A stretch of 64,000 nucleotides of DNA from Streptomyces sp. cg36 (GTDB lineage: Bacteria > Actinomycetota > Actinomycetes > Streptomycetales > Streptomycetaceae). Each line of letters starts with the position of its first letter. Position 1 is the first letter of the stretch. Below, in pieces: positions 1-64,000 of this stretch. The stretch spans positions 8,523,501 through 8,587,500 of the forward strand of contig NZ_CP163520.1 in NCBI RefSeq assembly GCF_041080675.1, given 5' to 3'. The notes beneath the pieces were generated by a model. That model saw nothing but the letters and a program-made list of their open reading frames with translations, searched no databases and was not told the origin of the DNA. The position numbers were made by a program, and so were the translations under genes.

Positions 1-1
1 C

Positions 2-3000
2 CAGCTGAAGCTGGGGATGTCCAGCGCGGACCTGATGGTGCGCAAGGAGACGGACGGCTCGCTGTCGATGGTCGACAAGGCGGGCGGCGGCACGGTGTTC
101 CAGGCCCCGAGGCCGATGATGTTCGATTCCTCGCCCGGCCTGACCGACGGCTCCGGCATGCCTGCAACCTCGACTGCGCGGCTGAAGACGCTTGCCGCGT
201 CGAAGGGAGCCGGGCTCGCGGTGGAGGCACCGGTGGATCCTTCGGCTCATGCGGCACCGGTGGAGGTGGCGGTACCTGCGGATCAGAAGTCGCTGGTGTT
301 GACGCCGGACCAGAAGCTGCTCGATGCGCCGGGCACGGTGTTCCCGGTGATGATCGACCCCGACGTGCGAGCACCTCGAGCAGTGGGTTGGGCGGGAATC
401 TCCCGGTACTGGTCGGATACGTCGTTCTGGAAGTTTTCCGGGGACTTCGGCATGGGGTACTGCGGAGACGAGGGCCGGTGCGTGCCGGCCGATGTGAAGC
501 GGGTGCTGTACGCGATTCCGGTGCGGGGCCAGGCTTTCGTCGGCAAGCACATTCAGGATGCCAAGTTCCGGGCGTGGAACTCGCACTCCTGGAGTTGCAC
601 TGCCCAGCCGGTGGACCTGTTCCTCACCGGGCGCATCAACTCCAGCAGCACGTGGAACAACTCCAGCTCGATGGGGTCCTCGTCGTTCTGGAACAAGTAC
701 CTGGCGACGCGTAACGACGCACGAGGCTTCGACGGCTGTGGGGCCGGATACACGGAGTTCGAGCCGGCGGGTCTGCGTGATGCGGTCCAGGCAGTTGCCG
801 ACCGCAACGCGGTCGACCTGACACTGGGTCTGAAGGCCGGAAGTGAGAGCGCGTCGGCATACGGGCAGTGGAAGCGGTTCACCGACGACGGATACCTGCA
901 GGTGTTCTACAACCTGCCGCCCCGCCAGCCCGCGATGAAAGACCTCTCGTCCCAGCCCGGCGGTGTCTGCTCCTCTACTTCGACACCGATCACGAAGGCC
1001 CCGCAGCTGTATGCGCGGGTGTCGGATCCGGACCAGGACAGCATCGGTGTGCAGTTCGCGCTCGTCTGGACCAACGGTTCTTGGTATTCGACCGGGGGTG
1101 CGAACACCCCGCCCGCGTCCAGTACGTTCAGAGCCTCCGGTTCAACCTTCTCTCTCCTGCTGCCGTCTTCCGTCGTACCGCAGAACAAGGCGGTGGGCTG
1201 GGCGGTGCGGGCCTGGGACGGTGCGGAGTGGGGGCCGTGGAGCTGGGACGGCGCCCCCACCGGCTGCTACTTCACCATCGACACCAGCAAACCCGCGGGG
1301 CCGGTGACCACTTCGCTCGACTTCCCCGGGTCGCACGATGGGCAGGCACCACTGGCATGGACGGACGGAGTGGGCCGCTACGGCACCTTCACCTTCACCA
1401 CCACCTCCAAGGATGCGGTGGCCTACCAGTGGGGGATGGACCAGCAGCCGACGGCCGCCCGTGAGGTGGCCACCAGCGGGGGAGCCGCGCGTTCGGTGCG
1501 GATGCTGATGCCGAGCGAGGGCCCGCATATCCTCACGGCCCGCGCCAAGGACGCGGCGGGAAACGCGGGTGAGACCACCACGTACTACTTCAACGTGCGG
1601 CGCGGGCAGGCCCCGCGGGCCGGGTGGGCGATGAACGACACCGCCGGCAGCGCAGGCTTGGCATCAGGCCCGGCCGCGAACTTCCCCGCCACCGTCACCG
1701 GAGGCACCCTGGGCGCGGCCGGGCACACCGGTACGGCAGTGGCTGTGACGGGCGAGACGGCGCCGGACGGGACGCCGAAGAACTACCTCTCCACGCAGAG
1801 CGCGGTCGTGGAGACGGACCAGAGCTTCACCCTCTCTGCCTGGGTGAACACCGCTGACCCTTCACTGCAGTTCCAGTCGGCGCTGAGCCAGAGCAGTGTG
1901 CACCAAGCCGCCGTCACACTGGGCCTGAGCGCCGGGAAGTGGACCATCAAGGCGCCCACGGCGGACCACGCCACCGACTACAGCTGGTACACCGCCTCCT
2001 CCGACGTGGCGCCGGTGGCCAACCAATGGACGCACCTGGCCGGGGTGTACAACGCACCCGCCAAGACCCTGACCCTGTACGTGAACGGAAACCCGTCCAC
2101 ACCCACGCAGGGGGTCAGCCTGTGGTCGGCGCGCGGAGCGATGGACTTCGGACGTCTGCGCTGGCGCGACACCTACACTGACCCGTGGAAGGGATCGCTG
2201 GACGACATCCGGGTCTACGACCGCGCGCTGAGCCTCGCGGAGACAACGGACCTGGCGGCCTACCGCCAGGTCACCAGCGGGACGGGCGCCAAGGCGGTGT
2301 GGTCGCTGGACGAGAGCGGCACGACCGCGAACGGCACCTCCGAGACCAGTGACCTGACGGTCACCGGTGCGGTGCAGCGGGGCATCCAGGACGGCATCGA
2401 GGACAAGGCAGCTCGGTTCGGGGCAGACGCATATGCCACCACCACCCGCCCGCAGGTGGACGGCACCCGTAGCTTCTCCGTCTCGGCCTGGGTACGCCGC
2501 CCTGCGCTGGCCGCCGGCGACTCCACCGCCAAGGTGGCGATCAGCCAGCCCGGTGTCCACCAGCCCGAGTTTTCCCTGTACTACTCGCCCTCCTACAAGA
2601 AGTGGATCTTCGGCCGGTCCACGGAGGACTCCACCGCCGACACCCTGGTGCGTGCGGTCCAGCCCGCCTGCACCGGCGCGGTGAACGGGCTGCCGTGCTT
2701 CGGCGAGACGAGCAACGAGTGGACGCACCTGGTGGGCGTCTCGGACGCGGTCACCCACAAGATCCGCCTCTACATCAACGGCTATCTGGTCGACGAGAGC
2801 GACTACGCCCAGGCCACGCCGTGGGCGACGACGAAGCCACTCATGATCGCGGGGCTGAGCCGGGAGGGAACGCCCGCGGAATTCCTCGGCGGTGACATCG
2901 ACGACGTGCGTGTCTTCGACCGGATCGTCACCGAGGACGAGGCCAGGACAATGGTCCAGCAGCGTCCCCAGCTGGCAGCCCGGTGGAGGTTCGATGCCGC

Positions 3001-3733
3001 AACCACCGCCACCCCGCCTGTCTCGGCGGAGGACCGCGGGCGGTTCCCCGCATCCCTGTACGGCGGCGCGACGATATCGAAGCCTGACGAGGCCCGAGTC
3101 GGCACCGGCACACTGACGCTGAACGGGAGCACCGGATTCGCACAGACCAGCACGGTGCCGCTGGACACCGGACAGAGCTTCACCCTCGCCGGGTGGGCGC
3201 AGTCGGCCGCGCCACCGAACCGCGACATGACGGTCCTCTCCCTGGGAGGCGACAAGAACCCCGCAGTCACGGTGCGCTGGAAGTTCCTGCGCACCAGCGA
3301 CGATCCGGTCAGCCCCGGCAACATCGGGGAGTGGCAGGTGGAAACGGTGGACAATGCCGGCAAGCACGCCGTGGCGATGCATACCTTTGCCAGTTCGCAG
3401 GACATCGGAAGCTTCTGGAACCACTTCGCGGTGACCTATGACGCCTTCTCCAACGAGTTGGCGCTGTATGTGAACGGGCAGCGGGAGAACGAAATCTGCC
3501 CCGACGCCGACACCGGCTGCACCCCGCATATCTCTTTCACCTCGGCGGAGCAGCCGCTGAAGGCCACCCAGGAGCTGCGGTTGGGCCGCAACCCGGCCAC
3601 TGTCGCCAACGCGGACTGGTTCTCCGGCCAGATCGACGATATCTGGGCCTACCAGGGCGTCCTCAGCCCCGCCGGCATCGCACAGCTGGCACAGGGCGAC
3701 GAGCTCGACATCACCACCGGCCCCGCCAGCTAG
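2..3733 (+). CDS. Secreted LamG-domain protein, 5' end outside window
   Basis: The reading frame is open from base 2, before the first internal ATG at base 17, so the gene starts upstream of the window. At least 1238 residues are present. Around residues 130-310 (from base 17) lies a DNRLRE-like region of the type found in Streptomyces surface proteins. A middle part carries Ig/fibronectin-like sequence ending in a YYFNVR segment. Three concanavalin/LamG-like domains follow at about 600-750, 815-990 and 1050-1225. Each has the FTLSAWV / WTHLxGVYD / LYVNG / DDIRVYDR signature. LamG domains bind glycans or proteins outside the cell; no catalytic motif is visible. The gene lies just upstream of the RHS gene on the same strand, a common Streptomyces arrangement, so a role at the cell surface with the RHS toxin is inferred. 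The N-terminal signal peptide cannot be seen. Confidence 0.8.
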   Translation, partial: QLKLGMSSADLMVRKETDGSLSMVDKAGGGTVFQAPRPMMFDSSPGLTDGSGMPATSTARLKTLAASKGAGLAVEAPVDPSAHAAPVEVAVPADQKSLVLTPDQKLLDAPGTVFPVMIDPDVRAPRAVGWAGISRYWSDTSFWKFSGDFGMGYCGDEGRCVPADVKRVLYAIPVRGQAFVGKHIQDAKFRAWNSHSWSCTAQPVDLFLTGRINSSSTWNNSSSMGSSSFWNKYLATRNDARGFDGCGAGYTEFEPAGLRDAVQAVADRNAVDLTLGLKAGSESASAYGQWKRFTDDGYLQVFYNLPPRQPAMKDLSSQPGGVCSSTSTPITKAPQLYARVSDPDQDSIGVQFALVWTNGSWYSTGGANTPPASSTFRASGSTFSLLLPSSVVPQNKAVGWAVRAWDGAEWGPWSWDGAPTGCYFTIDTSKPAGPVTTSLDFPGSHDGQAPLAWTDGVGRYGTFTFTTTSKDAVAYQWGMDQQPTAAREVATSGGAARSVRMLMPSEGPHILTARAKDAAGNAGETTTYYFNVRRGQAPRAGWAMNDTAGSAGLASGPAANFPATVTGGTLGAAGHTGTAVAVTGETAPDGTPKNYLSTQSAVVETDQSFTLSAWVNTADPSLQFQSALSQSSVHQAAVTLGLSAGKWTIKAPTADHATDYSWYTASSDVAPVANQWTHLAGVYNAPAKTLTLYVNGNPSTPTQGVSLWSARGAMDFGRLRWRDTYTDPWKGSLDDIRVYDRALSLAETTDLAAYRQVTSGTGAKAVWSLDESGTTANGTSETSDLTVTGAVQRGIQDGIEDKAARFGADAYATTTRPQVDGTRSFSVSAWVRRPALAAGDSTAKVAISQPGVHQPEFSLYYSPSYKKWIFGRSTEDSTADTLVRAVQPACTGAVNGLPCFGETSNEWTHLVGVSDAVTHKIRLYINGYLVDESDYAQATPWATTKPLMIAGLSREGTPAEFLGGDIDDVRVFDRIVTEDEARTMVQQRPQLAARWRFDAATTATPPVSAEDRGRFPASLYGGATISKPDEARVGTGTLTLNGSTGFAQTSTVPLDTGQSFTLAGWAQSAAPPNRDMTVLSLGGDKNPAVTVRWKFLRTSDDPVSPGNIGEWQVETVDNAGKHAVAMHTFASSQDIGSFWNHFAVTYDAFSNELALYVNGQRENEICPDADTGCTPHISFTSAEQPLKATQELRLGRNPATVANADWFSGQIDDIWAYQGVLSPAGIAQLAQGDELDITTGPAS

Positions 3734-3750
3734 GCCGCCATGCCGCCGTT

Positions 3751-3781
3751 GCGGGGCTGCCCATCCCGTGGGCAGCCCCGC
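3751..3781 (+). terminator. Rho-independent-type hairpin after the LamG gene
   Basis: A perfect 13-bp stem (GCGGGGCTGCCCA / TGGGCAGCCCCGC) with a 5-base loop lies 18 bases after the LamG stop codon. There is no long T tract, as is usual in actinomycetes. It separates the LamG gene from the RHS gene. Confidence 0.75.
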
Positions 3782-3885
3782 ACCCCGGCCCCCTCACTTG
3801 ACCTCCTCTTCACACCTGCCTGGCCCGTGGCCGGCACGATCAGCCGCACCCGGCGCTGAACCGGTGCGGCGGGGGATTGCTTACG

Positions 3886-6800
3886 ATGCGCATCACACCA
3901 GCCCGCCGAGCGGGCACCCGCACGACGGCACGAGTTGCCGCCGTCCTATCGGCCGCCCTGGTAGCAGGACTGCTACAGGCCCTGCCCGGCCCACAAGCCG
4001 CAGCCGAATCGAACCTTCCCTCAGCGTCATGGAAGGAAAAGCCGGTCAAGGGTACGAACACCGAGGCCAGGCCACGCCCTGCGGACAAGACGGTCTCCAA
4101 ACCGCGCAGCCCGAAGACGGCCTGGCCCAAGGAAGCCACCGCCAGCGTCAGTCTGCCGGCTGCGGCTGGCCCCGCACTCACCGCCAAGACGTCCGGCGGC
4201 TCCGGCTCTGGAGGCGAGGTGAGGGCCGGTTCCCTGCCGGTGTCGCTGGCCGCGGTGGCCAACGCCCCGCTCGCCCCGCGCCAGCAGGCCGCACCGCCGT
4301 ATGCCGTAGGGCAGACGGCTGCCACCGTCACAGTGCTGGACCGCAAGGCCGCCCAGAAGGCCGGAGTGGACGGCATCCTGCTGACCCTTGCCCCCAACAG
4401 CGGAAACGCCGCCAGGAAGGTACGGGTCAGTGTCGACTACGACGCATTCGCGGACGCGGCAGGAGCCGGATACGGGCAACGGCTGCGCTTGGTCCAGCTG
4501 CCTGCCTGTGTCCTGACCACACCCAGCAAGCCGGAGTGCCGTACCTCCACTCCGCTGGTGGGCCGCAACGATGCGGAGAAGCACACGGTGACCGCCGACG
4601 CGGTCGCCATCGCGGGCACTGGCACTGCGTCGAAGTCCGCGCCCTTGGCTGTCGGGGCCCAGGCGCTGGCGGGTGGGGCGACCGTGCTCGCCGCGACGGC
4701 AGGATCCGCCAGCCCGTCGGGTGACTACAAGGCGTCCCCTCTGTCGGCGGCGTCGACCTGGAGCACATCGCTGAACAGCGGTTCGTTCTCCTGGTCGTAC
4801 AAGATGCCGGTTCCGCCAGTACCGACAGGGCTGACGCCCACGGTGGGCCTGTCCTACAACTCGGGAGAGATCGACGGGCGTACCGCGAACACCAACAACC
4901 AGGCTTCTTGGGCCGGTGACGGCTTCAGCATCGCGCCCGGCTTCGTCGAGCGGTCCTACAAACCGTGCGGTGACGACGGGGTGAAGACCGACGGAGTCGA
5001 GCCGGGGGACATGTGCTGGGCGTATGACAACGCCACCATCAGCTTCGACGGGCACTCCGGCGAACTGATCCCGATCAACGACGAAGAATGGCGGATCAAG
5101 GGCGACGACAACACCCGGGTCTTCCACTGGCGCCAGGACGACCGCGGCAATGGTGACAACGACGGCGAGTACTTCCGCGCCACCACCTCTGACGGCACCC
5201 GCTACTACTTCGGCTACAACCGGCTGACCAACTGGACTGCGGGCAAGCCGGAGACCAAGTCGGTGGAGAGCGTGCCGGTCTTCGGCAACAACAGCGGCGA
5301 GCCGTGCAACAAGGCGACATTCGCGGAATCATGGTGCCAGCAGGGCCGGCGCTGGAACCTCGACCTGGTCATCGACGCCAACGGCAACGACATGACCTAC
5401 TGGTACAAGCAGGAGGCCAACACCTACGGCCGCAACCTCAAGGAGACCGACGGCACCCCTTATGTCCGCGCCTCGGTCCTGGACCACATCGAGTACGGCC
5501 AGCAGCTCAAGGACCTCTACTCCGACACCGTCAAGCCGATGGCCCGGGTGGACTTCACCACCGCCGAACGCTGCCTGGAGACCAACACCGCACTGTGCGA
5601 CCCGGCGAAGATCGACACCAACCGGCAGTACTGGTACGACACCCCCTGGGACCAGAACTGCAACAGCGGAACCAAGTGCGACAAGGGGCGCCTGTCGCCC
5701 ACGTTCTGGGGCCGCACCCGTCTGGCCAACGTCACCACCAAGACCCTGCAGACCGACAGCAGCTACAAGCCGACCGACTCCTGGGACCTGCACCACAAGT
5801 GGGGCACCGCCGACTTCGACTACCAGCTCCTGCTCGACTCCATCCAGCACACCGGACTCGCCGGAGCCACCCCCGTCAAGCTGCCCCCGACGACACTCTC
5901 CTACAGCGCGCAGATCGGACGCCTGGACAAGAGCGGTGACGGCCGACCGGGCTTCTACAAGCAGCGGCTGCGCACCGTGCTCGACGAGTCGGGCGGCCAA
6001 CTGGACGTGAACTACTCGCAGGCGGCCTGTTCCTGGGACAGCCTGCCCAGCCCGCAGTCCAACACCTCACGCTGCTACCCGCAGATGTACCAGGCCGGCT
6101 ACACGGATCCAGTAACCACAGAGTGGTTCAACAAGTACGTCGTGGACTCGGTCATCTCCTCCGACCGCACCGGCGGCGCTGTCAGCACCCAGACCAACTA
6201 CACCTACTTCGACGGCGGTGCATGGGCGTTCGACGACACCGAGGGCATCACCAAGGAGAAGCTCAAGACCTGGTCGCAGTGGCGCGGCTACGGCAAGGTC
6301 CGCGTGCAGACCGGCAGCAGCCAGGCCATGTCCACCCAGGCCGACCACTACTTCCTGCGCGGCATGGACGGTGACCGAACCGATCCCACCGACAAGACCA
6401 AGACTCGCAGCGTCACCGTCTCGGACGGTGAGGGCTCCAAGCTCACCGACGACGAGGCGTGGGCCGGGTTCGAATACCGCAGTGAGACGTTCGACAAGCC
6501 GGGCGGGAAGACCCTGTCCAAATCGGTGAACAAGCCGTGGAAGAAGGAGACAGCAAAGCGGGTCCGCAGTTGGGGCACCTCCACCGCCAACCTCACCGGT
6601 ACCAGCCAGACCCGTAGCTTCACCTACTTGACTACTGACGACAAGTGGCGCGAAACCCGCGGCAACACCACCTTCGACGACCTCGGTCGGCCTGTCGCAG
6701 TCGAGGACTTGGGCGATCCCTCGGTCGCGGCCGACGACAAGTGCACCCGCACCACCTACGCCGACGACGGATGGATCCGGACCGCCGCGATCCACACCGA

Positions 6801-9800
6801 AACCATCGCGGCCGACTGCGCTGCGACCCCAGACAGAGACACCCACGGTGACGGCACCTCAGTAATCCTGGCCGACACCCGCACCCGCTACGACGGCCAG
6901 GCATACGGCGCCGCGCCCACCAGGGGCCTGGTCACCATGACCGAGACCCTCAAGTCCCGCAGCGGCAACACCGCCACCTACGTCGACAAGACCACCAGCT
7001 ACGACGCCTACGGGCGGCCCTTGACCGTCACCGCGCTGGCCTCCACCAGCGTCTTCGACCCCAACGACACTGCCAAGGCACCCGCCACCACCCCCGCAAC
7101 TGCCCCTCCCACTACAACGACCGTCTATACCCCGGCGACAGGCCGGCCCACCAAGGTGGCGGTCACCAGCCCGCCCGCCACCGCCGGCAACGCAGCCACA
7201 TCCCAGACCAGCACGTCCTACCTCGATCTGCTGCGCGGCCTTCCCTACATCAGCACCGACGCCAACAACCTGCGCACGGACACTGAATACGACGCGCTCG
7301 GACGCCCGCTGAAGGTGTGGAAACCCAACCGCTCCAAGCTGAACAACCAGTCGCCGAACCTGCAATTCCGCTACACCGACGCCGAGAACACGATTCAGTC
7401 CGTCGCCACTCTCACGCTGAACAACGACGGTTCATCCGACACCAGCTACACCCTGTACGACGGCCTCGGCCGCGTCCGCCAGACCCAGGCCCCCGGCCCC
7501 GACGGCGGCCGCATCCTGACCGACACGTTCTACGACGAACGCGGCCAGGTCCGCCTCGCCTACGCCCCCTACCACAACACCGCCGCCCCCAGCGGCACCC
7601 TCTTCACCGTGGTAGACGCCGACGGCATCGAGACCCAGACCGCCACCGAATACGACGGCCTGGGGCGGCCCGTCAAGTCCACCCTGCTCTCCGGCAACGG
7701 CACGGGTATCCCGCTGGCCACGACCACCACGGTCTATGGCGGCGACCGCGTCACCGTCACCCCCCCCAAGGGTGCCACCCCCACTACCACCCTCAGCGAC
7801 GCCCAGGGGCGCACGACCGAGCTGCGTCAGTACCAGGCCACCAACCCGGCCGGTCCCACCGGCCCGTACGACAGCACCACCTACCGCTACGACGTGGCCG
7901 GGCACATGACCGGGCTGACCGGCCCGCAGGGCGCCCAATGGTCCTGGACCTACGACCAGCTCGGCCGCCAGACCAAGGCAATGGACCCGGACAGCGGCAC
8001 CACCAGCAAGACCTACAACGACCGAGGCGAACTCGCCACGACCACCGACGGCCGCGGCAAGACCATCGCCAACGTCTACGACAACCTCTCCCGGCTCCTG
8101 GAGACACACGAGGGCACGGCCAACGGTCCGCTGCTGACTTCCCAGACCTGGGACAAGATCAAGGGACAACTGGCCACCTCCACCCGCCACGTCAACATCG
8201 GCGGCACGGTCTACCCGTACACGACAACCTTCAACACCTACGACCCGCTGTACCGACCCACCAAGACCACCCTCACCGTCCCTTCCATCCCGGGCCAAGA
8301 GGCCCTGGCCGGTGACTACTCCACCAGCACCTCCTACAACCCGGACGGCACCGTCCAGGCCACGTCGTACCCGGCTGCGGGCAGTCTGCCCGCCGAGGTG
8401 GTCGCCTTCACGTACAACAAGCTCCACCAGACCACCGCCGCCAGAAGCAACCTGTCCACCTACCTCGCGGACCAGATCTACACCCTCACCGGCAAGCCCT
8501 ACCGCTCCACCCTCAATGCCGGCGGCGTGAACACCACCATCACCAACGGCTACGAACAAGGCACCCAGCGCCTCTCGGTCAGCCGCACCGACACCGAGAA
8601 CACCGCCGTACCCGCCCGCGCCAACGCCTACAAGTACGACGAGGCCGGGAACGTCACCGAACTGAGCGACGTCTCCCGCACCGGCACGGACCGCCAGTGC
8701 TTCCAGTACGACTACCTCGCCCGCCTCACCGAGGCTTTCACCCCCACCGACCCGTCCTGCCCCACCACCCCGGACGGCAGCAAGCTCGGCGGACCCGCCC
8801 CCTACTGGTCCAGCTACACCTACAACACCGACGGCACCCGCAAGACCGAAACCCAGCACAACACCACGGGTGACACGTCCAAGGATCAGACCCGCACCTA
8901 CACCTACCCCACCGCAGGCGCGGCCCACCCGCACTCCCTGCTGTCCGCCAGCACCGCAACCGGCGCCACCGACCCGGTCACCGACTCCTACGACTACGAC
9001 CAGGCCGGCAACACCACTCGCCGCACCCTCAACCCCAACGCTGCTCTCTCCAGCAACCAGGCCATGGCCTGGGACACCGAAGGCCACCTGGCCAGCGTCA
9101 CCGACACCGTCCAGACCAAAACGGGCACCTCGACGGTGACCACGAAGAAGACCACCGACTACGTCTACGACCCCAGCGGCAACCGCCTCACGGGCCACAC
9201 ACTCGACACCGCCAACCCCGCCGACGAGAACACCACCCTCTATCTCGGCGCAACCGAACTGAATCTCGCCAAGGGCGCGGCCAAGCCGACGGCCACCCGC
9301 TACTACCCGCTCGGCGCGGCCACCGCCGTCCGCACGAACGACAACAAGGTCACCTTCCAGGCCACCGACCACCATGGCACCGCCGACATCAGCATCAACG
9401 CCACCGACGGCACCGCCACCCAGCGCCGCACCACCCCCTTCGGTGAGGACCGCGGCACCCCGCCCGCCACCTGGGCCGGTACCAAGGGCTTCGTCGGCGG
9501 AACCATGGACACCCAGACCGGACTCACTCACCTGGGCGCCCGCGAATACGACCCGTCACTGGGCCGTTTCCTCAGCGTCGATCCGGTCCTTGCAGCTGAC
9601 GACCCGCAGTCGCTCGACGGCTACGCCTACAGCAACAACAACCCGGCGACCCTGAGCGATCCGAGCGGGCTCAGGCCGGAGGGAGGCTGCGGTGGGGCCT
9701 CGTCGTTCTGCGAGACCATCGACGGCAAGGTCCACATCGAGTCCTGGTCGAAGGACGACGACGCCTGGACCCTCGACGACCACAAGACCAAAAAGACGTG

Positions 9801-10920
9801 GCTCCCCGGCGGAGTCACCGTCTCCGACGTCAAGAACTACCCGAAGCTCCACCGCAAGATCATGAAGAATCTCGCGAAATACGACGGCGAGGGCTACCGC
9901 TGGGGCCGCGACCGCGTCGAGGACTACCACCAGTACGTGGCCGCAGCCGTGAACGCCTGCTGGGACATCGACGAATGCCACGACAGCGACACCTATGATG
10001 AGCTCTTCAAGGAACTCCGCAACTGGGAACTCGACAACATCCCCGTCTTCGGCGCCGGAGGCGGCGACTCCTTCCTCGGCCGCCCCACCGCATCAGGCGG
10101 TTCGAAGATCGCCGGAAGCATAAGGGCTGGCCGGGCTTCCGCAGCCGGCGAGATGGAGAGGAACGTTGTCAGCATCAAGGGATGCTTCAACAGCTTCCCT
10201 GCCGCAACCAAAGTCCTCCTAGCCGACGGGTCAACAAAGGCCATCGACCAACTCCAGGTCGGAGACGAAGTTGCCGCGACCGACCCGGAAACCGGGGAAT
10301 CAGGAGCCCACAAGGTCGATGCCACCATCGTCACACCGGACGACACCGACTTCACGACCTTGACCGTCACAAGCAACGCCGCCTCCAGCAGCAGGATCAC
10401 AGCAACGGACCACCACCCCTTCTGGGCGCCAAGCACCCACACCTGGATCAACGCTGGCGACCTGAAGCCCGGCATGACCGTCCGCTCCTCGAAGGGTGAC
10501 CAACTGCAGGTCACCGGAGTCAAGCACTTCACCAAGCTGCAATCTGCCTACAACCTCACCGTCCGCAACCTCCACACGTACTATGTACTAGCCGGGACCA
10601 CGCCCGTACTCGTTCACAACACCGGTCCGGGATGCGATCTTAATATTTCACCGCGTTACGTGAAGACGGGTGATCTCGGAAGGTACACTGAGGGTCAGAA
10701 AACTCGGGACCCGGCGTCGCAGTGGTATCACGAATACCTGAGCAACGATGAACTCCTGGATGGAGTCAATAAAGCCAAGCCGGGAGAAGGGATTTTCGTC
10801 TCGCGCGACGGGTCGATTCTTGGCGGTCATCACCGCTGGGATGAAATTCAAACAAGGGTCAAAGATGGACGCATCGACCCGAACGAGCAAATCCGTATTG
10901 ACGTCCTCGGTGGGGAGTAG
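3886..10920 (+). CDS. RHS-repeat polymorphic toxin with Hint domain and C-terminal toxin
   Basis: This 2344-residue secreted protein starts at ATG 3886, after a GGGGGAT Shine-Dalgarno-like sequence. The N-terminus is basic and hydrophobic and ends in QAAAES, a signal peptide. An SpvB/TcaC-like opening (around residue 310, VGLSYNSGEIDG) leads into long RHS/YD repeats (YDxLGRxxxxxxP). The RHS core ends near residue 1890 with GRFLSVDPV and GYAYSNNNPATLSDPSG. Residues ~2098-2245 are a Hint (hedgehog/intein-like) domain, opening at CFNSFPAATKVLLADGS and ending at TPVLVHN; it may release the tip by self-cleavage. The last ~100 residues are a variable toxin with VSRDGSILGGHHRWDEI, which resembles the ParB/sulfiredoxin-like toxin type. 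The activity is not proven. The small gene directly after it is the likely immunity partner. Confidence 0.88.
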   Translation: MRITPARRAGTRTTARVAAVLSAALVAGLLQALPGPQAAAESNLPSASWKEKPVKGTNTEARPRPADKTVSKPRSPKTAWPKEATASVSLPAAAGPALTAKTSGGSGSGGEVRAGSLPVSLAAVANAPLAPRQQAAPPYAVGQTAATVTVLDRKAAQKAGVDGILLTLAPNSGNAARKVRVSVDYDAFADAAGAGYGQRLRLVQLPACVLTTPSKPECRTSTPLVGRNDAEKHTVTADAVAIAGTGTASKSAPLAVGAQALAGGATVLAATAGSASPSGDYKASPLSAASTWSTSLNSGSFSWSYKMPVPPVPTGLTPTVGLSYNSGEIDGRTANTNNQASWAGDGFSIAPGFVERSYKPCGDDGVKTDGVEPGDMCWAYDNATISFDGHSGELIPINDEEWRIKGDDNTRVFHWRQDDRGNGDNDGEYFRATTSDGTRYYFGYNRLTNWTAGKPETKSVESVPVFGNNSGEPCNKATFAESWCQQGRRWNLDLVIDANGNDMTYWYKQEANTYGRNLKETDGTPYVRASVLDHIEYGQQLKDLYSDTVKPMARVDFTTAERCLETNTALCDPAKIDTNRQYWYDTPWDQNCNSGTKCDKGRLSPTFWGRTRLANVTTKTLQTDSSYKPTDSWDLHHKWGTADFDYQLLLDSIQHTGLAGATPVKLPPTTLSYSAQIGRLDKSGDGRPGFYKQRLRTVLDESGGQLDVNYSQAACSWDSLPSPQSNTSRCYPQMYQAGYTDPVTTEWFNKYVVDSVISSDRTGGAVSTQTNYTYFDGGAWAFDDTEGITKEKLKTWSQWRGYGKVRVQTGSSQAMSTQADHYFLRGMDGDRTDPTDKTKTRSVTVSDGEGSKLTDDEAWAGFEYRSETFDKPGGKTLSKSVNKPWKKETAKRVRSWGTSTANLTGTSQTRSFTYLTTDDKWRETRGNTTFDDLGRPVAVEDLGDPSVAADDKCTRTTYADDGWIRTAAIHTETIAADCAATPDRDTHGDGTSVILADTRTRYDGQAYGAAPTRGLVTMTETLKSRSGNTATYVDKTTSYDAYGRPLTVTALASTSVFDPNDTAKAPATTPATAPPTTTTVYTPATGRPTKVAVTSPPATAGNAATSQTSTSYLDLLRGLPYISTDANNLRTDTEYDALGRPLKVWKPNRSKLNNQSPNLQFRYTDAENTIQSVATLTLNNDGSSDTSYTLYDGLGRVRQTQAPGPDGGRILTDTFYDERGQVRLAYAPYHNTAAPSGTLFTVVDADGIETQTATEYDGLGRPVKSTLLSGNGTGIPLATTTTVYGGDRVTVTPPKGATPTTTLSDAQGRTTELRQYQATNPAGPTGPYDSTTYRYDVAGHMTGLTGPQGAQWSWTYDQLGRQTKAMDPDSGTTSKTYNDRGELATTTDGRGKTIANVYDNLSRLLETHEGTANGPLLTSQTWDKIKGQLATSTRHVNIGGTVYPYTTTFNTYDPLYRPTKTTLTVPSIPGQEALAGDYSTSTSYNPDGTVQATSYPAAGSLPAEVVAFTYNKLHQTTAARSNLSTYLADQIYTLTGKPYRSTLNAGGVNTTITNGYEQGTQRLSVSRTDTENTAVPARANAYKYDEAGNVTELSDVSRTGTDRQCFQYDYLARLTEAFTPTDPSCPTTPDGSKLGGPAPYWSSYTYNTDGTRKTETQHNTTGDTSKDQTRTYTYPTAGAAHPHSLLSASTATGATDPVTDSYDYDQAGNTTRRTLNPNAALSSNQAMAWDTEGHLASVTDTVQTKTGTSTVTTKKTTDYVYDPSGNRLTGHTLDTANPADENTTLYLGATELNLAKGAAKPTATRYYPLGAATAVRTNDNKVTFQATDHHGTADISINATDGTATQRRTTPFGEDRGTPPATWAGTKGFVGGTMDTQTGLTHLGAREYDPSLGRFLSVDPVLAADDPQSLDGYAYSNNNPATLSDPSGLRPEGGCGGASSFCETIDGKVHIESWSKDDDAWTLDDHKTKKTWLPGGVTVSDVKNYPKLHRKIMKNLAKYDGEGYRWGRDRVEDYHQYVAAAVNACWDIDECHDSDTYDELFKELRNWELDNIPVFGAGGGDSFLGRPTASGGSKIAGSIRAGRASAAGEMERNVVSIKGCFNSFPAATKVLLADGSTKAIDQLQVGDEVAATDPETGESGAHKVDATIVTPDDTDFTTLTVTSNAASSSRITATDHHPFWAPSTHTWINAGDLKPGMTVRSSKGDQLQVTGVKHFTKLQSAYNLTVRNLHTYYVLAGTTPVLVHNTGPGCDLNISPRYVKTGDLGRYTEGQKTRDPASQWYHEYLSNDELLDGVNKAKPGEGIFVSRDGSILGGHHRWDEIQTRVKDGRIDPNEQIRIDVLGGE

Positions 10921-10925
10921 TGCTG

Positions 10926-11315
10926 ATGTCTATGATTCATTCGACTGACCCTGACTTCCGCGTGTGTCAGATCAGTTTCGATGCGCTGCTGGAGATCCAG
11001 CTGGAGGCGGAGGGCCGTGGCTGGGCGACTCGGTGGACCTCCGTGGATGCACTCCGCAGTCAGGTCAAGGACGAAGCTGTCGTCCTCCAGTCGCTGATGC
11101 GCGAGGAGCGAGGAGGCGCTGTGCGGGCCTATCGATGCCTCCTGCTGTTCTCGACCGTAGACGGCGGGGATGCTGGCGGAGTTGCCACGATAGATATTGA
11201 TCCGGCGAGGTTTGAATCGCTGGATCGGCTCGATCGAGACCCGGACGTTCGGAAAGCACTTGTCCGGATGTTCTCCCTTGCGATGGGCGGGATTTCGATG
11301 ATCTCGAAGAAGTAG
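10926..11315 (+). CDS. Putative immunity protein for the RHS toxin
   Basis: A 129-residue cytoplasmic protein with no signal peptide or membrane segment. ATG 10926 is preferred over the GTG at 10920 because a GGGGAG Shine-Dalgarno sits 8 bases upstream, inside the end of the RHS gene. I do not recognise a named immunity family. The predicted fold is mixed helix and strand with an acidic middle part. Position is the main argument: it starts 5 bases after the toxin stop, on the same strand, and shares the lower GC of the toxin tip. A toxin tip and immunity gene exchanged as one cassette is the known pattern for polymorphic toxins. Confidence 0.6.
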   Translation: MSMIHSTDPDFRVCQISFDALLEIQLEAEGRGWATRWTSVDALRSQVKDEAVVLQSLMREERGGAVRAYRCLLLFSTVDGGDAGGVATIDIDPARFESLDRLDRDPDVRKALVRMFSLAMGGISMISKK

Positions 11316-11516
11316 TGGGATCTGTCGAGGGTCAAAATCTGGGGGAGTAGCTGCAGCTTGAGTCGGCATTTTCTCCGTTCCTCGCAGATGGAAAACTGGC
11401 CTCTTGATGCGCGGCGAAGCTACCCACTGGGGAAATTATTCCGCGTCGACCTATCATGGTATGAGCGGTTCCTCTCATAGAGCTCAGACGCTCAACTGAT
11501 GGCCCTACGAAAAACT

Positions 11517-11555
11517 CAGAGGCCCCACCGGATTAGCTCTCCGGTGGGGCCTCTG
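11517..11555. terminator. Strong symmetric hairpin terminator
   Basis: A perfect 15-bp inverted repeat (CAGAGGCCCCACCGG, its complement at 11541-11555) with a 9-base loop, in a stretch without genes. It is preceded on the plus strand by AAAA and could work in both directions. It lies 200 bases after the putative immunity gene and just before an IS remnant. Bases 11316-11516 hold no recognisable gene and have a lower GC content. Confidence 0.75.
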
Positions 11556-11599
11556 GGGTGTTTGACGGCGGGTGCGGCTCGTTCTGAGTGAGATCGCGG

Positions 11600-11770
11600 T
11601 CAGGCCGTGAGAACGTATCGGTGCTGGTCAGTTGAGTCGAGACGCTGATGTTCGGCGGCGAGATGGTGGTCCCAGTAGGCGTCAAGATCCCCATTGGCGG
11701 CGACGGTACGGAGTTTCAAGACCGCCTCGGCGCCGTCGAGGCCTCAGCGGGCTCCACTGATCTCGAGACG
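11600..11770 (-). pseudogene. C-terminal remnant of an ISKra4-like transposase
   Basis: Translating the minus strand gives an ISGAR, stop, GLDGAEAVLKLR opening, then NGDLDAYWDHHLAAEHQRL and YVLTA at the stop. This matches the conserved C-terminus of ISKra4-family transposases (W-GL-GAEAVLKLR, DYWxxHxxxEH). An in-frame TGA replaces the expected tryptophan codon after ISGAR. Nothing upstream continues the gene, so only the last ~57 codons survive. It marks an old transposition event beside the broken integrase. Confidence 0.7.
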
Positions 11771-11854
11771 GTCGGTGACTGTTGACTGAACTACCAGACA
11801 GATCTATGTAGTTCAGCGTCCAGGCCGTGTCGGGGAGGACTACCGTCCCGGACC

Positions 11855-12844
11855 ATGACAGAGACGAGTGATGCCTCCCGTGATCTCGCGGGGCTGGTGG
11901 TGCCGTCGGCCGGATCCGTCGTGGAGTCGGATGATCCCTGGCAGCCGTGCCGGCTCCTGGATGCCGACGGCGAGGTTGTCGTCCCGGTGGCGGAGTATCT
12001 GCAGGACCTGCAGGCGATCGGGCGGCCAGCCACGACGCAGCGCTCGTACGCGTTGGCGTTGCTGCGTTGGTTCCGGTTCCTGTCGGCAGTCGGGGTGCCG
12101 TGGGGGCAGGCCACCCGCGTTGAGGCACGAGACTTCAGCAGGTGGCTGCAGATGGTCGCGAAGCCGACCAGGGGCGGGGCGGCTCCGCAGGGGCGTGTGA
12201 ACCCGGTGACCGGCAAGAGCGGTCCTGGCCGTCAGTACGCGCTGCGGACGCGGGCGCACAGCGAGACGGTGCTGCGCGGCATCTACGCCTTTCACCTGGA
12301 GCTGGGCACGGGCCCGTTGAGCAACCCGTTCCCGCTGGCCAGGGGCCGGGACGGGGAACGAGCGCGGGCTCACCACGCGCCGACGGCGCCCATGAAGTTC
12401 GAACGCAGCGGCCTCTACCGGCCCAAGATCGCCCGACAGACACCACGACGGATCCCTGACGATCGGTTCGACGAGCTGTTCGCCCGGTTGCCCTCGCACC
12501 GGGATCGCGCGTTGGTGACGTTGTGGTTGTCCACGGGGGCCCGAGCATCTGAGCTGCTCGGAGTGCGGCAGGGTGAGGTTGACGCCGGGCAGCAATTGGT
12601 GACAGTGGTACGCAAGGGCAGCCGGGTCCTGCAGTCGCTTCCCGCGTCTCCGGACGCGGTGGTGTGGTTGCGCCTCTACCAGGCGCAGATGGACGGGCTC
12701 GTCGAGACGGAGGCGGACAGTCCGTTGTGGTGGACGTTGCGCCGGCCGTTCCGCCCACTGTCCTATCCGGCGGCCTATCGGATGTTCCAGCGCGTCAACG
12801 CCACTACGCGAGCGTGGCCGCGTCCTAATGGCTGTCCCGTATAA
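11855..12844 (+). pseudogene. Tyrosine recombinase (phage-type integrase), truncated by an IS
   Basis: The 329-codon frame begins with an N-terminal SAM-like DNA-binding domain (residues ~45-150; EYLQDLQAIGRPATTQRSYALALLRWFRFL). It then enters the catalytic domain: ALVTLWLSTGARASELLGV holds the first catalytic arginine, and VVRKGSR the lysine region. The homology stops near base 12829, where an IS5-type element starts; the last residues and stop are read from the IS. The HxxR box, second histidine and nucleophilic tyrosine are missing, so it should be inactive. The distal half is not found beyond the far end of the IS, so a deletion went with or followed the insertion. Confidence 0.8.
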
Positions 12845-13038
12845 CTGGCCCTAACAAAGGCGTTGGACGTGGCGGTGGGTGATCAGGCAGACGGCGAGGC
12901 CGAGGAAGGCTTCGTGGATGTCGTCGCGTCGTTCCCATCGGATGCGGAGGCGGCGGAAGCCGTGGAGCCAGGAGGATGGGTGGGCCGCGCGGCGAGGTGC
13001 CCGCCGAAGGCGAGTCCTTTTCCGCACGGCCTCCCGCC

Positions 13039-13072
13039 GAACCGGACATGACGGTTTCCTGTCATCCGGCTC
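13039..13072 (-). ncRNA. Group II intron catalytic domain V
   Basis: On the minus strand this 34-base hairpin begins GAGCCGGATGACAGG, has a GAAA tetraloop and ends CATGTCCGGTTC. This is the classic domain V layout: an AGC-type catalytic triad at the base, a bulge and a GNRA loop. It lies 9 bases after the maturase stop and about 60 bases before the intron 3' end, where domain VI would fit. It is the ribozyme core that binds the active-site metals. Confidence 0.85.
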
Positions 13073-13080
13073 TCCAGTGA

Positions 13081-14862
13081 CTACTGCGTGAGTGGTTTAA
13101 CAGCTCGCTCCGAATGGATTCGGTCATGGCAAGTATCGCAAGCCACAACCGTTTTGCGGCGTCGATGAAGCATGACGCGCGCCCAGTCAGATGGCTGCCA
13201 TCCGGCATGCGCGAGGTCGGCGAGTGCACGGACATGGTGAACCTGAACATTGCCCCTGCTTCCGCAGATCTCGCAGGTATCCGCAAGGAGTCTCGCGACG
13301 AGTTCCTTCTGCGGATAGTCCACCCGGACCGGCTCGCGGTCGACGACTTCTGCCGTCCGCTGCCGTTGGAGTGGAATGCCACCGAACCGTGCGACCAGTG
13401 GTTTCCTGTTCTTCCGTTCAATTCGGGCTTCGAAAGCAACGCGAGGCCCGTTCGGTGTCTCGAAGGTGGTTTTGTACTTCGCCGCCATCTTTGAAACTGT
13501 TGAACGGTGTTTTCCTGCCAGGGTCTTGAGCATCGAGGTCTCCATGACCCATCGCAGGCGGTGCAGCCGGTGGACGTCCCCGGCCAACAGGTAGTACTGG
13601 ACGATTCCCCGATAGACGGTCCCGAAGGTGGCGATGATGGCGTGGTCGTCGCTGTTCAACAGGGCCGGTTGTTTCGCGGGTTTTCCGCGATCAAGATACG
13701 GGGAACATTTGGCCTTGATCACATCCAGCGGGACTCGCAGCGCGATCTGTCCGTTGACCGCTCGACGGCCGCGGGTGACCTTGTTGCTGTTCTGCTGAGT
13801 GGTGATCTCGTAGCCGAGGAACCGTGCCGCCTGGGTTCTGGCATGGGTGATCAGCGTCTTATCCTGGGAGAGTTCTAGCTTGAGTTCGTCACGCAAGAAC
13901 TCGGCCAGACGCTGCTTGATTTCTTCGGCTTCGGCCTTCGGTCCGGTGAACCCGAGCAAGTGGTCATCGGCGTAACGGACATAGCGCAGTCGCCTGTACT
14001 CCGGATCATCCGGGTCGGAGCTTGGCAGACTGTGCATGTGCTGACGCAGCCGTCGGGCTTCCGCCCTGTCGCCGCGCCGGCGTGCCCGTGCCAGCACATT
14101 CGCCACCATGAGGTATTCCAGGTTACGAGCCCGGCGTTCCCCTCGGGTGTATTCCGGAATAAGAACCTTCTCGACGAACTCATCCAACTTGTGCAGGTAG
14201 ATGTTGGACAGGATCGGGGAAGCCACTCCGCCTTGCGGCGCTCCGGAGAGCGTGGCTCCCCACCTCCAGTCCTCTACGTATCCGGCCGTCAGCATGTTGC
14301 GCACCAGCCGAAGGAAGCGGTTGTCGTGAATCTTCTCGCCGAGGGTCGAGAGCAGAACCTCATGGTCCAGGCTCCCGAAACAGTCGGCGATGTCTCCCTC
14401 AACGAACCAGGAAGTCCCGGTCCAGGTATGACCCACCTCGCGCAAGGCGGTGTGGCATCCCTTTCGGGGCCGGAACCCGTGAGAGTGGTTGGAGAACGAC
14501 GGCTCGTAATACGCTTCCAGTAGGAGGCGCACCACTTCACCAACGAGCTTGTCCGACCACGTCGGCAGTCCCAGCGGCCGCGTTTTCCCGTTCTTCTTCG
14601 GGATGTTCACGCGGCGTACTGGACGGAATCGGTAACGCTCGTGGCGTATCGCATCAATGATGCGTTCGATCTTCCGTTGGGACATGCCGTCCACTGTTTC
14701 CCTCGTGACTCCGGGTGTCATCGCGCCATGGTTAGCGTAGATGCGCCCGTAAGCCAGCAGATATAACTGCGGGTTGGACATCTGCCGATACAGTTCGTCA
14801 CACGACAGACCACGCCTGCCGCGCTCACGCAGGACACCCAGCACCGTTTCGGCGCTCTGCAT
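13081..14862 (-). CDS. ltrA: Group II intron maturase / reverse transcriptase with HNH domain
   Basis: A 593-residue intron-encoded protein. The start at 14862 (MQSAETVLGVL) follows a GGGAGGT Shine-Dalgarno and matches the usual N-terminus; an open frame continues upstream to 15012 but lacks family sequence. Reverse-transcriptase blocks occupy about residues 60-330, with the RPLGLP block, EGDIADCFGSLDH, SGAPQGGVASPILSNIYL and the catalytic YADD near residue 297. A maturase X domain follows (about 350-470). An HNH endonuclease closes the protein (CEICG, VHHVRAL, CDTCHDRIH). No break is seen, so the protein should be able to support splicing and retrohoming. Confidence 0.93.
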   Translation of the reverse strand: MQSAETVLGVLRERGRRGLSCDELYRQMSNPQLYLLAYGRIYANHGAMTPGVTRETVDGMSQRKIERIIDAIRHERYRFRPVRRVNIPKKNGKTRPLGLPTWSDKLVGEVVRLLLEAYYEPSFSNHSHGFRPRKGCHTALREVGHTWTGTSWFVEGDIADCFGSLDHEVLLSTLGEKIHDNRFLRLVRNMLTAGYVEDWRWGATLSGAPQGGVASPILSNIYLHKLDEFVEKVLIPEYTRGERRARNLEYLMVANVLARARRRGDRAEARRLRQHMHSLPSSDPDDPEYRRLRYVRYADDHLLGFTGPKAEAEEIKQRLAEFLRDELKLELSQDKTLITHARTQAARFLGYEITTQQNSNKVTRGRRAVNGQIALRVPLDVIKAKCSPYLDRGKPAKQPALLNSDDHAIIATFGTVYRGIVQYYLLAGDVHRLHRLRWVMETSMLKTLAGKHRSTVSKMAAKYKTTFETPNGPRVAFEARIERKNRKPLVARFGGIPLQRQRTAEVVDREPVRVDYPQKELVARLLADTCEICGSRGNVQVHHVRALADLAHAGWQPSDWARVMLHRRRKTVVACDTCHDRIHSERAVKPLTQ

Positions 14863-16205
14863 TTCGCATACCTCCCGAGTCTCGGGCGTCCGAATCACCT
14901 GGCCCCCTTCGCCCTGCGGACGGCTTTCCCGTCCTCCCTGGCCGGGCGTTGCTCCGGCGACTACTACGGGGCCTCCGTCGCCATAGGACTCGCGTCCCGT
15001 AGGCGATCCCACGTTCGTCTCTGCTGTACGTCATAGCGCGACGTAGGCGTCCCATTCATCTCCTTGAATGCCCTCGCTGGGCATCGCTCCGCGCTCCGGA
15101 AGTGCACCGGATAACGATCGGTCCAGTGCAGAGCGCGGCGCCGGTTTCAGTCGTCTTTCCGGCGGATGGGAACTTGCATCTTCTGGAGATTGGGCTTCAA
15201 GCAATCCAGCCTTCGCCATATCGCGCGGGCCACCCAGCACACCGTCCCTGACAACTGAGCCCGGTCACTGGTTTTCTGACATGCTGTTGTCCCCTTCACC
15301 TTTCGGATCCAGGTAAGTCATCTGGCCCAGAAACCTCCTTCCGAGTTCCTCCCGGCTGAACCGGGGATACAAACAGAGCGCCACGTGGCGCACATGGTGC
15401 GCTCGATCACCCAGCGCTGGTGTCCCAAGCGTTCGCTGGACTCGATGCCTTTGCGGGCGATGCGGACTCCGATGCGCTTGCCGCGCAGTCATTTCCGCAG
15501 GTGAGGGATGTTGTATGCCTTATCGGCGTGCAGGCGCCGGGGTTTGAAGGAGCGGCCGCGGTGGGGGTCGTGTCTCGTTTGGTGACCTTCCACCATGGGC
15601 TTCAGCCCCTCGCTGTCGTGGACGTTGGCGGCGGAGACGGCGACGAGGAGGGGCAGTCCGTTCGCGTCCGACGGGACGTGCATCTTGGAACCCGGCTTGC
15701 CCCGGTCCACCGGGCTCGGGCCTGTGTGTTCGCCCCCTCTTTTCCGCCCTGCCGTGGGCGGTGTCGAGCACGACGCGGGAGACGTCGATGAGGCCGGCGC
15801 CGTCGAGCCGGTGCAGGACTGCCTCGTGCAGCCGGCCCAGACTCCGGCTCTGGACCAGAGCACGAAACGGCGGTGCGCGGTCGACTTCGAGATCCCGAAG
15901 CAGGGCGGCAAACGCCCGCCAGGCACAGCCGGACACCAGTACATAGACGATCGTGGCGAACAGCGTCTCATCAGGCGTGTCCTGCGTCCCACCCCCCTGC
16001 GGCCGCACCTTCGACGGAGGGATCAACGGCTTCGCGATCTCCCACAGCCCGTCCGGCACGATCCAACTCCACGTCCCCTGCCTCAAGATGAGGCCCTACC
16101 CCGCCTCACCACATAGGACACCGTCTTAATTCGTGAGGGACCTGGCAGGGGACGTCGCCCCCCGCCGCCAGGTGTGGGTGGTGCTCCTCCTGCGCGCGCC
16201 GCTGT

Positions 16206-19200
16206 TTACAGGGCGTTGCGTGCTGCCGGGTCCGAGCCGTTGAGGAGCTCGTTGATGAGCTGGGTGGTTTCCATCTCGGGTGAGCAGTCAAGGGCCTGGT
16301 TGACCTGTTGGACGCGGGTGATCGCGGTGTGCAGCCCGGAGCGGTTGCCGCGTGCGGCCTCGAGCCGCATCCAGGCGCGGTACATCAGTTCTGCCGAGTG
16401 GTCGACTTCGAGTCCGGTGGCGACGGCCCGGTGCGCGGCGCTGAGGTCGTGCTGGGGGCCGTTGGGGATGCGGTAGGTGGCCACGGTGTGGGCGATGTCG
16501 ATGATCCGCGTGATCATTTCCTGCTGGTAGGGCTCGGCCCAGGGCAGGGGCCGGCCGCCGAAGGGCCGGCCGCGCACCAGAGTCAGCGCCTTTTCCAGGT
16601 CCGCAAGGCCGGAGGGGCCCAGGGGCAGTGCGCGCTGGACGAGCTGGAGGAATCGGGTCCAGTCGCAGCGCACGCCGGCAGCGAGCTGGTAGGGGTCGTC
16701 ACCCGACGTGCGGCGTGGCACGTAGGGGGTTCCGGAGGAGTCGCTGCCCAGGGAGCTGCGCAGGCCCCGCATCCGTGCGTTGAGGGTGCTGGAGGACCAC
16801 GGGCTGAGGGGATCCATGTCCGCACACAGGGCATCGGCATGGCGGCCGGGCCGGAAGTACAGCAGAGCGGCCAGCTGGCAGATCCGCGGGCCGTGACCGG
16901 TGCTGTCCACGCCCGTCACCTCGACCGGTCCCAGGACCCGGATCTCCGGAGCGTGCAGGTCCTGCGCCTGGGTGTCTTCTTCTGTCGCGGCCGTGGCTTC
17001 CTTGCGCGTGTCCCTCGGCCCGTCAGCGGTGCCGGCCTCTGCCGCTTCGGCGGGGTCCGCGGCGGCTGGGGGCGTTGCCGCGGGCGGTTGCGCTGTCGTG
17101 CGGCCCGGGCCCGGGGTGGTGTCGGGCCCGGGCGAGGGGGCGGCGGGGGAGAGGAGGCGAAGCCCCGAGGGATCGGTGCTGGCGGCGAGCAGGGCCGGGA
17201 AGACCTCGCCGCTCACCTGCGTGGCCGCCGCGGGCGAGGGGGAGGGAGCGGCGGCGGGCGCGGTGGACTGCTTGTGTGCCGCTTTGTGCTCGGGCTCCGG
17301 CGGTGTGTCGGGCTCGTTTGGGACGTCTCTCCAGGGGCCCTCGGCCGGGTGGGGCGGCTGCCCGGAGATCTTGAGGGCTGTGGTGATCTGCACGTAGGCG
17401 GCGTGCTCCAGGCGCTGGAGCGTGATGCTGGCTCCGGCGGCGTCGAGGTGCTGCGGGTCGTGGAGGGAGGCGTTGAGGATCTCGGCTGCGGGGAAGGACG
17501 CGGCCGCCGTGCTCGCCGGGGCGATCAGCGTGACCGGCACTTTGCCTGCCCGGTCGATGAGGTCGGCGCATTGCCAGGCCGTGTCCTCGTCCAGCGGGGA
17601 GGCGCACAGCAGGAGGTACGGCTGGTGCTGGGTGTCGGGCATTTGATGCGCTTCCAGCAGGCGTTCGCCCAGATCGCGCAGCGCGTGGGCGGGCTGGCGC
17701 ATGTGGGCGATCCGTGTGGTGGGCAGCAGGTGCGGCAGGTCCTCGCCGAAACCCACGGTGACGATCTCGGTTTCCCCGGCCCAGGGGCTCATTGCGAGTT
17801 CCAGGGCGAGGGAGGTGCAGACCTCGGTGATGTGGACCGGGTTGCCGTCCAGGAGCAGCGCGGGCAGCTGCGCGAGGTTGAGCAGCAGGAGGTCACCGGT
17901 CTCGGTGCTGCCGATCGTGACCAGCCCCGGGTACGGTGCCGGCGCCTCGTGGGCGCCCTCGTCCTCCAGGAGGACGGCATCACCGGGCAGGGCCCACCAT
18001 CCGTCCTGCCCGGCGGCGAAGGGCGCCGCGGGATCCTGGGCGGGATCCTCGGGCAGCACCTCCACTGCGCGGGCACCGATCCGGGCAGCCCGCAGGCCAG
18101 GCAGGATCGCGTCCTTTTCCCGGGCCGTCTGGTGGGCCAGGGTGCGCAGGGCGACGTCCAGGCGGGCCGCGCCGTTTGGCTCGGCGGCCGCCGCCAGCTG
18201 GGCCTCGGCCATGGACGTCTGCGACGCGATGGCGATCGTCTCGCCGGGCTTGCGGCGGCGGCGCTGCAGCGTACGGCGCAGGGCAAGAGCACCGGTGACA
18301 GCGGCCGCCAGCAGGGCGCCGGCCCCCAGGACCGTGTGCAGGTTCAGCAGGCTGGCGGACCGCGCCACCGGTGCCGGTGACGCCGTGGCAGCGGGGGAGG
18401 AGGCAGCCGAACCGGACGGCTGCGCCGGCGCTGACGCAGTGGCGGTGCTGCTGCCCGGCTGCGGCCTTCCTGACGGTCCAGCGGACGGGGGACTGTGCTG
18501 CTGCCGGGGCGGCTCGGCGGGACGGCGGCTCGCTGCGCCGGGGGACGGCAACGCGGGCGCCGTGCTGCGGTCCGGAGCCGGCACATCTTGCGCGGCACCG
18601 CCCGGCGTTGGCCGGGCGCCAGGCGCGGGGGCCGTGGTGTGCTGCCTGCCCGGCGACGCATCGCCGTCGTCTTCGTGCGGTGGTGGATCGGAATGCGCGG
18701 GGCGGGCGCCGGGCACGGTGACCTGCTGCCCCGCGTAGACCCGGTCGGGGTCGGTGATCATGGGCAGGCCGTGCGGCTGCGGCTTGTCCCGGCTGGCGTC
18801 GAACAGCTCGGGCCACTTGTTGCCGTCGCCGAGTTCCTCCTGCGCGATCTTCGACAAGTAGTCGCCCGCGTGGACCGTGACGATATGTCCGGGGTCCTCG
18901 TGGACAGCTGCGGGAGTGTCACCCGGCTGCGTACGGAGGCCTCCTGGAGTGGCGGCGGCCGCGGGCATCTTCAGCTGCCAGCCGGGCTGCAGAAAGCTGT
19001 TGGCGCGAAAGAGTGTGCCGTCGGCCATGGGGCGGCCTTCGTTCAGGCTCGCGATCTCCCGCCACCGCTCGCCCTCTCCCAGCTCGCGCTCGGCGATGCC
19101 CCACAGGCTCTCCGCCGGCCGCGTCTCGCGCACGGTGTACGTGGGCGATGCCGGTGTGCCCGCCGCGGTGGCGGGGGAGACCTGGCCGGCCGCGGCGTTC

Positions 19201-19655
19201 TGGCCGGCTGTGTCCGCCTGGCCGGGCAGCAGGCTCGACATGGTGGCCGGTGCGGCCTGTGCATCGGAGGCCAGGGCCGAACTCGTGGGCAGCAGCACCA
19301 GGATGCTGCCGATCAGGAGAGCTGCGGCGCGCTGTGGGGCGCCCAGCCCCCGTGGGGCTTGCCAGGTCCGGCCCCGTACCTGCGCGATCAGCTCGCGCGC
19401 GGCGCAGAACGTGAACTGCGCCCACCCGATCCAGGCCATGAGCACGAGCATGAGCACGAACAGGCCGCCGGTGTCCTGCCGGTCCAGGAGGTGGGCGAGG
19501 TCGCCGTGGGTGGCGGCCCAGATGACCGGGGTAGCCCAGGCCAGCAGCAGAGGCAGCCCGGCGACTACCCCCGCAAGGACCACGAGACTGAGCACGGCGA
19601 ACAGGAACCGTGCCAGGGTGCGGCCGGCGGCTGCGGAGCGGGTGGTGGAGTGCAT
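16206..19655 (-). CDS. Membrane LysM protein with C-terminal BTAD-type regulatory domain
   Basis: 1149 residues. The N-terminus has three predicted membrane spans (about 15-40, 62-85, 107-130). Two LysM peptidoglycan-binding domains follow (about 175-235 and 258-315; YTVRETRPAESLWGIAERELG, VTVHAGDYLSKIAQEELG). Then come a Pro/Ala-rich linker and a fourth membrane span (about 437-460, followed by RRTLQRRRR). The C-terminal ~250 residues (EIRVLGPVEVTG, QLAALLYFRPG, then a helical repeat) are a bacterial transcriptional activator (BTAD)-like domain as in SARP proteins, with a weak winged-helix part. It is the last gene of the Tad-type operon and its start shares one base with the preceding gene's stop (TGATG). 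A cell-wall-anchored signalling role for pilus assembly is an inference. Confidence 0.8.
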   Translation of the reverse strand: MHSTTRSAAAGRTLARFLFAVLSLVVLAGVVAGLPLLLAWATPVIWAATHGDLAHLLDRQDTGGLFVLMLVLMAWIGWAQFTFCAARELIAQVRGRTWQAPRGLGAPQRAAALLIGSILVLLPTSSALASDAQAAPATMSSLLPGQADTAGQNAAAGQVSPATAAGTPASPTYTVRETRPAESLWGIAERELGEGERWREIASLNEGRPMADGTLFRANSFLQPGWQLKMPAAAATPGGLRTQPGDTPAAVHEDPGHIVTVHAGDYLSKIAQEELGDGNKWPELFDASRDKPQPHGLPMITDPDRVYAGQQVTVPGARPAHSDPPPHEDDGDASPGRQHTTAPAPGARPTPGGAAQDVPAPDRSTAPALPSPGAASRRPAEPPRQQHSPPSAGPSGRPQPGSSTATASAPAQPSGSAASSPAATASPAPVARSASLLNLHTVLGAGALLAAAVTGALALRRTLQRRRRKPGETIAIASQTSMAEAQLAAAAEPNGAARLDVALRTLAHQTAREKDAILPGLRAARIGARAVEVLPEDPAQDPAAPFAAGQDGWWALPGDAVLLEDEGAHEAPAPYPGLVTIGSTETGDLLLLNLAQLPALLLDGNPVHITEVCTSLALELAMSPWAGETEIVTVGFGEDLPHLLPTTRIAHMRQPAHALRDLGERLLEAHQMPDTQHQPYLLLCASPLDEDTAWQCADLIDRAGKVPVTLIAPASTAAASFPAAEILNASLHDPQHLDAAGASITLQRLEHAAYVQITTALKISGQPPHPAEGPWRDVPNEPDTPPEPEHKAAHKQSTAPAAAPSPSPAAATQVSGEVFPALLAASTDPSGLRLLSPAAPSPGPDTTPGPGRTTAQPPAATPPAAADPAEAAEAGTADGPRDTRKEATAATEEDTQAQDLHAPEIRVLGPVEVTGVDSTGHGPRICQLAALLYFRPGRHADALCADMDPLSPWSSSTLNARMRGLRSSLGSDSSGTPYVPRRTSGDDPYQLAAGVRCDWTRFLQLVQRALPLGPSGLADLEKALTLVRGRPFGGRPLPWAEPYQQEMITRIIDIAHTVATYRIPNGPQHDLSAAHRAVATGLEVDHSAELMYRAWMRLEAARGNRSGLHTAITRVQQVNQALDCSPEMETTQLINELLNGSDPAARNAL

Positions 19656-20158
19656 CAGTTTCCTTGGGGGGCGGTGACGCCATGAAGGAGGGTGGCCCTG
19701 CCATGGCCGGTCACCGACAGGGAGCCGATCCCCACCACGGGCAGGAACTTCGTGCTGTAGGAGCCGGTGACCGTGACATTCAGCGTCTGGTCGTTCCCGG
19801 AGACGCTGACGGTGCCGGTGGCGCCGGCGGAGTTCAGGTAGGCCTGTGCGGCGGCGGCCGCCGCCTGCGGATCGACGGCGATCGCGGTGCCGTTGATGGC
19901 GCTGGTGGGGTCGATGGCCTGTCCGCCGGCCCGCGCGGCTTCACCGGCGATGTATTCGGCGCGTTCGGTGGCGCGCATCTTGGCTCCGCCGTCGACGGCC
20001 AGGCCGATGATGCCGATCAGCGCGACGACGCACACGGCAACGAACACGGCGACGCCTCCGCGGTCGTCGCACCGTCTCTGCAGGGACCGACGCAGGATCA
20101 TCAGGCATCCCTTGTCGGAAACGTCGTAGGTTCGAGTGGAGCCTTCTTGCCAGGTCAT
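19655..20158 (-). CDS. TadG/TadE-like pilus assembly protein
   Basis: 167 residues from ATG 20158, chosen for the GGAGGCGACC Shine-Dalgarno directly upstream. A basic N-terminus (RRSLQRRCDDRGG) precedes a single hydrophobic span (VAVFVAVCVVALIGIIGLAVDGG). This is the TadE/TadG N-terminal prepilin-like segment with RGG before the membrane helix. The rest (AERAEYIAGEAARAGGQAID, then a beta-rich tail) would lie outside the membrane. It is one of three TadE-like minor pilins in this operon. Confidence 0.75.
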   Translation of the reverse strand: MTWQEGSTRTYDVSDKGCLMILRRSLQRRCDDRGGVAVFVAVCVVALIGIIGLAVDGGAKMRATERAEYIAGEAARAGGQAIDPTSAINGTAIAVDPQAAAAAAQAYLNSAGATGTVSVSGNDQTLNVTVTGSYSTKFLPVVGIGSLSVTGHGRATLLHGVTAPQGN

Positions 20159-20213
20159 GGTCGCCTCCTGGTCAAGGCGTTCACTGGAGGGACGTGAACC
20201 CAAGTGCCCATGC

Positions 20214-20777
20214 TCACTCATAGCGCCCATCCATACTTCGGTTCCCGCTCACCGGTACTTCAGAATTCGCGAACCCAAGAGCTCTCTGCCGGTACCGGTC
20301 CACCACTGAGGTCGCCGTCGACGTGAGCGTCTTGGCTCCTGGCACGCCGGGCAGCAGGAGGTCGGACAGATTGACGGTGCAGGTCACGGTCACAGTGATG
20401 GTGCCGACTTGCCCCACGGGCACGGCGAGACCCCCGGTGTTGACGGTGACGTCGGTCGACGCGCACGTGATGCCCTGGTCGTCCAGGGATTCGGCGGCCG
20501 CGGACTGTGCGGCGCTCTGGGCGGAGGCCATGGTGCGGTGGATGGATGCCTCTCTCGCCGCGTCCTGGGCGGCGGCGTCGATTTTCGCGCCGGAGGTGAC
20601 GATCCGGCCGCCCGCGATCGCCAGGCACAGGAACATGATCAGCGACGGGAGGATGATGGCCGCCTCGATCGCGGCACTGCCTTCATCACCGCGAAGTCCG
20701 CGTCTGCGGGCAGCCTGCAGCGACACGCACGCCGACACGTCAGTTCGCGAACTCGCGCCTGCCGGGGACCGTTTCAC
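20214..20777 (-). CDS. TadE-family pseudopilin
   Basis: 187 residues, GTG start at 20777 overlapping the previous stop by 4 bp. The N-terminal motif DEGSAAIEAAIILPSLIMFLCLAIAGG is the TadE signature: a short basic leader, a glutamate five residues into the hydrophobic helix, and P in the span. After it come AKIDAAAQDAAREASIHRT and a short secreted domain with two cysteines (ITCAS, VTCTV) that may pair. It is a minor component of the Flp/Tad fibre. Confidence 0.8.
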   Translation of the reverse strand: MKRSPAGASSRTDVSACVSLQAARRRGLRGDEGSAAIEAAIILPSLIMFLCLAIAGGRIVTSGAKIDAAAQDAAREASIHRTMASAQSAAQSAAAESLDDQGITCASTDVTVNTGGLAVPVGQVGTITVTVTCTVNLSDLLLPGVPGAKTLTSTATSVVDRYRQRALGFANSEVPVSGNRSMDGRYE

Positions 20778-21256
20778 GGGCCACCCCCACCCGGGTTTGC
20801 GCCCGCCACACCTTCCGCCTTCGCGACCCCGCCAGCGGCGACCGTCCAGCGCTCGACCGGCCCGGATGCCGACTGCCTTATGTGCAGGCCGGGTACACCC
20901 GGAATCATCGACAGGGCCGTTCCCGATACCCGTATCCGCACGCGCTGCCCGTCGCTGCTGGCCGCGACGCTGTAGCCGCGCAGGCTGTCACCGGCGGTGC
21001 GCTCCAGCACGTGGCGTGCCTGGGCCGCACCGTCGGCCGGGGTCGACTGGTAGGAGCGGGCGGCGGTGAGGCCTTCGCGGGCCGCGGTCAGGGCGATCTG
21101 CCGGGCGTAGTACCACATGGAGGCCTGGATGACGGCGAGGGTGGCGAGCAGCACGAAGGGGAAGACGATCGCTATCTGGATGCTGGTGTCCCCGCGGTCG
21201 TCGCGCCACCGTTGCCCCTGCCACCACTGCGTCAGGCGGGCGGGCGGGTGCATCAC
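20774..21256 (-). CDS. TadE-family pseudopilin
   Basis: 160 residues. The N-terminus carries RWRDDRGDTSIQIAIVFPFVLLATLAVIQASMWYYARQIALTAAREGLTAAR. This is a TadE domain, with RGDTSIQ in place of the more usual RGSAAVE motif, so the +5 glutamate is replaced by glutamine. The extracellular part is short and ends in a Gly/Pro tail. It overlaps both neighbours by 4 bp, so it is translated with them. Confidence 0.75.
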   Translation of the reverse strand: MMHPPARLTQWWQGQRWRDDRGDTSIQIAIVFPFVLLATLAVIQASMWYYARQIALTAAREGLTAARSYQSTPADGAAQARHVLERTAGDSLRGYSVAASSDGQRVRIRVSGTALSMIPGVPGLHIRQSASGPVERWTVAAGGVAKAEGVAGANPGGGGP

Positions 21257-21468
21257 AGGCCGCCGAGTTTCCCGTTGTACTTGGCGATCACGACAGCGAT
21301 GGTCCCGGCGACCAGGACGGCACCGGTGACGCCGGCCACCCAGATGATGACGGTCGTGATGGAGATGTCGCCCCGGTCCGGCCGGCGCGCAGCCTCCTGG
21401 AGCCTTTCCCGCACGCGCAGGGTGAGCTGGAGCACAGCACGGCGGCTGCGGGCTGCGAAGTGCGTCAT
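21253..21468 (-). CDS. Small membrane protein, candidate Flp-type pilin
   Basis: 71 residues: an Arg-rich cytoplasmic N-terminus (residues 1-32) followed by one hydrophobic helix (ISITTVIIWVAGVTGAVLVAGTIAVVI) and a short KYNGKLGGL end. The size and the RGD-I-S junction before the helix recall Flp prepilins. The conserved glutamate/tyrosine pair of classical Flp is absent. It sits between the TadC and TadE genes, where a pilin would be expected. It could instead be an assembly accessory; no other major pilin candidate is present in the operon. Confidence 0.6.
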   Translation of the reverse strand: MTHFAARSRRAVLQLTLRVRERLQEAARRPDRGDISITTVIIWVAGVTGAVLVAGTIAVVIAKYNGKLGGL

Positions 21469-21510
21469 GTTTCCCTGCCTTTTCGGTGCGTTGAGTGAGA
21501 GGGGGGAGGC

Positions 21511-22395
21511 TCAGACGGTGAGCATGCGGATCACCGCGGGGAAGGCCATCAGCAGCATCACCAGGACGGCCAGGAGGGCTCCGGGGGCGGTCATCTTCTC
21601 GCTGGCCGCGTTGGCTTCGGCCCCCTGATCGGCGAGCAGTTCGGCGTTGAGGGCGGCACTGCGGGCCCGCAATGCCTTGTAGACGGCAGCACCGTCGGTG
21701 GCGCTGCCGCGCATGATGTCAGCGACGTCGTCCAGGACCGGCAGGTCGTACTGCGCGGCCAGTTCCGAGAGCGCCTGATACGGCGGGATCTTCTCCAGGC
21801 GGGCCCGGCGCAGCGCGCCCTGCAGGAAGAGGAAGGGCCAGCCCTCACCGACGGCGGCGGCCTTCTCCAGCGCTTCGGCGGGCCCGGCATCGGCGGCCCG
21901 CTTGAGCGCGACCAGGTCAAGGTAGGCGGACAGGGCGTGGGCGAACTCCTCCCGTGCCCGCTTGGCCTGGTCCCGCACCGCCAGGTCGGGCGTGATGAAC
22001 AGCAGCGCCGCGACGAGGACTCCGACGCCTGCGGGCACGTAGAACGGCAGGCTGACGCCCGCGATAAGCCACGGAACCGTCGCGATCACCGGGCAGAGCA
22101 AGCCCAGTGCGGCGAGCGCGGTCTTCTTGAGCATGAACTGGCCCGGCCCCACTCCGAGCAGGGCCAGATGCGTCGCGGGGACCCGTACGCCCGGGAGGCG
22201 CTCCAGGCGGGCCAGGAGCCACCGGCCCCAGACCTCCTCGCGCTCCAGATGCAACTCGGGCATCGCCAACGCAGCGGGAGCAGTGCGCTGCAGGGCCGGT
22301 GTCAACGCGGGCTGGGGCAGGAGAAGTTCCCGGATCAGCAGCGCCACGCCGGCGCCGATCGTGGCGCCGGTCAGAACAATGGGAAGCATGTTCAC
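21511..22395 (-). CDS. tadC: TadC-like inner-membrane platform protein (type II secretion F family)
   Basis: 294 residues with hydrophobic spans near the N-terminus (IVLTGATIGAGVALLI), in the middle (LGLLCPVIATVPWLIAG, VPAGVGVLVAALLFI) and at the C-terminus (LLAVLVMLLMAFPAVIRML). The T2SSF-type cytoplasmic domain (about 150-270) contains FAHALSAYLDLVALKRAADAGPAEALEKAA and DVADIMRGSATDGAAVYKALRARS. TadC pairs with TadB as the platform on which the TadA ATPase acts. It overlaps TadB by 4 bp. Confidence 0.85.
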   Translation of the reverse strand: MNMLPIVLTGATIGAGVALLIRELLLPQPALTPALQRTAPAALAMPELHLEREEVWGRWLLARLERLPGVRVPATHLALLGVGPGQFMLKKTALAALGLLCPVIATVPWLIAGVSLPFYVPAGVGVLVAALLFITPDLAVRDQAKRAREEFAHALSAYLDLVALKRAADAGPAEALEKAAAVGEGWPFLFLQGALRRARLEKIPPYQALSELAAQYDLPVLDDVADIMRGSATDGAAVYKALRARSAALNAELLADQGAEANAASEKMTAPGALLAVLVMLLMAFPAVIRMLTV

Positions 22396-23336
22396 CGCTC
22401 AGCTCCTGCCGGCTCGGCGACGGGCAGGTCCGGCTCCGGCGCGGGCGCAGGCAGGCGGACAGCGCTCGTGGGATCGCCTACCAGGAACCGCGGGATACGG
22501 CGGAAGGCGCTCAGCTGCCGCATCAGCGCCAGCGTGACGACGAACCCGGTCACCAGGAAGGCCAGCACCAGCTGCCCCAGCAGGGTGGCGTACGGCCTCG
22601 TATAGGACGGCACGAGGAACCCGCCGATGACGACGCCCACGGTGATGATCGTCATCCACCGCACCGTGGTGCGGGGCTTGGCCCGGTCCGCCTCGATGGA
22701 GCGTTTGCGGGCGACTTCGTCGCGGACCGTGCCTGCCAGGTCCTCCAGCGCCTGCGCCAGCCCCGGCCCGCGGTCATTGACCGACAGGATCAGCGCGGCG
22801 ACCACCTTGTCCGAGGTGACGTCGTCGAGTTCCCCAGCGAACGCCCGCAGCGCCTGCTCCGGGCGCCAGCCCAGACGCAGCCGGTCGGACAGAGCGGTGA
22901 TCTGCGATGCCACTTCTTCGGGCGCCCCCTGGCGGCTGGTCATCATCGCCTGCTCCAGACCCATACCCAGACGGAGCAGGCCGGCCAGGCGCTGGGTCCA
23001 CTCGCTCACCGCTTCCAGCTGCCCGATGCGCTCCTTGGCCAGCTGCGCCGGGGTGATCAGCCACGGCACGCCGATGACTGCGCTACCCAGGAGCAGTGCC
23101 CCGACGAAGTTCCCGGAGATGAGCCACACGCCCGCGAACACCACGAACGCGCCACCCGCCAGCGTGCCCTGCCGCAGCCGGGCCCTCTCGCTCCCGCCGC
23201 CGCGCAGGGCCTGCCACCGGTGCCGCAGCGGGGCCCGGCGCGGCGCCGCGGTCCCGACGCAGCCGGCCACGATGCCCACCAGGCCGCCCGTGACGGCCAT
23301 GCCGCTCAGCAGGGCCCACACAAACGTCAGCGTCAT
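22392..23336 (-). CDS. tadB: TadB-like inner-membrane platform protein (type II secretion F family)
   Basis: 314 residues from ATG 23336, which overlaps the TadA stop (ATGA). An upstream extension is open but lies inside TadA. It has N-terminal spans (LTFVWALLSGMAVTGGLVGIVAG), a T2SSF domain around 120-240 (EWTQRLAGLLRLGMGLEQAMMTSRQGAPEEV, ALILSVNDRGPGLAQALEDLAG) and C-terminal spans. The length and order of parts fit TadB. It would form the membrane core of the pilus machine with TadC. Confidence 0.88.
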   Translation of the reverse strand: MTLTFVWALLSGMAVTGGLVGIVAGCVGTAAPRRAPLRHRWQALRGGGSERARLRQGTLAGGAFVVFAGVWLISGNFVGALLLGSAVIGVPWLITPAQLAKERIGQLEAVSEWTQRLAGLLRLGMGLEQAMMTSRQGAPEEVASQITALSDRLRLGWRPEQALRAFAGELDDVTSDKVVAALILSVNDRGPGLAQALEDLAGTVRDEVARKRSIEADRAKPRTTVRWMTIITVGVVIGGFLVPSYTRPYATLLGQLVLAFLVTGFVVTLALMRQLSAFRRIPRFLVGDPTSAVRLPAPAPEPDLPVAEPAGAER

Positions 23337-24820
23337 CGGCGCACCCCCACCTTCAGTGCCAGAGGCGCGCTCCACGCCCCGTACGGCTGCCGCAGGAGAG
23401 TGCAGTCGAAGCCGACGCGGCGCAGGTCGTCGATGCAGCCGGGGTCCATCCGCGGCACCGCCCGCAGCTCGCCGAACTCGGTGCCGGGGGAGAAGACCTC
23501 GTTCGTGGCAGGCCGGCCGTTCTCACCGATCCCGGTCAGCTCCAGGACGTGCGAGACGTAGCGGTGACGACGGCCGCCGATCTGTGTCTCATCGGTCATG
23601 TCGACGAAGACCACGAAGTCCAGGCCGTTGGCGGTCTGCCGGTAGGCGAGCTGCTCGGACAGGTTCTCCTGGGCCAGCGCGTACAGCTCGGCGATCCGGT
23701 CGAAGACGATGTGCGCGCGCCGGGCATGGATGGTGCACAGGTTGCCGCCCGACCCGTTCGTCAACGCCTGCATCATCGCGACGACTTCCGGGCCGCGGAC
23801 CTCGCCGACCACGATCCGCTCCAGCGACATCCGCAGCGCGGGATGCATCAGGTCCAGCAGCGTCACTTCACCGGCGCCGCGCCCTGCGGCGTCCTTCTCG
23901 CCGTTGGACTCACGGCCCACCAGGGAGACCACCTGGCGGTGGTAGCCGTTGGCGTGGGCGAACAGCTCGTCCTCGGTCTGGATCGTGGCAAAGCGGCACT
24001 CCGGGCCGAACTCGCGGAGCATGGCCCGCAGCAGCGTGGTCTTCCCGGCCTTCTGCTTCCCCGCGATCATCACGTTCTTCCCGGCGCGTACGCACGCGCC
24101 GAGGAATTCCCGCAGGACCGAGTCGATGGTGCCCAGCCGTACGAGGTCGTCGAGACCGGCCTGGGCCACTCGATGCCGTCGGATCACCGCATAGGTCATC
24201 GGACCGAGCCCGGTGATGGCCTGCAGACGGGAGCCGTCCTGCAGGGAGAGGGCGAGCGTGGGGCTCGCGGTGGAAATGGTGCGCTCGCTGTGCCCGGAGC
24301 CGCGCGCCAACTCCCGCAGCAGCTCCAGCAACTCCTCCTCGGAGTCGGCGATCGGTCCGACCCGGTGGCGTACTCCGTCGCCGTAGTCGAGCCACACCTC
24401 ATCCGGGCCCTGGATGATGATGTCCTCCACCCGCTCATCGTCCAGATACGGCTGCAGGCGTCCCGCTCGGAACAGCAGGTCATAGACGGCGCGCCGCAGC
24501 GCCTCATCCTCCTGCGGCGCCATCGCCTGGGCGTCCGACCACAGCGCGACGGCCTCGTTGATCCACTCCAGGCAGCGCTGCTCCTCGCTGGCCCGGTCCA
24601 TGCCCGGCGTGGTCTTGAGCAGTTCCTCGCGCTGTTTGGCGACCTGGGAGGCAATGGTGCGGGCCGTGTGGTGGGGGACGGTGGCTCGGGGCGCTGCCGT
24701 GCCGAGCACCTGGGCACTTGCGGCCGCACCGGCCGGCGCAGGCGTGCCGTGGGCCGGCCGGCGCGCTGCGTGGGGCAGCGGGGCCACCGTGGGGTCGGGG
24801 TGCAGGGGCCTAGCGTGCAT
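23333..24820 (-). CDS. tadA: TadA/CpaF-type secretion ATPase
   Basis: 495 residues. A Pro/Ala-rich N-terminus precedes an N-terminal domain (EDIIIQGPDEVWLDYGDGVRH) and the hexameric ATPase core. The Walker A is MIAGKQKAGKTTLLRA (about residues 250-265). The Asp box/Walker B region is LERIVVGEVRGPEVVAMMQALTNGSGG with the following CTIHAR His box, all hallmarks of the VirB11/GspE family, CpaF group. It hydrolyses ATP to drive pilus assembly at the cytoplasmic face. It overlaps the start of the TadZ-like gene's end by 11 bases. Confidence 0.93.
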   Translation of the reverse strand: MHARPLHPDPTVAPLPHAARRPAHGTPAPAGAAASAQVLGTAAPRATVPHHTARTIASQVAKQREELLKTTPGMDRASEEQRCLEWINEAVALWSDAQAMAPQEDEALRRAVYDLLFRAGRLQPYLDDERVEDIIIQGPDEVWLDYGDGVRHRVGPIADSEEELLELLRELARGSGHSERTISTASPTLALSLQDGSRLQAITGLGPMTYAVIRRHRVAQAGLDDLVRLGTIDSVLREFLGACVRAGKNVMIAGKQKAGKTTLLRAMLREFGPECRFATIQTEDELFAHANGYHRQVVSLVGRESNGEKDAAGRGAGEVTLLDLMHPALRMSLERIVVGEVRGPEVVAMMQALTNGSGGNLCTIHARRAHIVFDRIAELYALAQENLSEQLAYRQTANGLDFVVFVDMTDETQIGGRRHRYVSHVLELTGIGENGRPATNEVFSPGTEFGELRAVPRMDPGCIDDLRRVGFDCTLLRQPYGAWSAPLALKVGVRR

Positions 24821-25634
24821 GGGTCACCTCCCCGCCTGCCGCACCCAAGCCGCGTGGATCGAGGCGGGTCCGGCGCCTGGCGGCGTGCTGGGCCAGCAGC
24901 GTGCCGGCCGTCGCCGCGGCCTTCATCAGGGACGAGCGGGTGAAGTGGCGTGGCTGCTCGGCTCCGTCGGACAGCACACGGGCGTCCTTCGGCGTGTACG
25001 GAAGGGCGGCGATCACCGGCACCTGCAGAACACGCTGTACTTCGCCTGCCGGATACGGGCCCTCATTGACCATCAGCACACTGATGTCACCGACGGACTC
25101 CTCCAGTGCGCGCACCCGGCCCTCCGCTGCCTGCAGGCAGCGGAGCGTGTTGCGGACCACCACGAACACGGCATCAGCCTGCTCGACCATGACCGCGGAG
25201 GGCCCGTACGCCCCGCTCCGGCCCAGGTCGATGAGGACGTCGTGGCCGCTTTCCGCCTCGATGCCGCGGAACATCTGCATCAGCATCTTCCAGACCGAGA
25301 CCATGCTCGCCGCCTGGGACGGGTCGGTGACACCGGGCAGCAGCAGCCGATCCCGCGGCGACGCGTGCGTGCCGTCGCTGCTCAGGTCGATCAGCTGCCG
25401 CCAGAAGGCGTCGCTGAACTCGCCCTTGCGGGCGGCGACGGAGAGGTTGCGCAGCCCGTACCGGTCGCCAAGCGTGCCTTGGAGCAGGCCGTGCAGCACG
25501 GCTCCGCCGTCCGGGTCGCACTCCGCGAGGATCATCTTGCGGTCCGCTGCAAGCGGCCACGACAGGAGCAGAGCAAGGGCGCTCGTGGTCACGCCGGGTG
25601 CTCCGCTGCAGCCTGCGAGCGCGATCACAGCCAT
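24810..25634 (-). CDS. TadZ/CpaE-like MinD-superfamily ATPase
   Basis: 274 residues from ATG 25634, which shares a base with the upstream stop (TGATG). The N-terminus MAVIALAGCSGAPGVTTSALALLL is a deviant Walker A in which the usual lysines are missing (GAPGVTTSA rather than GKGGVGKT). AECDPDGG and DVLIDLGRSGA fill the positions of the later MinD/ParA motifs. TadZ/CpaE proteins localise Tad machines at the membrane, and many have degenerate ATP sites. The place between CpaB and TadA genes supports this call. Confidence 0.75.
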   Translation of the reverse strand: MAVIALAGCSGAPGVTTSALALLLSWPLAADRKMILAECDPDGGAVLHGLLQGTLGDRYGLRNLSVAARKGEFSDAFWRQLIDLSSDGTHASPRDRLLLPGVTDPSQAASMVSVWKMLMQMFRGIEAESGHDVLIDLGRSGAYGPSAVMVEQADAVFVVVRNTLRCLQAAEGRVRALEESVGDISVLMVNEGPYPAGEVQRVLQVPVIAALPYTPKDARVLSDGAEQPRHFTRSSLMKAAATAGTLLAQHAARRRTRLDPRGLGAAGGEVTHAR

Positions 25635-26341
25635 CAGCGGCCGTCCGGAGCAGCCAGGACCAGGCGCAGCGCACCGGCCGCCTCCCAAGCGGCGGCCGTG
25701 GGGCCGTAGGCAGCGGAGGTGGCGACGTCGACCACCACGATCCCGGTGCCGGGGGCGGCGCCCGAGGCCTTCACGACCCGGCCGTCGATGCTCTTCGGAG
25801 CGGCATCCGCCGCCTTGCCCGTGTCGGCGGAGCCCTGGGCCGGGACATGGACCAGCTGAACTTTCTGTCCCGGCACGAGAGCGGTGGCCGGGATCTGCTT
25901 GGGCTCCAGGCCGATCGGCACCAGCTGCTCGCCGGCCTGCACCACAGAGTCCTTCGTGACCTGAGCGGGGGCGAGCAGGGAGCCGGGCTTGAGTTCCACC
26001 GCTGCCCGCTTGCCCACCACCGACTTCAGATCGTCGGCGTGCACGGCCTTGACGGCCGGGTCCAGGGCGACGGATGCCTTGCCGAGGTCGGTCTCGGTGA
26101 GGACCTGGCCGACCTGGACGTCGCGGACCACGGTGACCACGTCGGTGCGGTGACCGACCTGAAGCAGCAGGACGGAAACGCCGGCGCCTCCCGCGGCGAT
26201 CAGTGCCACGGACAAGGCGATGATCCCGGGCCGCCGTCTGCGCGCCGACACCCGGGGCGGGGCCACCGGCCCGGCAGCCCGTCCCTGCTGGGGGACTCCG
26301 TTCGCGCGGGCGGTATCTGCACGTTCTCGGGTCTTGCTCAC
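25634..26341 (-). CDS. cpaB: CpaB/RcpC-like SAF-domain pilus assembly protein
   Basis: 235 residues: a basic cytoplasmic N-terminus (SARRRRPG), one membrane helix (IIALSVALIAAGGAGVSVLLL), then an SAF domain (VVRDVQVGQVLTETDLGKASV, RAAVELKPGSLLAPAQVT). A C-terminal RcpC-like beta domain carries VPIGLEPKQIPATALVPGQKVQLVHV. CpaB is the periplasmic/extracellular-side partner in Tad systems. No secretin gene is present, as expected for a Gram-positive. Confidence 0.85.
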   Translation of the reverse strand: MSKTRERADTARANGVPQQGRAAGPVAPPRVSARRRRPGIIALSVALIAAGGAGVSVLLLQVGHRTDVVTVVRDVQVGQVLTETDLGKASVALDPAVKAVHADDLKSVVGKRAAVELKPGSLLAPAQVTKDSVVQAGEQLVPIGLEPKQIPATALVPGQKVQLVHVPAQGSADTGKAADAAPKSIDGRVVKASGAAPGTGIVVVDVATSAAYGPTAAAWEAAGALRLVLAAPDGR

Positions 26342-26362
26342 CGTTGTGTCCTTCCGGCTGCG

Positions 26363-27244
26363 TTACCTGACGACCTGTACTTCGCCGACCGCCACCTGCA
26401 CAGTGGTCTGTCTGACCTCAAGGAGCTGGTCGGCCTGTCCGCCGCCCTGCCAGTCGATCGTCCACGTCGAGGTCGCGGTCACCGGGAACCTGCCGCTTTG
26501 CGCACGGGCCGAGGTCTTGGCGTACAGGTGTCCGCAGGTGGGGGACTGGGCCATGTCCTGGGAGGAGGTGTAGGGCGTGCCGGGGCCATTGCAGGTCACG
26601 GACGAACCGTCGCCCATCGCCCACACGATCCTCGACACCTTCGCGGTCGCGGTGACGGTGACCCCGCCTGCCGTGGCCGACGCAGTGTTCGGCCCGTAGG
26701 TCGTGGCGCTCTGGTTGACCCACATCCACATCGGGACGCCCACGGTGTAGCGCCCGCTCGCCCTCGGGCTGGCGACGTCCGGGCCGAGAAGCGTCATCGA
26801 GTCAACCGCCCGCTGAGCCAGGATGGCCGGATCGACGGTCGCTTGCGGAGGCGGGTCCGCCAGCCACACCATCCGAATGATGGTGAGGCCCCCTCTGTCT
26901 CTTGTGCATCTTTGCTCATACACGGCCCCGTCGCCCTGGGCGTGACCCTCCCAGTCCAGGCTTCCGGCCGGTGGCTGCGGGTCTGCGACTTTGTAGGTGC
27001 AGACGTTGACGTTCGTGCCGTCGTCGTGACCGGCCGAACCATCTCCGTTGGTACCACTCGTCCTGTTGCTGCCGCCGTTCTGGCCACCGGCCTGCCCGGG
27101 GACGTCGACCTCAACCTCGCACGTGTACAAACCGCAATGGGTCCCGCTATGGGCCTTGGGGTTGTCCTCCGCGTGACTTGAGACGGGGGCAGCGAGCGCC
27201 ACCAGGATTGATAACACGGCAAGGGGGATGCAACGAGTCAGCAT
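26363..27244 (-). CDS. Secreted protein of unknown function in the Tad operon
   Basis: 293 residues with a clear signal peptide (LTRCIPLAVLSILVALAAPVSSHAED). The mature N-terminal part is Gly/Asn/Ser-rich. The remainder is beta-rich with scattered cysteines (CGLYTCEVEV, NVCTYKV, EQRCTRD, VTCNGP, SPTCGHLYAK). No known domain is recognised. It lies 21 bases before the CpaB gene and overlaps the lipoprotein gene upstream by 7 bp, so it is probably co-expressed with the pilus genes and acts outside the cell. Confidence 0.7.
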   Translation of the reverse strand: MLTRCIPLAVLSILVALAAPVSSHAEDNPKAHSGTHCGLYTCEVEVDVPGQAGGQNGGSNRTSGTNGDGSAGHDDGTNVNVCTYKVADPQPPAGSLDWEGHAQGDGAVYEQRCTRDRGGLTIIRMVWLADPPPQATVDPAILAQRAVDSMTLLGPDVASPRASGRYTVGVPMWMWVNQSATTYGPNTASATAGGVTVTATAKVSRIVWAMGDGSSVTCNGPGTPYTSSQDMAQSPTCGHLYAKTSARAQSGRFPVTATSTWTIDWQGGGQADQLLEVRQTTVQVAVGEVQVVR

Positions 27245-27843
27245 GATTTCCCCTGCGGATCATCGCGAGTGACGCGCCAGCCTTCTGGATACCTCTCGAC
27301 GGCGCTGACGATCACGTACTTCATCAGCCGGTTTTCCGGTAGGGAGACCGGTTTCTTTGTTTTTGCGTCAACGGTCTGCCACCGAGAGATGTCCAGGCAA
27401 CTGGAGATGGTCGCGTTAGCAACCTTGCCCGAGGGGTCGACCGTGGTGACGGTCAGATCATTTACAGCGACGTCGCCCGTGTTGATGAGTCCGCGTGCAT
27501 GGGTGCTCTTGGCGTCTGCCTCAGCATTTTTCAGGGCTGCAGATGCGGCGTACTGATCAAGATGGGCACTCTTACCCGTTGGATCGCCATAGAGCTTTTC
27601 CATCTCCCGCCAGTAGGCCTGGTATGCCGCGATTGCTTCTTTCTTTGCTGTTTCCTTCGGGCCAGTGGTGGCAGACGCCGCTGGAGGTGGTGTGGGTGGC
27701 TTGATCTGGCCCGTTGTCTCGTGCTTCTCCCTGTCGGAGGAGCCGCACGCGCTCATGGCCAGTGCAGCGCAAAGCGCGAGGGACGCAGAGGCGAGGTTTC
27801 GGTGATTAGCGGAATGTGGGATTCTGTGTGCGTGGCGTTTCAC
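27238..27843 (-). CDS. Putative lipoprotein, first gene of the Tad operon
   Basis: 201 residues. The N-terminus is a lipoprotein signal with lipobox LAMSACGSS (cysteine near residue 33). It continues with a Pro/Thr-rich linker and a folded domain (AYQAYWREMEKLYGDPTG, TISSCLDISRWQTVDAKTK, EGWRVTRDDPQGKSC). That part resembles NTF2-like extracytoplasmic domains often seen in actinobacterial lipoproteins, but the match is loose. GC content is lower than in the following genes. A 440-base gap upstream should hold the operon promoter. Confidence 0.7.
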   Translation of the reverse strand: MKRHAHRIPHSANHRNLASASLALCAALAMSACGSSDREKHETTGQIKPPTPPPAASATTGPKETAKKEAIAAYQAYWREMEKLYGDPTGKSAHLDQYAASAALKNAEADAKSTHARGLINTGDVAVNDLTVTTVDPSGKVANATISSCLDISRWQTVDAKTKKPVSLPENRLMKYVIVSAVERYPEGWRVTRDDPQGKSC

Positions 27844-28281
27844 GAGGCCTCCCCGTAAAGTGCGGTGTGACGTTCCTGATGCCTGCGTCGCCCACGGACT
27901 TCAGCCCGGGGGCACGGAGTGGTGAGCCTGCGAATGATCCGTTTGCGTGACTGTAAGGTTCCGCATATGCCAGGCAACTTCACACCTGTATACCGGAGTT
28001 CACTCCTACAACCTGAGACGAATCCGGCCACTTTTGGTCCGGATGTTGATTTGCACGTTGCTGTTCACTTGGCCCGCGAAGAATTGATGTTGCTTGTGCA
28101 GGGCTCGTGCGACCCGGATGATCCCTCCGATGCGCGAGCGAGCAGTGGACCATCGGGTTCGCGGCATGGGGCCGAATGTGATTTCGTCCCTCACCGCAGA
28201 TGGGGCGCATGCGCACGTAAACGCCAACTGCCTTAGGAACAACTGCAAGCCTGCGACCTTCGCCCACGCCCCACGGGGGTG
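27844..28281. other. Intergenic region between the conjugation and Tad operons
   Basis: No credible gene is seen on either strand. The stretch is lower in GC than its surroundings. It must contain the end of the conjugation operon and the promoter of the Tad operon, both on the minus strand. I could not assign clear -35/-10 boxes or a long hairpin. Confidence 0.4.
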
Positions 28282-29196
28282 TCACAGCTCGGTCCACGGC
28301 CGCGAACCCCCGCCCGTCAGAGGCACCCAGACCTCACCCGTGGGCCCCCGCTCTTCGAGATCGTCCAGGACTGCGGCGCCCATCGGCACCTGCCTGGCCA
28401 GCGTGCCCACGAAGGGGTGCTGGGCGACCATGGCCTGCAGGTCGCTGATCCGGTGGTCCAGGACGTACCGGGAGGCGCCGGTCAGGACGAACAACAGTCT
28501 TGGGAAGACGGGGTACCAGCGTAGCCAGACCGCTCCGGGAGCGGTCGGCTGCCGTGAGCGGGGCCGGCCGACGGGCTGCGGCTCGTAGGCCCACAGCCGC
28601 GCGTAGTCGATCAGCTTGGAGGCGAGCCGCTCGCTGCCCATGGTCGCCCGGTCGACCTCGACGAATGCCCGCAGCTTGGTGCGCTCATCTCCCTCGACGA
28701 GGGTGTAGTGCATGACCGCGTCCGCGATGACCCGCTCGCCGTCGCTGAGGGGGTGGGCGACTTCCGGTGTCCAGTCCAGGTGGCCGTGCTCGTCGCCCCG
28801 CTGGCGTGCGTCGGTGACGAACGCGAGGTGCGTGCGGACCACGGTCAGGGTGTGGGGTGTTTTGAGGGAGGCCGCTGTGGTGGAGCTGACCGGGTATGGG
28901 GGACGGCCGCGCAGGGCGGGGAAGTCGCGGGTCAGCCGGGCGCCTTCGCTCGTCAGGTACCAGGCGCGGGACCGGTTGGACTGCGGCAGCACGGTGTAGT
29001 CCACCAGGCCGTCGCGGCGCAGCTTGTTCAGTGGTGCGGAGACGGTCTGGCGTGCTGCGCGGGGCCGCAGCAGTTCGTGGAGCTGGCGGGTGGTGGCGAT
29101 GCGGTGCTGGCCGAGCGCGGCCAGGAGCTGATGCGGCAGCGGTTCGACCGGGCTGGGCGTGTGGGCGCAGGGCCTGGTCTCGGAGGCGGTGGTCAC
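28282..29196 (-). CDS. Replication-relaxation family protein
   Basis: 304 residues from GTG 29196, which overlaps the TraG-like stop by 4 bp; the same frame is open for another 2 kb upstream but only as a shadow of TraG. The N-terminal winged helix (LLAALGQHRIATTRQLHELLRPRAARQTVSAPLNKLRRDGLVDY) and the following LTSEGARL and FVEVDRATMGSERLASKLIDYARLW match the replication-relaxation (PF13814) family, often next to TraG-type genes in actinobacterial elements. The last motif has a nuclease-like ExD look. The role is unproven; DNA processing for transfer or replication is likely. Confidence 0.8.
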   Translation of the reverse strand: MTTASETRPCAHTPSPVEPLPHQLLAALGQHRIATTRQLHELLRPRAARQTVSAPLNKLRRDGLVDYTVLPQSNRSRAWYLTSEGARLTRDFPALRGRPPYPVSSTTAASLKTPHTLTVVRTHLAFVTDARQRGDEHGHLDWTPEVAHPLSDGERVIADAVMHYTLVEGDERTKLRAFVEVDRATMGSERLASKLIDYARLWAYEPQPVGRPRSRQPTAPGAVWLRWYPVFPRLLFVLTGASRYVLDHRISDLQAMVAQHPFVGTLARQVPMGAAVLDDLEERGPTGEVWVPLTGGGSRPWTEL

Positions 29197-31811
29197 TTGT
29201 AGTCCTTCTTGTGCAGATGGACGGCTGACGTGGTGGAGCAGTGCTGGGTAAGGAAGTTGCTGACGCGGGTGAGCTGGTCGTCCGCCCGGTCGGTGAGCTG
29301 GCCCAGCGGGGCGGCGCCTGCCGTGGCTCGGGCGGCGTGTTCCAGTGCCGCGGCCAGGCCCGGGCGGGCGTAGTCGGCGAACACCTCGTCGAGGTGGGGG
29401 CCGGTGATGCGGACGGGACCGATACGGCGGCCGTCCACGGTTAGCGACATGTAGTGCTCGAAGCGGTCCAGGGCGGCCACGACGTCCGGGCCGGGGCGGT
29501 CGCCCCACTCCGCGGTGATCGGGGCGATGGCGGACTGCGAGCCCGCGGTCGACGCCAAGGTGGACGCGTTCTGCACCAGGGAGAGCCGCACCGGGATGGG
29601 AAGGCGGGCCAGCAGCTGGGTCATGCCGTGGACGTGGACCTTGTATTTGCGGAAGTCCTCGAACATGCTCGCGATGGTCTCGGGGGCTGCGCCGGTCAGG
29701 GTGATCAATTCGTCGAAGTACGGGCGGAACGGCACCCGTTGGTCTTCGGGGGTGTCGCGGCGTGAGCGGACGGCCCGCAGCAGGTCCCGGGCCAGCAGCG
29801 CGGTGATCAGCCGGTCGGTGGGCCCGTTCCCGCCCGGGCACACCCACACGATCATCCGTTGGTCCATCGCGGCCCGGATGTTGTAGGCGCCGGCGGGCTG
29901 GCCGAGGAACGCCCGGGTGACGGGGTTGGCAGCGAGGCGGGCGACCGGATTGAGGACGACGGCGAACGCGTCGGTGGGCAGCGTCGGGAACACGGTCCGC
30001 CACCACGAGCGGGTCTGCTCGTCCAGGCGTGACTCGACCGCGGTGAGCGCCGTCGTACGAAAGACCGGGTCGGTCAGCAAAGGCCGCAGGTGAAAGACCG
30101 TGGTCTGGTCGTGCGGCCGCCCGGCCTGGCAGGCGGCCTCGTTGACGGCCACCAGCACCGCAAGCGCCGCGGTGAGGATGGTCAGCGCGCGCGGAGCGGT
30201 GGCGTCGTCCCAGCCCAGCACGGACGCATACGCGTCGGCGGTTGCCTCGACGACCTCGTGCGCAGCCTGGCCCTGGTGCATGCCGATCGGATTCCAGCAG
30301 CTGACCTGCGGAGCCGGGCCGTGGGCGTTGAGATCGATCAGCGCGATCCGTTGCATCAGGTCGGCGTGGGCGAGGAAGGGCACGGCGCGCGGCCAGGAGT
30401 CGCGGTGCGGGTCGACGAACATGAGTCCGCCGCCGGCATGTGCCCAGCCGATCGCCTGGGCGAGGGCGCGCTCGGTCTTGCCGCCGCCCGCCTTGCCCAC
30501 CCCGACTTCGAACAGCGTCTCCTTGGCGTAGGTGGCGACCAGCCGGCGGCGGCCGTCCGGGCTGCGGTAGATCCCCTGCAGCAACAGCTCGGGATTCCCG
30601 TGCGTGAACGTCGGCAGGTCGCCGCAGAGCAGGGGCAGACGGCAGTGCGCCGTGGGCGGCTTGAGCAGGCCGGCCAGCTCCTCTAGGCGGGCCCAGTTCG
30701 GACGGGGTGGCTGGCATTGCCCCAGAGCCCAGCGGCGTTCGAAGCCGCGGCGGCTGGGCCAGCGGTCCGCCCCGATCCGCCAGGGGCCCACCCGCCAGCC
30801 TCGCATCGCCCAGCGCGAGCCGCCGCCGAACACGTCCAGGGCGGCCTGGAGTTGCGCGAGCCTGGCCTGGGCGCGGCCCTCGGTGTTCGAGGCGCACATC
30901 ACCAGCAGCTGCACCCGCACCAGGTGGTCGTCCTCGGCGAGTTTGCCCAGTGCCTCCTGCGGGTCCACCCGACGTGGGACGGGCGGCATGACCAGCCGGC
31001 GTCCGCCTCCGCCCTTGCCGGTTGCCAGTTGCTGCAGCTGCCAGGTGAGCGAGTCCTCGATGCCGAGGGAGTCCTGCCGTACCCACCGGGCGGCGCGCTG
31101 GGCCTCTTGCCGCTCCGCCCGACGTGCGTTGCTCATCAGCTGCAGACGGCGCGCCCGCAGTGCCCACTTGGGGGCGCGCTGGATGTCGAGCCGGAGCTCG
31201 GCGAGATCCCCCAGCTCGGCCCGCAGATCCGAGACGGCGTCGACCAGCGGCTGCAACGGGTCCGGGTCCAGCGGGACCTCACGCAGGGGAGCGGTCGGTC
31301 TGCCGCGCAGGAGGAACTCCGCCCGCACCACGTGGGTCCGGGGCTTGTCGGTGAGGGGACGAGCCCGGTTCACGGTGACGGCCGGACCGAACGGAGTGAT
31401 CGACAGCAGGCGCTCGCCGCCTGCCGGGCCTTCGATGCGGTAGCGCAGCGGGCTGGAGCCGTCAGCACGCAGCCGGACCTGCACCGCCTTGGACCGGCGC
31501 GGCGCCCACCACGGCATGCTCGTCGAGGCCCGGGCAAGCTGAACACCCCGCCGGAAGATCTCCTCCAGACCGGGGTCGAAGTGCCGCGACGGCACGAGCT
31601 CCAGTGCCATGCGTTCGGCCGAGGCCTTCCGTGCCAGGCGGCGCAGCACCGCCTCGCCCGCGGCCCAGACCGCGACGGCGGCCAGAGCCACCGCCCACCA
31701 GTAGGTGATCACCCAGCCGACGGCGTGAACGATGCCGAGCGCGAGACCGAGCAACTGCCCGGATGCCGAGGCGGAGCTCTGCCCGGTCAGGGACGGGGCT
31801 GCGGAGTCCAC
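29193..31811 (-). CDS. VirD4/TraG-type coupling ATPase of the conjugation system
   Basis: 872 residues. There are N-terminal hydrophobic spans (LLGLALGIVHAVGWVITYWWAVALAAVAVW). The Walker A, VGVGKAGGGKTERALAQA, lies near residue 434, and GLMFVDPHRDSW follows in the usual DxH position. A later acidic motif, YFDELITL (about residue 700), fits Walker B. C-terminal sequences include NASTLASTAGSQSAI. These features place it with HerA/TraG DNA-pumping ATPases that connect DNA to a type IV secretion channel. It is translationally coupled to the replication-relaxation gene. Confidence 0.85.
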   Translation of the reverse strand: MDSAAPSLTGQSSASASGQLLGLALGIVHAVGWVITYWWAVALAAVAVWAAGEAVLRRLARKASAERMALELVPSRHFDPGLEEIFRRGVQLARASTSMPWWAPRRSKAVQVRLRADGSSPLRYRIEGPAGGERLLSITPFGPAVTVNRARPLTDKPRTHVVRAEFLLRGRPTAPLREVPLDPDPLQPLVDAVSDLRAELGDLAELRLDIQRAPKWALRARRLQLMSNARRAERQEAQRAARWVRQDSLGIEDSLTWQLQQLATGKGGGGRRLVMPPVPRRVDPQEALGKLAEDDHLVRVQLLVMCASNTEGRAQARLAQLQAALDVFGGGSRWAMRGWRVGPWRIGADRWPSRRGFERRWALGQCQPPRPNWARLEELAGLLKPPTAHCRLPLLCGDLPTFTHGNPELLLQGIYRSPDGRRRLVATYAKETLFEVGVGKAGGGKTERALAQAIGWAHAGGGLMFVDPHRDSWPRAVPFLAHADLMQRIALIDLNAHGPAPQVSCWNPIGMHQGQAAHEVVEATADAYASVLGWDDATAPRALTILTAALAVLVAVNEAACQAGRPHDQTTVFHLRPLLTDPVFRTTALTAVESRLDEQTRSWWRTVFPTLPTDAFAVVLNPVARLAANPVTRAFLGQPAGAYNIRAAMDQRMIVWVCPGGNGPTDRLITALLARDLLRAVRSRRDTPEDQRVPFRPYFDELITLTGAAPETIASMFEDFRKYKVHVHGMTQLLARLPIPVRLSLVQNASTLASTAGSQSAIAPITAEWGDRPGPDVVAALDRFEHYMSLTVDGRRIGPVRITGPHLDEVFADYARPGLAAALEHAARATAGAAPLGQLTDRADDQLTRVSNFLTQHCSTTSAVHLHKKDYK

Positions 31812-32425
31812 GTGGACGCCTCCTTCGGTGTGGTGCTACGGGTGAAGTACCAGTCGGTGATGCGGCCGTCGCTGAAAGTGCCGCCGCGGTCGATGCCGGC
31901 CCACACCAGGTGCACCACCGCCGTGTCCGGGCTGCCACCGCGACGGGCGATCACCGCCTGGATCCGGAATCGGGAGACGGCGAACGCTGGCGCGAGGCCC
32001 TTGGAAGCGGGGAAAAGCGCGGGCCAGTGCGCGCGGCCGATCCCGGTGGCGTCGGCGCGCAGGAGGCCGCGTCCTGCAGTCAGCAGTTCGCGCGCGTCGC
32101 CGTCGGGAAGATCGGAGGGCCACGCCACCTCCAACGCCCGCTGGACGGCCGTGTCGTCGGCCGCGCCTTCGCCGCGCGGCGGCAGCGCGGACGCATCGGC
32201 CGCTCTGGGCGGGGAAGGCGTCGAAGCCGGCGCACCGCGGGCCGACGCGTCAGCGGCCGCAGAAGAGACATGAGGTGCCGGATCTGTCGTGGCGCGAGCA
32301 GCCGGGGACACCGTCGGCGCCTGTGGCTGCCGACGTTGAGGAAGGCCGAGGAGGGCGACGCCGACGACGGCGAGCAGGACGGTGCCCAGCACCAGCAGAC
32401 GCGGGGAGCGCGGTGGGGTGATCAC
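31787..32425 (-). CDS. Membrane-anchored conjugation accessory protein
   Basis: 212 residues: one N-terminal membrane helix ([19 protein letters not shown]), an Ala/Pro/Ser-rich linker (to about residue 85) and an extracytoplasmic domain ending in [23 protein letters not shown]. No named domain recognised. It overlaps the coupling ATPase gene by 25 bases and the peptidase gene by 4 bases, so it belongs to the transfer operon. Confidence 0.65.
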
Positions 32426-33573
32426 AGCAGCCGGGCTCCTCCCGCATAACCGGACATGGCGGTGACGGCATCGAGTCGCACCAGGGTCCCCGGGCGGGGC
32501 GCGTTGACCATCTGCCCTGCGCCCACGTAGATCCCGACGTGGTAAACCGTCGCGTCGTGGCCGGGGGCGTAGGCGTAGAAGACGAGGTCCCCGGGTTTGA
32601 GCGCGCCGGCGCCGAGGCTGGCCGGGATCCGTTTGCCGGTCCCGGCCTGTTCGGCAGCGGTGCGTGGCAGTTGGATTCCGGCCTTGGCGTACGCGTACAC
32701 GGTCAGCCCGGAGCAGTCGAAGCCCTTGATACCGGTGCCGCTTTTGCCGCTAGGGGTGCAGCAGATCCCGTAGGTGGGGCCACTGGCATCGCCGCCGCCC
32801 CAGGAGTACGCCACCCCCTTCTGGGCGAGTGCGGCCTCGATGACGGTGAGGACCGTGCCGGTCAGGCGCTTGGTGTCCGGGCCCGTGGCGGCCGCCGTGT
32901 ACTGATCGATCCAGCCCAGCACCTCGCTCACATACGCGCTCGAGTGGTTGTACTGCCAGATCGCCGCTTCCAGCTGTGACCGCTGCGTGAGATCGCGGCC
33001 GTTCCCGCAGAGGTAGAGCGCGGCGCCGAGGGCGGCGTCGTCCGCGTTGTGCGGATCCGCTGTCCCGTCGCCGCCTGCGTCTTTGCCGGTTGTCTCCCAG
33101 GTGGAGGGCAGGAACTGGAAGGGACCGACGGCGCGGTCGCCCTCTGTGGTGCCATCCCACTTGCCGCCATCGGTATCGGGAACAGGGGTGATGTTGCCGC
33201 CCTGGCCGGAGCCGTTCAGGATTACCCCGTAAATCTTCGGGCGGATGTCGCCGTTGTCCGCGACGGTCCTGCCGATGGCGTGGTTGGACTCGATCTTGGC
33301 GATCCCGGCGAGGACGGGCCAGCGCATGCCCCGGCATCTCGGCGCGTCCTTCCCGACCTGCTGGACAGCCGTCTTGTAGGCGGTCAGCATCCGGGGAGGG
33401 ATTTCGGCGGCACTGCCCCCTTCGGTGATCCCGCTGCCGTCCTGCGCAGCCGTCCTCAGCGCGAGGTAGGCGCTGAGCGCGTGTCCCGTCGGCACGGCAC
33501 AGCACACTGCGGCGAACATCAGCAACGCCACCAGGCATCCCCACCGCCCCATGTGGCGTCCAGCACGTGTCAC
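32422..33573 (-). CDS. Bifunctional lytic transglycosylase / NlpC-P60 peptidase (VirB1-like)
   Basis: 383 residues with an N-terminal hydrophobic export segment ([28 protein letters not shown]). Residues ~85-230 are a lytic transglycosylase-like domain ([47 protein letters not shown]). The C-terminal domain is NlpC/P60 with the catalytic cysteine in [16 protein letters not shown] (near 285) and the histidine in VYHVGIYVG (near 343). Such two-domain muramidase/endopeptidases open the wall for type IV secretion in Gram-positives. Confidence 0.9.
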
Positions 33574-36269
33574 TCCTGCTCACCGCCCTCGCTCCGCCGG
33601 CGGGCCTGTTGCCGTCGCAGGCGTTCGGCTTCGGGTGCGGTCCTGCGCATCAGCTCCTGCATCCGGGCCCGCGCCTCCTGGCGCGCCTGGCTGCGGGCGT
33701 TCCCGCCGCCGGGAAGTACGGCCTGGTGGAGATCGGGGCGAGAGCGGGGCCCAGGACTGTCCGGGCGTGACAGCTGTGCCGGGGACGCTGTTGCCGAAGG
33801 GGCACCCGGTGCCTGGGCGGTCCGTCCGGTGGGGGCGGGCCGCGGCGGGGTTGCCGGGCGGGAGGTGACGGTCGATGGGCCGGCGGTGGGCAGGCGGCGG
33901 CTGGTGAACGGGCCGGGGCCGCCGCGGTCGTCGGTGTTCTCCCGCACGATATGGGAGGCGTGCCGTGCGCTGTCGTGCCAGGCGCGGCCGTCCTCGCGCA
34001 CGGTGTTGCCCCACACCCGCACCTGCTGGCGGGCGTCGTGGGTGTAGCGCGAGGCGGCGGTGCCGCCCGCGCGGGTGCGGCGGGCGTTGGCCGGCAGCCC
34101 GACGGTCGCCCCGTACGCGGTCCGCCCGCCGCGGTGCAGGATGCGGTAGCCGCGGTAACGGATGAGGCGGTTGTGGGCGCGGGTGGAGAGCAGGGTGCGG
34201 TCGGTGTGCTGGTCGTGCAGCACCTTGCCGGTGTCGCGATCGAGGATCTGGCCGTCGGCGTCACGGTAGCGGTCCGGTGGCCCGCCGGGCCGACGCGGAC
34301 CGGTGCCGCCCGAACCACCGCTCCCGCCCCCCGATGATCCGCCGCCCGTGTCCCCCTCGGCGGTGGGTTTGCGCCACTGGGCCAGCTGGTCCTTGTCGGG
34401 CCGTCGTCCGATCAGCAGCCAGTGCCCGCCCCTGATCCCGAGCCGCGTGCCCAGCCCGCCGATGGCTGCAGCCGCGGTGAGGGGGGCGAGTCCGCGTCCG
34501 GCCTCGGCACTGGCATCGGCCAGCAGGGCGCCGGTGTCCACGGGCATCCCGGTGCCGTCGGCCAGGGAGCTGAGGGCGCCCAGCAGACGCTGGCGGGTGC
34601 CGAGCATCGCGTACCGGCCGCCAGTGCCGGTGAACGCGCGCAGTCCACCGTAACCGCCCAGGGCTGCCGGGGAGTTCATGGCGAGCGCGGCGCCGAGTTC
34701 GGAGGTGTCACCGGGCAGGTGGGTGCCGCCGATCTTGGCGTAGCGCATCCTCATCGCCATCCGGCGCCCGAAGGAGGAGACGGACGCGAGCAGGCGGCGA
34801 TGCCCGGCCGCACCGGCGATGGCCAGGACGTCGATGAGCAGGATCCGCTCCACCATCAGGTCCGGGCCATGGGTGACGGTGGCATCGACGGCGATCCCGA
34901 AGAACGGAATGAACGCGCAGATGCCAACAACGGCCAAGACCGCGATGCCCCACAGCGAGAGCCACTTCCAGACGCTCTGCCGCGGGGGCCCCGGCAGCAT
35001 GGCGGCAACGAAGGTGACGCCGCCGACGGCTGCTGCGGCCGCGCAGATGCCCTGAGTGCCCAGCAGCACGACCGCACTGGAGAGCAGCATGCCGCAGACG
35101 AACAGTGCGGCAATCAGCAGCAGTCCGGCGCCGCCCACCCGCCACCAGGTGGGCTTTTCCGCGTAAGCCGCGCAGGCCTTGCCGACCGGCCCGGCCTTCT
35201 TCAGATCGGCGAGGAACGCCGCGAATTGCTGGTCGTCTTCGCCCAGGACCGGGCGCGGTGAATCCAGCAGGTCACCCGCTGCAGTGAGGGACGGCAAGGC
35301 ATCGGCGCTGGGGGCAGCCCCGCCTTGTCCGGCCAGGCAGTACTGCTTGGCCGGACCTTTAATCAGGCTGCACGGCCCGCCCGGCACATCGTCCCTGGGC
35401 TTGTAGCCGCCGCTGACCCATTTCAGATGCACCGCGTACGCGGCACGGTCGGACGCCTTGCCGGGGTCGAGGATGCGCCCGTACTGCAGCAGCATGTACG
35501 GCTTGACGATCAACGCGTTGGTGAGCGAGTCCTGCAGCGGGCGGGCTACCGCCGCGGCTGCGGTGGGCTGGTGGCCCGGCTGGGCGAGGCAGGTTTGTTC
35601 GGCGTTGCCGGTCATGGCATCGCAGGGGCCGCGGCTGGCGAGTTTGCCGCCCCAGTCGTAGGCGGCCATGCTCTGCTGCGCCACTTCCGCGCCGACCTGC
35701 TGGGCCTGCCCAAGCGGCCCGGACTGGGCGAGCAGGGTGTCCGGGCGGATGAGCGCGGAGGCAGCGATCGCCCCGATCAGCAGAGTGAGGAAGATTTCCC
35801 CCAAGCCCCGGCCGACCCGGCCGCGCACCAGCATGAAGGCGGCGAACACAAATGCCCACGCCAGCAGCAGCCCCTTCAGCCCAAGGGTGTCGACCACGAC
35901 GGTGGTGTAGGTGTCTGCCGTCTTCTGCGCGGGGCGGGTCAAGATCGTGAGCAGCGGGAACTTGAACGCGACCTCGACGGCCCATCCGGCCAGGCCGACC
36001 AGAAGCCGGATGAGGGTGAACAGCCCGGACAGGGCGAAGGCGAGGGCCTGGCTCTTGAACGCGACGATGGAGCCGCCGGAGGCGTTCAGCTCGTACCCGG
36101 CGATGGGCACGCCCTCGGAAGAGGCGATGTTCAGCGGGCCCAGCAGGTCGCCGGTCTCGCCGTTGCTGCCTGCGGCGTAGACGACTTGGCTGTTCACCAG
36201 AATAAACACGCCGGTGAGCACGACGACGAAACCGGCAGAACGCAGAGCCGCGCGATCGGGACGGAACAC
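33570..36269 (-). CDS. VirB6/TrbL-like polytopic membrane channel protein
   Basis: 899 residues. The GTG start at 36269 ([20 protein letters not shown]) lies one base after the upstream stop; the open frame continues upstream only as a shadow. Several spans are visible (14-30, about 75-105, 135-155, 160-180, 395-420, 430-455, 465-485, 495-520). The long soluble C-terminus (about 650-899) is rich in Gly, Arg and Pro with [12 protein letters not shown]. The layout fits the VirB6-like channel component of actinobacterial conjugation systems. It overlaps the peptidase gene by 4 bp. Confidence 0.75.
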
Positions 36270-36270
36270 G

Positions 36271-36600
36271 TCAGCCCCGCCTCTGCCCGACAGCGCCGCG
36301 CAGTCGCCACACCACGAGAGCACCCACCCCCGCACCGGCCGGCAGCAGCCTCCAGATCCCGCCGGCAGCGTCATGCCGGCCGGAAGCGGAGCTCGCGGCG
36401 CCGCGCTCGCAGGACACCCTGGCCGGGCCCGCGATCTGCGTGCAGGGGTGCGCAGTCTCAGCGGCAAAGGCCCATCCGGTGTGCGGCCACCCCGCGTCCG
36501 GCACGCCCGACCCCAGGGCGACCACGACCACCACGACGATCACGGTCAGGACGCTCGCGGTGGCCGCGCGCCGTGAGCAGGCGCAGGAAGAAGTAGTCAT
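36271..36600 (-). CDS. Small membrane protein of the conjugation operon
   Basis: 109 residues from ATG 36600, sharing a base with the VirB4 stop (TGATG). A first hydrophobic segment (ATASVLTVIVVVVVVALGSGV) is followed by an extracytoplasmic loop with two cysteines (PCTQI, VSCERG), a second span (LLPAGAGVGALVVW) and a short basic tail. Function unknown; coupling to VirB4 and VirB6-like genes suggests a channel part. Confidence 0.65.
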   Translation of the reverse strand: MTTSSCACSRRAATASVLTVIVVVVVVALGSGVPDAGWPHTGWAFAAETAHPCTQIAGPARVSCERGAASSASGRHDAAGGIWRLLPAGAGVGALVVWRLRGAVGQRRG

Positions 36601-39272
36601 CAGACGGGTTCCCCCTGACGGGCGTGCGGCTCCGGCACGGAGGGAGGGGCAGCGTCCGTGCGGCGTCCTGGTGTGGTGGTGATGCAGGCGGCGATGCGCG
36701 GGATGCGGGGGATGGACACCTTGATGCGGCCGGTGTTCTGCCGCGGGCACGTCAGCAGGAACTCGCCCTCCCGGCCCTTCTGGCCGACGGGGGACAGGCC
36801 GGTGGTCACCAGCCGCAGCAGTTCGCCGTCGGCCGGATCGAGGCCGACGAACTCCAGGCCCCGGCGCGCCCGTTCGCGATCGGCAGTGCGGGCCAGAGCC
36901 CGGTAGGCCATCAGGCTCCGGTCGGGTCCGAGCTCGAGGGCGTCGTGGGAGGCGCCGAGCAGGCCCGCGCCGTGCTTGCGGCCGTCGTGGAGGATCTCGT
37001 GGACCAGGGCTGTGCCCTCGGCGGAGGAGGTCAGCCAGTACAGCTCGTCCAGCACTACCGCGGTGAACCGGTCAGGATCCGCGAAGGCGGTCTGGCGGGC
37101 CAGCGCGGCGATCACGTAGAGCACCGCGCGCCCGATCAGTGCCTCCAGCGGCTGCTGATGCAGCACCTCCGGCTTGTCGAACGCCGCTTTCGGCGGCAGC
37201 GTCAGCCCGGCCGTGGTGATCACGATCATGTCGGTGGTGCTGGACGCGTCCAGCCGTACGGGAGGCAGCGCCGGGTCGAAGACCATCCGCGCGAGCGGGT
37301 TGGTGGCGACGACGCGGATCAGCCCGGCGAGCGTGGCGGCCGCGTCCTGCCGCCTGCCCGACCCCGTGGCGGCCATCTCTTCCAGGACCTCCACCACCTG
37401 CCGCATGGACGGGGTGTCGCGGGCAGCGGCCTGCTCGACCGCGTGGTGGAGGACTTCGCCGCTGGTGCTCATGGGGCCGATGCCGAGCTGGAGGGTGAGG
37501 TAGGACAGGGCGTAGTGGCGGCCCTCGGGGCCGCCGAAGATCCGCAGCGGGTCGATGGAGACTTCGGCACGCGCGGCGTCGATGATCTGGGCACGGCCGC
37601 CGGTGGCGGTGCGCGCGAAGTCGGCCCACTCACGTACCGGGGTGCGGTCGATACAGATCGCGCAGCCACCCCGCGCCCACACCGCCTCCGCGATCAGCTT
37701 CTGCAGCACACTCTTGCCCGCGCCGAGATCGCCGACGATGCCCATCGAGGCGGAGGCGTCGACCCTGGGCGCATCCGCCACATTGATCATGACGGGTCGG
37801 GTGGTGCCGCAGTCCAGGTCGATGCCCAGGAACACCCCGTTGGGATCACCGACCTCCGCAGCAGTGAAGGCCCCGCCCAGTGCCCAGTCCTCGGAGACCT
37901 GGTGCTGGGTGAACTCCCGGACAACACCAGGCCGTACGGTGCCGGGCAGGCCCAGCGTGAAGAGGACCTCCTGCAGGCCGGCGGCGCGCACGGCCCGGTA
38001 GTCGGCGCCGCCGAGCAAAGCGGCCAGGGCCCTCGCCCGGGCGTCGCACACGGCGGCGGTGGGCCCCCACACCGTCAGCACGGTGACCGACTGCACCTCC
38101 ACCTCGACCGAGGTGCGCGACAGACGAGTGTCGAGCTCGCCCAGGTCCCGGGCGGCCTCGGTCAAGGAGGCGGGCATACCGGTGGGGCGGGCGTCGTACT
38201 GGTCGGCTTGGTCGATCAGCTCGTTCTTCTTGCGCCGGACCTGATCGCGGGCCTTCTCCGCAGGTACCACGGTCAGGTCGACGGTGTAGTCGACCGGAAA
38301 GTCGAGCATCTCCAGCTGGGCAAAGAGGTCCGCAGCGTCCTGGCTGACGCGGGGCGGGCACTCGGCCAGCACCAACTGCGCCTGGTAGCCCACCCCTGTC
38401 TCGCACTCGACCTGCAGCCAGCGCCGCCCGAGCGGCGAGCCGGTGTTCACGCGCCACCAGGCCTTGCGGCCCGACCGCGTCAGACGGCCTGCGCTCTTGA
38501 GCTGGTCGACGTCATCGAGCTCGGGGTCGATGCCGCCTTCCTGCAGGCGGACCTGCCCGAGGTCGGCGTAGCTGGGGGAGCGCAGCACCCCGTCACGCAG
38601 CTGCCCGCCGTACAGCTCACTGGTCTCTGCCTCCGCCAGCAGCGGTTCGGCAAGGCCACGGTGGAGAGCGTGCTGGATCATCCACACGATCTCCGCCGGG
38701 CGGGCCGGGCGGAAGGCGATACCGCCGGCGAGCGCCACCTCGACCCGCGAGGCCTGCTCGCCGTACGCGCTCACATCGCGCCGGGTGACCGGCGCGGGGC
38801 GCATCCCCAGCACCGGAGCGACCTCCGCCCACGCCGCGCCGAGCGACGCCGACACCTGCAGGCCGCCTGTTTCGGTCTGCAGGGGTACGGCCAGCCACAG
38901 GGTGCGGCGGTGCAGCTCCTGTTCGTCGAGGAGATCCAGCGTGGCCTCAATGTTCTCCACCCACGGGTGCCGGTCTTCGCCCGGTACCGGCTCGGCCGGC
39001 TCGATGTCCTCGATCATGCGCAGTGCGATCTCGCCCGGGTCGACCTGGGCGCAGATGCCGTACAGACGCGGAGCCCCGGACAGCGAGCGCACCAAGTGTG
39101 TGATCTTTGCCAGTTGCTCGTCGCGGACGGCGGCGGGCACGTAAGTGCCCTGGACGGTTTCCTCACGCCGTCCCTGGGCGTCCGGGCCCGGGTGAAGGCG
39201 GTAGATCGCCCACACACTGCCCTGCGTCGACCACACCAGGTGCCCGGCGATGTGGCGGATCGGAACCCTCAC
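36600..39272 (-). CDS. VirB4-like conjugation ATPase
   Basis: 890 residues from GTG 39272, which overlaps the previous stop by 4 bp; a longer frame upstream is antisense/shadow sequence of the small membrane gene. The N-terminal domain begins VRVPIRHIAGHLVWSTQGSVWAIYR. The ATPase core holds Walker A MGIVGDLGAGKSVLQKLIA (about 505-525), followed by ICIDRTPVREW, Walker B AVVLDELYWL and LLGASHDALELG. VirB4 energises assembly of the channel and substrate transfer. Length and order of motifs are normal for the family. Confidence 0.9.
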   Translation of the reverse strand: MRVPIRHIAGHLVWSTQGSVWAIYRLHPGPDAQGRREETVQGTYVPAAVRDEQLAKITHLVRSLSGAPRLYGICAQVDPGEIALRMIEDIEPAEPVPGEDRHPWVENIEATLDLLDEQELHRRTLWLAVPLQTETGGLQVSASLGAAWAEVAPVLGMRPAPVTRRDVSAYGEQASRVEVALAGGIAFRPARPAEIVWMIQHALHRGLAEPLLAEAETSELYGGQLRDGVLRSPSYADLGQVRLQEGGIDPELDDVDQLKSAGRLTRSGRKAWWRVNTGSPLGRRWLQVECETGVGYQAQLVLAECPPRVSQDAADLFAQLEMLDFPVDYTVDLTVVPAEKARDQVRRKKNELIDQADQYDARPTGMPASLTEAARDLGELDTRLSRTSVEVEVQSVTVLTVWGPTAAVCDARARALAALLGGADYRAVRAAGLQEVLFTLGLPGTVRPGVVREFTQHQVSEDWALGGAFTAAEVGDPNGVFLGIDLDCGTTRPVMINVADAPRVDASASMGIVGDLGAGKSVLQKLIAEAVWARGGCAICIDRTPVREWADFARTATGGRAQIIDAARAEVSIDPLRIFGGPEGRHYALSYLTLQLGIGPMSTSGEVLHHAVEQAAARDTPSMRQVVEVLEEMAATGSGRRQDAAATLAGLIRVVATNPLARMVFDPALPPVRLDASSTTDMIVITTAGLTLPPKAAFDKPEVLHQQPLEALIGRAVLYVIAALARQTAFADPDRFTAVVLDELYWLTSSAEGTALVHEILHDGRKHGAGLLGASHDALELGPDRSLMAYRALARTADRERARRGLEFVGLDPADGELLRLVTTGLSPVGQKGREGEFLLTCPRQNTGRIKVSIPRIPRIAACITTTPGRRTDAAPPSVPEPHARQGEPV

Positions 39273-39841
39273 TGCGCACCCCCGTGCTGGACGAGCGCGA
39301 GCAGCTGCTGCACACCCGACGCCGGCCCCGCTGCTGCGGCGGGAGCCGCGGGCTGGGTGCGGCGGGGTGCCAACGCGCGCTCTGCGGCCGGATGTGGGCG
39401 TGGCGCCTGGGCCGGACGGCGCTGACCCGCAGCCGGGGGTGCGGTCTGCGCTGCGAGGCCGGGAGCGGCCTCGAGGGTGAAGCCGCCAAGGAGCAGGCGG
39501 GGCGCGCGGTCGCGGGCGGCCCGCCCGCCGATCCGCCCGCCTCGGGGCTGCCAGCCGAGCAGCACCCAGCCCCAAGCGGCCTGCATCGGCGCGCGGCCCC
39601 GGATCGTCGGCCGGCGCACCATCCAGATGATCAGGACCCATCCGATCAGGGGGATGGGCCCCATCCACGACCACCAGCCGATGGTCCTGACCAGGAGGAA
39701 GCCGCCGACGACGGCGACAGCGATCTGCGCGGGCGTGTACGGGCCGAGCGGGATCTTCCAGTCGGCGACCTTGCCCAGTACCCACGGATGGCGGCGGGCG
39801 GCGGTGTAGAAGCGGCCCACCCGGGCGGCTGCCGCGGTCAC
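39269..39841 (-). CDS. VirB3/PrgI-like small membrane protein
   Basis: 190 residues, GTG start at 39841 in a 4-bp overlap. Two close hydrophobic segments (QIAVAVVGGFLLVRTIGWW and PLIGWVLIIWMVRRP) follow a basic N-terminus; the C-terminal half is Arg/Pro/Ala-rich and probably cytoplasmic. A short two-span protein directly before VirB4 is the usual place for VirB3/PrgI homologues. The sequence itself is only weakly similar. Confidence 0.65.
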   Translation of the reverse strand: MTAAAARVGRFYTAARRHPWVLGKVADWKIPLGPYTPAQIAVAVVGGFLLVRTIGWWSWMGPIPLIGWVLIIWMVRRPTIRGRAPMQAAWGWVLLGWQPRGGRIGGRAARDRAPRLLLGGFTLEAAPGLAAQTAPPAAGQRRPAQAPRPHPAAERALAPRRTQPAAPAAAAGPASGVQQLLALVQHGGAQ

Positions 39842-40179
39842 AGCCAGCCTCCGGCACCCGGCGAATGGTCACGGGAGACGGGGAGTTCGGACTGCACGAC
39901 CCCGGGAACGGCCGGTGCACCCCTGGACGGGTTCTTCACCTCGTCGGTGAACATGTTCGCCAGGTCGTTGCGCGCGTTGTACAGACCCAGCGCGACCACC
40001 ATCAGCAGCAGAGCACCGATCCCCGCCTTGAGACTGAACCGCTGGATCATGATGACGACGACGAGGCAGATCAGCCCGGCCTGCAGGCCCTTGGTCGCCC
40101 ATTGCTGGAACATGCTGATCCACGAGTTGCCAAGGTCGTCGAGCCGCCCGGCGAGCACCAGACCGTGCACGGTGTTCAT
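39838..40179 (-). CDS. VirB2-like or accessory small membrane protein
   Basis: 113 residues from ATG 40179, overlapping the TcpC-like stop by 4 bp. It has an amphipathic N-terminus (DDLGNSWISMFQQWATKG), two hydrophobic spans (LQAGLICLVVVIMIQRF and GIGALLLMVVALGLY) and a short C-terminal tail. Two spans and this size fit VirB2-type pilins or TcpD/E-like channel parts; the sequence does not decide between them. Confidence 0.6.
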   Translation of the reverse strand: MNTVHGLVLAGRLDDLGNSWISMFQQWATKGLQAGLICLVVVIMIQRFSLKAGIGALLLMVVALGLYNARNDLANMFTDEVKNPSRGAPAVPGVVQSELPVSRDHSPGAGGWL

Positions 40180-41117
40180 CGGCCACCCCCGTCCTGGGCA
40201 GCCCCGGACTCCAGCGCGGCAACTTCCCACCTGGTTGACCGGGCCGTGAGCGTGAGCCCGTACGCCAGCGGCCACCGGCCGGCCGCGTCCCGGGCTTCCA
40301 CCCGGACCAGCACACGCACCGTCGTGCCGTCCTCCGCCACCTGCTCCGCAGCCGCCGCCTTCTCGACAGCCAGCACCTGCTTGACGGAGACCGACCGGTA
40401 CGGGGCAGGGGTGACGGCGGTGAGCTTCACGCCGGGAGCGAGGTAGCGGTCGACCCCCCCGGCTCCCGTCAGATAGGCGGTGAGGAACTCGCCGACCGCG
40501 GACGACAGATGCCCCTCGGGGACGGTCATGGCGTACGACGAGGATTTCGGCACCTCGGCCCGGGCTGGGCCGGCCACCACGCCGGGAGCCCCGGTCACCG
40601 TGAACGACGAGCCCGTACGGTCCGACGCCACCGACACGGCGTAGTACCGCACCGACCCGTTAGGCAACTGCGCAGCCACCGTCACCGCCCACGCACCGTC
40701 CGCGCGCTGCGTGCTGCGCACCGCCGATACGGACGGGGACGCTGACTGCGCATCAGCCGCCGGGTTGGGCAGATCGACGTCGGGCGCCATCGACCGCACC
40801 AGGCGCGCCTGCGCACTGGTCTCGTCGTCCGCGCTGCTGCGCAACCAGGCGCTCACGAACACCTGCGCATAGCCGCCCGGGTCGATGGGGGCCGCCGCGG
40901 CGGGCACGGCAGTGGACTTGGCTGCGGGGGCTGCCTCGACCGTGGCCGGGATGGAGGCGACGGCGACGCCCAGGGCAACGGGGCCGGCTGCGATGGCGGT
41001 CCAGACCGCCACGCGTGAGAAGCGGACGCGGCGGCGCATCGCCTCTAGCCGGGCGCCGGCCGCCAGCGGAGCAGCGGCCTCGCTCTGTGAGGCCTGCTTG
41101 CCAGGAGACATGGTCAA
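40176..41117 (-). CDS. TcpC/VirB8-like conjugal transfer protein
   Basis: 313 residues (an in-frame ATG two codons later, at 41111, is also possible). A cytoplasmic N-terminus leads into one membrane helix (VAVWTAIAAGPVALGVAVASI). The extracytoplasmic part has two NTF2-like units, as in TcpC (PF12642): one with YAQVFVSAWLRSS and VSAVRSTQRADGAWAVTVAAQL, the second with AVGEFLTAYLTGAGGVDRYLAPG and VRVLVRVEARDAAGRWPLAYGLTLTAR. TcpC is the VirB8 counterpart of Gram-positive conjugation systems. It is the first gene of the operon. Confidence 0.82.
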   Translation of the reverse strand: MTMSPGKQASQSEAAAPLAAGARLEAMRRRVRFSRVAVWTAIAAGPVALGVAVASIPATVEAAPAAKSTAVPAAAAPIDPGGYAQVFVSAWLRSSADDETSAQARLVRSMAPDVDLPNPAADAQSASPSVSAVRSTQRADGAWAVTVAAQLPNGSVRYYAVSVASDRTGSSFTVTGAPGVVAGPARAEVPKSSSYAMTVPEGHLSSAVGEFLTAYLTGAGGVDRYLAPGVKLTAVTPAPYRSVSVKQVLAVEKAAAAEQVAEDGTTVRVLVRVEARDAAGRWPLAYGLTLTARSTRWEVAALESGAAQDGGGR

Positions 41118-41173
41118 ACTCCCAGGTCAGAAAGGATGTTGCTGACCTTGAGGAAACCCGGCGACCCCGACCC

Positions 41174-41201
41174 GACCACGGACCACGGACCACCGACCAC
41201 G
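41174..41201. repeat. Four tandem GACCACG heptamers
   Basis: GACCACG, GACCACG, GACCACC, GACCACG in direct tandem, just upstream of the conjugation operon. The unit is close to one arm of the CATGGTCGG palindromes that follow at 41236 and 41565. Confidence 0.75.
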
Positions 41202-41235
41202 GTCACGATGGCGACACGAAGCCCATGGTCGGGGT

Positions 41236-41254
41236 CATGGTCGGCCCGACCATG
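41236..41254. repeat. Perfect 19-base palindrome CATGGTCGG-C-CCGACCATG
   Basis: A nine-base arm and its exact complement around one base. An almost identical copy with a single changed base lies at 41565-41583, and half-sites (ATGGTCGGGG) occur at about 41225, 41630 and 41655. The set frames the region between the two divergent operons and looks like binding sites for a dimeric protein. Confidence 0.75.
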
Positions 41255-41359
41255 GGGCAGCCGCGAGCTGGCGACAGGCCAAGGAGTCCGGTGCGCGTTC
41301 CCCCAAGGCGCGACTGCGGTGCGACCCCATGCTGCTCGGCCACCAGATCGGCATGCCGG

Positions 41360-41525
41360 TGCGCAGACGGCAGCCGACCGAGCCCCGCCGAGAGCCTGCG
41401 CACCGGACCAGCCGAACCTGCGCAACACAAGACCAGGAACAACAGGCGCGGACTGCGCAGTCGCTCCGCACACCCCCCGGCTGGCTGCGCAGCCCGACTG
41501 CACGACACCCCTGCGGGGTTGCGCA
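41360..41525. repeat. Array of six TGCGCA sites
   Basis: TGCGCA occurs at 41360, 41397, 41419, 41454, 41486 and 41520, that is, at intervals of 37, 22, 35, 32 and 34 bases. Flanking bases are often C or G on the left and A/G then C on the right. The hexamer is itself a palindrome and would be rare by chance at this density. Bases 41118-41791 hold no credible gene, so this 0.67-kb stretch is probably regulatory, an origin of replication or of transfer. Confidence 0.6.
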
Positions 41526-41791
41526 GCCTGGCCGCGCAACGGCTGAGCACCTGGGCCGAAGGTGCACGGTCGGCCCGACCATGAGCGCGACCACGGCAGC
41601 TAGACGGCCATGTTGCCTGATCGTGACCGATGGTCGGGGTTCGTGGCCGCCAGCATGGTCGGGGCCGGCGGGTGAGCTGACGGCATGGAACCCACGCACG
41701 CCCCCGCCCCCAGGCCCGACGGCCGTCCCACGCCGGCGGGCCGCGTGCGCTGCCCTGGACACTGCACCCAGCCCGCTTCGGAGGCACGGCG

Positions 41792-43222
41792 GTGAGCCGC
41801 TTCGGGGCAGGCGTCCGCCGGGGGGTGATGGCCGCTGATCAGTTCACCCAGATCGCCAACGGGCTCTTCCGCGACACCAGGCTCTCCTGCAAAGCGAAGG
41901 GGATCTTCGGGTACGTCAGCACGCACCGGAACGGTTGGCAGACAACGGTCGTCGACCTCACCCGCCTGGGCCCGGACGGACGGGAAGCGGTACGGACCGG
42001 TCTGCAGGAACTCGAGGCACACGGCTACCTGATCCGTGAACGCCTGCGCCGCCCGGACGGCACCTTGGGCGAGGCCGTCTACTGCATTACCGACTGCCCG
42101 GCCTGTGCGGCCCCGGCGCTGATCGAAGCCGACATGGCGGCCTCGGCCCCCGAGAGTGAGCACCCCGACGGCCTCCCGGCGGGGATCCGCCGGGGGGTGA
42201 TGGCGGCTGATCAGTTCACCCAGATCGCCAACAGGCTCTTCCGCGACGCACAGTTGTCCTTCAAAGCCAAAGGCCTGTTCGGACTGCTCTCCACACACCG
42301 CGACGGCTGGCGGATGACCGTCACCGACCTCGCCCGCCGTGGCCGCGACGGCGACGCAGCCGTCAAGAGCGGACTGAAGGAGCTGGAGAGGCACGGCTTC
42401 CTGGTGCGCGCACGCGACCGCGGCCCCGACGGCACCCTCGGCGCGGCGGCGTACTTCATCACCGACCTGCCCGCTCTGCAAAGCAGCAGGTCACAACCAG
42501 AGTCGGGTTTTCCACCAGTGGATGACCCTACGTGGGCTGATCGGTCCACTAAGAACACCAACAGGAAGAACACCACCAAGCGGAACACCAGACCCCTCCG
42601 TCCGTGCCGCAGCGAAGCGTCGCGTGCACCGGGACGGACGGACCGGCCGGACACGCCGATGCCCCCGCCCGCGGCGGATGACATGCCCCCAGGGATCCAG
42701 CTGCTGCTCGAACTCGGGGCGGCCCGCCCCGAGCTGCTGCTGACCGGCAAGCCGCTCACCGACCAAGGCCGCGTCGTGACCGTGATGCTGGAATCCGGCT
42801 GGAGCCGCGACCAGCTGCGTCACGTCATCGCTGCCCGCCCCCTGCCCCACCCGGTACGCCATACGGTCGCCGCCATCATCGCCGCCCGCCTGCGCGCCGC
42901 CCAGGCCTACCCGCCGCCCGCCAGCGCGGCCAGCGACCACGACCAGCCCGAGCAGGACGCCCTGCCGCCGCAGCCGATGACCAACTCTGCCGCGCGCACG
43001 GTGAACGAGGCTCTGACGTACCGGGCCCTCGCCGAATGCGCCGGCTGCGGCAATCCCGGGACCGCCCCCGGCAAGGACCTCTGCCCAGCCTGTCTCGGCT
43101 GGCCGCTCTGCCGCACCTGCCAGGGCCCCACACCCCGCCGCGCCCACCCCGACGGCGACGGCCGCTGCACCACGTGCGCCTTGAACCTGACCGATCATCC
43201 GCTGGAAGGAAGCACCCCGTGA
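41792..43222 (+). CDS. Replication-type helix-turn-helix protein with duplicated domain and zinc ribbon
   Basis: 476 residues, GTG start with GGAGGCACGGC upstream. Two copies of a winged-helix domain (about 11-125 and 135-250) both begin RRGVMAADQFTQIAN and continue with LFRDxxLSxKAKGxFGxxSTHRxGW. This type is found in plasmid and phage replication proteins (RepA-N/DnaD-like N-termini, where the motif reads LSWKAKGLLxYLLS). After a Lys/Asn/Arg linker lies a helical region (PGIQLLLELGAARPELL). The C-terminus has paired CxxC motifs (CAGCGNPG, LCPACLGWPLCRTC, CTTC). It diverges from the transfer operon across the repeat region. Replication initiation or copy control is a reasonable inference. 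Confidence 0.7.
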   Translation: MSRFGAGVRRGVMAADQFTQIANGLFRDTRLSCKAKGIFGYVSTHRNGWQTTVVDLTRLGPDGREAVRTGLQELEAHGYLIRERLRRPDGTLGEAVYCITDCPACAAPALIEADMAASAPESEHPDGLPAGIRRGVMAADQFTQIANRLFRDAQLSFKAKGLFGLLSTHRDGWRMTVTDLARRGRDGDAAVKSGLKELERHGFLVRARDRGPDGTLGAAAYFITDLPALQSSRSQPESGFPPVDDPTWADRSTKNTNRKNTTKRNTRPLRPCRSEASRAPGRTDRPDTPMPPPAADDMPPGIQLLLELGAARPELLLTGKPLTDQGRVVTVMLESGWSRDQLRHVIAARPLPHPVRHTVAAIIAARLRAAQAYPPPASAASDHDQPEQDALPPQPMTNSAARTVNEALTYRALAECAGCGNPGTAPGKDLCPACLGWPLCRTCQGPTPRRAHPDGDGRCTTCALNLTDHPLEGSTP

Positions 43223-44103
43223 CGGACACACCCCACACCCCGCCGCCCACCGCGGCCGCGCACCACGAGCGCCCCTTTGCCCGTGATCCAGGGCGCTGGC
43301 AGAGAGAACACGCCCGCGCCGTGCGGACCGGCCACGTCCGTGACCACACCTGTTCCGCTGCGTGCGAACCCGTCCTCGTCCACGAACGCACCCCCTGGGG
43401 CTGGCTCGCCTGGACCGTCCCAGGCGATGGCAGCCCGCCCCAGATCCCTCACCAGATCGGAGTGCTCACCCCGGCCGCCACCCGCGTGCAGCGCCTGGCG
43501 CCGCGCTGGCTGACCCGGCGCCCCGCCCAGCGCATCGCCGTGGCCTCCGGTCCCGGATCACTCCGGTTCACCCCGGCCGCCATCGCCCTCATCAGCCTGC
43601 TCACCGGCCTGTTCGCCCTTCGCCGCGGAGCGCCCCTCGACGTCGTTCTACCGGCGATGCTCCTGGCCCCGCTCCTTGCCGCGCACCTCCCGGACCGGCT
43701 GGACGCGAAGGCCCGCGAACACGTCCGCATGGTCGAAGGCGACGCCGCCTGCCGCTACCTCCAGCGCCTCGCCACTCTGCAGACCTCGCTCATCCAGGCC
43801 GCCGACGGCAGCAGCCGCCACGAGCTGCGCCGCTCGGCCGAGATCGGACAGGGCGTGATGTGGGACGCCGCCGGTCTTCTCCAGAACCGGGACACCCGTT
43901 CGGTCTCAGCCGGCCTCATCGCCCGAGAACGGCTGATGCTCCAACTCGCCCACCAGGCCGCACAGATCCTTGAGCGCACGGCACAGCAGGCACGAACCAG
44001 GCATCGGCCCCCGGGGGCTGTCTCCGCCTGCCCCCGGCCGACGACCGCCCCGGCAGCCCGCCGCGCACCGAACCCACCGCTGCAGAAGGGAACCTCCTCG
44101 TGA
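43219..44103 (+). CDS. Membrane protein of unknown function
   Basis: 294 residues from GTG 43219, in a GTGA overlap with the previous stop; an earlier open frame is shadow sequence. The N-terminal half is soluble (HHERPFARDPGRWQREHARAVRTGHVRDHTCSAAC). Two hydrophobic spans follow (ALISLLTGLFALRRG, LDVVLPAMLLAPLLAAHL). A helical domain carries RMVEGDAACRYLQRLATLQTSLIQAADG and ends in a basic tail. No known family recognised. Coupled translation ties it to the duplicated-HTH gene. Confidence 0.6.
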   Translation: MTDTPHTPPPTAAAHHERPFARDPGRWQREHARAVRTGHVRDHTCSAACEPVLVHERTPWGWLAWTVPGDGSPPQIPHQIGVLTPAATRVQRLAPRWLTRRPAQRIAVASGPGSLRFTPAAIALISLLTGLFALRRGAPLDVVLPAMLLAPLLAAHLPDRLDAKAREHVRMVEGDAACRYLQRLATLQTSLIQAADGSSRHELRRSAEIGQGVMWDAAGLLQNRDTRSVSAGLIARERLMLQLAHQAAQILERTAQQARTRHRPPGAVSACPRPTTAPAARRAPNPPLQKGTSS

Positions 44104-44658
44104 ACCAGCCCGAACCGCGCCTCTCCGTACCCGCCTTGGGCCTCTATCTCCTGTTCGCCCACGAGCCCTACTACCCGGTCGGCGCCCAGGAGATCAACAC
44201 CACCGTCGTGGCTGCAGCCTCGCTGCTCCACCCCCGCGTACGGCAGCCCGACGGCGCCCGCATCCACAAGCTCCTCGTCGACGGCCGGCGGCCGGCGGCC
44301 GGGCGAGATCGTGCCGCTGTCCACCCTCACCCACGAACTGGACGGCGGAGCTCGCTGGCCGGAGGTCGCAGACTGGGAGGCAACCACCAACGACCTGCTC
44401 CAGCTCATCCGCGACCACGACTGCGACGCCCTCAGCCTCGGCCTGCCGGACACCGCCCGCGCCCTTATGTGCGCCAGCCCGCACAGCGAGATCCGCACCG
44501 TCGACCCCACGTCCGGGGCACATCACGCATACGGGCCAGCCGACCGGATCGCGGTCCTCGCCGGGATCGGCCGGCACCTGGCCTGGGCCGAAGCAGGATC
44601 CCCCTTGTGGCCCGGCACCGGCCTGCTGCTCCCGATCAACTCCGCGGATGCCACCTGA
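44100..44658 (+). pseudogene. Unknown gene frameshifted by a 7-bp tandem repeat
   Basis: The frame starts at GTG 44100 in a GTGA overlap (NQPEPRLSVPALGLYLLFAHEPYYPVGAQEINTTVVAA) and leaves register at residue ~62. The sequence then continues in another frame from about 44305: VPLSTLTHELDGGARWPEVADWEATTNDLLQLIRDH, ending in LLLPINSADAT at 44658. At the break are three exact copies of CGGCCGG (44282-44302). Removing one copy joins both parts into one protein of about 183 residues. So the gene is either recently broken or switches by slippage. Function unknown. Confidence 0.65.
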
Positions 44659-45398
44659 CGTGTTCACCCCGCCCGCCCGATAGCGGGGGCTCCGGACACA
44701 GGAAGAGAGGGGCGGCCCGGCGGTACTGCCCCCAGAGCGCTGGGCGCCGGGCCTGGCCCGCGCGCTCCATGCTGGCGAGGGCTGGCACAGACGATAGACG
44801 CTGGGCGCTTCAGCCCGAGGCCCCGGATGTGGTGGATAGCGCCGCCAGCAGGAACCTTCATCGCGATCGCGGTGGCTGTATCTGCGGCGCCCTGGGCGAG
44901 CCGGGCGTGGGCAAGACGCGTTGCGGCGATGGCCCGGGACCGGAGCAGGCAGGGCCGCGAGGCACTGGCGGGCCTGGTACCCGGCGGTGGCATGGTTGCC
45001 GCCGGAGAGGATCAGGAGCGCGCGTTGTCTGGCGCGAACGGTGGTGAGGGCTCGACGTCCTCCGTCAGCACCCAGCGGGGCAGTCCGAGCCGGGCGCCGC
45101 AGGAGACCTGGCAGGGGGGACGCCTTCTGTGGGGTGAAGGGGAAGCCCCACGGCCACGGCGGCAGGGCCTGTGGGGCAGGGACTCGGCGACTGCGCGCGA
45201 GAAAGGGAGCAAGTGATTCCCGCCGTCCACCGGACGAAGGGCGGCGTCCGTCTCGGCCCGACTCCGCCACTCCGGGCTCCGGCGAGCCGGGCTCCTTCGG
45301 GGATGGAACTGGAGGACCCGGAGCCGGAGGACGAGGTACCGGGGCGGGCCGTCATGGCCTTTGCTCCCCGTCCTGGAGATTAGTTCGACGGCTGATGC
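44659..45398. other. Intergenic stretch without a supported gene
   Basis: About 740 bases between two operons facing each other. Open frames exist on both strands, but their proteins are low-complexity Arg/Gly/Pro/Ala sequences without family signs. One plus-strand frame (44827-45216) starts with a plausible membrane stretch but has no clear Shine-Dalgarno. Confidence 0.4.
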
Positions 45399-45971
45399 CT
45401 ACTGTTCGTAGGCCCAGGCGCGGCCCGTCTGGCGGTACTCCTCGACCGGGATCGGCTGGACGCCAGTGCGCATCCTCGCGGTGTAGAGGAGTCCGTCGAG
45501 GTGGTCGATCTCGTGGTGGATGAGCCGGGCGAGCCCGCGCTCGTACACCGTGGTGACGATGGCACCGTCGAGCGCGGTGGATTCCACGGTGATCCGCAGT
45601 GGGCGGGGGACCATGCCCCGAACATCGAAGAAGGACAGGCAGCCCTCGTACTGCTCGTCCATCTCCTCGGAGGCCGCGATGATGCAGGGGTTGAGGAGTA
45701 CGATCGGCTCCGCGCCTCCCGGGGCGGGTCGTACGGCGGCGGCCGCGCGGGCGATGCCGATTTGCGGGGCCGCCAGCCCCATGCCCTTGCCGCTGAAGTC
45801 GTGTGCCTGGGCGATGCGGTCCATGGCGTCGGCCAACTTCTCGACGATCCGTGTCGCAGCGCTGCAGTCGGCGGGCAGATCGAAGGCGCCTGCGGACTCG
45901 GCGAGGATGCCGGCGCCGTGCTGGACGACTCCGAGGTCTCGCATGCGCTGGCTGGGCTGCACCTCGATCAC
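45399..45971 (-). CDS. def: Peptide deformylase
   Basis: 190 residues, GTG start at 45971 in a GTGA overlap with the regulator gene. All three family motifs are intact: motif I GMGLAAPQ (residues ~63-70), motif II EGCLSF with the metal-binding cysteine, and motif III HEIDHLDG with the two metal-binding histidines and catalytic glutamate. The enzyme removes the formyl group from new proteins. As an extra copy in accessory DNA next to a regulator and a lasso cluster, it may be a resistance copy or have been recruited for peptide processing; neither is shown. Confidence 0.93.
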   Translation of the reverse strand: MIEVQPSQRMRDLGVVQHGAGILAESAGAFDLPADCSAATRIVEKLADAMDRIAQAHDFSGKGMGLAAPQIGIARAAAAVRPAPGGAEPIVLLNPCIIAASEEMDEQYEGCLSFFDVRGMVPRPLRITVESTALDGAIVTTVYERGLARLIHHEIDHLDGLLYTARMRTGVQPIPVEEYRQTGRAWAYEQ

Positions 45972-46939
45972 CGCAACTCTCCCTGGTTGTTGTCGGGTTC
46001 GGGCCTGGCCCGGAACTTCCATTCCAGACGGTAGCGGGCGTGGAGGGCGGGCGTTGAGGTGGACCAGGAGAAGATGCGGGTGGGCCCGTCGTCCAGGCGG
46101 TTGGGGGCAGTCCGCAGCGGGATCTGCTCGGCGGTCATGGAGGTCTCGGTGCCCCACACCATCGGGTCGAGCGCGACGGGGAAGGCGAGGGTGACTTCCA
46201 GGTGCTCGGTGGGCAGGCGCACCGCGCGCTGGAACCACCGCCCCCACTTGTAATCGCTGACCGAGTATGCGTACTCGATCCACACCGACTCGCCGGGGTA
46301 GAGGGGGAAGCGGCCCTGCTCGTTGTCGAACAGGAGCCAGATCTCCTTGAACGCGTCGCGGTCGTGCTTGGTCTCCCACGCCATCACCTCGCCCCGGCAC
46401 GACGCGGTCAGGGCCAGCTCTTCCCACCGCAGAGGGTTCTCGCGGTAGTGGGCGTTGGAGCGCTCCGGCTCGCCCGGGTAGCGGTCGACGGAGATCCGGA
46501 TCAGATAGCGGGTGACCGGCTCGATGCCGGTGTTGCGCAGCAGGCGGCGCATGGTGAGCCGGTACATCGCTCCGTCGTAGTCCAGGCGGGCCGTGTCGTG
46601 CTCGACCACCAGCGCGGAGCCCGTGGCGTACGGCTGCTCGGGCCGGTGCGGCACCGGCAGGACTGCGGGCTGGTGGGCGCGGGCCTTTGCCGTCTCGTAC
46701 TCGCACCAGCGTTTCCAGATCGCCTTGCCCGCCTTCAGCGTCTCGTCCGCGCGGCGGGCGAAGTCCTCGGACGGCTTGGTCCGCCCGGCCTCCATGTGGC
46801 TGACGTAGGAGGGGGTGTAGCCCATGGCGGCGGCGAGCGCGTTCTTGGCCAGCCCCCTCACCTCCCGCCAGTAGGCGACCTCCGCCGCGAAGTACTCGAT
46901 GGCCTGCTCGACGGTGATGTCGTCGTGGTGGGTGTCCAT
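45968..46939 (-). CDS. XRE-type helix-turn-helix regulator
   Basis: 323 residues from ATG 46939. The N-terminal HTH is clear: VAYWREVRGLAKNALAAAMGYTPSYVSHMEAGRTKPSEDFARRAD (about 20-70). The C-terminal ~200 residues form a separate, probably ligand-sensing or effector, domain (RYLIRISVDRYPGEPERSNAHYRENPLRWEELAL, WIEYAYSVSDYKWGRWFQRAVRLP) that recurs in Streptomyces HTH proteins of unknown signal. It is divergent from the lasso precursor and followed by the deformylase gene. A perfect inverted repeat in the shared upstream region (46976-47002) is its likely operator. Confidence 0.82.
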   Translation of the reverse strand: MDTHHDDITVEQAIEYFAAEVAYWREVRGLAKNALAAAMGYTPSYVSHMEAGRTKPSEDFARRADETLKAGKAIWKRWCEYETAKARAHQPAVLPVPHRPEQPYATGSALVVEHDTARLDYDGAMYRLTMRRLLRNTGIEPVTRYLIRISVDRYPGEPERSNAHYRENPLRWEELALTASCRGEVMAWETKHDRDAFKEIWLLFDNEQGRFPLYPGESVWIEYAYSVSDYKWGRWFQRAVRLPTEHLEVTLAFPVALDPMVWGTETSMTAEQIPLRTAPNRLDDGPTRIFSWSTSTPALHARYRLEWKFRARPEPDNNQGELR

Positions 46940-46975
46940 CAAAGTCCCTGCCCCGGATGCCGGTTGAGTGCATGA

Positions 46976-47002
46976 GTGAACTGCTGCGTGACCTCAGTTC
47001 AC
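46976..47002. promoter_or_regulatory. Inverted repeat, candidate operator between regulator and lasso genes
   Basis: GTGAACTG (46976-46983), an 11-base spacer, then CAGTTCAC (46995-47002): perfect 8-bp arms, 19 bases centre to centre, about two helical turns. It lies 36 bases upstream of the regulator ATG and 135 bases upstream of the lasso precursor. This fits a dimeric HTH protein controlling itself and perhaps the lasso genes. Confidence 0.55.
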
Positions 47003-47137
47003 CATTCCGTCACGGTCCCTGACAGAGGTTTGCTTGCCTCAGCCGGACCCGTTCAACTCCCTGTCCGGATACGGCACCACCGTCCAACGTCCGCCCATCC
47101 CGGGCGGGCGGGGATGCGAGAAATGGAGGCCACGCTC

Positions 47138-47263
47138 ATGGAGCACACCACCAACGAGGTCTACCAGGCGCCCGTCGTGCTGGACGCCGGTGAGGTCACC
47201 GCGGTGACGCTGGGCACCAACAGCTTCGACACCGCCGACGACACCGAGTACAAGAACGCCTGA
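47138..47263 (+). CDS. Lasso peptide precursor (A)
   Basis: 41 residues from ATG 47138, with GGAGG 8 bases upstream. A longer open frame upstream lacks leader features. The leader has the YxxP pattern for the RRE (Y9-Q-A-P12), then VVLDAGEV, and the conserved threonine at position -2 (T24, followed by L25). The predicted 16-residue core is GTNSFDTADDTEYKNA. Gly1 can form the macrolactam with Asp9 (9-residue ring), since positions 7 and 8 are Thr and Ala. The ring contains Asp6-Thr7, a candidate aspartimide site for the methyltransferase of this cluster. Residues 10-16 would form loop and tail. Confidence 0.88.
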   Translation: MEHTTNEVYQAPVVLDAGEVTAVTLGTNSFDTADDTEYKNA

Positions 47264-47417
47264 CCCGCGATCCGCCGGAGACGGGAGAGGAGGTCCTCGA
47301 ACCGCCCCGGCACCAGGAGGCGCTGGTCCTGCCCGTTCCTTGCCTTCGGCACGGAAGACAAGGGGACCGGCGCCTTCGCCTTCTCACACAGACCACGCAC
47401 GGGAGACGAGGGCAGCG

Positions 47418-49256
47418 ATGCGGTGGAGTGCAGGATGGTACGGCGGCACCGGGCCCGAACGGCGGCCCGCCGCCGGCCGGGCGGTACCCGGCCTGGACAC
47501 GACATGGACCAGCGGGTGGCCCGCGGCCCGGGTCCGCGCCACCGGCGACGGCCCGGTGGCGCTGGCGGTGATCGGAGAGTGCGGCGCCGACGAGACCCAG
47601 CTCCATCAAGCGCTGGGTCTCGTGCGGGCCAAAGGGTGGCGGGCGCTGACCCGCTGGCCCGGCTCGTACCTCGTCATCGCCCGCAGCGGCCCCACGCTGG
47701 CCGTGATCGGCGATCTTGCCGGGCAGCATCCGGTGTACCACCGCAACGAGGCAACTGGCACCTGGTGGGCGAGTGCAGCTTCCGCGCTCGCGGCGCTGGA
47801 CGGGGCGCCCGTCGATGCCGCCGCGCTCGCCGCCCATCTGGCCTTCGGGCAACCCGACGTGCTCGCCACGCGGAGCCTGTTCCGCGACGTGCAGCGGGTG
47901 CCGGGCGGGCATCTACTGCTCGTCAGCCCGAAAGGGGCAACGGTCGAACGGTATGAGCCGGTCGCGTACGCACCCGTCGAGCTGCGCCAACAGGCCCCGG
48001 TGGTGCGCGCCGCGCTCACCGAGGCGGTCGCCGCCCGGATCGACGGCCGTCCCGTCAGCGCGGATCTCGCAGGACTGGACTCCACCACACTCGCCTGCCT
48101 GGCTGCCCAGCGCGGCAGAGTGACCGCGGTGACGTTCGCCGACCAACGGCTGCGTGACGACGACCTCACGTTCGCGGCCCGCACCAATCAAGCCATACCG
48201 GGCCTGGCCCACCACACGGTTCCCGGCGCGGTAGGCACCGTGTACTACGCCGGGCTGGACGACCCGGCGGCATCGCCGCTGACCGACGCCCCGAACGCCT
48301 ACGTGGTCACCGCCTCCATCAAGCGAGCCGTCCTGGACACCGTCGCCGCGAACACCCCAGTCCCGGGGGTGCACTTCACCGGCGCGGCCGGGGACGCCGT
48401 CCTGTCCGCCCCCTCGTCCTACCTGGCGGATCTGCTGCGCGAGCGGCGCCACCGCCGGGCCTGGCAGCATGCCCTCGCCCACGCCCGGCTGCGGCGCACC
48501 TCTGCCTTCGCCGTCCTCGCCCGCGCCCGGCCCGCATCCAAGGTCGCCCTGGCCGAGGCATGGTGGCAGACGGCCGCCGACCTGCGACAGCCCGCCCGGG
48601 ACTGGATTCCCCAGGCCCAGCGCCCACTCGCCTGGACGCCGTTGCTGGCCTCAGCGGACTGGATGACCCGCGATGTCCGCGCCGCTCTCGCCGACGCCGT
48701 CGACCGGGCGGCGGCTGCGCTGACCGACCCTCCGGCCCGGCTGGCAGACTGGTCCGACCGCCAGGACCTGGCCCGGGTCGGCGCGAACACAACCGGATGG
48801 CGTGCGCTCGCGCACGCCGAGTACGGCATCGACCTGGCCGCGCCGTTCCTGGACAACGAGGTGATCCGGGCCTGCCTCGAGGTCAGCGCCGACCAGCGTG
48901 GGGCGCCCGGGCAGTACAAGCCGCTACTGGAGGCGGCGTTCGAGGCCAGCGGCGTACTGCCCGGCTTCGTCCTGGCCCGCACCACGAAGGGCGGCTTCAA
49001 CGCCCTCGCCTACGCCGGCTTGCGGGAACACGCCCCGGTCCTGACCGCCTTGCTCGGCCCGTCGTCACGGCTGGCCGCCCTCGGGCTGGTCACCCAGCAG
49101 CCCGTCGCGCAGGTTCTCGCGCGGGCCACGGCCGGGCAACCAACCGCCCAGGGCGCCCTGCACCTGGCGGTGGCCGCCGAGGTGTGGCTGCGCCAGCTCG
49201 CCGACACGCCCACAACGTGGTGGGAAGAGGTGAACCCGCATGTGGAGGCTGCGTGA
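47418..49256 (+). CDS. Lasso cyclase, asparagine-synthetase-like (C)
   Basis: 612 residues from ATG 47418. The N-terminal ~190 residues resemble the class II glutamine amidotransferase fold without its catalytic cysteine, as in all lasso cyclases (LVIARSGPTLAVIGDLAGQHPVYH). The C-terminal asparagine-synthetase domain has the ATP-binding PP-loop as SADLAGLDSTTLA (near 215), one glycine shorter than SGGxDS. Later motifs include GDAVLSAPSSYLADLL and AAPFLDNEVIRACL, and ARTTKGGFNA. The enzyme adenylates the ring Asp/Glu side chain and joins it to Gly1. It follows the precursor by 154 bases and overlaps the RRE gene. Confidence 0.92.
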   Translation: MRWSAGWYGGTGPERRPAAGRAVPGLDTTWTSGWPAARVRATGDGPVALAVIGECGADETQLHQALGLVRAKGWRALTRWPGSYLVIARSGPTLAVIGDLAGQHPVYHRNEATGTWWASAASALAALDGAPVDAAALAAHLAFGQPDVLATRSLFRDVQRVPGGHLLLVSPKGATVERYEPVAYAPVELRQQAPVVRAALTEAVAARIDGRPVSADLAGLDSTTLACLAAQRGRVTAVTFADQRLRDDDLTFAARTNQAIPGLAHHTVPGAVGTVYYAGLDDPAASPLTDAPNAYVVTASIKRAVLDTVAANTPVPGVHFTGAAGDAVLSAPSSYLADLLRERRHRRAWQHALAHARLRRTSAFAVLARARPASKVALAEAWWQTAADLRQPARDWIPQAQRPLAWTPLLASADWMTRDVRAALADAVDRAAAALTDPPARLADWSDRQDLARVGANTTGWRALAHAEYGIDLAAPFLDNEVIRACLEVSADQRGAPGQYKPLLEAAFEASGVLPGFVLARTTKGGFNALAYAGLREHAPVLTALLGPSSRLAALGLVTQQPVAQVLARATAGQPTAQGALHLAVAAEVWLRQLADTPTTWWEEVNPHVEAA

Positions 49257-49536
49257 CGGGGCTCATCCGGTTCTCACCGAAGAGGGCGGTGCGATCCTCA
49301 ACGAGCGCACCGGCCGCTGGTCCTACCTCACCCCGACCGCCTCGGCCGCGGTAATGCTCCTGCTCGCCTCCACCAGCGAGCAGCAGGCCGCCGACCGCTT
49401 CGCCGAGCGGTACGGCATTCCCTGCAAGCAGGCCACCGCCGACGTCCGCACCGTCGCGGACGCGCTCATCGCCCAGAGCCTCGCCCACGACGGGCCAGAA
49501 CCGGCACAGCGGCCGCGCCGGAGGTGGCGAAGGTGA
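49240..49536 (+). CDS. Lasso RRE protein, PqqD-like (B1)
   Basis: 98 residues, overlapping the cyclase end by 17 bases. The sequence LRDGAHPVLTEEGGAILNERTGRWSYLTPTASAAVMLLLASTS is a PqqD-type RiPP recognition element: a three-stranded sheet and helices that bind the leader YxxP region. Residues 48-85 continue the helical part (AADRFAERYGIPCKQATADVRTVADALIA). The basic tail RPRRRWRR may be linker only. It delivers the precursor to the leader peptidase. Confidence 0.9.
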   Translation: MWRLRDGAHPVLTEEGGAILNERTGRWSYLTPTASAAVMLLLASTSEQQAADRFAERYGIPCKQATADVRTVADALIAQSLAHDGPEPAQRPRRRWRR

Positions 49537-49955
49537 CCAGTATGGAGGCGTACTCCACCGTCCGCACTGGCGCGTATCGCGAGCGGCTCGCCGCTGCGAC
49601 CGGCCTCGCGCTCGCCCTGGCGCTGCTCCACCTGCCCTTCCGATACACCGTCGGCACCGCCCGCCTCGCCCGGCGCATCGGGCGCCGCCCACTCACCCAC
49701 GAGCGGGCCCAAGCGCTGGTCGCCGCCGTACGGCACACCGCCCGCTGGTGGCCCGGCAGAGCCGCCTGCATGGAGACCTCGCTCGGCGCGGTCCTGGCTG
49801 CGGCCCTGCTCGGCCGCCGCCTCAACTGGTGCCTGGGCGCCCGCTTCGCGCCGCCTCCCACCGAGTACCACGCCTGGACCGAACTGCCCGCCGGAGACCC
49901 GGTCGGCGAATACACCGCGGCAGGGTGGCACCACCACAGCGCCCTGACGATCTGA
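49533..49955 (+). CDS. Lasso leader peptidase, transglutaminase-like (B2)
   Basis: 140 residues from GTG 49533, in a GTGA overlap with the RRE gene. The catalytic cysteine is Cys79 in RAACMETSLGAVLAAALLG. The histidine is His113 in TEYHAWTEL, followed by an acidic region for the third residue. Both match the B2 leader peptidases. An N-terminal hydrophobic stretch (ATGLALALALLHLPFRY) is usual. It cuts the leader after T-L to free Gly1 for cyclisation. Confidence 0.9.
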   Translation: MTSMEAYSTVRTGAYRERLAAATGLALALALLHLPFRYTVGTARLARRIGRRPLTHERAQALVAAVRHTARWWPGRAACMETSLGAVLAAALLGRRLNWCLGARFAPPPTEYHAWTELPAGDPVGEYTAAGWHHHSALTI

Positions 49956-50046
49956 CCGGTCCGGCGCCCGCCGGGTGCGTGTCCCTCACCCGCCCGGAGC
50001 AGTTGAAGAACACGAGTGCCACCACCGCACCCCAAGGAGTAAAGCC

Positions 50047-51072
50047 GTGACCGCCGTCCCGCTGGCCGCCGAGACCGTCCCCGAGCGCCACTACACCCAC
50101 CATGAAGGCCGCGGCGCCACAGTGCACCGCTCCAACCCCGTCGTAATCCACCGCGAGCTGACCACCCTCGATGTCCGGCCGGGGATGAACGTCGCGGAGT
50201 TCGGCACCGGCTCGGGCTACTCCGGCGGCCTACTGGCCGAGCTTGTCGGCCCAAGCGGCACGGTGACCAGCCTCGACATCGACCGCTACCTGAGTGTGTG
50301 GGCCAACCTCATCCACTTCGAGCGCGGCCTGGCCAACATCCGCTGCTTCACCGCCGACGGCACTGTCGGCTTCCCCGAACGGGCCCCGTACGACCGGATG
50401 GTGGCCTGGTGCACCCCGCCACTGCTGCCCAAGACCTGGGTGGACCAGACGGTCGACGGCGGACTGATCGTCGCCCCGCTGCCGATCGCCGCCGTGCCCA
50501 ACATGACGGTGGTCGCCAAGATCCGTGTCATCGGCGGGCAGCCTGTGGTGGAGGCCGTGTTCACCGGCGGCTACATCGAGGCCACCACCTCACCCAAGGA
50601 CAACCTCGATCTGCCGGGCCGCTGGGTGGACTGGGAGAACCGCATCCCCGCCCCGTCCTGGATCTCCATCGCCTGGCGCGAGCGCGACAACTGGCGGCAC
50701 ACCGGCGCCCGCACTGCCCTCAAACTGCTGCTCAAGAACGCGCACACCGAGCCGTACGACGGGCCCGAAGCCGACTGGCCCTCCTGGCGGACCTACGCGG
50801 CCGCCACCGGCGGCCCGCAGCTGACCATGGCCGGGCTCAGCCCCGACCTGTGGGCAATCGGGCACTCCACCCCGACCACGGCCGCCGTGCTCCAGCAGGA
50901 CGCCACGATCATCGCCGACGCCCCCGACTCCCCGTCCCTCGCCGTGCTACGCGGCTGGCTGGAGGGATGGGAAAGCGCGGGGCGCCCGGCCCCCGAGACC
51001 TACACCCCGGCCCTCATCCGCGACGAAGACAGCCAGGCCATCAGCGGCTGGAACCTGCGCCTGACCCGGTGA
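50047..51072 (+). CDS. PIMT-like O-methyltransferase of the lasso cluster
   Basis: 341 residues from GTG 50047, with AAGGAG 7 bases upstream; an earlier in-frame start lacks such a site. It belongs to the protein-L-isoaspartate methyltransferase family: HRSNPVVIHRELTTLDVRPGMNVAEFGTGSGYSGGLLAELVGPSG is the SAM-binding motif I region, and TVTSLDID the acidic end of strand 2. A C-terminal extension beyond residue ~215 is present, as in the methyltransferases of aspartimide lasso clusters. The known reaction there is methylation of an Asp side chain of the folded lasso, which then closes to an aspartimide. The target here would be Asp6 of the core. Confidence 0.88.
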   Translation: MTAVPLAAETVPERHYTHHEGRGATVHRSNPVVIHRELTTLDVRPGMNVAEFGTGSGYSGGLLAELVGPSGTVTSLDIDRYLSVWANLIHFERGLANIRCFTADGTVGFPERAPYDRMVAWCTPPLLPKTWVDQTVDGGLIVAPLPIAAVPNMTVVAKIRVIGGQPVVEAVFTGGYIEATTSPKDNLDLPGRWVDWENRIPAPSWISIAWRERDNWRHTGARTALKLLLKNAHTEPYDGPEADWPSWRTYAAATGGPQLTMAGLSPDLWAIGHSTPTTAAVLQQDATIIADAPDSPSLAVLRGWLEGWESAGRPAPETYTPALIRDEDSQAISGWNLRLTR

Positions 51073-51093
51073 CCCGCGCCTGGGGCGCGGACC

Positions 51094-51127
51094 GGGGGCC
51101 TCCAAGCCAGTCGGCTTGGAGGCCCCC
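51094..51127 (+). terminator. Strong hairpin terminator closing the lasso operon
   Basis: A perfect 15-bp stem (GGGGGCCTCCAAGCC / GGCTTGGAGGCCCCC) with the loop AGTC, 21 bases after the methyltransferase stop. It marks the end of the A-C-B1-B2-methyltransferase unit. Confidence 0.85.
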
Positions 51128-51415
51128 GCTGGATCAATCGTTGCTACCGGCGGCATCGTCGAGGTCAACGACACGGGTCGCGCAGCGGGCGCAGGCCGCC
51201 CGCCGGCCCTCGGTGTACATCAACGTGATGGCGTACACCGCTGCTGGTGCGAGGACGGAACGGCCAGAAGAATCGCGGGCGCCCCCTTGCGTGCGCAATC
51301 TGGACACCTTCTTGGAAAGGGAGCCCGCGGTTTCCGGGGCCTATGAATTCCCCCGGGCCGTACCGCCGCCGGGAGATAGACGGGTAGCGTCGGTAGGAGC
51401 GACGAGGAGGTCATC

Positions 51416-51709
51416 GTGACAGCACAGCCCGACCACCGGCCCGGCTTCACCCCGCCCATGGGCACCTTCGCCGAGCTGCGCGCGGCGCTGGCGGCAGGGG
51501 GCTTCCCCGGAGACCGCGACGCATTCGAGGAGGAGCTCGACGCCACCGATCTCGACGACCTCACCAAGGTCCGGGAGATCACCCAGGCGTACCGGCACAG
51601 GGTCCTGCTCCGCTACGACGCCCAGGGCATGGCTGCGCTCGCCCGCTCGACCGACGACGTCGAGAACGAACTCCGCAGCAAGCTGCGCGAGGCCGGCGAC
51701 GCCCGGTGA
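51416..51709 (+). CDS. Small protein, putative antitoxin (DUF6247-like)
   Basis: 97 residues. The start ATG/GTG region at 51416 is followed by TAQPDHRPGFTPPMGTFAELRAALAAGGFPGDRDAFEEELDATDLDD. This FxxELDATDLDDL pattern recurs in small Streptomyces proteins, which I recall as DUF6247. The rest is helical and charged. It overlaps the next gene by 4 bp, and the pair has the size and order of an antitoxin-toxin module. The name is by recall, not by search. Confidence 0.55.
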   Translation: MTAQPDHRPGFTPPMGTFAELRAALAAGGFPGDRDAFEEELDATDLDDLTKVREITQAYRHRVLLRYDAQGMAALARSTDDVENELRSKLREAGDAR

Positions 51710-51978
51710 CCCACGCGTTCTACTCCGACGCCGCCGAGAAGATCCGTGCCGAGCTCAGCCGGACTGAGCAGGCCGCTGTCGAATCCGTACGCCGCGCGCT
51801 CGAAGACGACCCCGACCCCGAGCACACCCGCGGCCTTCCCGACACCGACCCACACAGCGAGTCATACGTCATCGAGCTGGTGCCTGAGCAGACCGGCGGG
51901 CGCGGCATCAGCGTTGTGTACCGATACGTGCAGAACTTGGACGCTTGCCTGATCCTCTGGCTGATCGCGGGGCCGTAG
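51706..51978 (+). CDS. RelE/ParE-like putative toxin
   Basis: 90 residues, GTG in a GTGA overlap with the previous gene. Helical N-terminus (FYSDAAEKIRAELSRTEQAAVESVRRALEDDP) and then strands (ESYVIELVPEQTGGRGISVVYRYVQNLDACLILWLIAGP). The order helix-helix-strands and the final hydrophobic strand fit RelE/ParE toxins or close relatives. No catalytic residues can be assigned with confidence. Confidence 0.55.
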   Translation: MTHAFYSDAAEKIRAELSRTEQAAVESVRRALEDDPDPEHTRGLPDTDPHSESYVIELVPEQTGGRGISVVYRYVQNLDACLILWLIAGP

Positions 51979-51989
51979 ATGCATATCGC

Positions 51990-52134
51990 GGTCACGCCTC
52001 GCCAGCTTGACGCGGTCGACGTTGTTGTACATGCCCGTCCCCGGCTCGACAGCAGACACGGGCGTCGCCTCGCCGCCGAAGGCCCGCCAGCAGACCGCTT
52101 CGATCTCCTCGGCAGACAGCGACTGCTGAAGCAC
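51990..52134 (-). pseudogene. N-terminal remnant of an aminoglycoside-phosphotransferase-like gene
   Basis: A minus-strand frame starting at ATG 52134 gives LSAEEIEAVCWRAFGG, then AVEPGTGMYNNVDRVKLA, which is the N-terminal signature of the APH/choline-kinase-like phosphotransferase family. After ~45 codons the similarity ends in the antisense of the toxin gene, so the remainder of the gene is lost. Bases 52135-52376 carry no recognisable gene. Confidence 0.5.
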
Positions 52135-52376
52135 CCCGAGACGCGCTCAACCGGTCGGAAACCCATGCTCCATCCTCCGCGCCGAGCTCACGGTCAGCGG
52201 GGTGCGTAGAGATGGCCGGTTCCGCGAAGCCGTGGGGCTTCGCGGGGGAGTGGTGGCTAGCCGCTCCGTACCGGCCATCGTGCGGTCCCTGGCCCGCCGG
52301 GAGTTCGTCGTTCCCTCTAGCCAGAGGCCGCGGTCTTACCGTATCCCGGGCCGGGCCGCGGGGAGGGGCGGTGCGG

Positions 52377-53282
52377 TCAGGAAGCCGAGGAGCGGCGTTC
52401 GGCCAGTTCCTCGAGGCGGGTGCGTCTCCAGCGCTGCTGGCGCGGGCGGCCTGCGCTGCCGCGCCGGTACTCGAATCCGTCGGGCTGCTCGAGGTCGGGC
52501 AGGAGACCGTGGGCGAGCGCGCTGAGGAAACTGTCGGCGTTGCTGTAGCCGAGGATGCGGGCGGCTTCGGCGGCGCCGGCCAGGTCCTCGTTCTCGTCCC
52601 GGCCGACCTGGGGCAGGACGCCGCGTTCGCGGGCGGCGGCCAGGACGGTGGACCTGCGCCACTTCTTGCGGGCCCCGCCGCGTCGGCCTTCCTCCCGCTG
52701 CAGGGTGTCCGGCTCCGGCAGCTGGGGGATGCGCCCCTGGGAGAGGGCACTGGAGAAGGAGGCGGCGCTGCCGTAGCCGAGGAGGCTGGCGACCTCGGCC
52801 GTGCCGAGGAGTTCGTCGGGGTCTCCCTCAACGGGCACGTAGGGCAGGGCGGCGGCGGGGGCGGGGCCGCGCCGGCCCTTGCCCGGGCGGCTGGTGGCCC
52901 AGGCGACGATCGTGCCGCGGCGCCACAGCGGGGTGTCGATGTCTTCGTCGGGCTCGGGGAAGTAGCCGGGCCGGTCGCGGAAGTAGGCGTCGATGGTGGA
53001 GGTGCGGGTGTAGCCCAGGACTGCGGCCACCTCGCGCTTGGTCAGCAGCTCGTCCTGGTCGGCTTCGAGGACCGCGGTGGGCAGGGCGCGCTTCTTCGGG
53101 GCGCGCTGGGCGAAGAACGCAGCGACCTCGGCGTGGTGCCAGAACTTCTTGCGGCCCTCGCTGTGCGCGAACGCAGGGAAGCCGCTGTCCGGGTTGTTAC
53201 TCCACTCGCTGATCCGGGACTTGCTCGTGCCGAACTCGGACACGATCTGCGCGGTGTCCACGAGCTGCTCGGCGGGAGACAT
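52377..53282 (-). CDS. DNA-binding protein with four excisionase-like HTH repeats
   Basis: 301 residues from ATG 53282 (SPAEQLVDTAQIVSEFG). Four homologous units of about 70-80 residues are visible, each with a MerR/excisionase-type helix-turn-helix followed by an Arg/Trp segment. Their openings are DTAQIVSEFGTSKSRIS, TKREVAAVLGYTRTSTID, GTAEVASLLGYGSAASFS and GAAEAARILGYSNADSFL. Units 2-4 each have LGY in the same place and end in W(R)RxT. The protein could bind a repeated DNA site or several sites at once. Single-unit proteins of this class are excision factors or regulators; this array is unusual. Confidence 0.7.
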   Translation of the reverse strand: MSPAEQLVDTAQIVSEFGTSKSRISEWSNNPDSGFPAFAHSEGRKKFWHHAEVAAFFAQRAPKKRALPTAVLEADQDELLTKREVAAVLGYTRTSTIDAYFRDRPGYFPEPDEDIDTPLWRRGTIVAWATSRPGKGRRGPAPAAALPYVPVEGDPDELLGTAEVASLLGYGSAASFSSALSQGRIPQLPEPDTLQREEGRRGGARKKWRRSTVLAAARERGVLPQVGRDENEDLAGAAEAARILGYSNADSFLSALAHGLLPDLEQPDGFEYRRGSAGRPRQQRWRRTRLEELAERRSSAS

Positions 53283-53387
53283 GGGGCCCCTTTTAGCAAG
53301 GATCGGGTGGTGCCGGCGCCCGGTCGAGCGCAACAGGTTCGATAATGCCAAAGTTGGTGTTTCGTGTCCAGCTCAGCGCGGGACCAG

Positions 53388-53744
53388 TTACAGAATTTCC
53401 TCGCCGACGAGACTGACTCCGAAGAGCGCGGCGCGCTCTTCGAGCTCCGTGTAGGCGAGGGCGGCCGGAGTGGCATCCCAGGTTGCGAATGAGAGCGCGG
53501 AGAGCGTCTCTTCGCGGGTCATGTCCGTCTCCCACAACCCTGTGCCTGCGGCGGCGCACCGGCGGGCCAGCTCGGCGTCGGACACGGAGGCGCTCTGTCG
53601 GGTAACACCGGTTTGGACATCGGCGAGGCCGGCGCACCAGGCCCGGTGGCCCGCGCGCAGCAACGCGCGCAGCGTGTCCGGGTTGCCCACGCGCTGGGCC
53701 CGGGCAGCGAGATCCAGCAGCAGGGCGGTGGTGTTCGTCTCCAT
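53388..53744 (-). CDS. Hypothetical protein
   Basis: 118 residues from ATG 53744, with GGGAGGGGACT just upstream. It is mostly helical: TTALLLDLAARAQRVGNPDTLRALLRAGHRAWCAGLADVQ, then SDAELARRCAAAGTGLWETDMTREETLSALSFATWDATPAALAYTELEERAALFG. No family is recognised. It faces the same way as its neighbours at about 70-100 base distances. Confidence 0.6.
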   Translation of the reverse strand: METNTTALLLDLAARAQRVGNPDTLRALLRAGHRAWCAGLADVQTGVTRQSASVSDAELARRCAAAGTGLWETDMTREETLSALSFATWDATPAALAYTELEERAALFGVSLVGEEIL

Positions 53745-53812
53745 AGTCCCCTCCCTATCTTCACGATAGCCGCGTCTGGTGCAGTAGCTGAACCTGGTGC
53801 ACGGTGCGGACA

Positions 53813-54844
53813 TCAGTGGTGGGCGGTACAGCCGTCGCACAGCGCGCGCCTGTTCTCGCGGGCGAGCTGTGGTTCCTTGCGCGGCTCCTTCTGCAGCGCC
53901 GCCCGTACCTGGTTGACGAGAGTGGTGAACTCCGGTCCGTCGTCCGGGCAGATGACGCCCGGGTCGGGCGCACCGCACTGTCCGGCATGCCGGATCAGGT
54001 CGGTGATGCGCCAGTCGGGCCGGAAGCTGTCGCCCCGTACCTGTTCGACTTCGGCGTACAGGTCGGCCAGGCGCGGCCGGCGACGGATGGAGAGGAGCAG
54101 GTCGCGCTTGGAGGCGAAGACGCACAGCGAGCAGGAGCAGCGGGAGGTGCCGGCCCAGTCACCGGCGCCGGGTGCCGAGTCGTCGGTCCAGCTGTAGGGC
54201 ACGGGGGCGCCGGTGTGCCACTCCTTGACGGCGTCGGTCGGCCAGTCCTTGATAGGGAGCCACTCATCGACGGTCCGCGCGCTGTTGGCCTGCACGGTTC
54301 GAAAGGCCGGCCGCTTCCTGCGTTCGGTTCCCTCGTCACTGCGCAGGCCCATGACCTTCAGGATTCGCACCGGCCGGCCCAGCTCGCGCCCCAGTCGGCG
54401 GACGATCGGGGTCCAGGCGCTGGAGACCACGCTCTCCTTCGCCGCCTTGCGGCAGTAGGGGCTGCCCATGCGCGGGAAGCGCCCGTACGCCGCGATCTCG
54501 GTCAGCAGACTGTGCGGCATGCGGGTGCCGTCCGGGCCGGGCAGGGTGCGGGTGACCTCGATATGCCGCTCGGGCGGCACCCCGAACGCAGCACTCCGCA
54601 GCGCGGCGAGCTCGGACACGCCCGGGTAGCGGGTGCCGTCGAACACGACGGCGGGCCACTCCAGCACACCGAGGCTGGAGTGGTAGGAGAACACCCGCTC
54701 TTCCACACCGGCGTCGCGGGCGGATTGCATGAACACGGCCATCGTGACCGCGCTGTCCTTGCCGCCGGACAGCTGGGGCGCGAGAAGATCATAGGAGGTC
54801 AGGTCGGGCGTGCCGGACGAGCGGCGGGGCGTACGGGAAGGCAT
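53813..54844 (-). CDS. PAPS-reductase/PP-loop family protein (DndC-like superfamily)
   Basis: 343 residues from ATG 54844. The PP-loop is LSGGKDSAVTMAVFMQSA (near 30), which binds ATP or a nucleotide in PAPS reductases and tRNA/DNA thiolation enzymes. Cysteines are grouped as SPYCRKAAKES and CSCSLCVFASKRDLL, a pattern seen in enzymes of this superfamily that hold an iron-sulfur cluster, and DGCTAHH ends the protein. Sulfate assimilation genes are absent around it. Lying directly next to the Mom-like gene, it may serve in DNA or RNA modification; phage and plasmid copies of the family have unknown substrates. Confidence 0.78.
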   Translation of the reverse strand: MPSRTPRRSSGTPDLTSYDLLAPQLSGGKDSAVTMAVFMQSARDAGVEERVFSYHSSLGVLEWPAVVFDGTRYPGVSELAALRSAAFGVPPERHIEVTRTLPGPDGTRMPHSLLTEIAAYGRFPRMGSPYCRKAAKESVVSSAWTPIVRRLGRELGRPVRILKVMGLRSDEGTERRKRPAFRTVQANSARTVDEWLPIKDWPTDAVKEWHTGAPVPYSWTDDSAPGAGDWAGTSRCSCSLCVFASKRDLLLSIRRRPRLADLYAEVEQVRGDSFRPDWRITDLIRHAGQCGAPDPGVICPDDGPEFTTLVNQVRAALQKEPRKEPQLARENRRALCDGCTAHH

Positions 54845-54935
54845 GTCAGCTCCAGGGAGTCGCAGGAGTGGGCGGGGCAGGGGTCGTGCCGGACGGCGTG
54901 TGGGCCCGCGCGGACTGTTGAGCCGGGGTACGGGC

Positions 54936-55832
54936 TCAGGGCGGTGAGGGCTCGGCGTCGCGCCGTTTGGGGTAGGGCCACCGCACGGGAAGGCCCAGTT
55001 CGATCTCTTTTCGCTCGCGGCGGGTGCGGCCGAGCCGGTAGACGAAGCGGTGCGCACCGCGGTGGCGGAGGGTGCGGGCGCCGACTGCGGCCAAGGCATC
55101 GCGCAGCCACACCGCCGGGTCGCAGCCGGGCCGCGGCCGGGGAGCGCCCAGCGCGATGAGCTGGGCTGCCGCGTACGCGCAGCCCTGCTCCTGGCGCCGG
55201 ATCTTTTGAGCCGTACGTTCGTGGAAGACGGTGCCGTCCGGCAGGAGCTTCACCGTGCGGGCTGTGGCCCGTCCGGCGTACACGGCGTTGGTCGCTGCGT
55301 AGATCGTCCCGACGTGGCCGGGCATCACCAGGGCGCCCGCGGCGCTCCGGCGCGGTACGGGGTCGGCGAAGGTGACCACGCCGCGTACCCCGCTCTGGAG
55401 CAGGGCGTCGAAGCAGCGGGCGAGGAACGACTCGGCGTTGCCGGGGCACTCGTCCAGGAGAACGAACCGCGAGCAGAGCACGGACTCGTGGTATGGGCGC
55501 AGCTGTGGCAGGGGCTTGGTCAGCACGGCTGGGCTGGCCGGGACCCCGAACACAGCGACCCCGCACAGCCGCCGCGCACCCGAGGATGTCTCGTACAGGG
55601 CCAGTCGCCGTGTCGCGGCCGGGTAGCTGGCGGAGTAGTGGTGGGTGCGCACAAAGTGCGCGGCCTGCGTCTCGTCGAGCGGGGCTACGTCGAAATGGTC
55701 GGCGGTGAACCCGCCGTCGTGCGCATGCCGCCAGGAGTGCGTGCCTTCACGCCAGCGCTGGCACCAGGGCGACACGTGCACGATCTCCGGCAGGTCCCGC
55801 AACGGCAGCGGGTGCTGAGCGGGGGATGTCAC
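54936..55832 (-). CDS. Mom-like DNA-modification protein (GNAT fold)
   Basis: 298 residues from GTG 55832, in a GTGA overlap. The key region is FVRTHHYSASYPAATRRLALYE, then GVAVFGVPASPAVL, CSRFVLLDECPGNAESFLARCFDAL and GVVTFADP. The HHYSxSYP opening and the strand-helix order match Mom-family proteins, GNAT relatives that in phage Mu convert adenine in DNA to a carbamoylmethyl form and so protect it from restriction. Later sequence (HVGTIYAATNAVYAGRATARTVKLLPDG) fits the acyl-binding part. The exact base product here is unknown. Confidence 0.78.
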   Translation of the reverse strand: MTSPAQHPLPLRDLPEIVHVSPWCQRWREGTHSWRHAHDGGFTADHFDVAPLDETQAAHFVRTHHYSASYPAATRRLALYETSSGARRLCGVAVFGVPASPAVLTKPLPQLRPYHESVLCSRFVLLDECPGNAESFLARCFDALLQSGVRGVVTFADPVPRRSAAGALVMPGHVGTIYAATNAVYAGRATARTVKLLPDGTVFHERTAQKIRRQEQGCAYAAAQLIALGAPRPRPGCDPAVWLRDALAAVGARTLRHRGAHRFVYRLGRTRRERKEIELGLPVRWPYPKRRDAEPSPP

Positions 55833-56344
55833 GGCGCCTCCTGCTGCTGGTCCTGGCCGCTGTCGAAGAGCGACAGCTGGCCTGCCGCAGGGGGAGCAGA
55901 CGCGGGCGCGGGCCGGGCCGGGCGGTCGGGCCGAGGCTTGGGCATGGCCGTTTCGGTGGCGGCGCCTTTGTGGGGAGCGGCCGTGTGGGTGCAGGGGCAG
56001 GTCCAGCGGCAGGGCTGTTGGTGGGGGCGGTGGTGGATGAGGGCGAGGACGAAGCCGCCGCGGTCGGTGAGGGTGCCGGCGTGGTCGTCGGTGCGGGGGC
56101 CGTGTGCGCTGATGCACTGGTCGTGGTGGCCGGTGCGGCAGGGGTGGCAGGTGCCGGCCTCGCAGGAGCACCAGCGGTGGAAGCCGTGCGGGTAGGCGGC
56201 GTCGATCTTGCGCAGGGCTGTGGTCCAGGCGTTGGCGCGGACCCAGGCGCCTTCCTGCGGGGGCATGGGGGAGGGGGCGGTGGAGGGGACGGGGTCGAGG
56301 ATGCCCATGATCGAGGCGCCGATGTGGCGGAGCCAGGTCGTCAT
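55829..56344 (-). CDS. Cysteine-rich DUF6248-like protein
   Basis: 171 residues from ATG 56344, overlapping neighbours by 4 bp on both sides. The centre holds CSCEAGTCHPCRTGHHDQC and later CRWTCPCTHT, a likely zinc-binding site. The N-terminus is amphipathic (ASIMGILDPVPST) and the C-terminus Pro/Ala-rich ending in GQLSLFDSGQ. Similar proteins in Streptomyces are, as I recall, named DUF6248. Its firm place between the DpdA-like and Mom-like genes makes a helper role in DNA modification possible. Confidence 0.6.
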   Translation of the reverse strand: MTTWLRHIGASIMGILDPVPSTAPSPMPPQEGAWVRANAWTTALRKIDAAYPHGFHRWCSCEAGTCHPCRTGHHDQCISAHGPRTDDHAGTLTDRGGFVLALIHHRPHQQPCRWTCPCTHTAAPHKGAATETAMPKPRPDRPARPAPASAPPAAGQLSLFDSGQDQQQEAP

Positions 56345-56976
56345 GTTTCGTCTCCGAACAGGGTGGGGGTGGTGTGGAGTTCGTTCATCCAGGCCAGGAG
56401 GCGGGGGAGGTTGGTGTCGGGGCCGAAGGCGAGGCAGGTGCCGTCGGCGCTGGTGCAGCCGAATGCCTGGGCGATGCGCAGGCGCCGGCGGGAGTTGACG
56501 CGGCCCATGTGGACGGGCAGGGCGCGCTCGCGGGCCTCCAGGGCGAGGCGGTGGGCGGCCGGGGAGGTCTTCCACGTGGTGGAGCCCGCCAGGAACAGCA
56601 CGTCGAAGGAGCCCCACGGGATGAGGCCGTCTTCTTCGCTGCCGTCCTGGGCGGCGAAGGCGGCCGGCACGTCCAGGGAGCGGATCCGCTCGAGGCAGGG
56701 CAGCGACTCGGCAAGCGTGGCCGCGGCGTCCATCGGGACGTCGGGGGCGAGGGCCCACCGGCAGAGATCCCGGCCGTAGCGGTCGAGCGTCGACCTCAGC
56801 CAGGCGAACCAGGCATCGGTGCCGGGCCAGCCCTTGCCGAACTTCCCGTTGTCGCAGGCGTACAGCGTGGCGGGCGGGATGACGTTGCCCTGGGCCGGGG
56901 TCGTCATGCAGCCCAGGAGACCGGCTTGCATGGCGGCCCGGACGTCAGGACCGCAGGGCGTGGCCAGGTACAGCAC
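56341..56976 (-). CDS. DpdA-like/TGT-fold DNA deazapurine-modification protein
   Basis: 211 residues, GTG start at 56976. The sequence LYLATPCGPDVRAAMQAGLLGCMTTPAQGN, CDNGKFGKGWPG, then APDVPMDAAATLAESLPCLERIR and FDVLFLAGSTTWK, HMGRVNSRRRLRIAQAFGCTSADGT follows the pattern of short actinophage/actinoplasmid proteins assigned to the DpdA group. DpdA is related to tRNA-guanine transglycosylase and exchanges guanine in DNA for a 7-deazaguanine. The acidic APDV and GCxSADGT regions are in the positions of the TGT active site. No preQ0 synthesis genes are in the window. The call is by recall of the pattern. Confidence 0.6.
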   Translation of the reverse strand: MLYLATPCGPDVRAAMQAGLLGCMTTPAQGNVIPPATLYACDNGKFGKGWPGTDAWFAWLRSTLDRYGRDLCRWALAPDVPMDAAATLAESLPCLERIRSLDVPAAFAAQDGSEEDGLIPWGSFDVLFLAGSTTWKTSPAAHRLALEARERALPVHMGRVNSRRRLRIAQAFGCTSADGTCLAFGPDTNLPRLLAWMNELHTTPTLFGDET

Positions 56977-57057
56977 GGCGGAGCAGAGGAGGAACCGGGA
57001 AGACGATCACTGGTGCGCGCACGGGTGCCCTGCCTTTCACGGGGGAAGGTGGGTGGT

Positions 57058-58284
57058 TCAGATGAGGGGGAGCTGCGCGCCGGAGCCCGGGACCAGGGCG
57101 TCCCACGCCAGTTCGAAGCTGCTGTCCTGTTTGTCGGTCACCAGGGCCGGGGCGGTGCAGAGCAGTTCCTCGGCCATCGGCCAGCCGCCTTGGCGGGGGC
57201 GGATCCAGGCGCGGGCGCGCCCGTAGTCCGGGTCGTGCTCGACGTTGATGCGGTGCCGCTGGGCGAGGGAGGTCAGCCGCATCGCCAGCGGCTGGGGGCG
57301 GCCGGTGGCGAGGTGTTCGGTGGAGCGCATCACGGGGCGGCGTCGGCCGTCGGCGGTCAGCAGGAACAGGCGGCGTACGCGGTAGAGCGCCCACGGGATG
57401 TCGAGTTCACGCGCGAGCGCCTGTAGGCACGCCCGGTCCCGGGGCTGGGAGGGTTCGAGCAGCTCCAGGAGGCTTCGGCGGCCGTAGAGCTTGGCGTGGG
57501 GGTTGAGGCTCATCGCGGTGTATTCCAGGCGCAGCACCTCGCCTGCGATGTCCGGGTGGGAGCGCATGCGCTCCAGGTGGGCGGGGAGCGCGCCCATGGA
57601 GACGGGGAAACAGCAGAAGGTGCAGTACGACTTGGGCCAGTGCACGCCGAACCGCTCCTGGAGGTAGCCCTCGACCTCGCGCCGGCCCCAGCCCCACTCG
57701 ATCAGCGGGAACACCCCGGTGCGGCCCGGGACCTTCGCATGGGCGGCGTCCGCCAGGGGGCGGGCAGGCTCGTCGGCGTTGAAGCCGAGGATCTGCCGGA
57801 ACGGGCGGCCGCCGAAGACGTGGCCGAGCCATAGGTCACCGACTTCGCCCTTGGCGCGGAGGCTGCACTTGCGCACTCCGGCCTGCTGGGGCACGGTGCC
57901 GACGGACTCCATCTCCTCCCACAGAGTCCAGGGCCCGCGGGCGTGGAGCTGCTCAGGGTGGCGGGAGTCGTCCAGCACGGTGATCCCGTCCGCCTTGAGG
58001 TGCCCGTTGCGGGCCAGCTGGACGAACCGCACGCGGTGCCGACGCAGCAGCGGAAGCATGAACTGGGTACACAGCAGGCGAGTTTCGGGCCACTCGCTGC
58101 CGGTGGCCATGTAGAGGACGGCGGTGCGCTGGAGGTCGATGCCATGGGCTGCGGGGTCGGTGAGCATCCGGGCGATGTAGGCGGTGGAGTCGGCGCCCAG
58201 GCCCCAGTTGACGACGGTGTCCAGATCGTCATCGTCCCCGGTGGTCAGGCCGGGCAGAAACGGGCTGTACGCGGTACGGGACAT
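57058..58284 (-). CDS. Second PAPS-reductase/PP-loop-like protein
   Basis: 408 residues from ATG 58284. The PP-loop is degenerate: VVNWGLGADSTAYIARML (about 25-42), lacking SGGKDS. It goes on with AVLYMATGSEWPETRLLCTQFMLPLLRRH, as in this superfamily of actinophage and plasmid proteins. A cysteine group, YCTFCCFPVSMG, lies around residue 215, and RKCSLRAK nearer the middle. The C-terminal domain is helical. It belongs to the same operon as the DpdA-like gene (80-base gap). Substrate unknown; a nucleotide-dependent modification of DNA or RNA is the likeliest idea. Confidence 0.7.
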   Translation of the reverse strand: MSRTAYSPFLPGLTTGDDDDLDTVVNWGLGADSTAYIARMLTDPAAHGIDLQRTAVLYMATGSEWPETRLLCTQFMLPLLRRHRVRFVQLARNGHLKADGITVLDDSRHPEQLHARGPWTLWEEMESVGTVPQQAGVRKCSLRAKGEVGDLWLGHVFGGRPFRQILGFNADEPARPLADAAHAKVPGRTGVFPLIEWGWGRREVEGYLQERFGVHWPKSYCTFCCFPVSMGALPAHLERMRSHPDIAGEVLRLEYTAMSLNPHAKLYGRRSLLELLEPSQPRDRACLQALARELDIPWALYRVRRLFLLTADGRRRPVMRSTEHLATGRPQPLAMRLTSLAQRHRINVEHDPDYGRARAWIRPRQGGWPMAEELLCTAPALVTDKQDSSFELAWDALVPGSGAQLPLI

Positions 58285-58293
58285 GGCGCGGGC

Positions 58294-58665
58294 TCACTCC
58301 TTCATGGCCGGGACGGGCAGGGTCTGGGCGGGGATGATGAGGATCAGGTCGTCGACGGGCCACGGGTCGCAGGACTGCCAGGGATGACCGTTGGAGAGCA
58401 CGACCACGGGACCGGGTTCGTCGGAGAGTTCGCAGCACACTCCACAGAGGCAGCGGGGGTTGTAGGGCTCGGGGTGGGCGGTGTAGGGCTGGTTGAAGTA
58501 GTCCGCTCCGTGCGGGGTGAGCGCGGCCAGGATCAGGTCGCCGTCGGCGACGTCACCGGCGCGGGCCACCCGCGCGAGCGAGGGGTCCGGGAGCAGCGGG
58601 GCCTGCTCGTCGTCGTCGGGGTAGGCCGTGACGACCGCAGCGAAGAAGTCCACGTGCGCGGGCAT
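58294..58665 (-). CDS. Hypothetical protein with a cysteine cluster
   Basis: 123 residues from ATG 58665, ending 9 bases before the PP-loop gene. It contains RCLCGVCCELSDEPGPVVVL, a possible metal site, and ends in LIIPAQTLPVPAMKE. Acidic and hydrophilic; no known family. It is a short member of the same minus-strand gene row. Confidence 0.6.
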   Translation of the reverse strand: MPAHVDFFAAVVTAYPDDDEQAPLLPDPSLARVARAGDVADGDLILAALTPHGADYFNQPYTAHPEPYNPRCLCGVCCELSDEPGPVVVLSNGHPWQSCDPWPVDDLILIIPAQTLPVPAMKE

Positions 58666-58731
58666 GGGTGGGTCCCTCTCCCCGGGCCGTACCCCGTCGG
58701 CAGAGGCGGGGTACGGCCCGGTGGCCGGGGT

Positions 58732-59565
58732 TCAGAGCAGGGCGAGAGCGGCTTGGGGGTCGGTGACGGGGACGGCCTGCTGTGTGGTCAGCAGCCAGTC
58801 GGTCGGGTCCGCCCGCGCGTCTGTGGGTGAGGGCAGCAGCAGGAGCCGGCGCAGGCGGACAGCGACCGTGGCGGTGAGCATGGCTGGCTCGCAGTCGTCC
58901 AGGACCTTGATGACGATCAGTGCGCGGGAGAGGGCGGCGAGCAGTCGGGCGCTGGCCTGGAGGGTCAGGCCGCTGGCCGGGGTGCCGGGCGGGTAGAGGC
59001 TGAGAACGGCGCCGCCCGAGGCGGGGATGGACCGCAGCAGCGTTGCTTGGGCTTCGGGGTGGGCCCGGTCGAGCCCGCAGGGCAGGACGGCCAGGGACGC
59101 CTGCCCGGCGCGTGCGGCGGCCTGGTGGGCGGCGGAGTCGATGCCGTGGGCCAGCGTCGCGGTGACGGTGTGACCAGCTGCGGCGACAGCGGCGGCGAAG
59201 GAGTGGGCCCGGGCGACGGCCTGCCGGGCGGCGTTGCGGCTGCCCGTCACCGCGACGGCGCTCGCGCTCAGCTGGGGCAACTGGTCTGCTCCACAGACCC
59301 ACACACCCAGTGGGCCGTGGGGGCCGAGGTCGGCCAGTGCGGCTGGCCATGCCTCGTCGGAGGGGATGAGGAACCGGCCGGACGCGTCCTGGAGGCTGCC
59401 CGCCGGGCTGTAGCGGGCAAGACGGCCGCTGCTGTCGAGGGATAGGCGCCGCCTCCAGACCTCCTGCACAGGGAACTCTGAGAGCTCCTCGGCGAGCTGG
59501 GCGGGAGGGAAATGGGCGGCGAGCGCGGCGCGGGCGGCGCGTTCGCTCAGGTCTGGGCTGGGCAT
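58732..59565 (-). CDS. dprA: DprA-like DNA-processing protein
   Basis: 277 residues. The Rossmann core has the family signatures: VAVTGSRNAARQAVARAHSFAAAVAAAGHTVTATLAHGIDSAAHQAAARAGQASLAVLPCGLDRAHPEAQ. The N-terminal domain is diverged and the C-terminal winged helix is missing, so this is a shortened version compared with chromosomal DprA of about 380 residues. DprA binds single-stranded DNA and loads RecA. On a mobile element with its own SSB it may help DNA arriving by conjugation. Confidence 0.85.
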   Translation of the reverse strand: MPSPDLSERAARAALAAHFPPAQLAEELSEFPVQEVWRRRLSLDSSGRLARYSPAGSLQDASGRFLIPSDEAWPAALADLGPHGPLGVWVCGADQLPQLSASAVAVTGSRNAARQAVARAHSFAAAVAAAGHTVTATLAHGIDSAAHQAAARAGQASLAVLPCGLDRAHPEAQATLLRSIPASGGAVLSLYPPGTPASGLTLQASARLLAALSRALIVIKVLDDCEPAMLTATVAVRLRRLLLLPSPTDARADPTDWLLTTQQAVPVTDPQAALALL

Positions 59566-59640
59566 GGTGAACCTCCGTCAAGGGCTGCGGCCGGTGGGCA
59601 GGCCGGGGGTGCGCGTGCGGTGGGTGGCTGGCGGGGGCGG

Positions 59641-60177
59641 TCAGTGCCCGGTGGGGCCGTTGGAAACGACGGCGTACCAGGGCGCGGGTGGCGCGGTGTC
59701 CCACCAGTCGGCTCGAGCCGCTGCGGCCGGGGCGGGGACGGGGGCCTGCCGGACTGCGGGGGTGGGGCGGGCGGGGTCGGCACGGGGACTGGGTGCGGGT
59801 GCGGTGCGCGGGTCGGGGGCGTGTCCGGCGAGGACGGCGGGCAGGGTGTCGTCGATGTAGGCGACGTGGTAGGCGAGGTCCACGCCGACCTGGGCGGCAT
59901 CGAGGTGGAGCACGTTGGCGCGCAGGGCGAGGCTGCCGGTGGCGATAACGTGCACGGCGTCGGTGAGGCATTCGGCGACGTGCCGGGCGACGGGTCCCAG
60001 GACGGTGCAGATGACCGGGACCGGTTCGCTGTCGTGCCACTGGCCACGTGCGCGGTCGTAGGTGCGCGGGACCTGGAGGACGGTGAACCGGGCGGCGGGT
60101 GTGCCGCGTTCGGTGTGGCGCAGCTGCACGATTCCGGCTACGCGGCCGCGGATGACGGCGCTGGTCTCTCCGCTCAT
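59641..60177 (-). CDS. ssb: Single-stranded DNA-binding protein
   Basis: 178 residues from ATG 60177. The OB fold spans about 1-115: SAVIRGRVAGIVQLRHTERGTPAARFTVLQVPRTYDRARGQWHDSEPVPVICTVLGPVARHVAECL, then VIATGSLALRANV. The C-terminus is a Pro/Ala-rich linker that ends YAVVSNGPTGH and lacks the acidic tip (DDDIPF type) used by chromosomal SSB to call partners. It lies 76 bases before DprA and is probably in one unit with it. Confidence 0.85.
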   Translation of the reverse strand: MSGETSAVIRGRVAGIVQLRHTERGTPAARFTVLQVPRTYDRARGQWHDSEPVPVICTVLGPVARHVAECLTDAVHVIATGSLALRANVLHLDAAQVGVDLAYHVAYIDDTLPAVLAGHAPDPRTAPAPSPRADPARPTPAVRQAPVPAPAAAARADWWDTAPPAPWYAVVSNGPTGH

Positions 60178-60315
60178 GGGGATCCTCCTGGATGCAGCGG
60201 ACGGCGGGGCTGCCCGGAAGCCATCGAAGCAAGTTCCATAATACCGTAAAGGGGGAGTGTTGTCATCCCGCTTTCCGTCCGGACAGGCACCCGCCCCCAG
60301 TCCCGCTGGCCGCGC

Positions 60316-61302
60316 TCAGCTGCTCGTGCGCGACGCCTTCGCCCCAGCCCGCGCGGCCGGGTCGCCTGCGGTCGGCCTGGGCTTGCGGCACGGGCCGGGG
60401 CCCTCGCAGCAGGCCGCCGATGCCGGGTTGTCCCCGTGGCAGGCCGGGCAGTTCCACAGGAGTCCTGCGGCCAGGGCGGCCGCGCGGATGGCCTGCCTGC
60501 TCCCGGCGTCCGCCGCGCTGAGCAATTGGTCCAGGACGGCCTCTCGTGGTGCGCCTTCGGTGCCGCTGTCGTCGAGTACGACGGCGTCCTGGACGGTCAC
60601 GCGCAGGGGCACCGTGCCGTCGGGTCGCACGAGCCGGTCGCTTGCGGTGTCGAGGTGGACGGAGACCTGCACGGCCCCGAGCTCGGGGTCGAGGTACGCG
60701 AACACCAGGATGCCGTCGACCTCGCTCCACGGGAGGTCGTTCTCGTCGCTCTGCGGGTGGAAGACGGTGCTGCGGTTCGCCTGCTCGCACGCGTCGGGCG
60801 CGGGGAACGCGAAGGTGAGGGGCACAAGACGGCCCAGGCGAGGCCCTTGGACGGTGGCGCGGTGGAGGGAGAAGCCCTCGTCGGAGAAGCGGTCGCAGTC
60901 GTGTCCGTAGTACAGCTCCACTGCCTCGCGGTCATCGGCGGGCGGGTGGGGCGGGATGTCCTCGTGGCTGCGGAGGTTGGTCCAGTGTGCGCGTACGTGC
61001 CGTGCGAGCTCGGCGCGAGCGAGGCCCTCGTCGGTGAACGGCAGCACCCGGTCCTCGTCGCTGTCCCAGCGGCGCAGCAGCCAGACGCGGCCCGGCGCGC
61101 GGGGCGGAATGCGCGTGAGGGCCGGTGGCGGGGTCGCGAAGTCGAGATGCTCCAGCCAGCCGCCGAGGATGTCCGCGACCGCCGCGCCGGGCCACTCGCC
61201 TGTGCGCTCCTCCAGATCGATCAGCTGTTGGTGCAGGGTGACGAGGGTCTTGCCCATGGGAGTGTTCCGGTCGACGGGGGTCTTCGGCTCGGGGGTGGAC
61301 AC
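60316..61302 (-). CDS. Hypothetical protein with C-terminal zinc ribbon
   Basis: 328 residues from GTG 61302, with an AGAGGA Shine-Dalgarno; a longer open frame upstream runs through a neighbouring broken gene. The main part is acidic with Trp/Arg (WLLRRWDSDEDRVLPFTDEGLARAELARHVRAHW, ELYYGHDCDRFSDEGFSLHR, VDGILVFAYLDPELGAVQVSVHLDTA). It ends in WNCPACHGDNPASAACCEGPGPC, a zinc ribbon. No family recognised. Confidence 0.65.
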   Translation of the reverse strand: MSTPEPKTPVDRNTPMGKTLVTLHQQLIDLEERTGEWPGAAVADILGGWLEHLDFATPPPALTRIPPRAPGRVWLLRRWDSDEDRVLPFTDEGLARAELARHVRAHWTNLRSHEDIPPHPPADDREAVELYYGHDCDRFSDEGFSLHRATVQGPRLGRLVPLTFAFPAPDACEQANRSTVFHPQSDENDLPWSEVDGILVFAYLDPELGAVQVSVHLDTASDRLVRPDGTVPLRVTVQDAVVLDDSGTEGAPREAVLDQLLSAADAGSRQAIRAAALAAGLLWNCPACHGDNPASAACCEGPGPCRKPRPTAGDPAARAGAKASRTSS

Positions 61303-61360
61303 TGAGATTCCTCTCGGGTTGGTGGATGGCGTATGGGCGCGCGGCACGTCTGCCGTGGGC

Positions 61361-61646
61361 TCAGAACTCGCCGGGAATGAGCAAGCTGACGTGCCAGCGG
61401 TGGGGGGCCGGCCTGGTGCTCGGCAGTGGCGCATGCCTGGCGGAGGTCGTTCTCGTAGCTGTGGTTGATCCATGCCGGGGCACGTAGTTCTGCCTGGTCC
61501 GGGCTGGCGGCAGCGATTGCGAACAGGGTTGTCGCCGACGGCCGCCCCTCGGCCGGTCGCTCCACGACTGTGTCGCTGAGGCGCCGGGCATGCCAGGCGG
61601 TCTCCGGGGCGTCGGGAACGGGCGGCAGGGTCTACGGGGTGCTCAT
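61361..61646 (-). pseudogene. Small unknown gene with an early amber stop and a frameshift
   Basis: ATG 61646 follows an AAGGAA site and reads M-S-T-P, then TAG at 61634-61632. In the same frame it goes on as TLPPVPDAPETAWHARRLSD, then TTLFAIAAASPDQAELRAPAWINHSYENDLRQACATAEHQAGPPP. A run of six C bases near 61405 is where the frame would shift to give HRWHVSLLIPGEF and a stop at 61361. Base and codon use look coding throughout. Two lesions make it a pseudogene unless sequence errors are responsible. Confidence 0.45.
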
Positions 61647-61710
61647 GAAGCTTTCCTTCGGGGACGCGGAGCGGGAGGCGGCGCCCTGGGCGGGGCCCGG
61701 GACGCTAGGG

Positions 61711-62340
61711 CTAGCGCTGTTCCAGTCCCAGGGCGTTGCGCAGCAGGCCGAGCACGGCGGCCTGGTCGGCGGGCAGAGCGGCCTCACGCAGGACGCGCTT
61801 GCGCAGGATGGGCACGTGCAGACTGATCCCGACCGGTACGTCGGATGTGCCTTGGTGATACGTCAGCTGGTAGTGCCGGGAGTCGATCATCCAGGCCTCG
61901 TACCGGTCGGCGGGCCGCCCGCTGCGGGCAGTGTGGCTGTCGTCGGTGCTGGTTGCCGGGCAGGCGCAGGATGGGTCGGTGCAGGGACGGCCCGCCGGGT
62001 GCGAGGCGAGCACGGGCCGTGAGCGGTAGTGCGTGGCGGTGCCGTTCAGCATCGGGCAATGAGCTGCGGCATACGGCAGACACTCGGGGTGCAGCGCGGG
62101 CTCGGGAGAATAGCCCAGTCCCTGGTCGGCGGGGCGGACGAGGACGAAGAACCGTTCCTCAAGGTGTCCGGAGCAGATCTGGCACAGCCGCTGGTAGAAG
62201 GCATGGCGCATGCGGCTGGCGTCGAGGCTGCCGAACGCGGTGTGTCCGTTGTGGGTCAGCGACACCCAGGGCACGACCAGGCCGCCGGCCAGCGGCCGGT
62301 GGCAGCAGCGCACCGGTATACCGGGACGCGCCGCGGTCAC
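61711..62340 (-). CDS. Hypothetical cysteine/histidine-rich protein
   Basis: 209 residues from GTG 62340, in a GTGA overlap with the gene upstream. Motifs: RCCHRPLAGGLVVPWVSLTHNG, QRLCQICSGHLEERFFVLVRPADQG, LHPECLPYAAAHCPM, PCTDPSCACPATS. The CxxC and HxEC patterns suggest a zinc-binding protein of the kind found in actinophages and plasmids. The C-terminal part is basic (ILRKRVLREAALPADQAAVLGLLRNALGL). Function unknown. Confidence 0.65.
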   Translation of the reverse strand: MTAARPGIPVRCCHRPLAGGLVVPWVSLTHNGHTAFGSLDASRMRHAFYQRLCQICSGHLEERFFVLVRPADQGLGYSPEPALHPECLPYAAAHCPMLNGTATHYRSRPVLASHPAGRPCTDPSCACPATSTDDSHTARSGRPADRYEAWMIDSRHYQLTYHQGTSDVPVGISLHVPILRKRVLREAALPADQAAVLGLLRNALGLEQR

Positions 62341-62807
62341 TGCTCCCCCGGCCGTGCTGGCTGCGCGGCGTCCGCGTCGGGCGGCGCGGGGACAGGGCGG
62401 CTGAGACGGATACGCAGGTGGTCCGGGGTCGCAGGGTCCGTGTTGTAGGCCTGGATGCAGTACGGACAGGTGGCCTGGCGCGGGTCCGCAGCCACCGTGG
62501 CGCTCTCGCCGCACCGGGACCGCCGTGCCTCCAGGTACACGGCGCCGCTGGCAGGCAGCGAGGCCGTCTCGGCCGCGATGCAGGCCGCCTGCTGGAGCAC
62601 GGGAGGGGCGGTGCGGACGGCGTCGCTGAGCTGTTGCAGCCGGTCGGCGAGCCGCTGCTGCTCCCCGTACAGGGCGATGCCGTTGCTGCCGGTCCACACT
62701 GCGACGGCGATCTCGCCTGGCTCGACGACCGCGTCGTCGATGTCGGTGCCGGGGTAGAGCAGTTGCGCCGCGCTGGCGGTGTCGGCCCATTCGAGTCGGT
62801 CAGACAT
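62337..62807 (-). CDS. Hypothetical protein
   Basis: 156 residues from ATG 62807. N-terminal part SDRLEWADTASAAQLLYPGTDIDDAVVEPGEIAVAVWTGSNGIALYGEQQRLADRLQQLSDAV. Later there are cysteines (RSRCGESATV, TCPYCIQAYN) that may form a zinc site. Translationally coupled to the next gene; no family recognised. Confidence 0.6.
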   Translation of the reverse strand: MSDRLEWADTASAAQLLYPGTDIDDAVVEPGEIAVAVWTGSNGIALYGEQQRLADRLQQLSDAVRTAPPVLQQAACIAAETASLPASGAVYLEARRSRCGESATVAADPRQATCPYCIQAYNTDPATPDHLRIRLSRPVPAPPDADAAQPARPGEQ

Positions 62808-62891
62808 GTGGGGTGTTCTCCTTGCACGGTGTGAGGGAGGGGGCTGAGTGAAGGGCCCGGGGCGACAGCGCCGCCCCGGGCCGGTGAGGGG

Positions 62892-63269
62892 CTACGCGTC
62901 GGCCGGGGGGTTGGTGAGCTCGATGCAGGCGGCCGGGACCTTCGAGATGCGGTAGCGCGTCTGGTCCTCGCGGACGGTGAAGCGGGTGTTGTTCGGGTCA
63001 CGGCGCAGTTGCTCGGTGGAGTCCTCGTCCAGCACGAAGTCGAAGCGGCTGCCGGTGCTGTTGGGCTGGCCCACGGTGCCGGTCAGGCGGCGCAGGCAGG
63101 CCGGACGGATCGTGGTGTCGATCCGTGCGGTGCGCCCGGGGAGGATGACCGGGCGCTGGGCGGCGTCGAGTTCGACCAGCCGGGCGGCGGCCGTCTCCTG
63201 GACGGCGGTGAGGGCGTTCACGTCGTCCAGGGCGGCGACGTGGGCGCGGATCTCGGCAAGAGTGGGCAT
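62892..63269 (-). CDS. Hypothetical protein
   Basis: 125 residues from ATG 63269, with GAGAGGACC upstream; the longer frame to 63629 is a shadow of the next gene. It begins with a helical part (PTLAEIRAHVAALDDVNALTAVQETAAARLVELDAA) and continues with strands (PVILPGRTARIDTTIRPACLRRLTGTVG, RFDFVLDEDSTEQLRRDPNNTRF). The second part looks like a small beta-barrel, often seen in phage DNA-metabolism proteins; no name can be given. Confidence 0.6.
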   Translation of the reverse strand: MPTLAEIRAHVAALDDVNALTAVQETAAARLVELDAAQRPVILPGRTARIDTTIRPACLRRLTGTVGQPNSTGSRFDFVLDEDSTEQLRRDPNNTRFTVREDQTRYRISKVPAACIELTNPPADA

Positions 63270-63394
63270 GGCAGGGTCCTCTCTGGTGTTGCGCGGGGTG
63301 AGCCGGGGCTGGGGTGCGCCCGGTGGAAGAGACCGGCTGCCGGAGGGCGGCCGGGGATGGGCGCCGGGTGTGGCGTCCACCGGGTGTGCGTCGG

Positions 63395-63709
63395 TCAGTC
63401 GAGCGGGTAGAACACCAGCGCGGCGACGGCGTTGTCGGGGATCTGCGGGAAGAGCCTGCGCAGTTCCGGGTCGTTGGCGAGTTCGCTTTCCAGCGGATAG
63501 ACCTCGCCGTGCAGCCCGTCGTACTCGGGGGCATAGCGGGCGCGCGCGCACGTGCTGAACGGCGAGTAGCCGTTGCCCTCGGCGTCGGCGGAGAGCACCA
63601 CGAGGGTGCTTCCCGGAAGACGTGCCCATTCGTAGCCGACGAGGCGGCGCAGGAGGGCCAGAGTGAGCGGCTGATCGCGCTTAGTTTCAGGGTCGGGGGA
63701 GGTGGACAT
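63395..63709 (-). CDS. Hypothetical protein
   Basis: 104 residues from the ATG at about 63709 (STSPDPETKRDQPLTLALLRRLVGYEWARLPGSTLVVLSADAEGNGYSPFSTCARARYAPEYDGLHGEVYPLESELANDPELRRLFPQ is the order of its segments, here only in outline). The acidic C-terminal half ends in VAALVFYPLD. Proteins with this GNGYSPF pattern recur as small unknown genes in Streptomyces elements. Confidence 0.6.
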   Translation of the reverse strand: MSTSPDPETKRDQPLTLALLRRLVGYEWARLPGSTLVVLSADAEGNGYSPFSTCARARYAPEYDGLHGEVYPLESELANDPELRRLFPQIPDNAVAALVFYPLD

Positions 63710-63786
63710 GGGGGCTCCGTCGGGTCGTGCCAGCGTGAAGGGGGCGGCCAGGCCTTGTCGGGGCCCGGCCGCCGTGCGCGTGAGGC

Positions 63787-63990
63787 TCAGGCGCCGCCGG
63801 GGGCGTCGGTGTCCGTGCCCCGGTGGGCGGCCACGGCCTGTTCCTCGACCTCGGACAGCCGGTAGGAGCCCTTGTCGTCCTGACCCAGCTTCTCCAGAAG
63901 CAGCAGGTAGGCAGCCTGCTGGGGCGTAGGGTCCTCCCACAGGAAGCGGACCTGCATGCTGGCGTCGTTCCAGCCCTTCGGGTCACGCAT
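63787..63990 (-). CDS. Hypothetical small protein near the window edge
   Basis: 67 residues if ATG 63990 is the start: RDPKGWNDASMQVRFLWEDP, TPQQAAYLLLLEKLGQDDKGSYRLSEVEEQAVAA. The window ends 10 bases upstream, so a start further out cannot be excluded. Charged and helical; no family recognised. Confidence 0.5.
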   Translation of the reverse strand: MRDPKGWNDASMQVRFLWEDPTPQQAAYLLLLEKLGQDDKGSYRLSEVEEQAVAAHRGTDTDAPGGA

Positions 63991-64000
63991 GTCGCGCTCG

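What the first reader, a model, noticed from the sequence alone, without database searches (positions are those of the whole stretch)
47138..51072. Lasso-peptide cluster with a PIMT-like methyltransferase: predicted aspartimide lasso peptide
Precursor, cyclase, RRE, leader peptidase and an L-isoaspartate-methyltransferase homologue lie in one short operon closed by a strong terminator. In the known aspartimide lasso peptides (cellulonodin-2, lihuanodin) such an enzyme methylates an Asp of the folded lasso, which then closes to an aspartimide. The predicted core GTNSFDTADDTEYKNA has Asp6-Thr7 inside a Gly1-Asp9 ring, as the chemistry needs. The product itself seems undescribed to me.
Basis: partly seen in the sequence, partly recalled or inferred. 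Interest (0 to 1): 0.87.

Follow-up and report, generated by a model that had tools for sequence, protein, structure and literature searches.

The report
Aspartimide lasso-peptide operon, known kind
This Streptomyces operon very probably makes a knotted "lasso" peptide whose ring carries an enzyme-made aspartimide; it is real and was correctly read, but it belongs to a small, already described family and shares its predicted product with other sequenced strains.

Summary
Window 47138-51072 carries a lasso precursor, cyclase, RRE, leader peptidase and a PIMT-type methyltransferase (MT), followed by a 16-bp hairpin without a T-tract. The core GTNSFDTADDTEYKNA has Asp-Thr-Ala-Asp at positions 6-9, the group-1 signature of aspartimidylated lasso peptides such as cellulonodin-2 and lihuanodin (PMC13001092). 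The MT has the family's C-terminal extension and WXXXGXP motif. In a quick tree it sits with lasso-linked MTs, apart from 11 housekeeping PIMTs and 12 own-genome paralogues. In 54 related clusters Asp6 is present in 38 of 39 with an MT and 1 of 15 without, though few independent events underlie this. It is not new in kind: papers report 48, 58 and 67 such clusters, and three other database precursors carry the identical core. Two less expected side results: this cyclase clade has lost one residue of its SGGxDS ATP loop, and some relatives depart from the published D(T/S)AD rule (DTVD, DTDD, DSSD, DKVD) while keeping Asp6 and Asp9.

The parts
47138..47263 (+). lasso precursor, 41 aa (25-aa leader, 16-aa core)
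   Evidence: NF033521 lasso leader over its cut-off; Shine-Dalgarno read from sequence; 26 further homologues by protein search
47138..47212 (+). leader MEHTTNEVYQAPVVLDAGEVTAVTL: YxxP motif, Thr at -2
   Evidence: sequence; same features in relatives
47213..47260 (+). core GTNSFDTADDTEYKNA; predicted Gly1-Asp9 macrolactam, predicted aspartimide at Asp6-Thr7
   Evidence: DTAD 6-9 as in PMC13001092 section 8; Gly1 and Asp9 in 43 of 43 and Asp6 in 42 of 43 unique cores
47418..49256 (+). lasso cyclase (asparagine-synthetase-like), ATP loop shortened to DLA-GLDS
   Evidence: NF033561 340.2 bits; PF00733; motif alignment
49240..49536 (+). RiPP recognition element (PqqD-like)
   Evidence: PF05402 over cut-off; NF033530 below cut-off
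49533..49955 (+). leader peptidase B2 (transglutaminase-like Cys protease); GTG 49533 start with GTGA overlap likely, ATG 49542 possible
   Evidence: NF033537 56 bits, PF13471 (scanned from 49542)
50047..51072 (+). PIMT-type O-methyltransferase with C-terminal extension, motif WESAGRP (WXXXGXP)
51093..51128 (+). 16-bp hairpin after the MT, possible terminator without T-tract
   Evidence: RNA fold; not listed by the terminator scan

Best explanation
The operon makes a group-1 aspartimidylated lasso peptide (lassimiditide). The RRE binds the leader and B2 cuts after Leu(-1). The ATP-using cyclase joins the Gly1 amine to the Asp9 side chain around the threaded tail. The MT then methylates the Asp6 side chain of the folded lasso, and the Thr7 backbone nitrogen displaces methanol to give an aspartimide in the ring. 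Gene content, motifs and the MT's family are shown here; cleavage, threading, methylation and aspartimide formation are inferred from cellulonodin-2 and lihuanodin.
For: Gene set matched by curated models (one of two RRE models is below its cut-off). DTAD at core 6-9, WXXXGXP and C-terminal extension as in the characterised pair (PMC13001092 sections 8 and 11). MT placed with lasso-linked MTs, apart from housekeeping PIMTs and own paralogues. Asp6 in 38 of 39 clusters with an MT and 1 of 15 without: the nearest MT-less clade keeps Asp9, and five of its eight cores the ADDT[E/Q]Y stretch, but seven of eight carry Asn6-Asn7 (the grouping has SH-aLRT 91). The order precursor-cyclase-RRE-B2-MT recurs in relatives. 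The MT model aligns over its whole length to Thermotoga PIMT 1dl5, which has a C-terminal extension too (rmsd 7.5).
Against: No chemistry. The Asp6-MT link rests on about three independent events (1 on well-supported branches), too few for a sign test. Exceptions: L020 has an MT but core Asn6-Asp7; L132 has Asp6 without an MT nearby. MTs 49-55% identical occur in Actinoplanes and other genera with no lasso gene found beside them, so MT ancestry alone does not fix the substrate. WXXXGXP is not lasso-specific (9 of 12 own paralogues). The cyclase ATP loop deviates from SGGxDS.
Confidence: 0.86

Rival explanations
1. The MT is a housekeeping or repair PIMT that happens to lie beside a plain lasso cluster; the product is an unmodified lasso.
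For: Same Pfam family as repair PIMTs; no gene in this genome reaches the TIGR00080 repair-PIMT cut-off, so a repair role could be unfilled; in some Streptomyces loci the MT is found without a cyclase (L019, L025, L036, L125).
Against: Tree placement apart from housekeeping PIMTs; 76.0 bits against the TIGR00080 cut-off of 159.05; C-terminal extension; recurrent operon position; Asp6 follows the MT.
Confidence: 0.04
2. The MT acts on Asp6 but the mature product is the isoAsp form or a cycling Asp/aspartimide mixture, not a stable aspartimide.
For: Some other RiPP PIMTs end at isoAsp (PMC10787088 passages), and the lihuanodin and cellulonodin-2 aspartimides hydrolyse in Tris buffer at pH 6-9 (PMC13001092 section 8).
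Against: Thr7 is present, which in lihuanodin steers hydrolysis back to Asp and allows re-modification; the aspartimides are stable in water.
Confidence: 0.2
3. The ring closes on Asp10 instead of Asp9, making the Asp6 site part of a 10-residue ring.
For: Position 10 is Asp in 30 and Glu in 2 of 43 unique cores.
Against: Asp9 is invariant in 43 of 43 unique cores; Asp9 closes the ring in both characterised relatives; 10-residue lasso rings are not known to me (recalled).
Confidence: 0.03

Closest known systems
Cellulonodin-2 (TceM) and lihuanodin (LihM), group-1 lassimiditides
   Same: Lasso genes plus PIMT homologue; DTAD at core 6-9; WXXXGXP; C-terminal extension
   Different: Core and tail (DDTEYKNA) are of a Streptomyces/Pseudonocardiaceae lineage; cyclase ATP loop one residue short (the loops of the two characterised cyclases were not looked at). 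No direct sequence comparison with TceM or LihM was made
Group-2 lassimiditides (modified Asp predicted in the loop; PMC13001092 section 8, PMC10787088 passages)
   Same: Lasso cluster with PIMT homologue
   Different: Here the candidate Asp is in the ring at position 6
Albusnodin/ikarugamycin-family macrolactam cyclases (NF033561)
   Same: Window cyclase scores 340.2 bits, over the cut-off of 300
   Different: The family name is an annotation; albusnodin is acetylated (recalled), and none of the five operon genes is an acetyltransferase
Graspimiditides and imiditides/pamtides
   Same: Related MT; TIGR04188 (graspetide type) and TIGR04364 hit the window MT, both below cut-off
   Different: The operon has no ATP-grasp gene. 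Ten of the genome's 12 other strong PCMT genes were scanned: all score best to TIGR04188, one over its cut-off, and all 12 branch apart from the window MT

Membership tests
Lasso peptide | precursor with lasso leader (YxxP, Thr -2) and Gly1 with Asp/Glu at 7-9 | tested here: met
Lasso peptide | cyclase, RRE and B2 peptidase genes together | tested here: met
   (RRE by PF05402; NF033530 below its cut-off)
Lasso peptide | threaded macrolactam | not testable with these tools
   needs MS, carboxypeptidase or NMR
Group-1 lassimiditide | D(T/S)AD at core positions 6-9 | tested here: met
   core read from sequence; motif from PMC13001092 section 8
Group-1 lassimiditide | PIMT homologue with C-terminal extension and WXXXGXP | tested here: met
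   341 aa, WESAGRP; model. The motif is not exclusive: 9 of 12 own paralogues have it, and 16 of 22 plus 7 of 10 lasso-linked MTs in the tree set
Group-1 lassimiditide | MT groups with lasso-linked MTs | tested here: met
   quick tree, (careful tree not finished; TceM and LihM themselves not included)
Group-1 lassimiditide | methylation of Asp6 of the threaded lasso and aspartimide in product | not testable with these tools
   no chemistry available
Housekeeping repair PIMT | scores over TIGR00080 cut-off and groups with such enzymes | tested here: not met
   76.0 bits against 159.05; separate branch

The most novel reading that the evidence does not exclude
The window belongs to a distinct Streptomyces/Pseudonocardiaceae lassimiditide lineage marked by a cyclase whose ATP loop has lost one residue (DLA-GLDS), a D9-D10-T11-[E/Q]12-Y13-K14 tail that is common but not fixed, and Asp6/Asp9 with relaxed positions 7-8. 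Its cyclase may activate Asp9 by altered ATP chemistry, and the aspartimide may work as a reversible switch. MT-less sister peptides carry Asn6-Asn7 and could reach the same succinimide by spontaneous deamidation.
Probability: 0.15. Interest if true: 0.55.

Novelty: new member of a known kind. Interest (0 to 1): 0.32.

Why it matters
Only two aspartimidylated lasso peptides had been characterised at the time of a March 2026 review (PMC13001092 section 8). A Streptomyces operon with a well-placed MT offers a testable third lineage, and the MT-less sister clusters with Asn6 are a natural control for what the MT requires. Relatives with Lys7, Val8 or Asp8 would test the view that Thr7 keeps the lasso threaded by steering hydrolysis back to Asp.

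Tried and rejected
Housekeeping-PIMT reading: rejected by the tree. 'Undescribed core': the exact string is in no held paper text (full-text search for three fragments), but three other database proteins carry it, so it is not unique. Papers seen: PMC13001092 abstract, sections 8 and 11, and passages; PMC10787088 passages; PMC13352647 and PMC9266682 passages; others as listings with abstract starts only. For the cyclase loop, a search found 24 papers with at least two of three lasso terms; the 15 listed had no occurrence of 'SGGLDS'.

First pass of the Asp6/MT table gave 0 of 15 MT-less clusters with Asp6. A wider check found L132, an MT-less cluster with D6-K7-A8-D9 that my precursor rule had missed, and showed that L148's region ends 332 bp after the cyclase, so its MT status is unknown; the corrected table is (38 of 39; 1 of 15). 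All dropped rows except L148 have Asp6, and all but L112 and L148 have an MT. Of 54 regions without an MT, 16 gave a core by my rule and L132 one by the wider check; the other 37 gave none or have another precursor type and were not counted. Six of the 54 end less than 3.2 kb after the cyclase. Of 20 MT-bearing regions in that set 17 gave a core. Three cores (L020, L054, L060) were called by eye. Independent pairs: 1 on supported branches, 3 on all, so no significance is claimed; the Fisher value printed ignores kinship.

Neighbour-gene clustering gave an apparently conserved divergent regulator, but the group mixes different HTH proteins and was not pursued. The Foldseek 'pdb' search did not run; only the VIA second look did, and its rows barely cover the C-terminal domain except 1dl5.

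Full report
What is there. The window (G000:C1:8523501-8587500) lies near the end of an 8,595,631-base contig of a 9.02-Mb genome. The genus is Streptomyces by inference: genome G130, marked 'same genus', has a cluster on a contig of the same length (45,081) and with the same core as the named S. hirsutus record L017. The operon runs 47138-51072 on the + strand: precursor, cyclase, RRE, B2 peptidase, MT. Lasso leader NF033521, cyclase NF033561, B2 NF033537 and Pfam PqqD and PCMT are all over their cut-offs; the NCBIfam RRE model NF033530 is below its own. A 16-bp hairpin at 51093-51128 follows the MT; it has no T-tract and the terminator scan did not list it.

The precursor. Leader MEHTTNEVYQAPVVLDAGEVTAVTL, core GTNSFDTADDTEYKNA. 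YxxP, Thr(-2), Gly1 and Asp9 fit a lasso; Asp6-Thr7-Ala8-Asp9 is the group-1 lassimiditide motif (PMC13001092 section 8). A protein search found 27 precursors including itself; three others have the identical core. Over 77 precursors, from MT-bearing loci and from that search (MT linkage of the searched proteins was not checked, and some clusters are in twice), 43 cores are unique: Gly1 and Asp9 in 43 of 43, Asp6 in 42, Thr7 in 32, Ala8 in 32, Tyr13 in 39. The 6-9 motif is DTAD in 27 of 43; the rest are DSAD, DSSD, DSQD, DTDD, DTVD, DSVD, DTQD, DTED, DKVD and, in L020, NDAD. So Asp6 and Asp9 are held and positions 7-8 are looser than the published D(T/S)AD.

Does Asp6 go with the MT? From a cyclase search of 392 genomes (61 with a match) and a genome-contig scan with the MT alignment (54 loci; these were found through the MT, so all bear one), clusters with an intact cyclase and a called core gave 54 rows: MT present 39, of which Asp6 in 38; MT absent 15, of which Asp6 in 1. 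The nearest MT-less clade (grouped with the window's clade at SH-aLRT 91) keeps the ring-closing Asp but has Asn6-Asn7 in seven of eight rows (L128 GSASANNADDTEYWQ; L130, L131, L135, L140; also L139 and L142 with NNPDHT). Exceptions: L020 (S. sp. DH12), where a near-copy of that strain's other MT (L021) lies behind a different lasso cluster with an ABC transporter (recognised by eye) and a core with Asn6-Asp7; and L132, Asp6-Lys7 without a nearby MT, in a genome (G330) that has an MT-bearing cluster elsewhere. The tree needs only about three changes of MT state, so this is a consistent pattern, not a significant independent test.

How it most likely works. B2 with the RRE removes the leader, the cyclase closes Gly1 on Asp9 around the tail, and the MT esterifies Asp6 in the folded lasso; Thr7's backbone nitrogen attacks to give an aspartimide. 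Each chemical step is inferred from TceM and LihM as described in PMC13001092. Thr7 predicts regioselective reopening to Asp and renewed modification.

What is less ordinary. In an alignment of 102 lasso-type cyclases of 450 aa or more (some clusters in twice), 55 have SGG in the ATP loop (12 MT-bearing, 43 without an MT in the region); 38 have DLA-GLDS, one residue shorter: the window and 36 other MT-bearing rows plus L112, whose MT place is beyond its contig; 9 have other forms, 7 of them DL-GGLDS without an MT. Conservation across the clade argues against simple inactivation, but the effect on ATP use is untested. One literature search gave nothing on it.

Verdict. The operon is a new member of a known kind, with an identical predicted core in other strains. 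The interest lies in the comparative material rather than in the product.

Noticed in passing
47418-49256 and relatives: The cyclase ATP loop SGGxDS is one residue short (DLA-GLDS) in the MT-linked Streptomyces/Pseudonocardiaceae clade (38 of 102 rows); seven MT-less cyclases have DL-GGLDS.
   Followed up: partly
L020 (cyclase about 3300-5100, MT 8001-8987) and L021, Streptomyces sp. DH12: A near-copy of the lasso MT sits behind another lasso cluster with an ABC transporter, whose core has Asn6-Asp7: a natural transplant of the MT.
   Followed up: partly
L045 (Actinosynnema pretiosum) and L041 (Actinoalloteichus spitiensis), just upstream of the cyclase: Cores GIMKFDKVDDTQYKHS and GIMKFDSVDDTQYKHS: in L045 Lys7 replaces the Thr7 thought to keep the lasso threaded.
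   Followed up: no
L128, L130, L131, L135, L139, L140, L142: MT-less sister lasso clusters carry Asn6-Asn7 at the aspartimide position and might form a succinimide by deamidation.
   Followed up: no
L132 (G330:C26): MT-less lasso cluster with core GWLSKDKADDTEYWY (Asp6-Lys7), in a genome with an MT-bearing cluster elsewhere: possible action in trans, or a retained Asp6.
   Followed up: partly
L039, L040, L043, L046, L047, L048, L050: MTs 49-55% identical to the window's occur in Actinoplanes relatives and Saccharothrix without a lasso gene found in the fetched stretch; their substrate is unknown.
   Followed up: partly
L019, L025, L036, L049, L125: Streptomyces loci with the MT (whole or partial), four of them with a stub of the B2 gene, and no cyclase found: probably decaying clusters.
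   Followed up: no
40179-41111 (-) and the contig end: A TcpC-like conjugation protein lies near the operon, and the operon is about 21-25 kb from the end of the 8.596-Mb contig: possibly a mobile or terminal chromosome region.
   Followed up: no
45402-46942 (-): A helix-turn-helix regulator and a peptide deformylase gene lie divergently upstream of the precursor; many relatives have other HTH-type regulators there.
   Followed up: partly
G000 C1, 22 places: The genome has 12 PCMT genes over 78 bits besides the window's MT; the 10 scanned score best to the graspetide-type model TIGR04188.
   Followed up: partly
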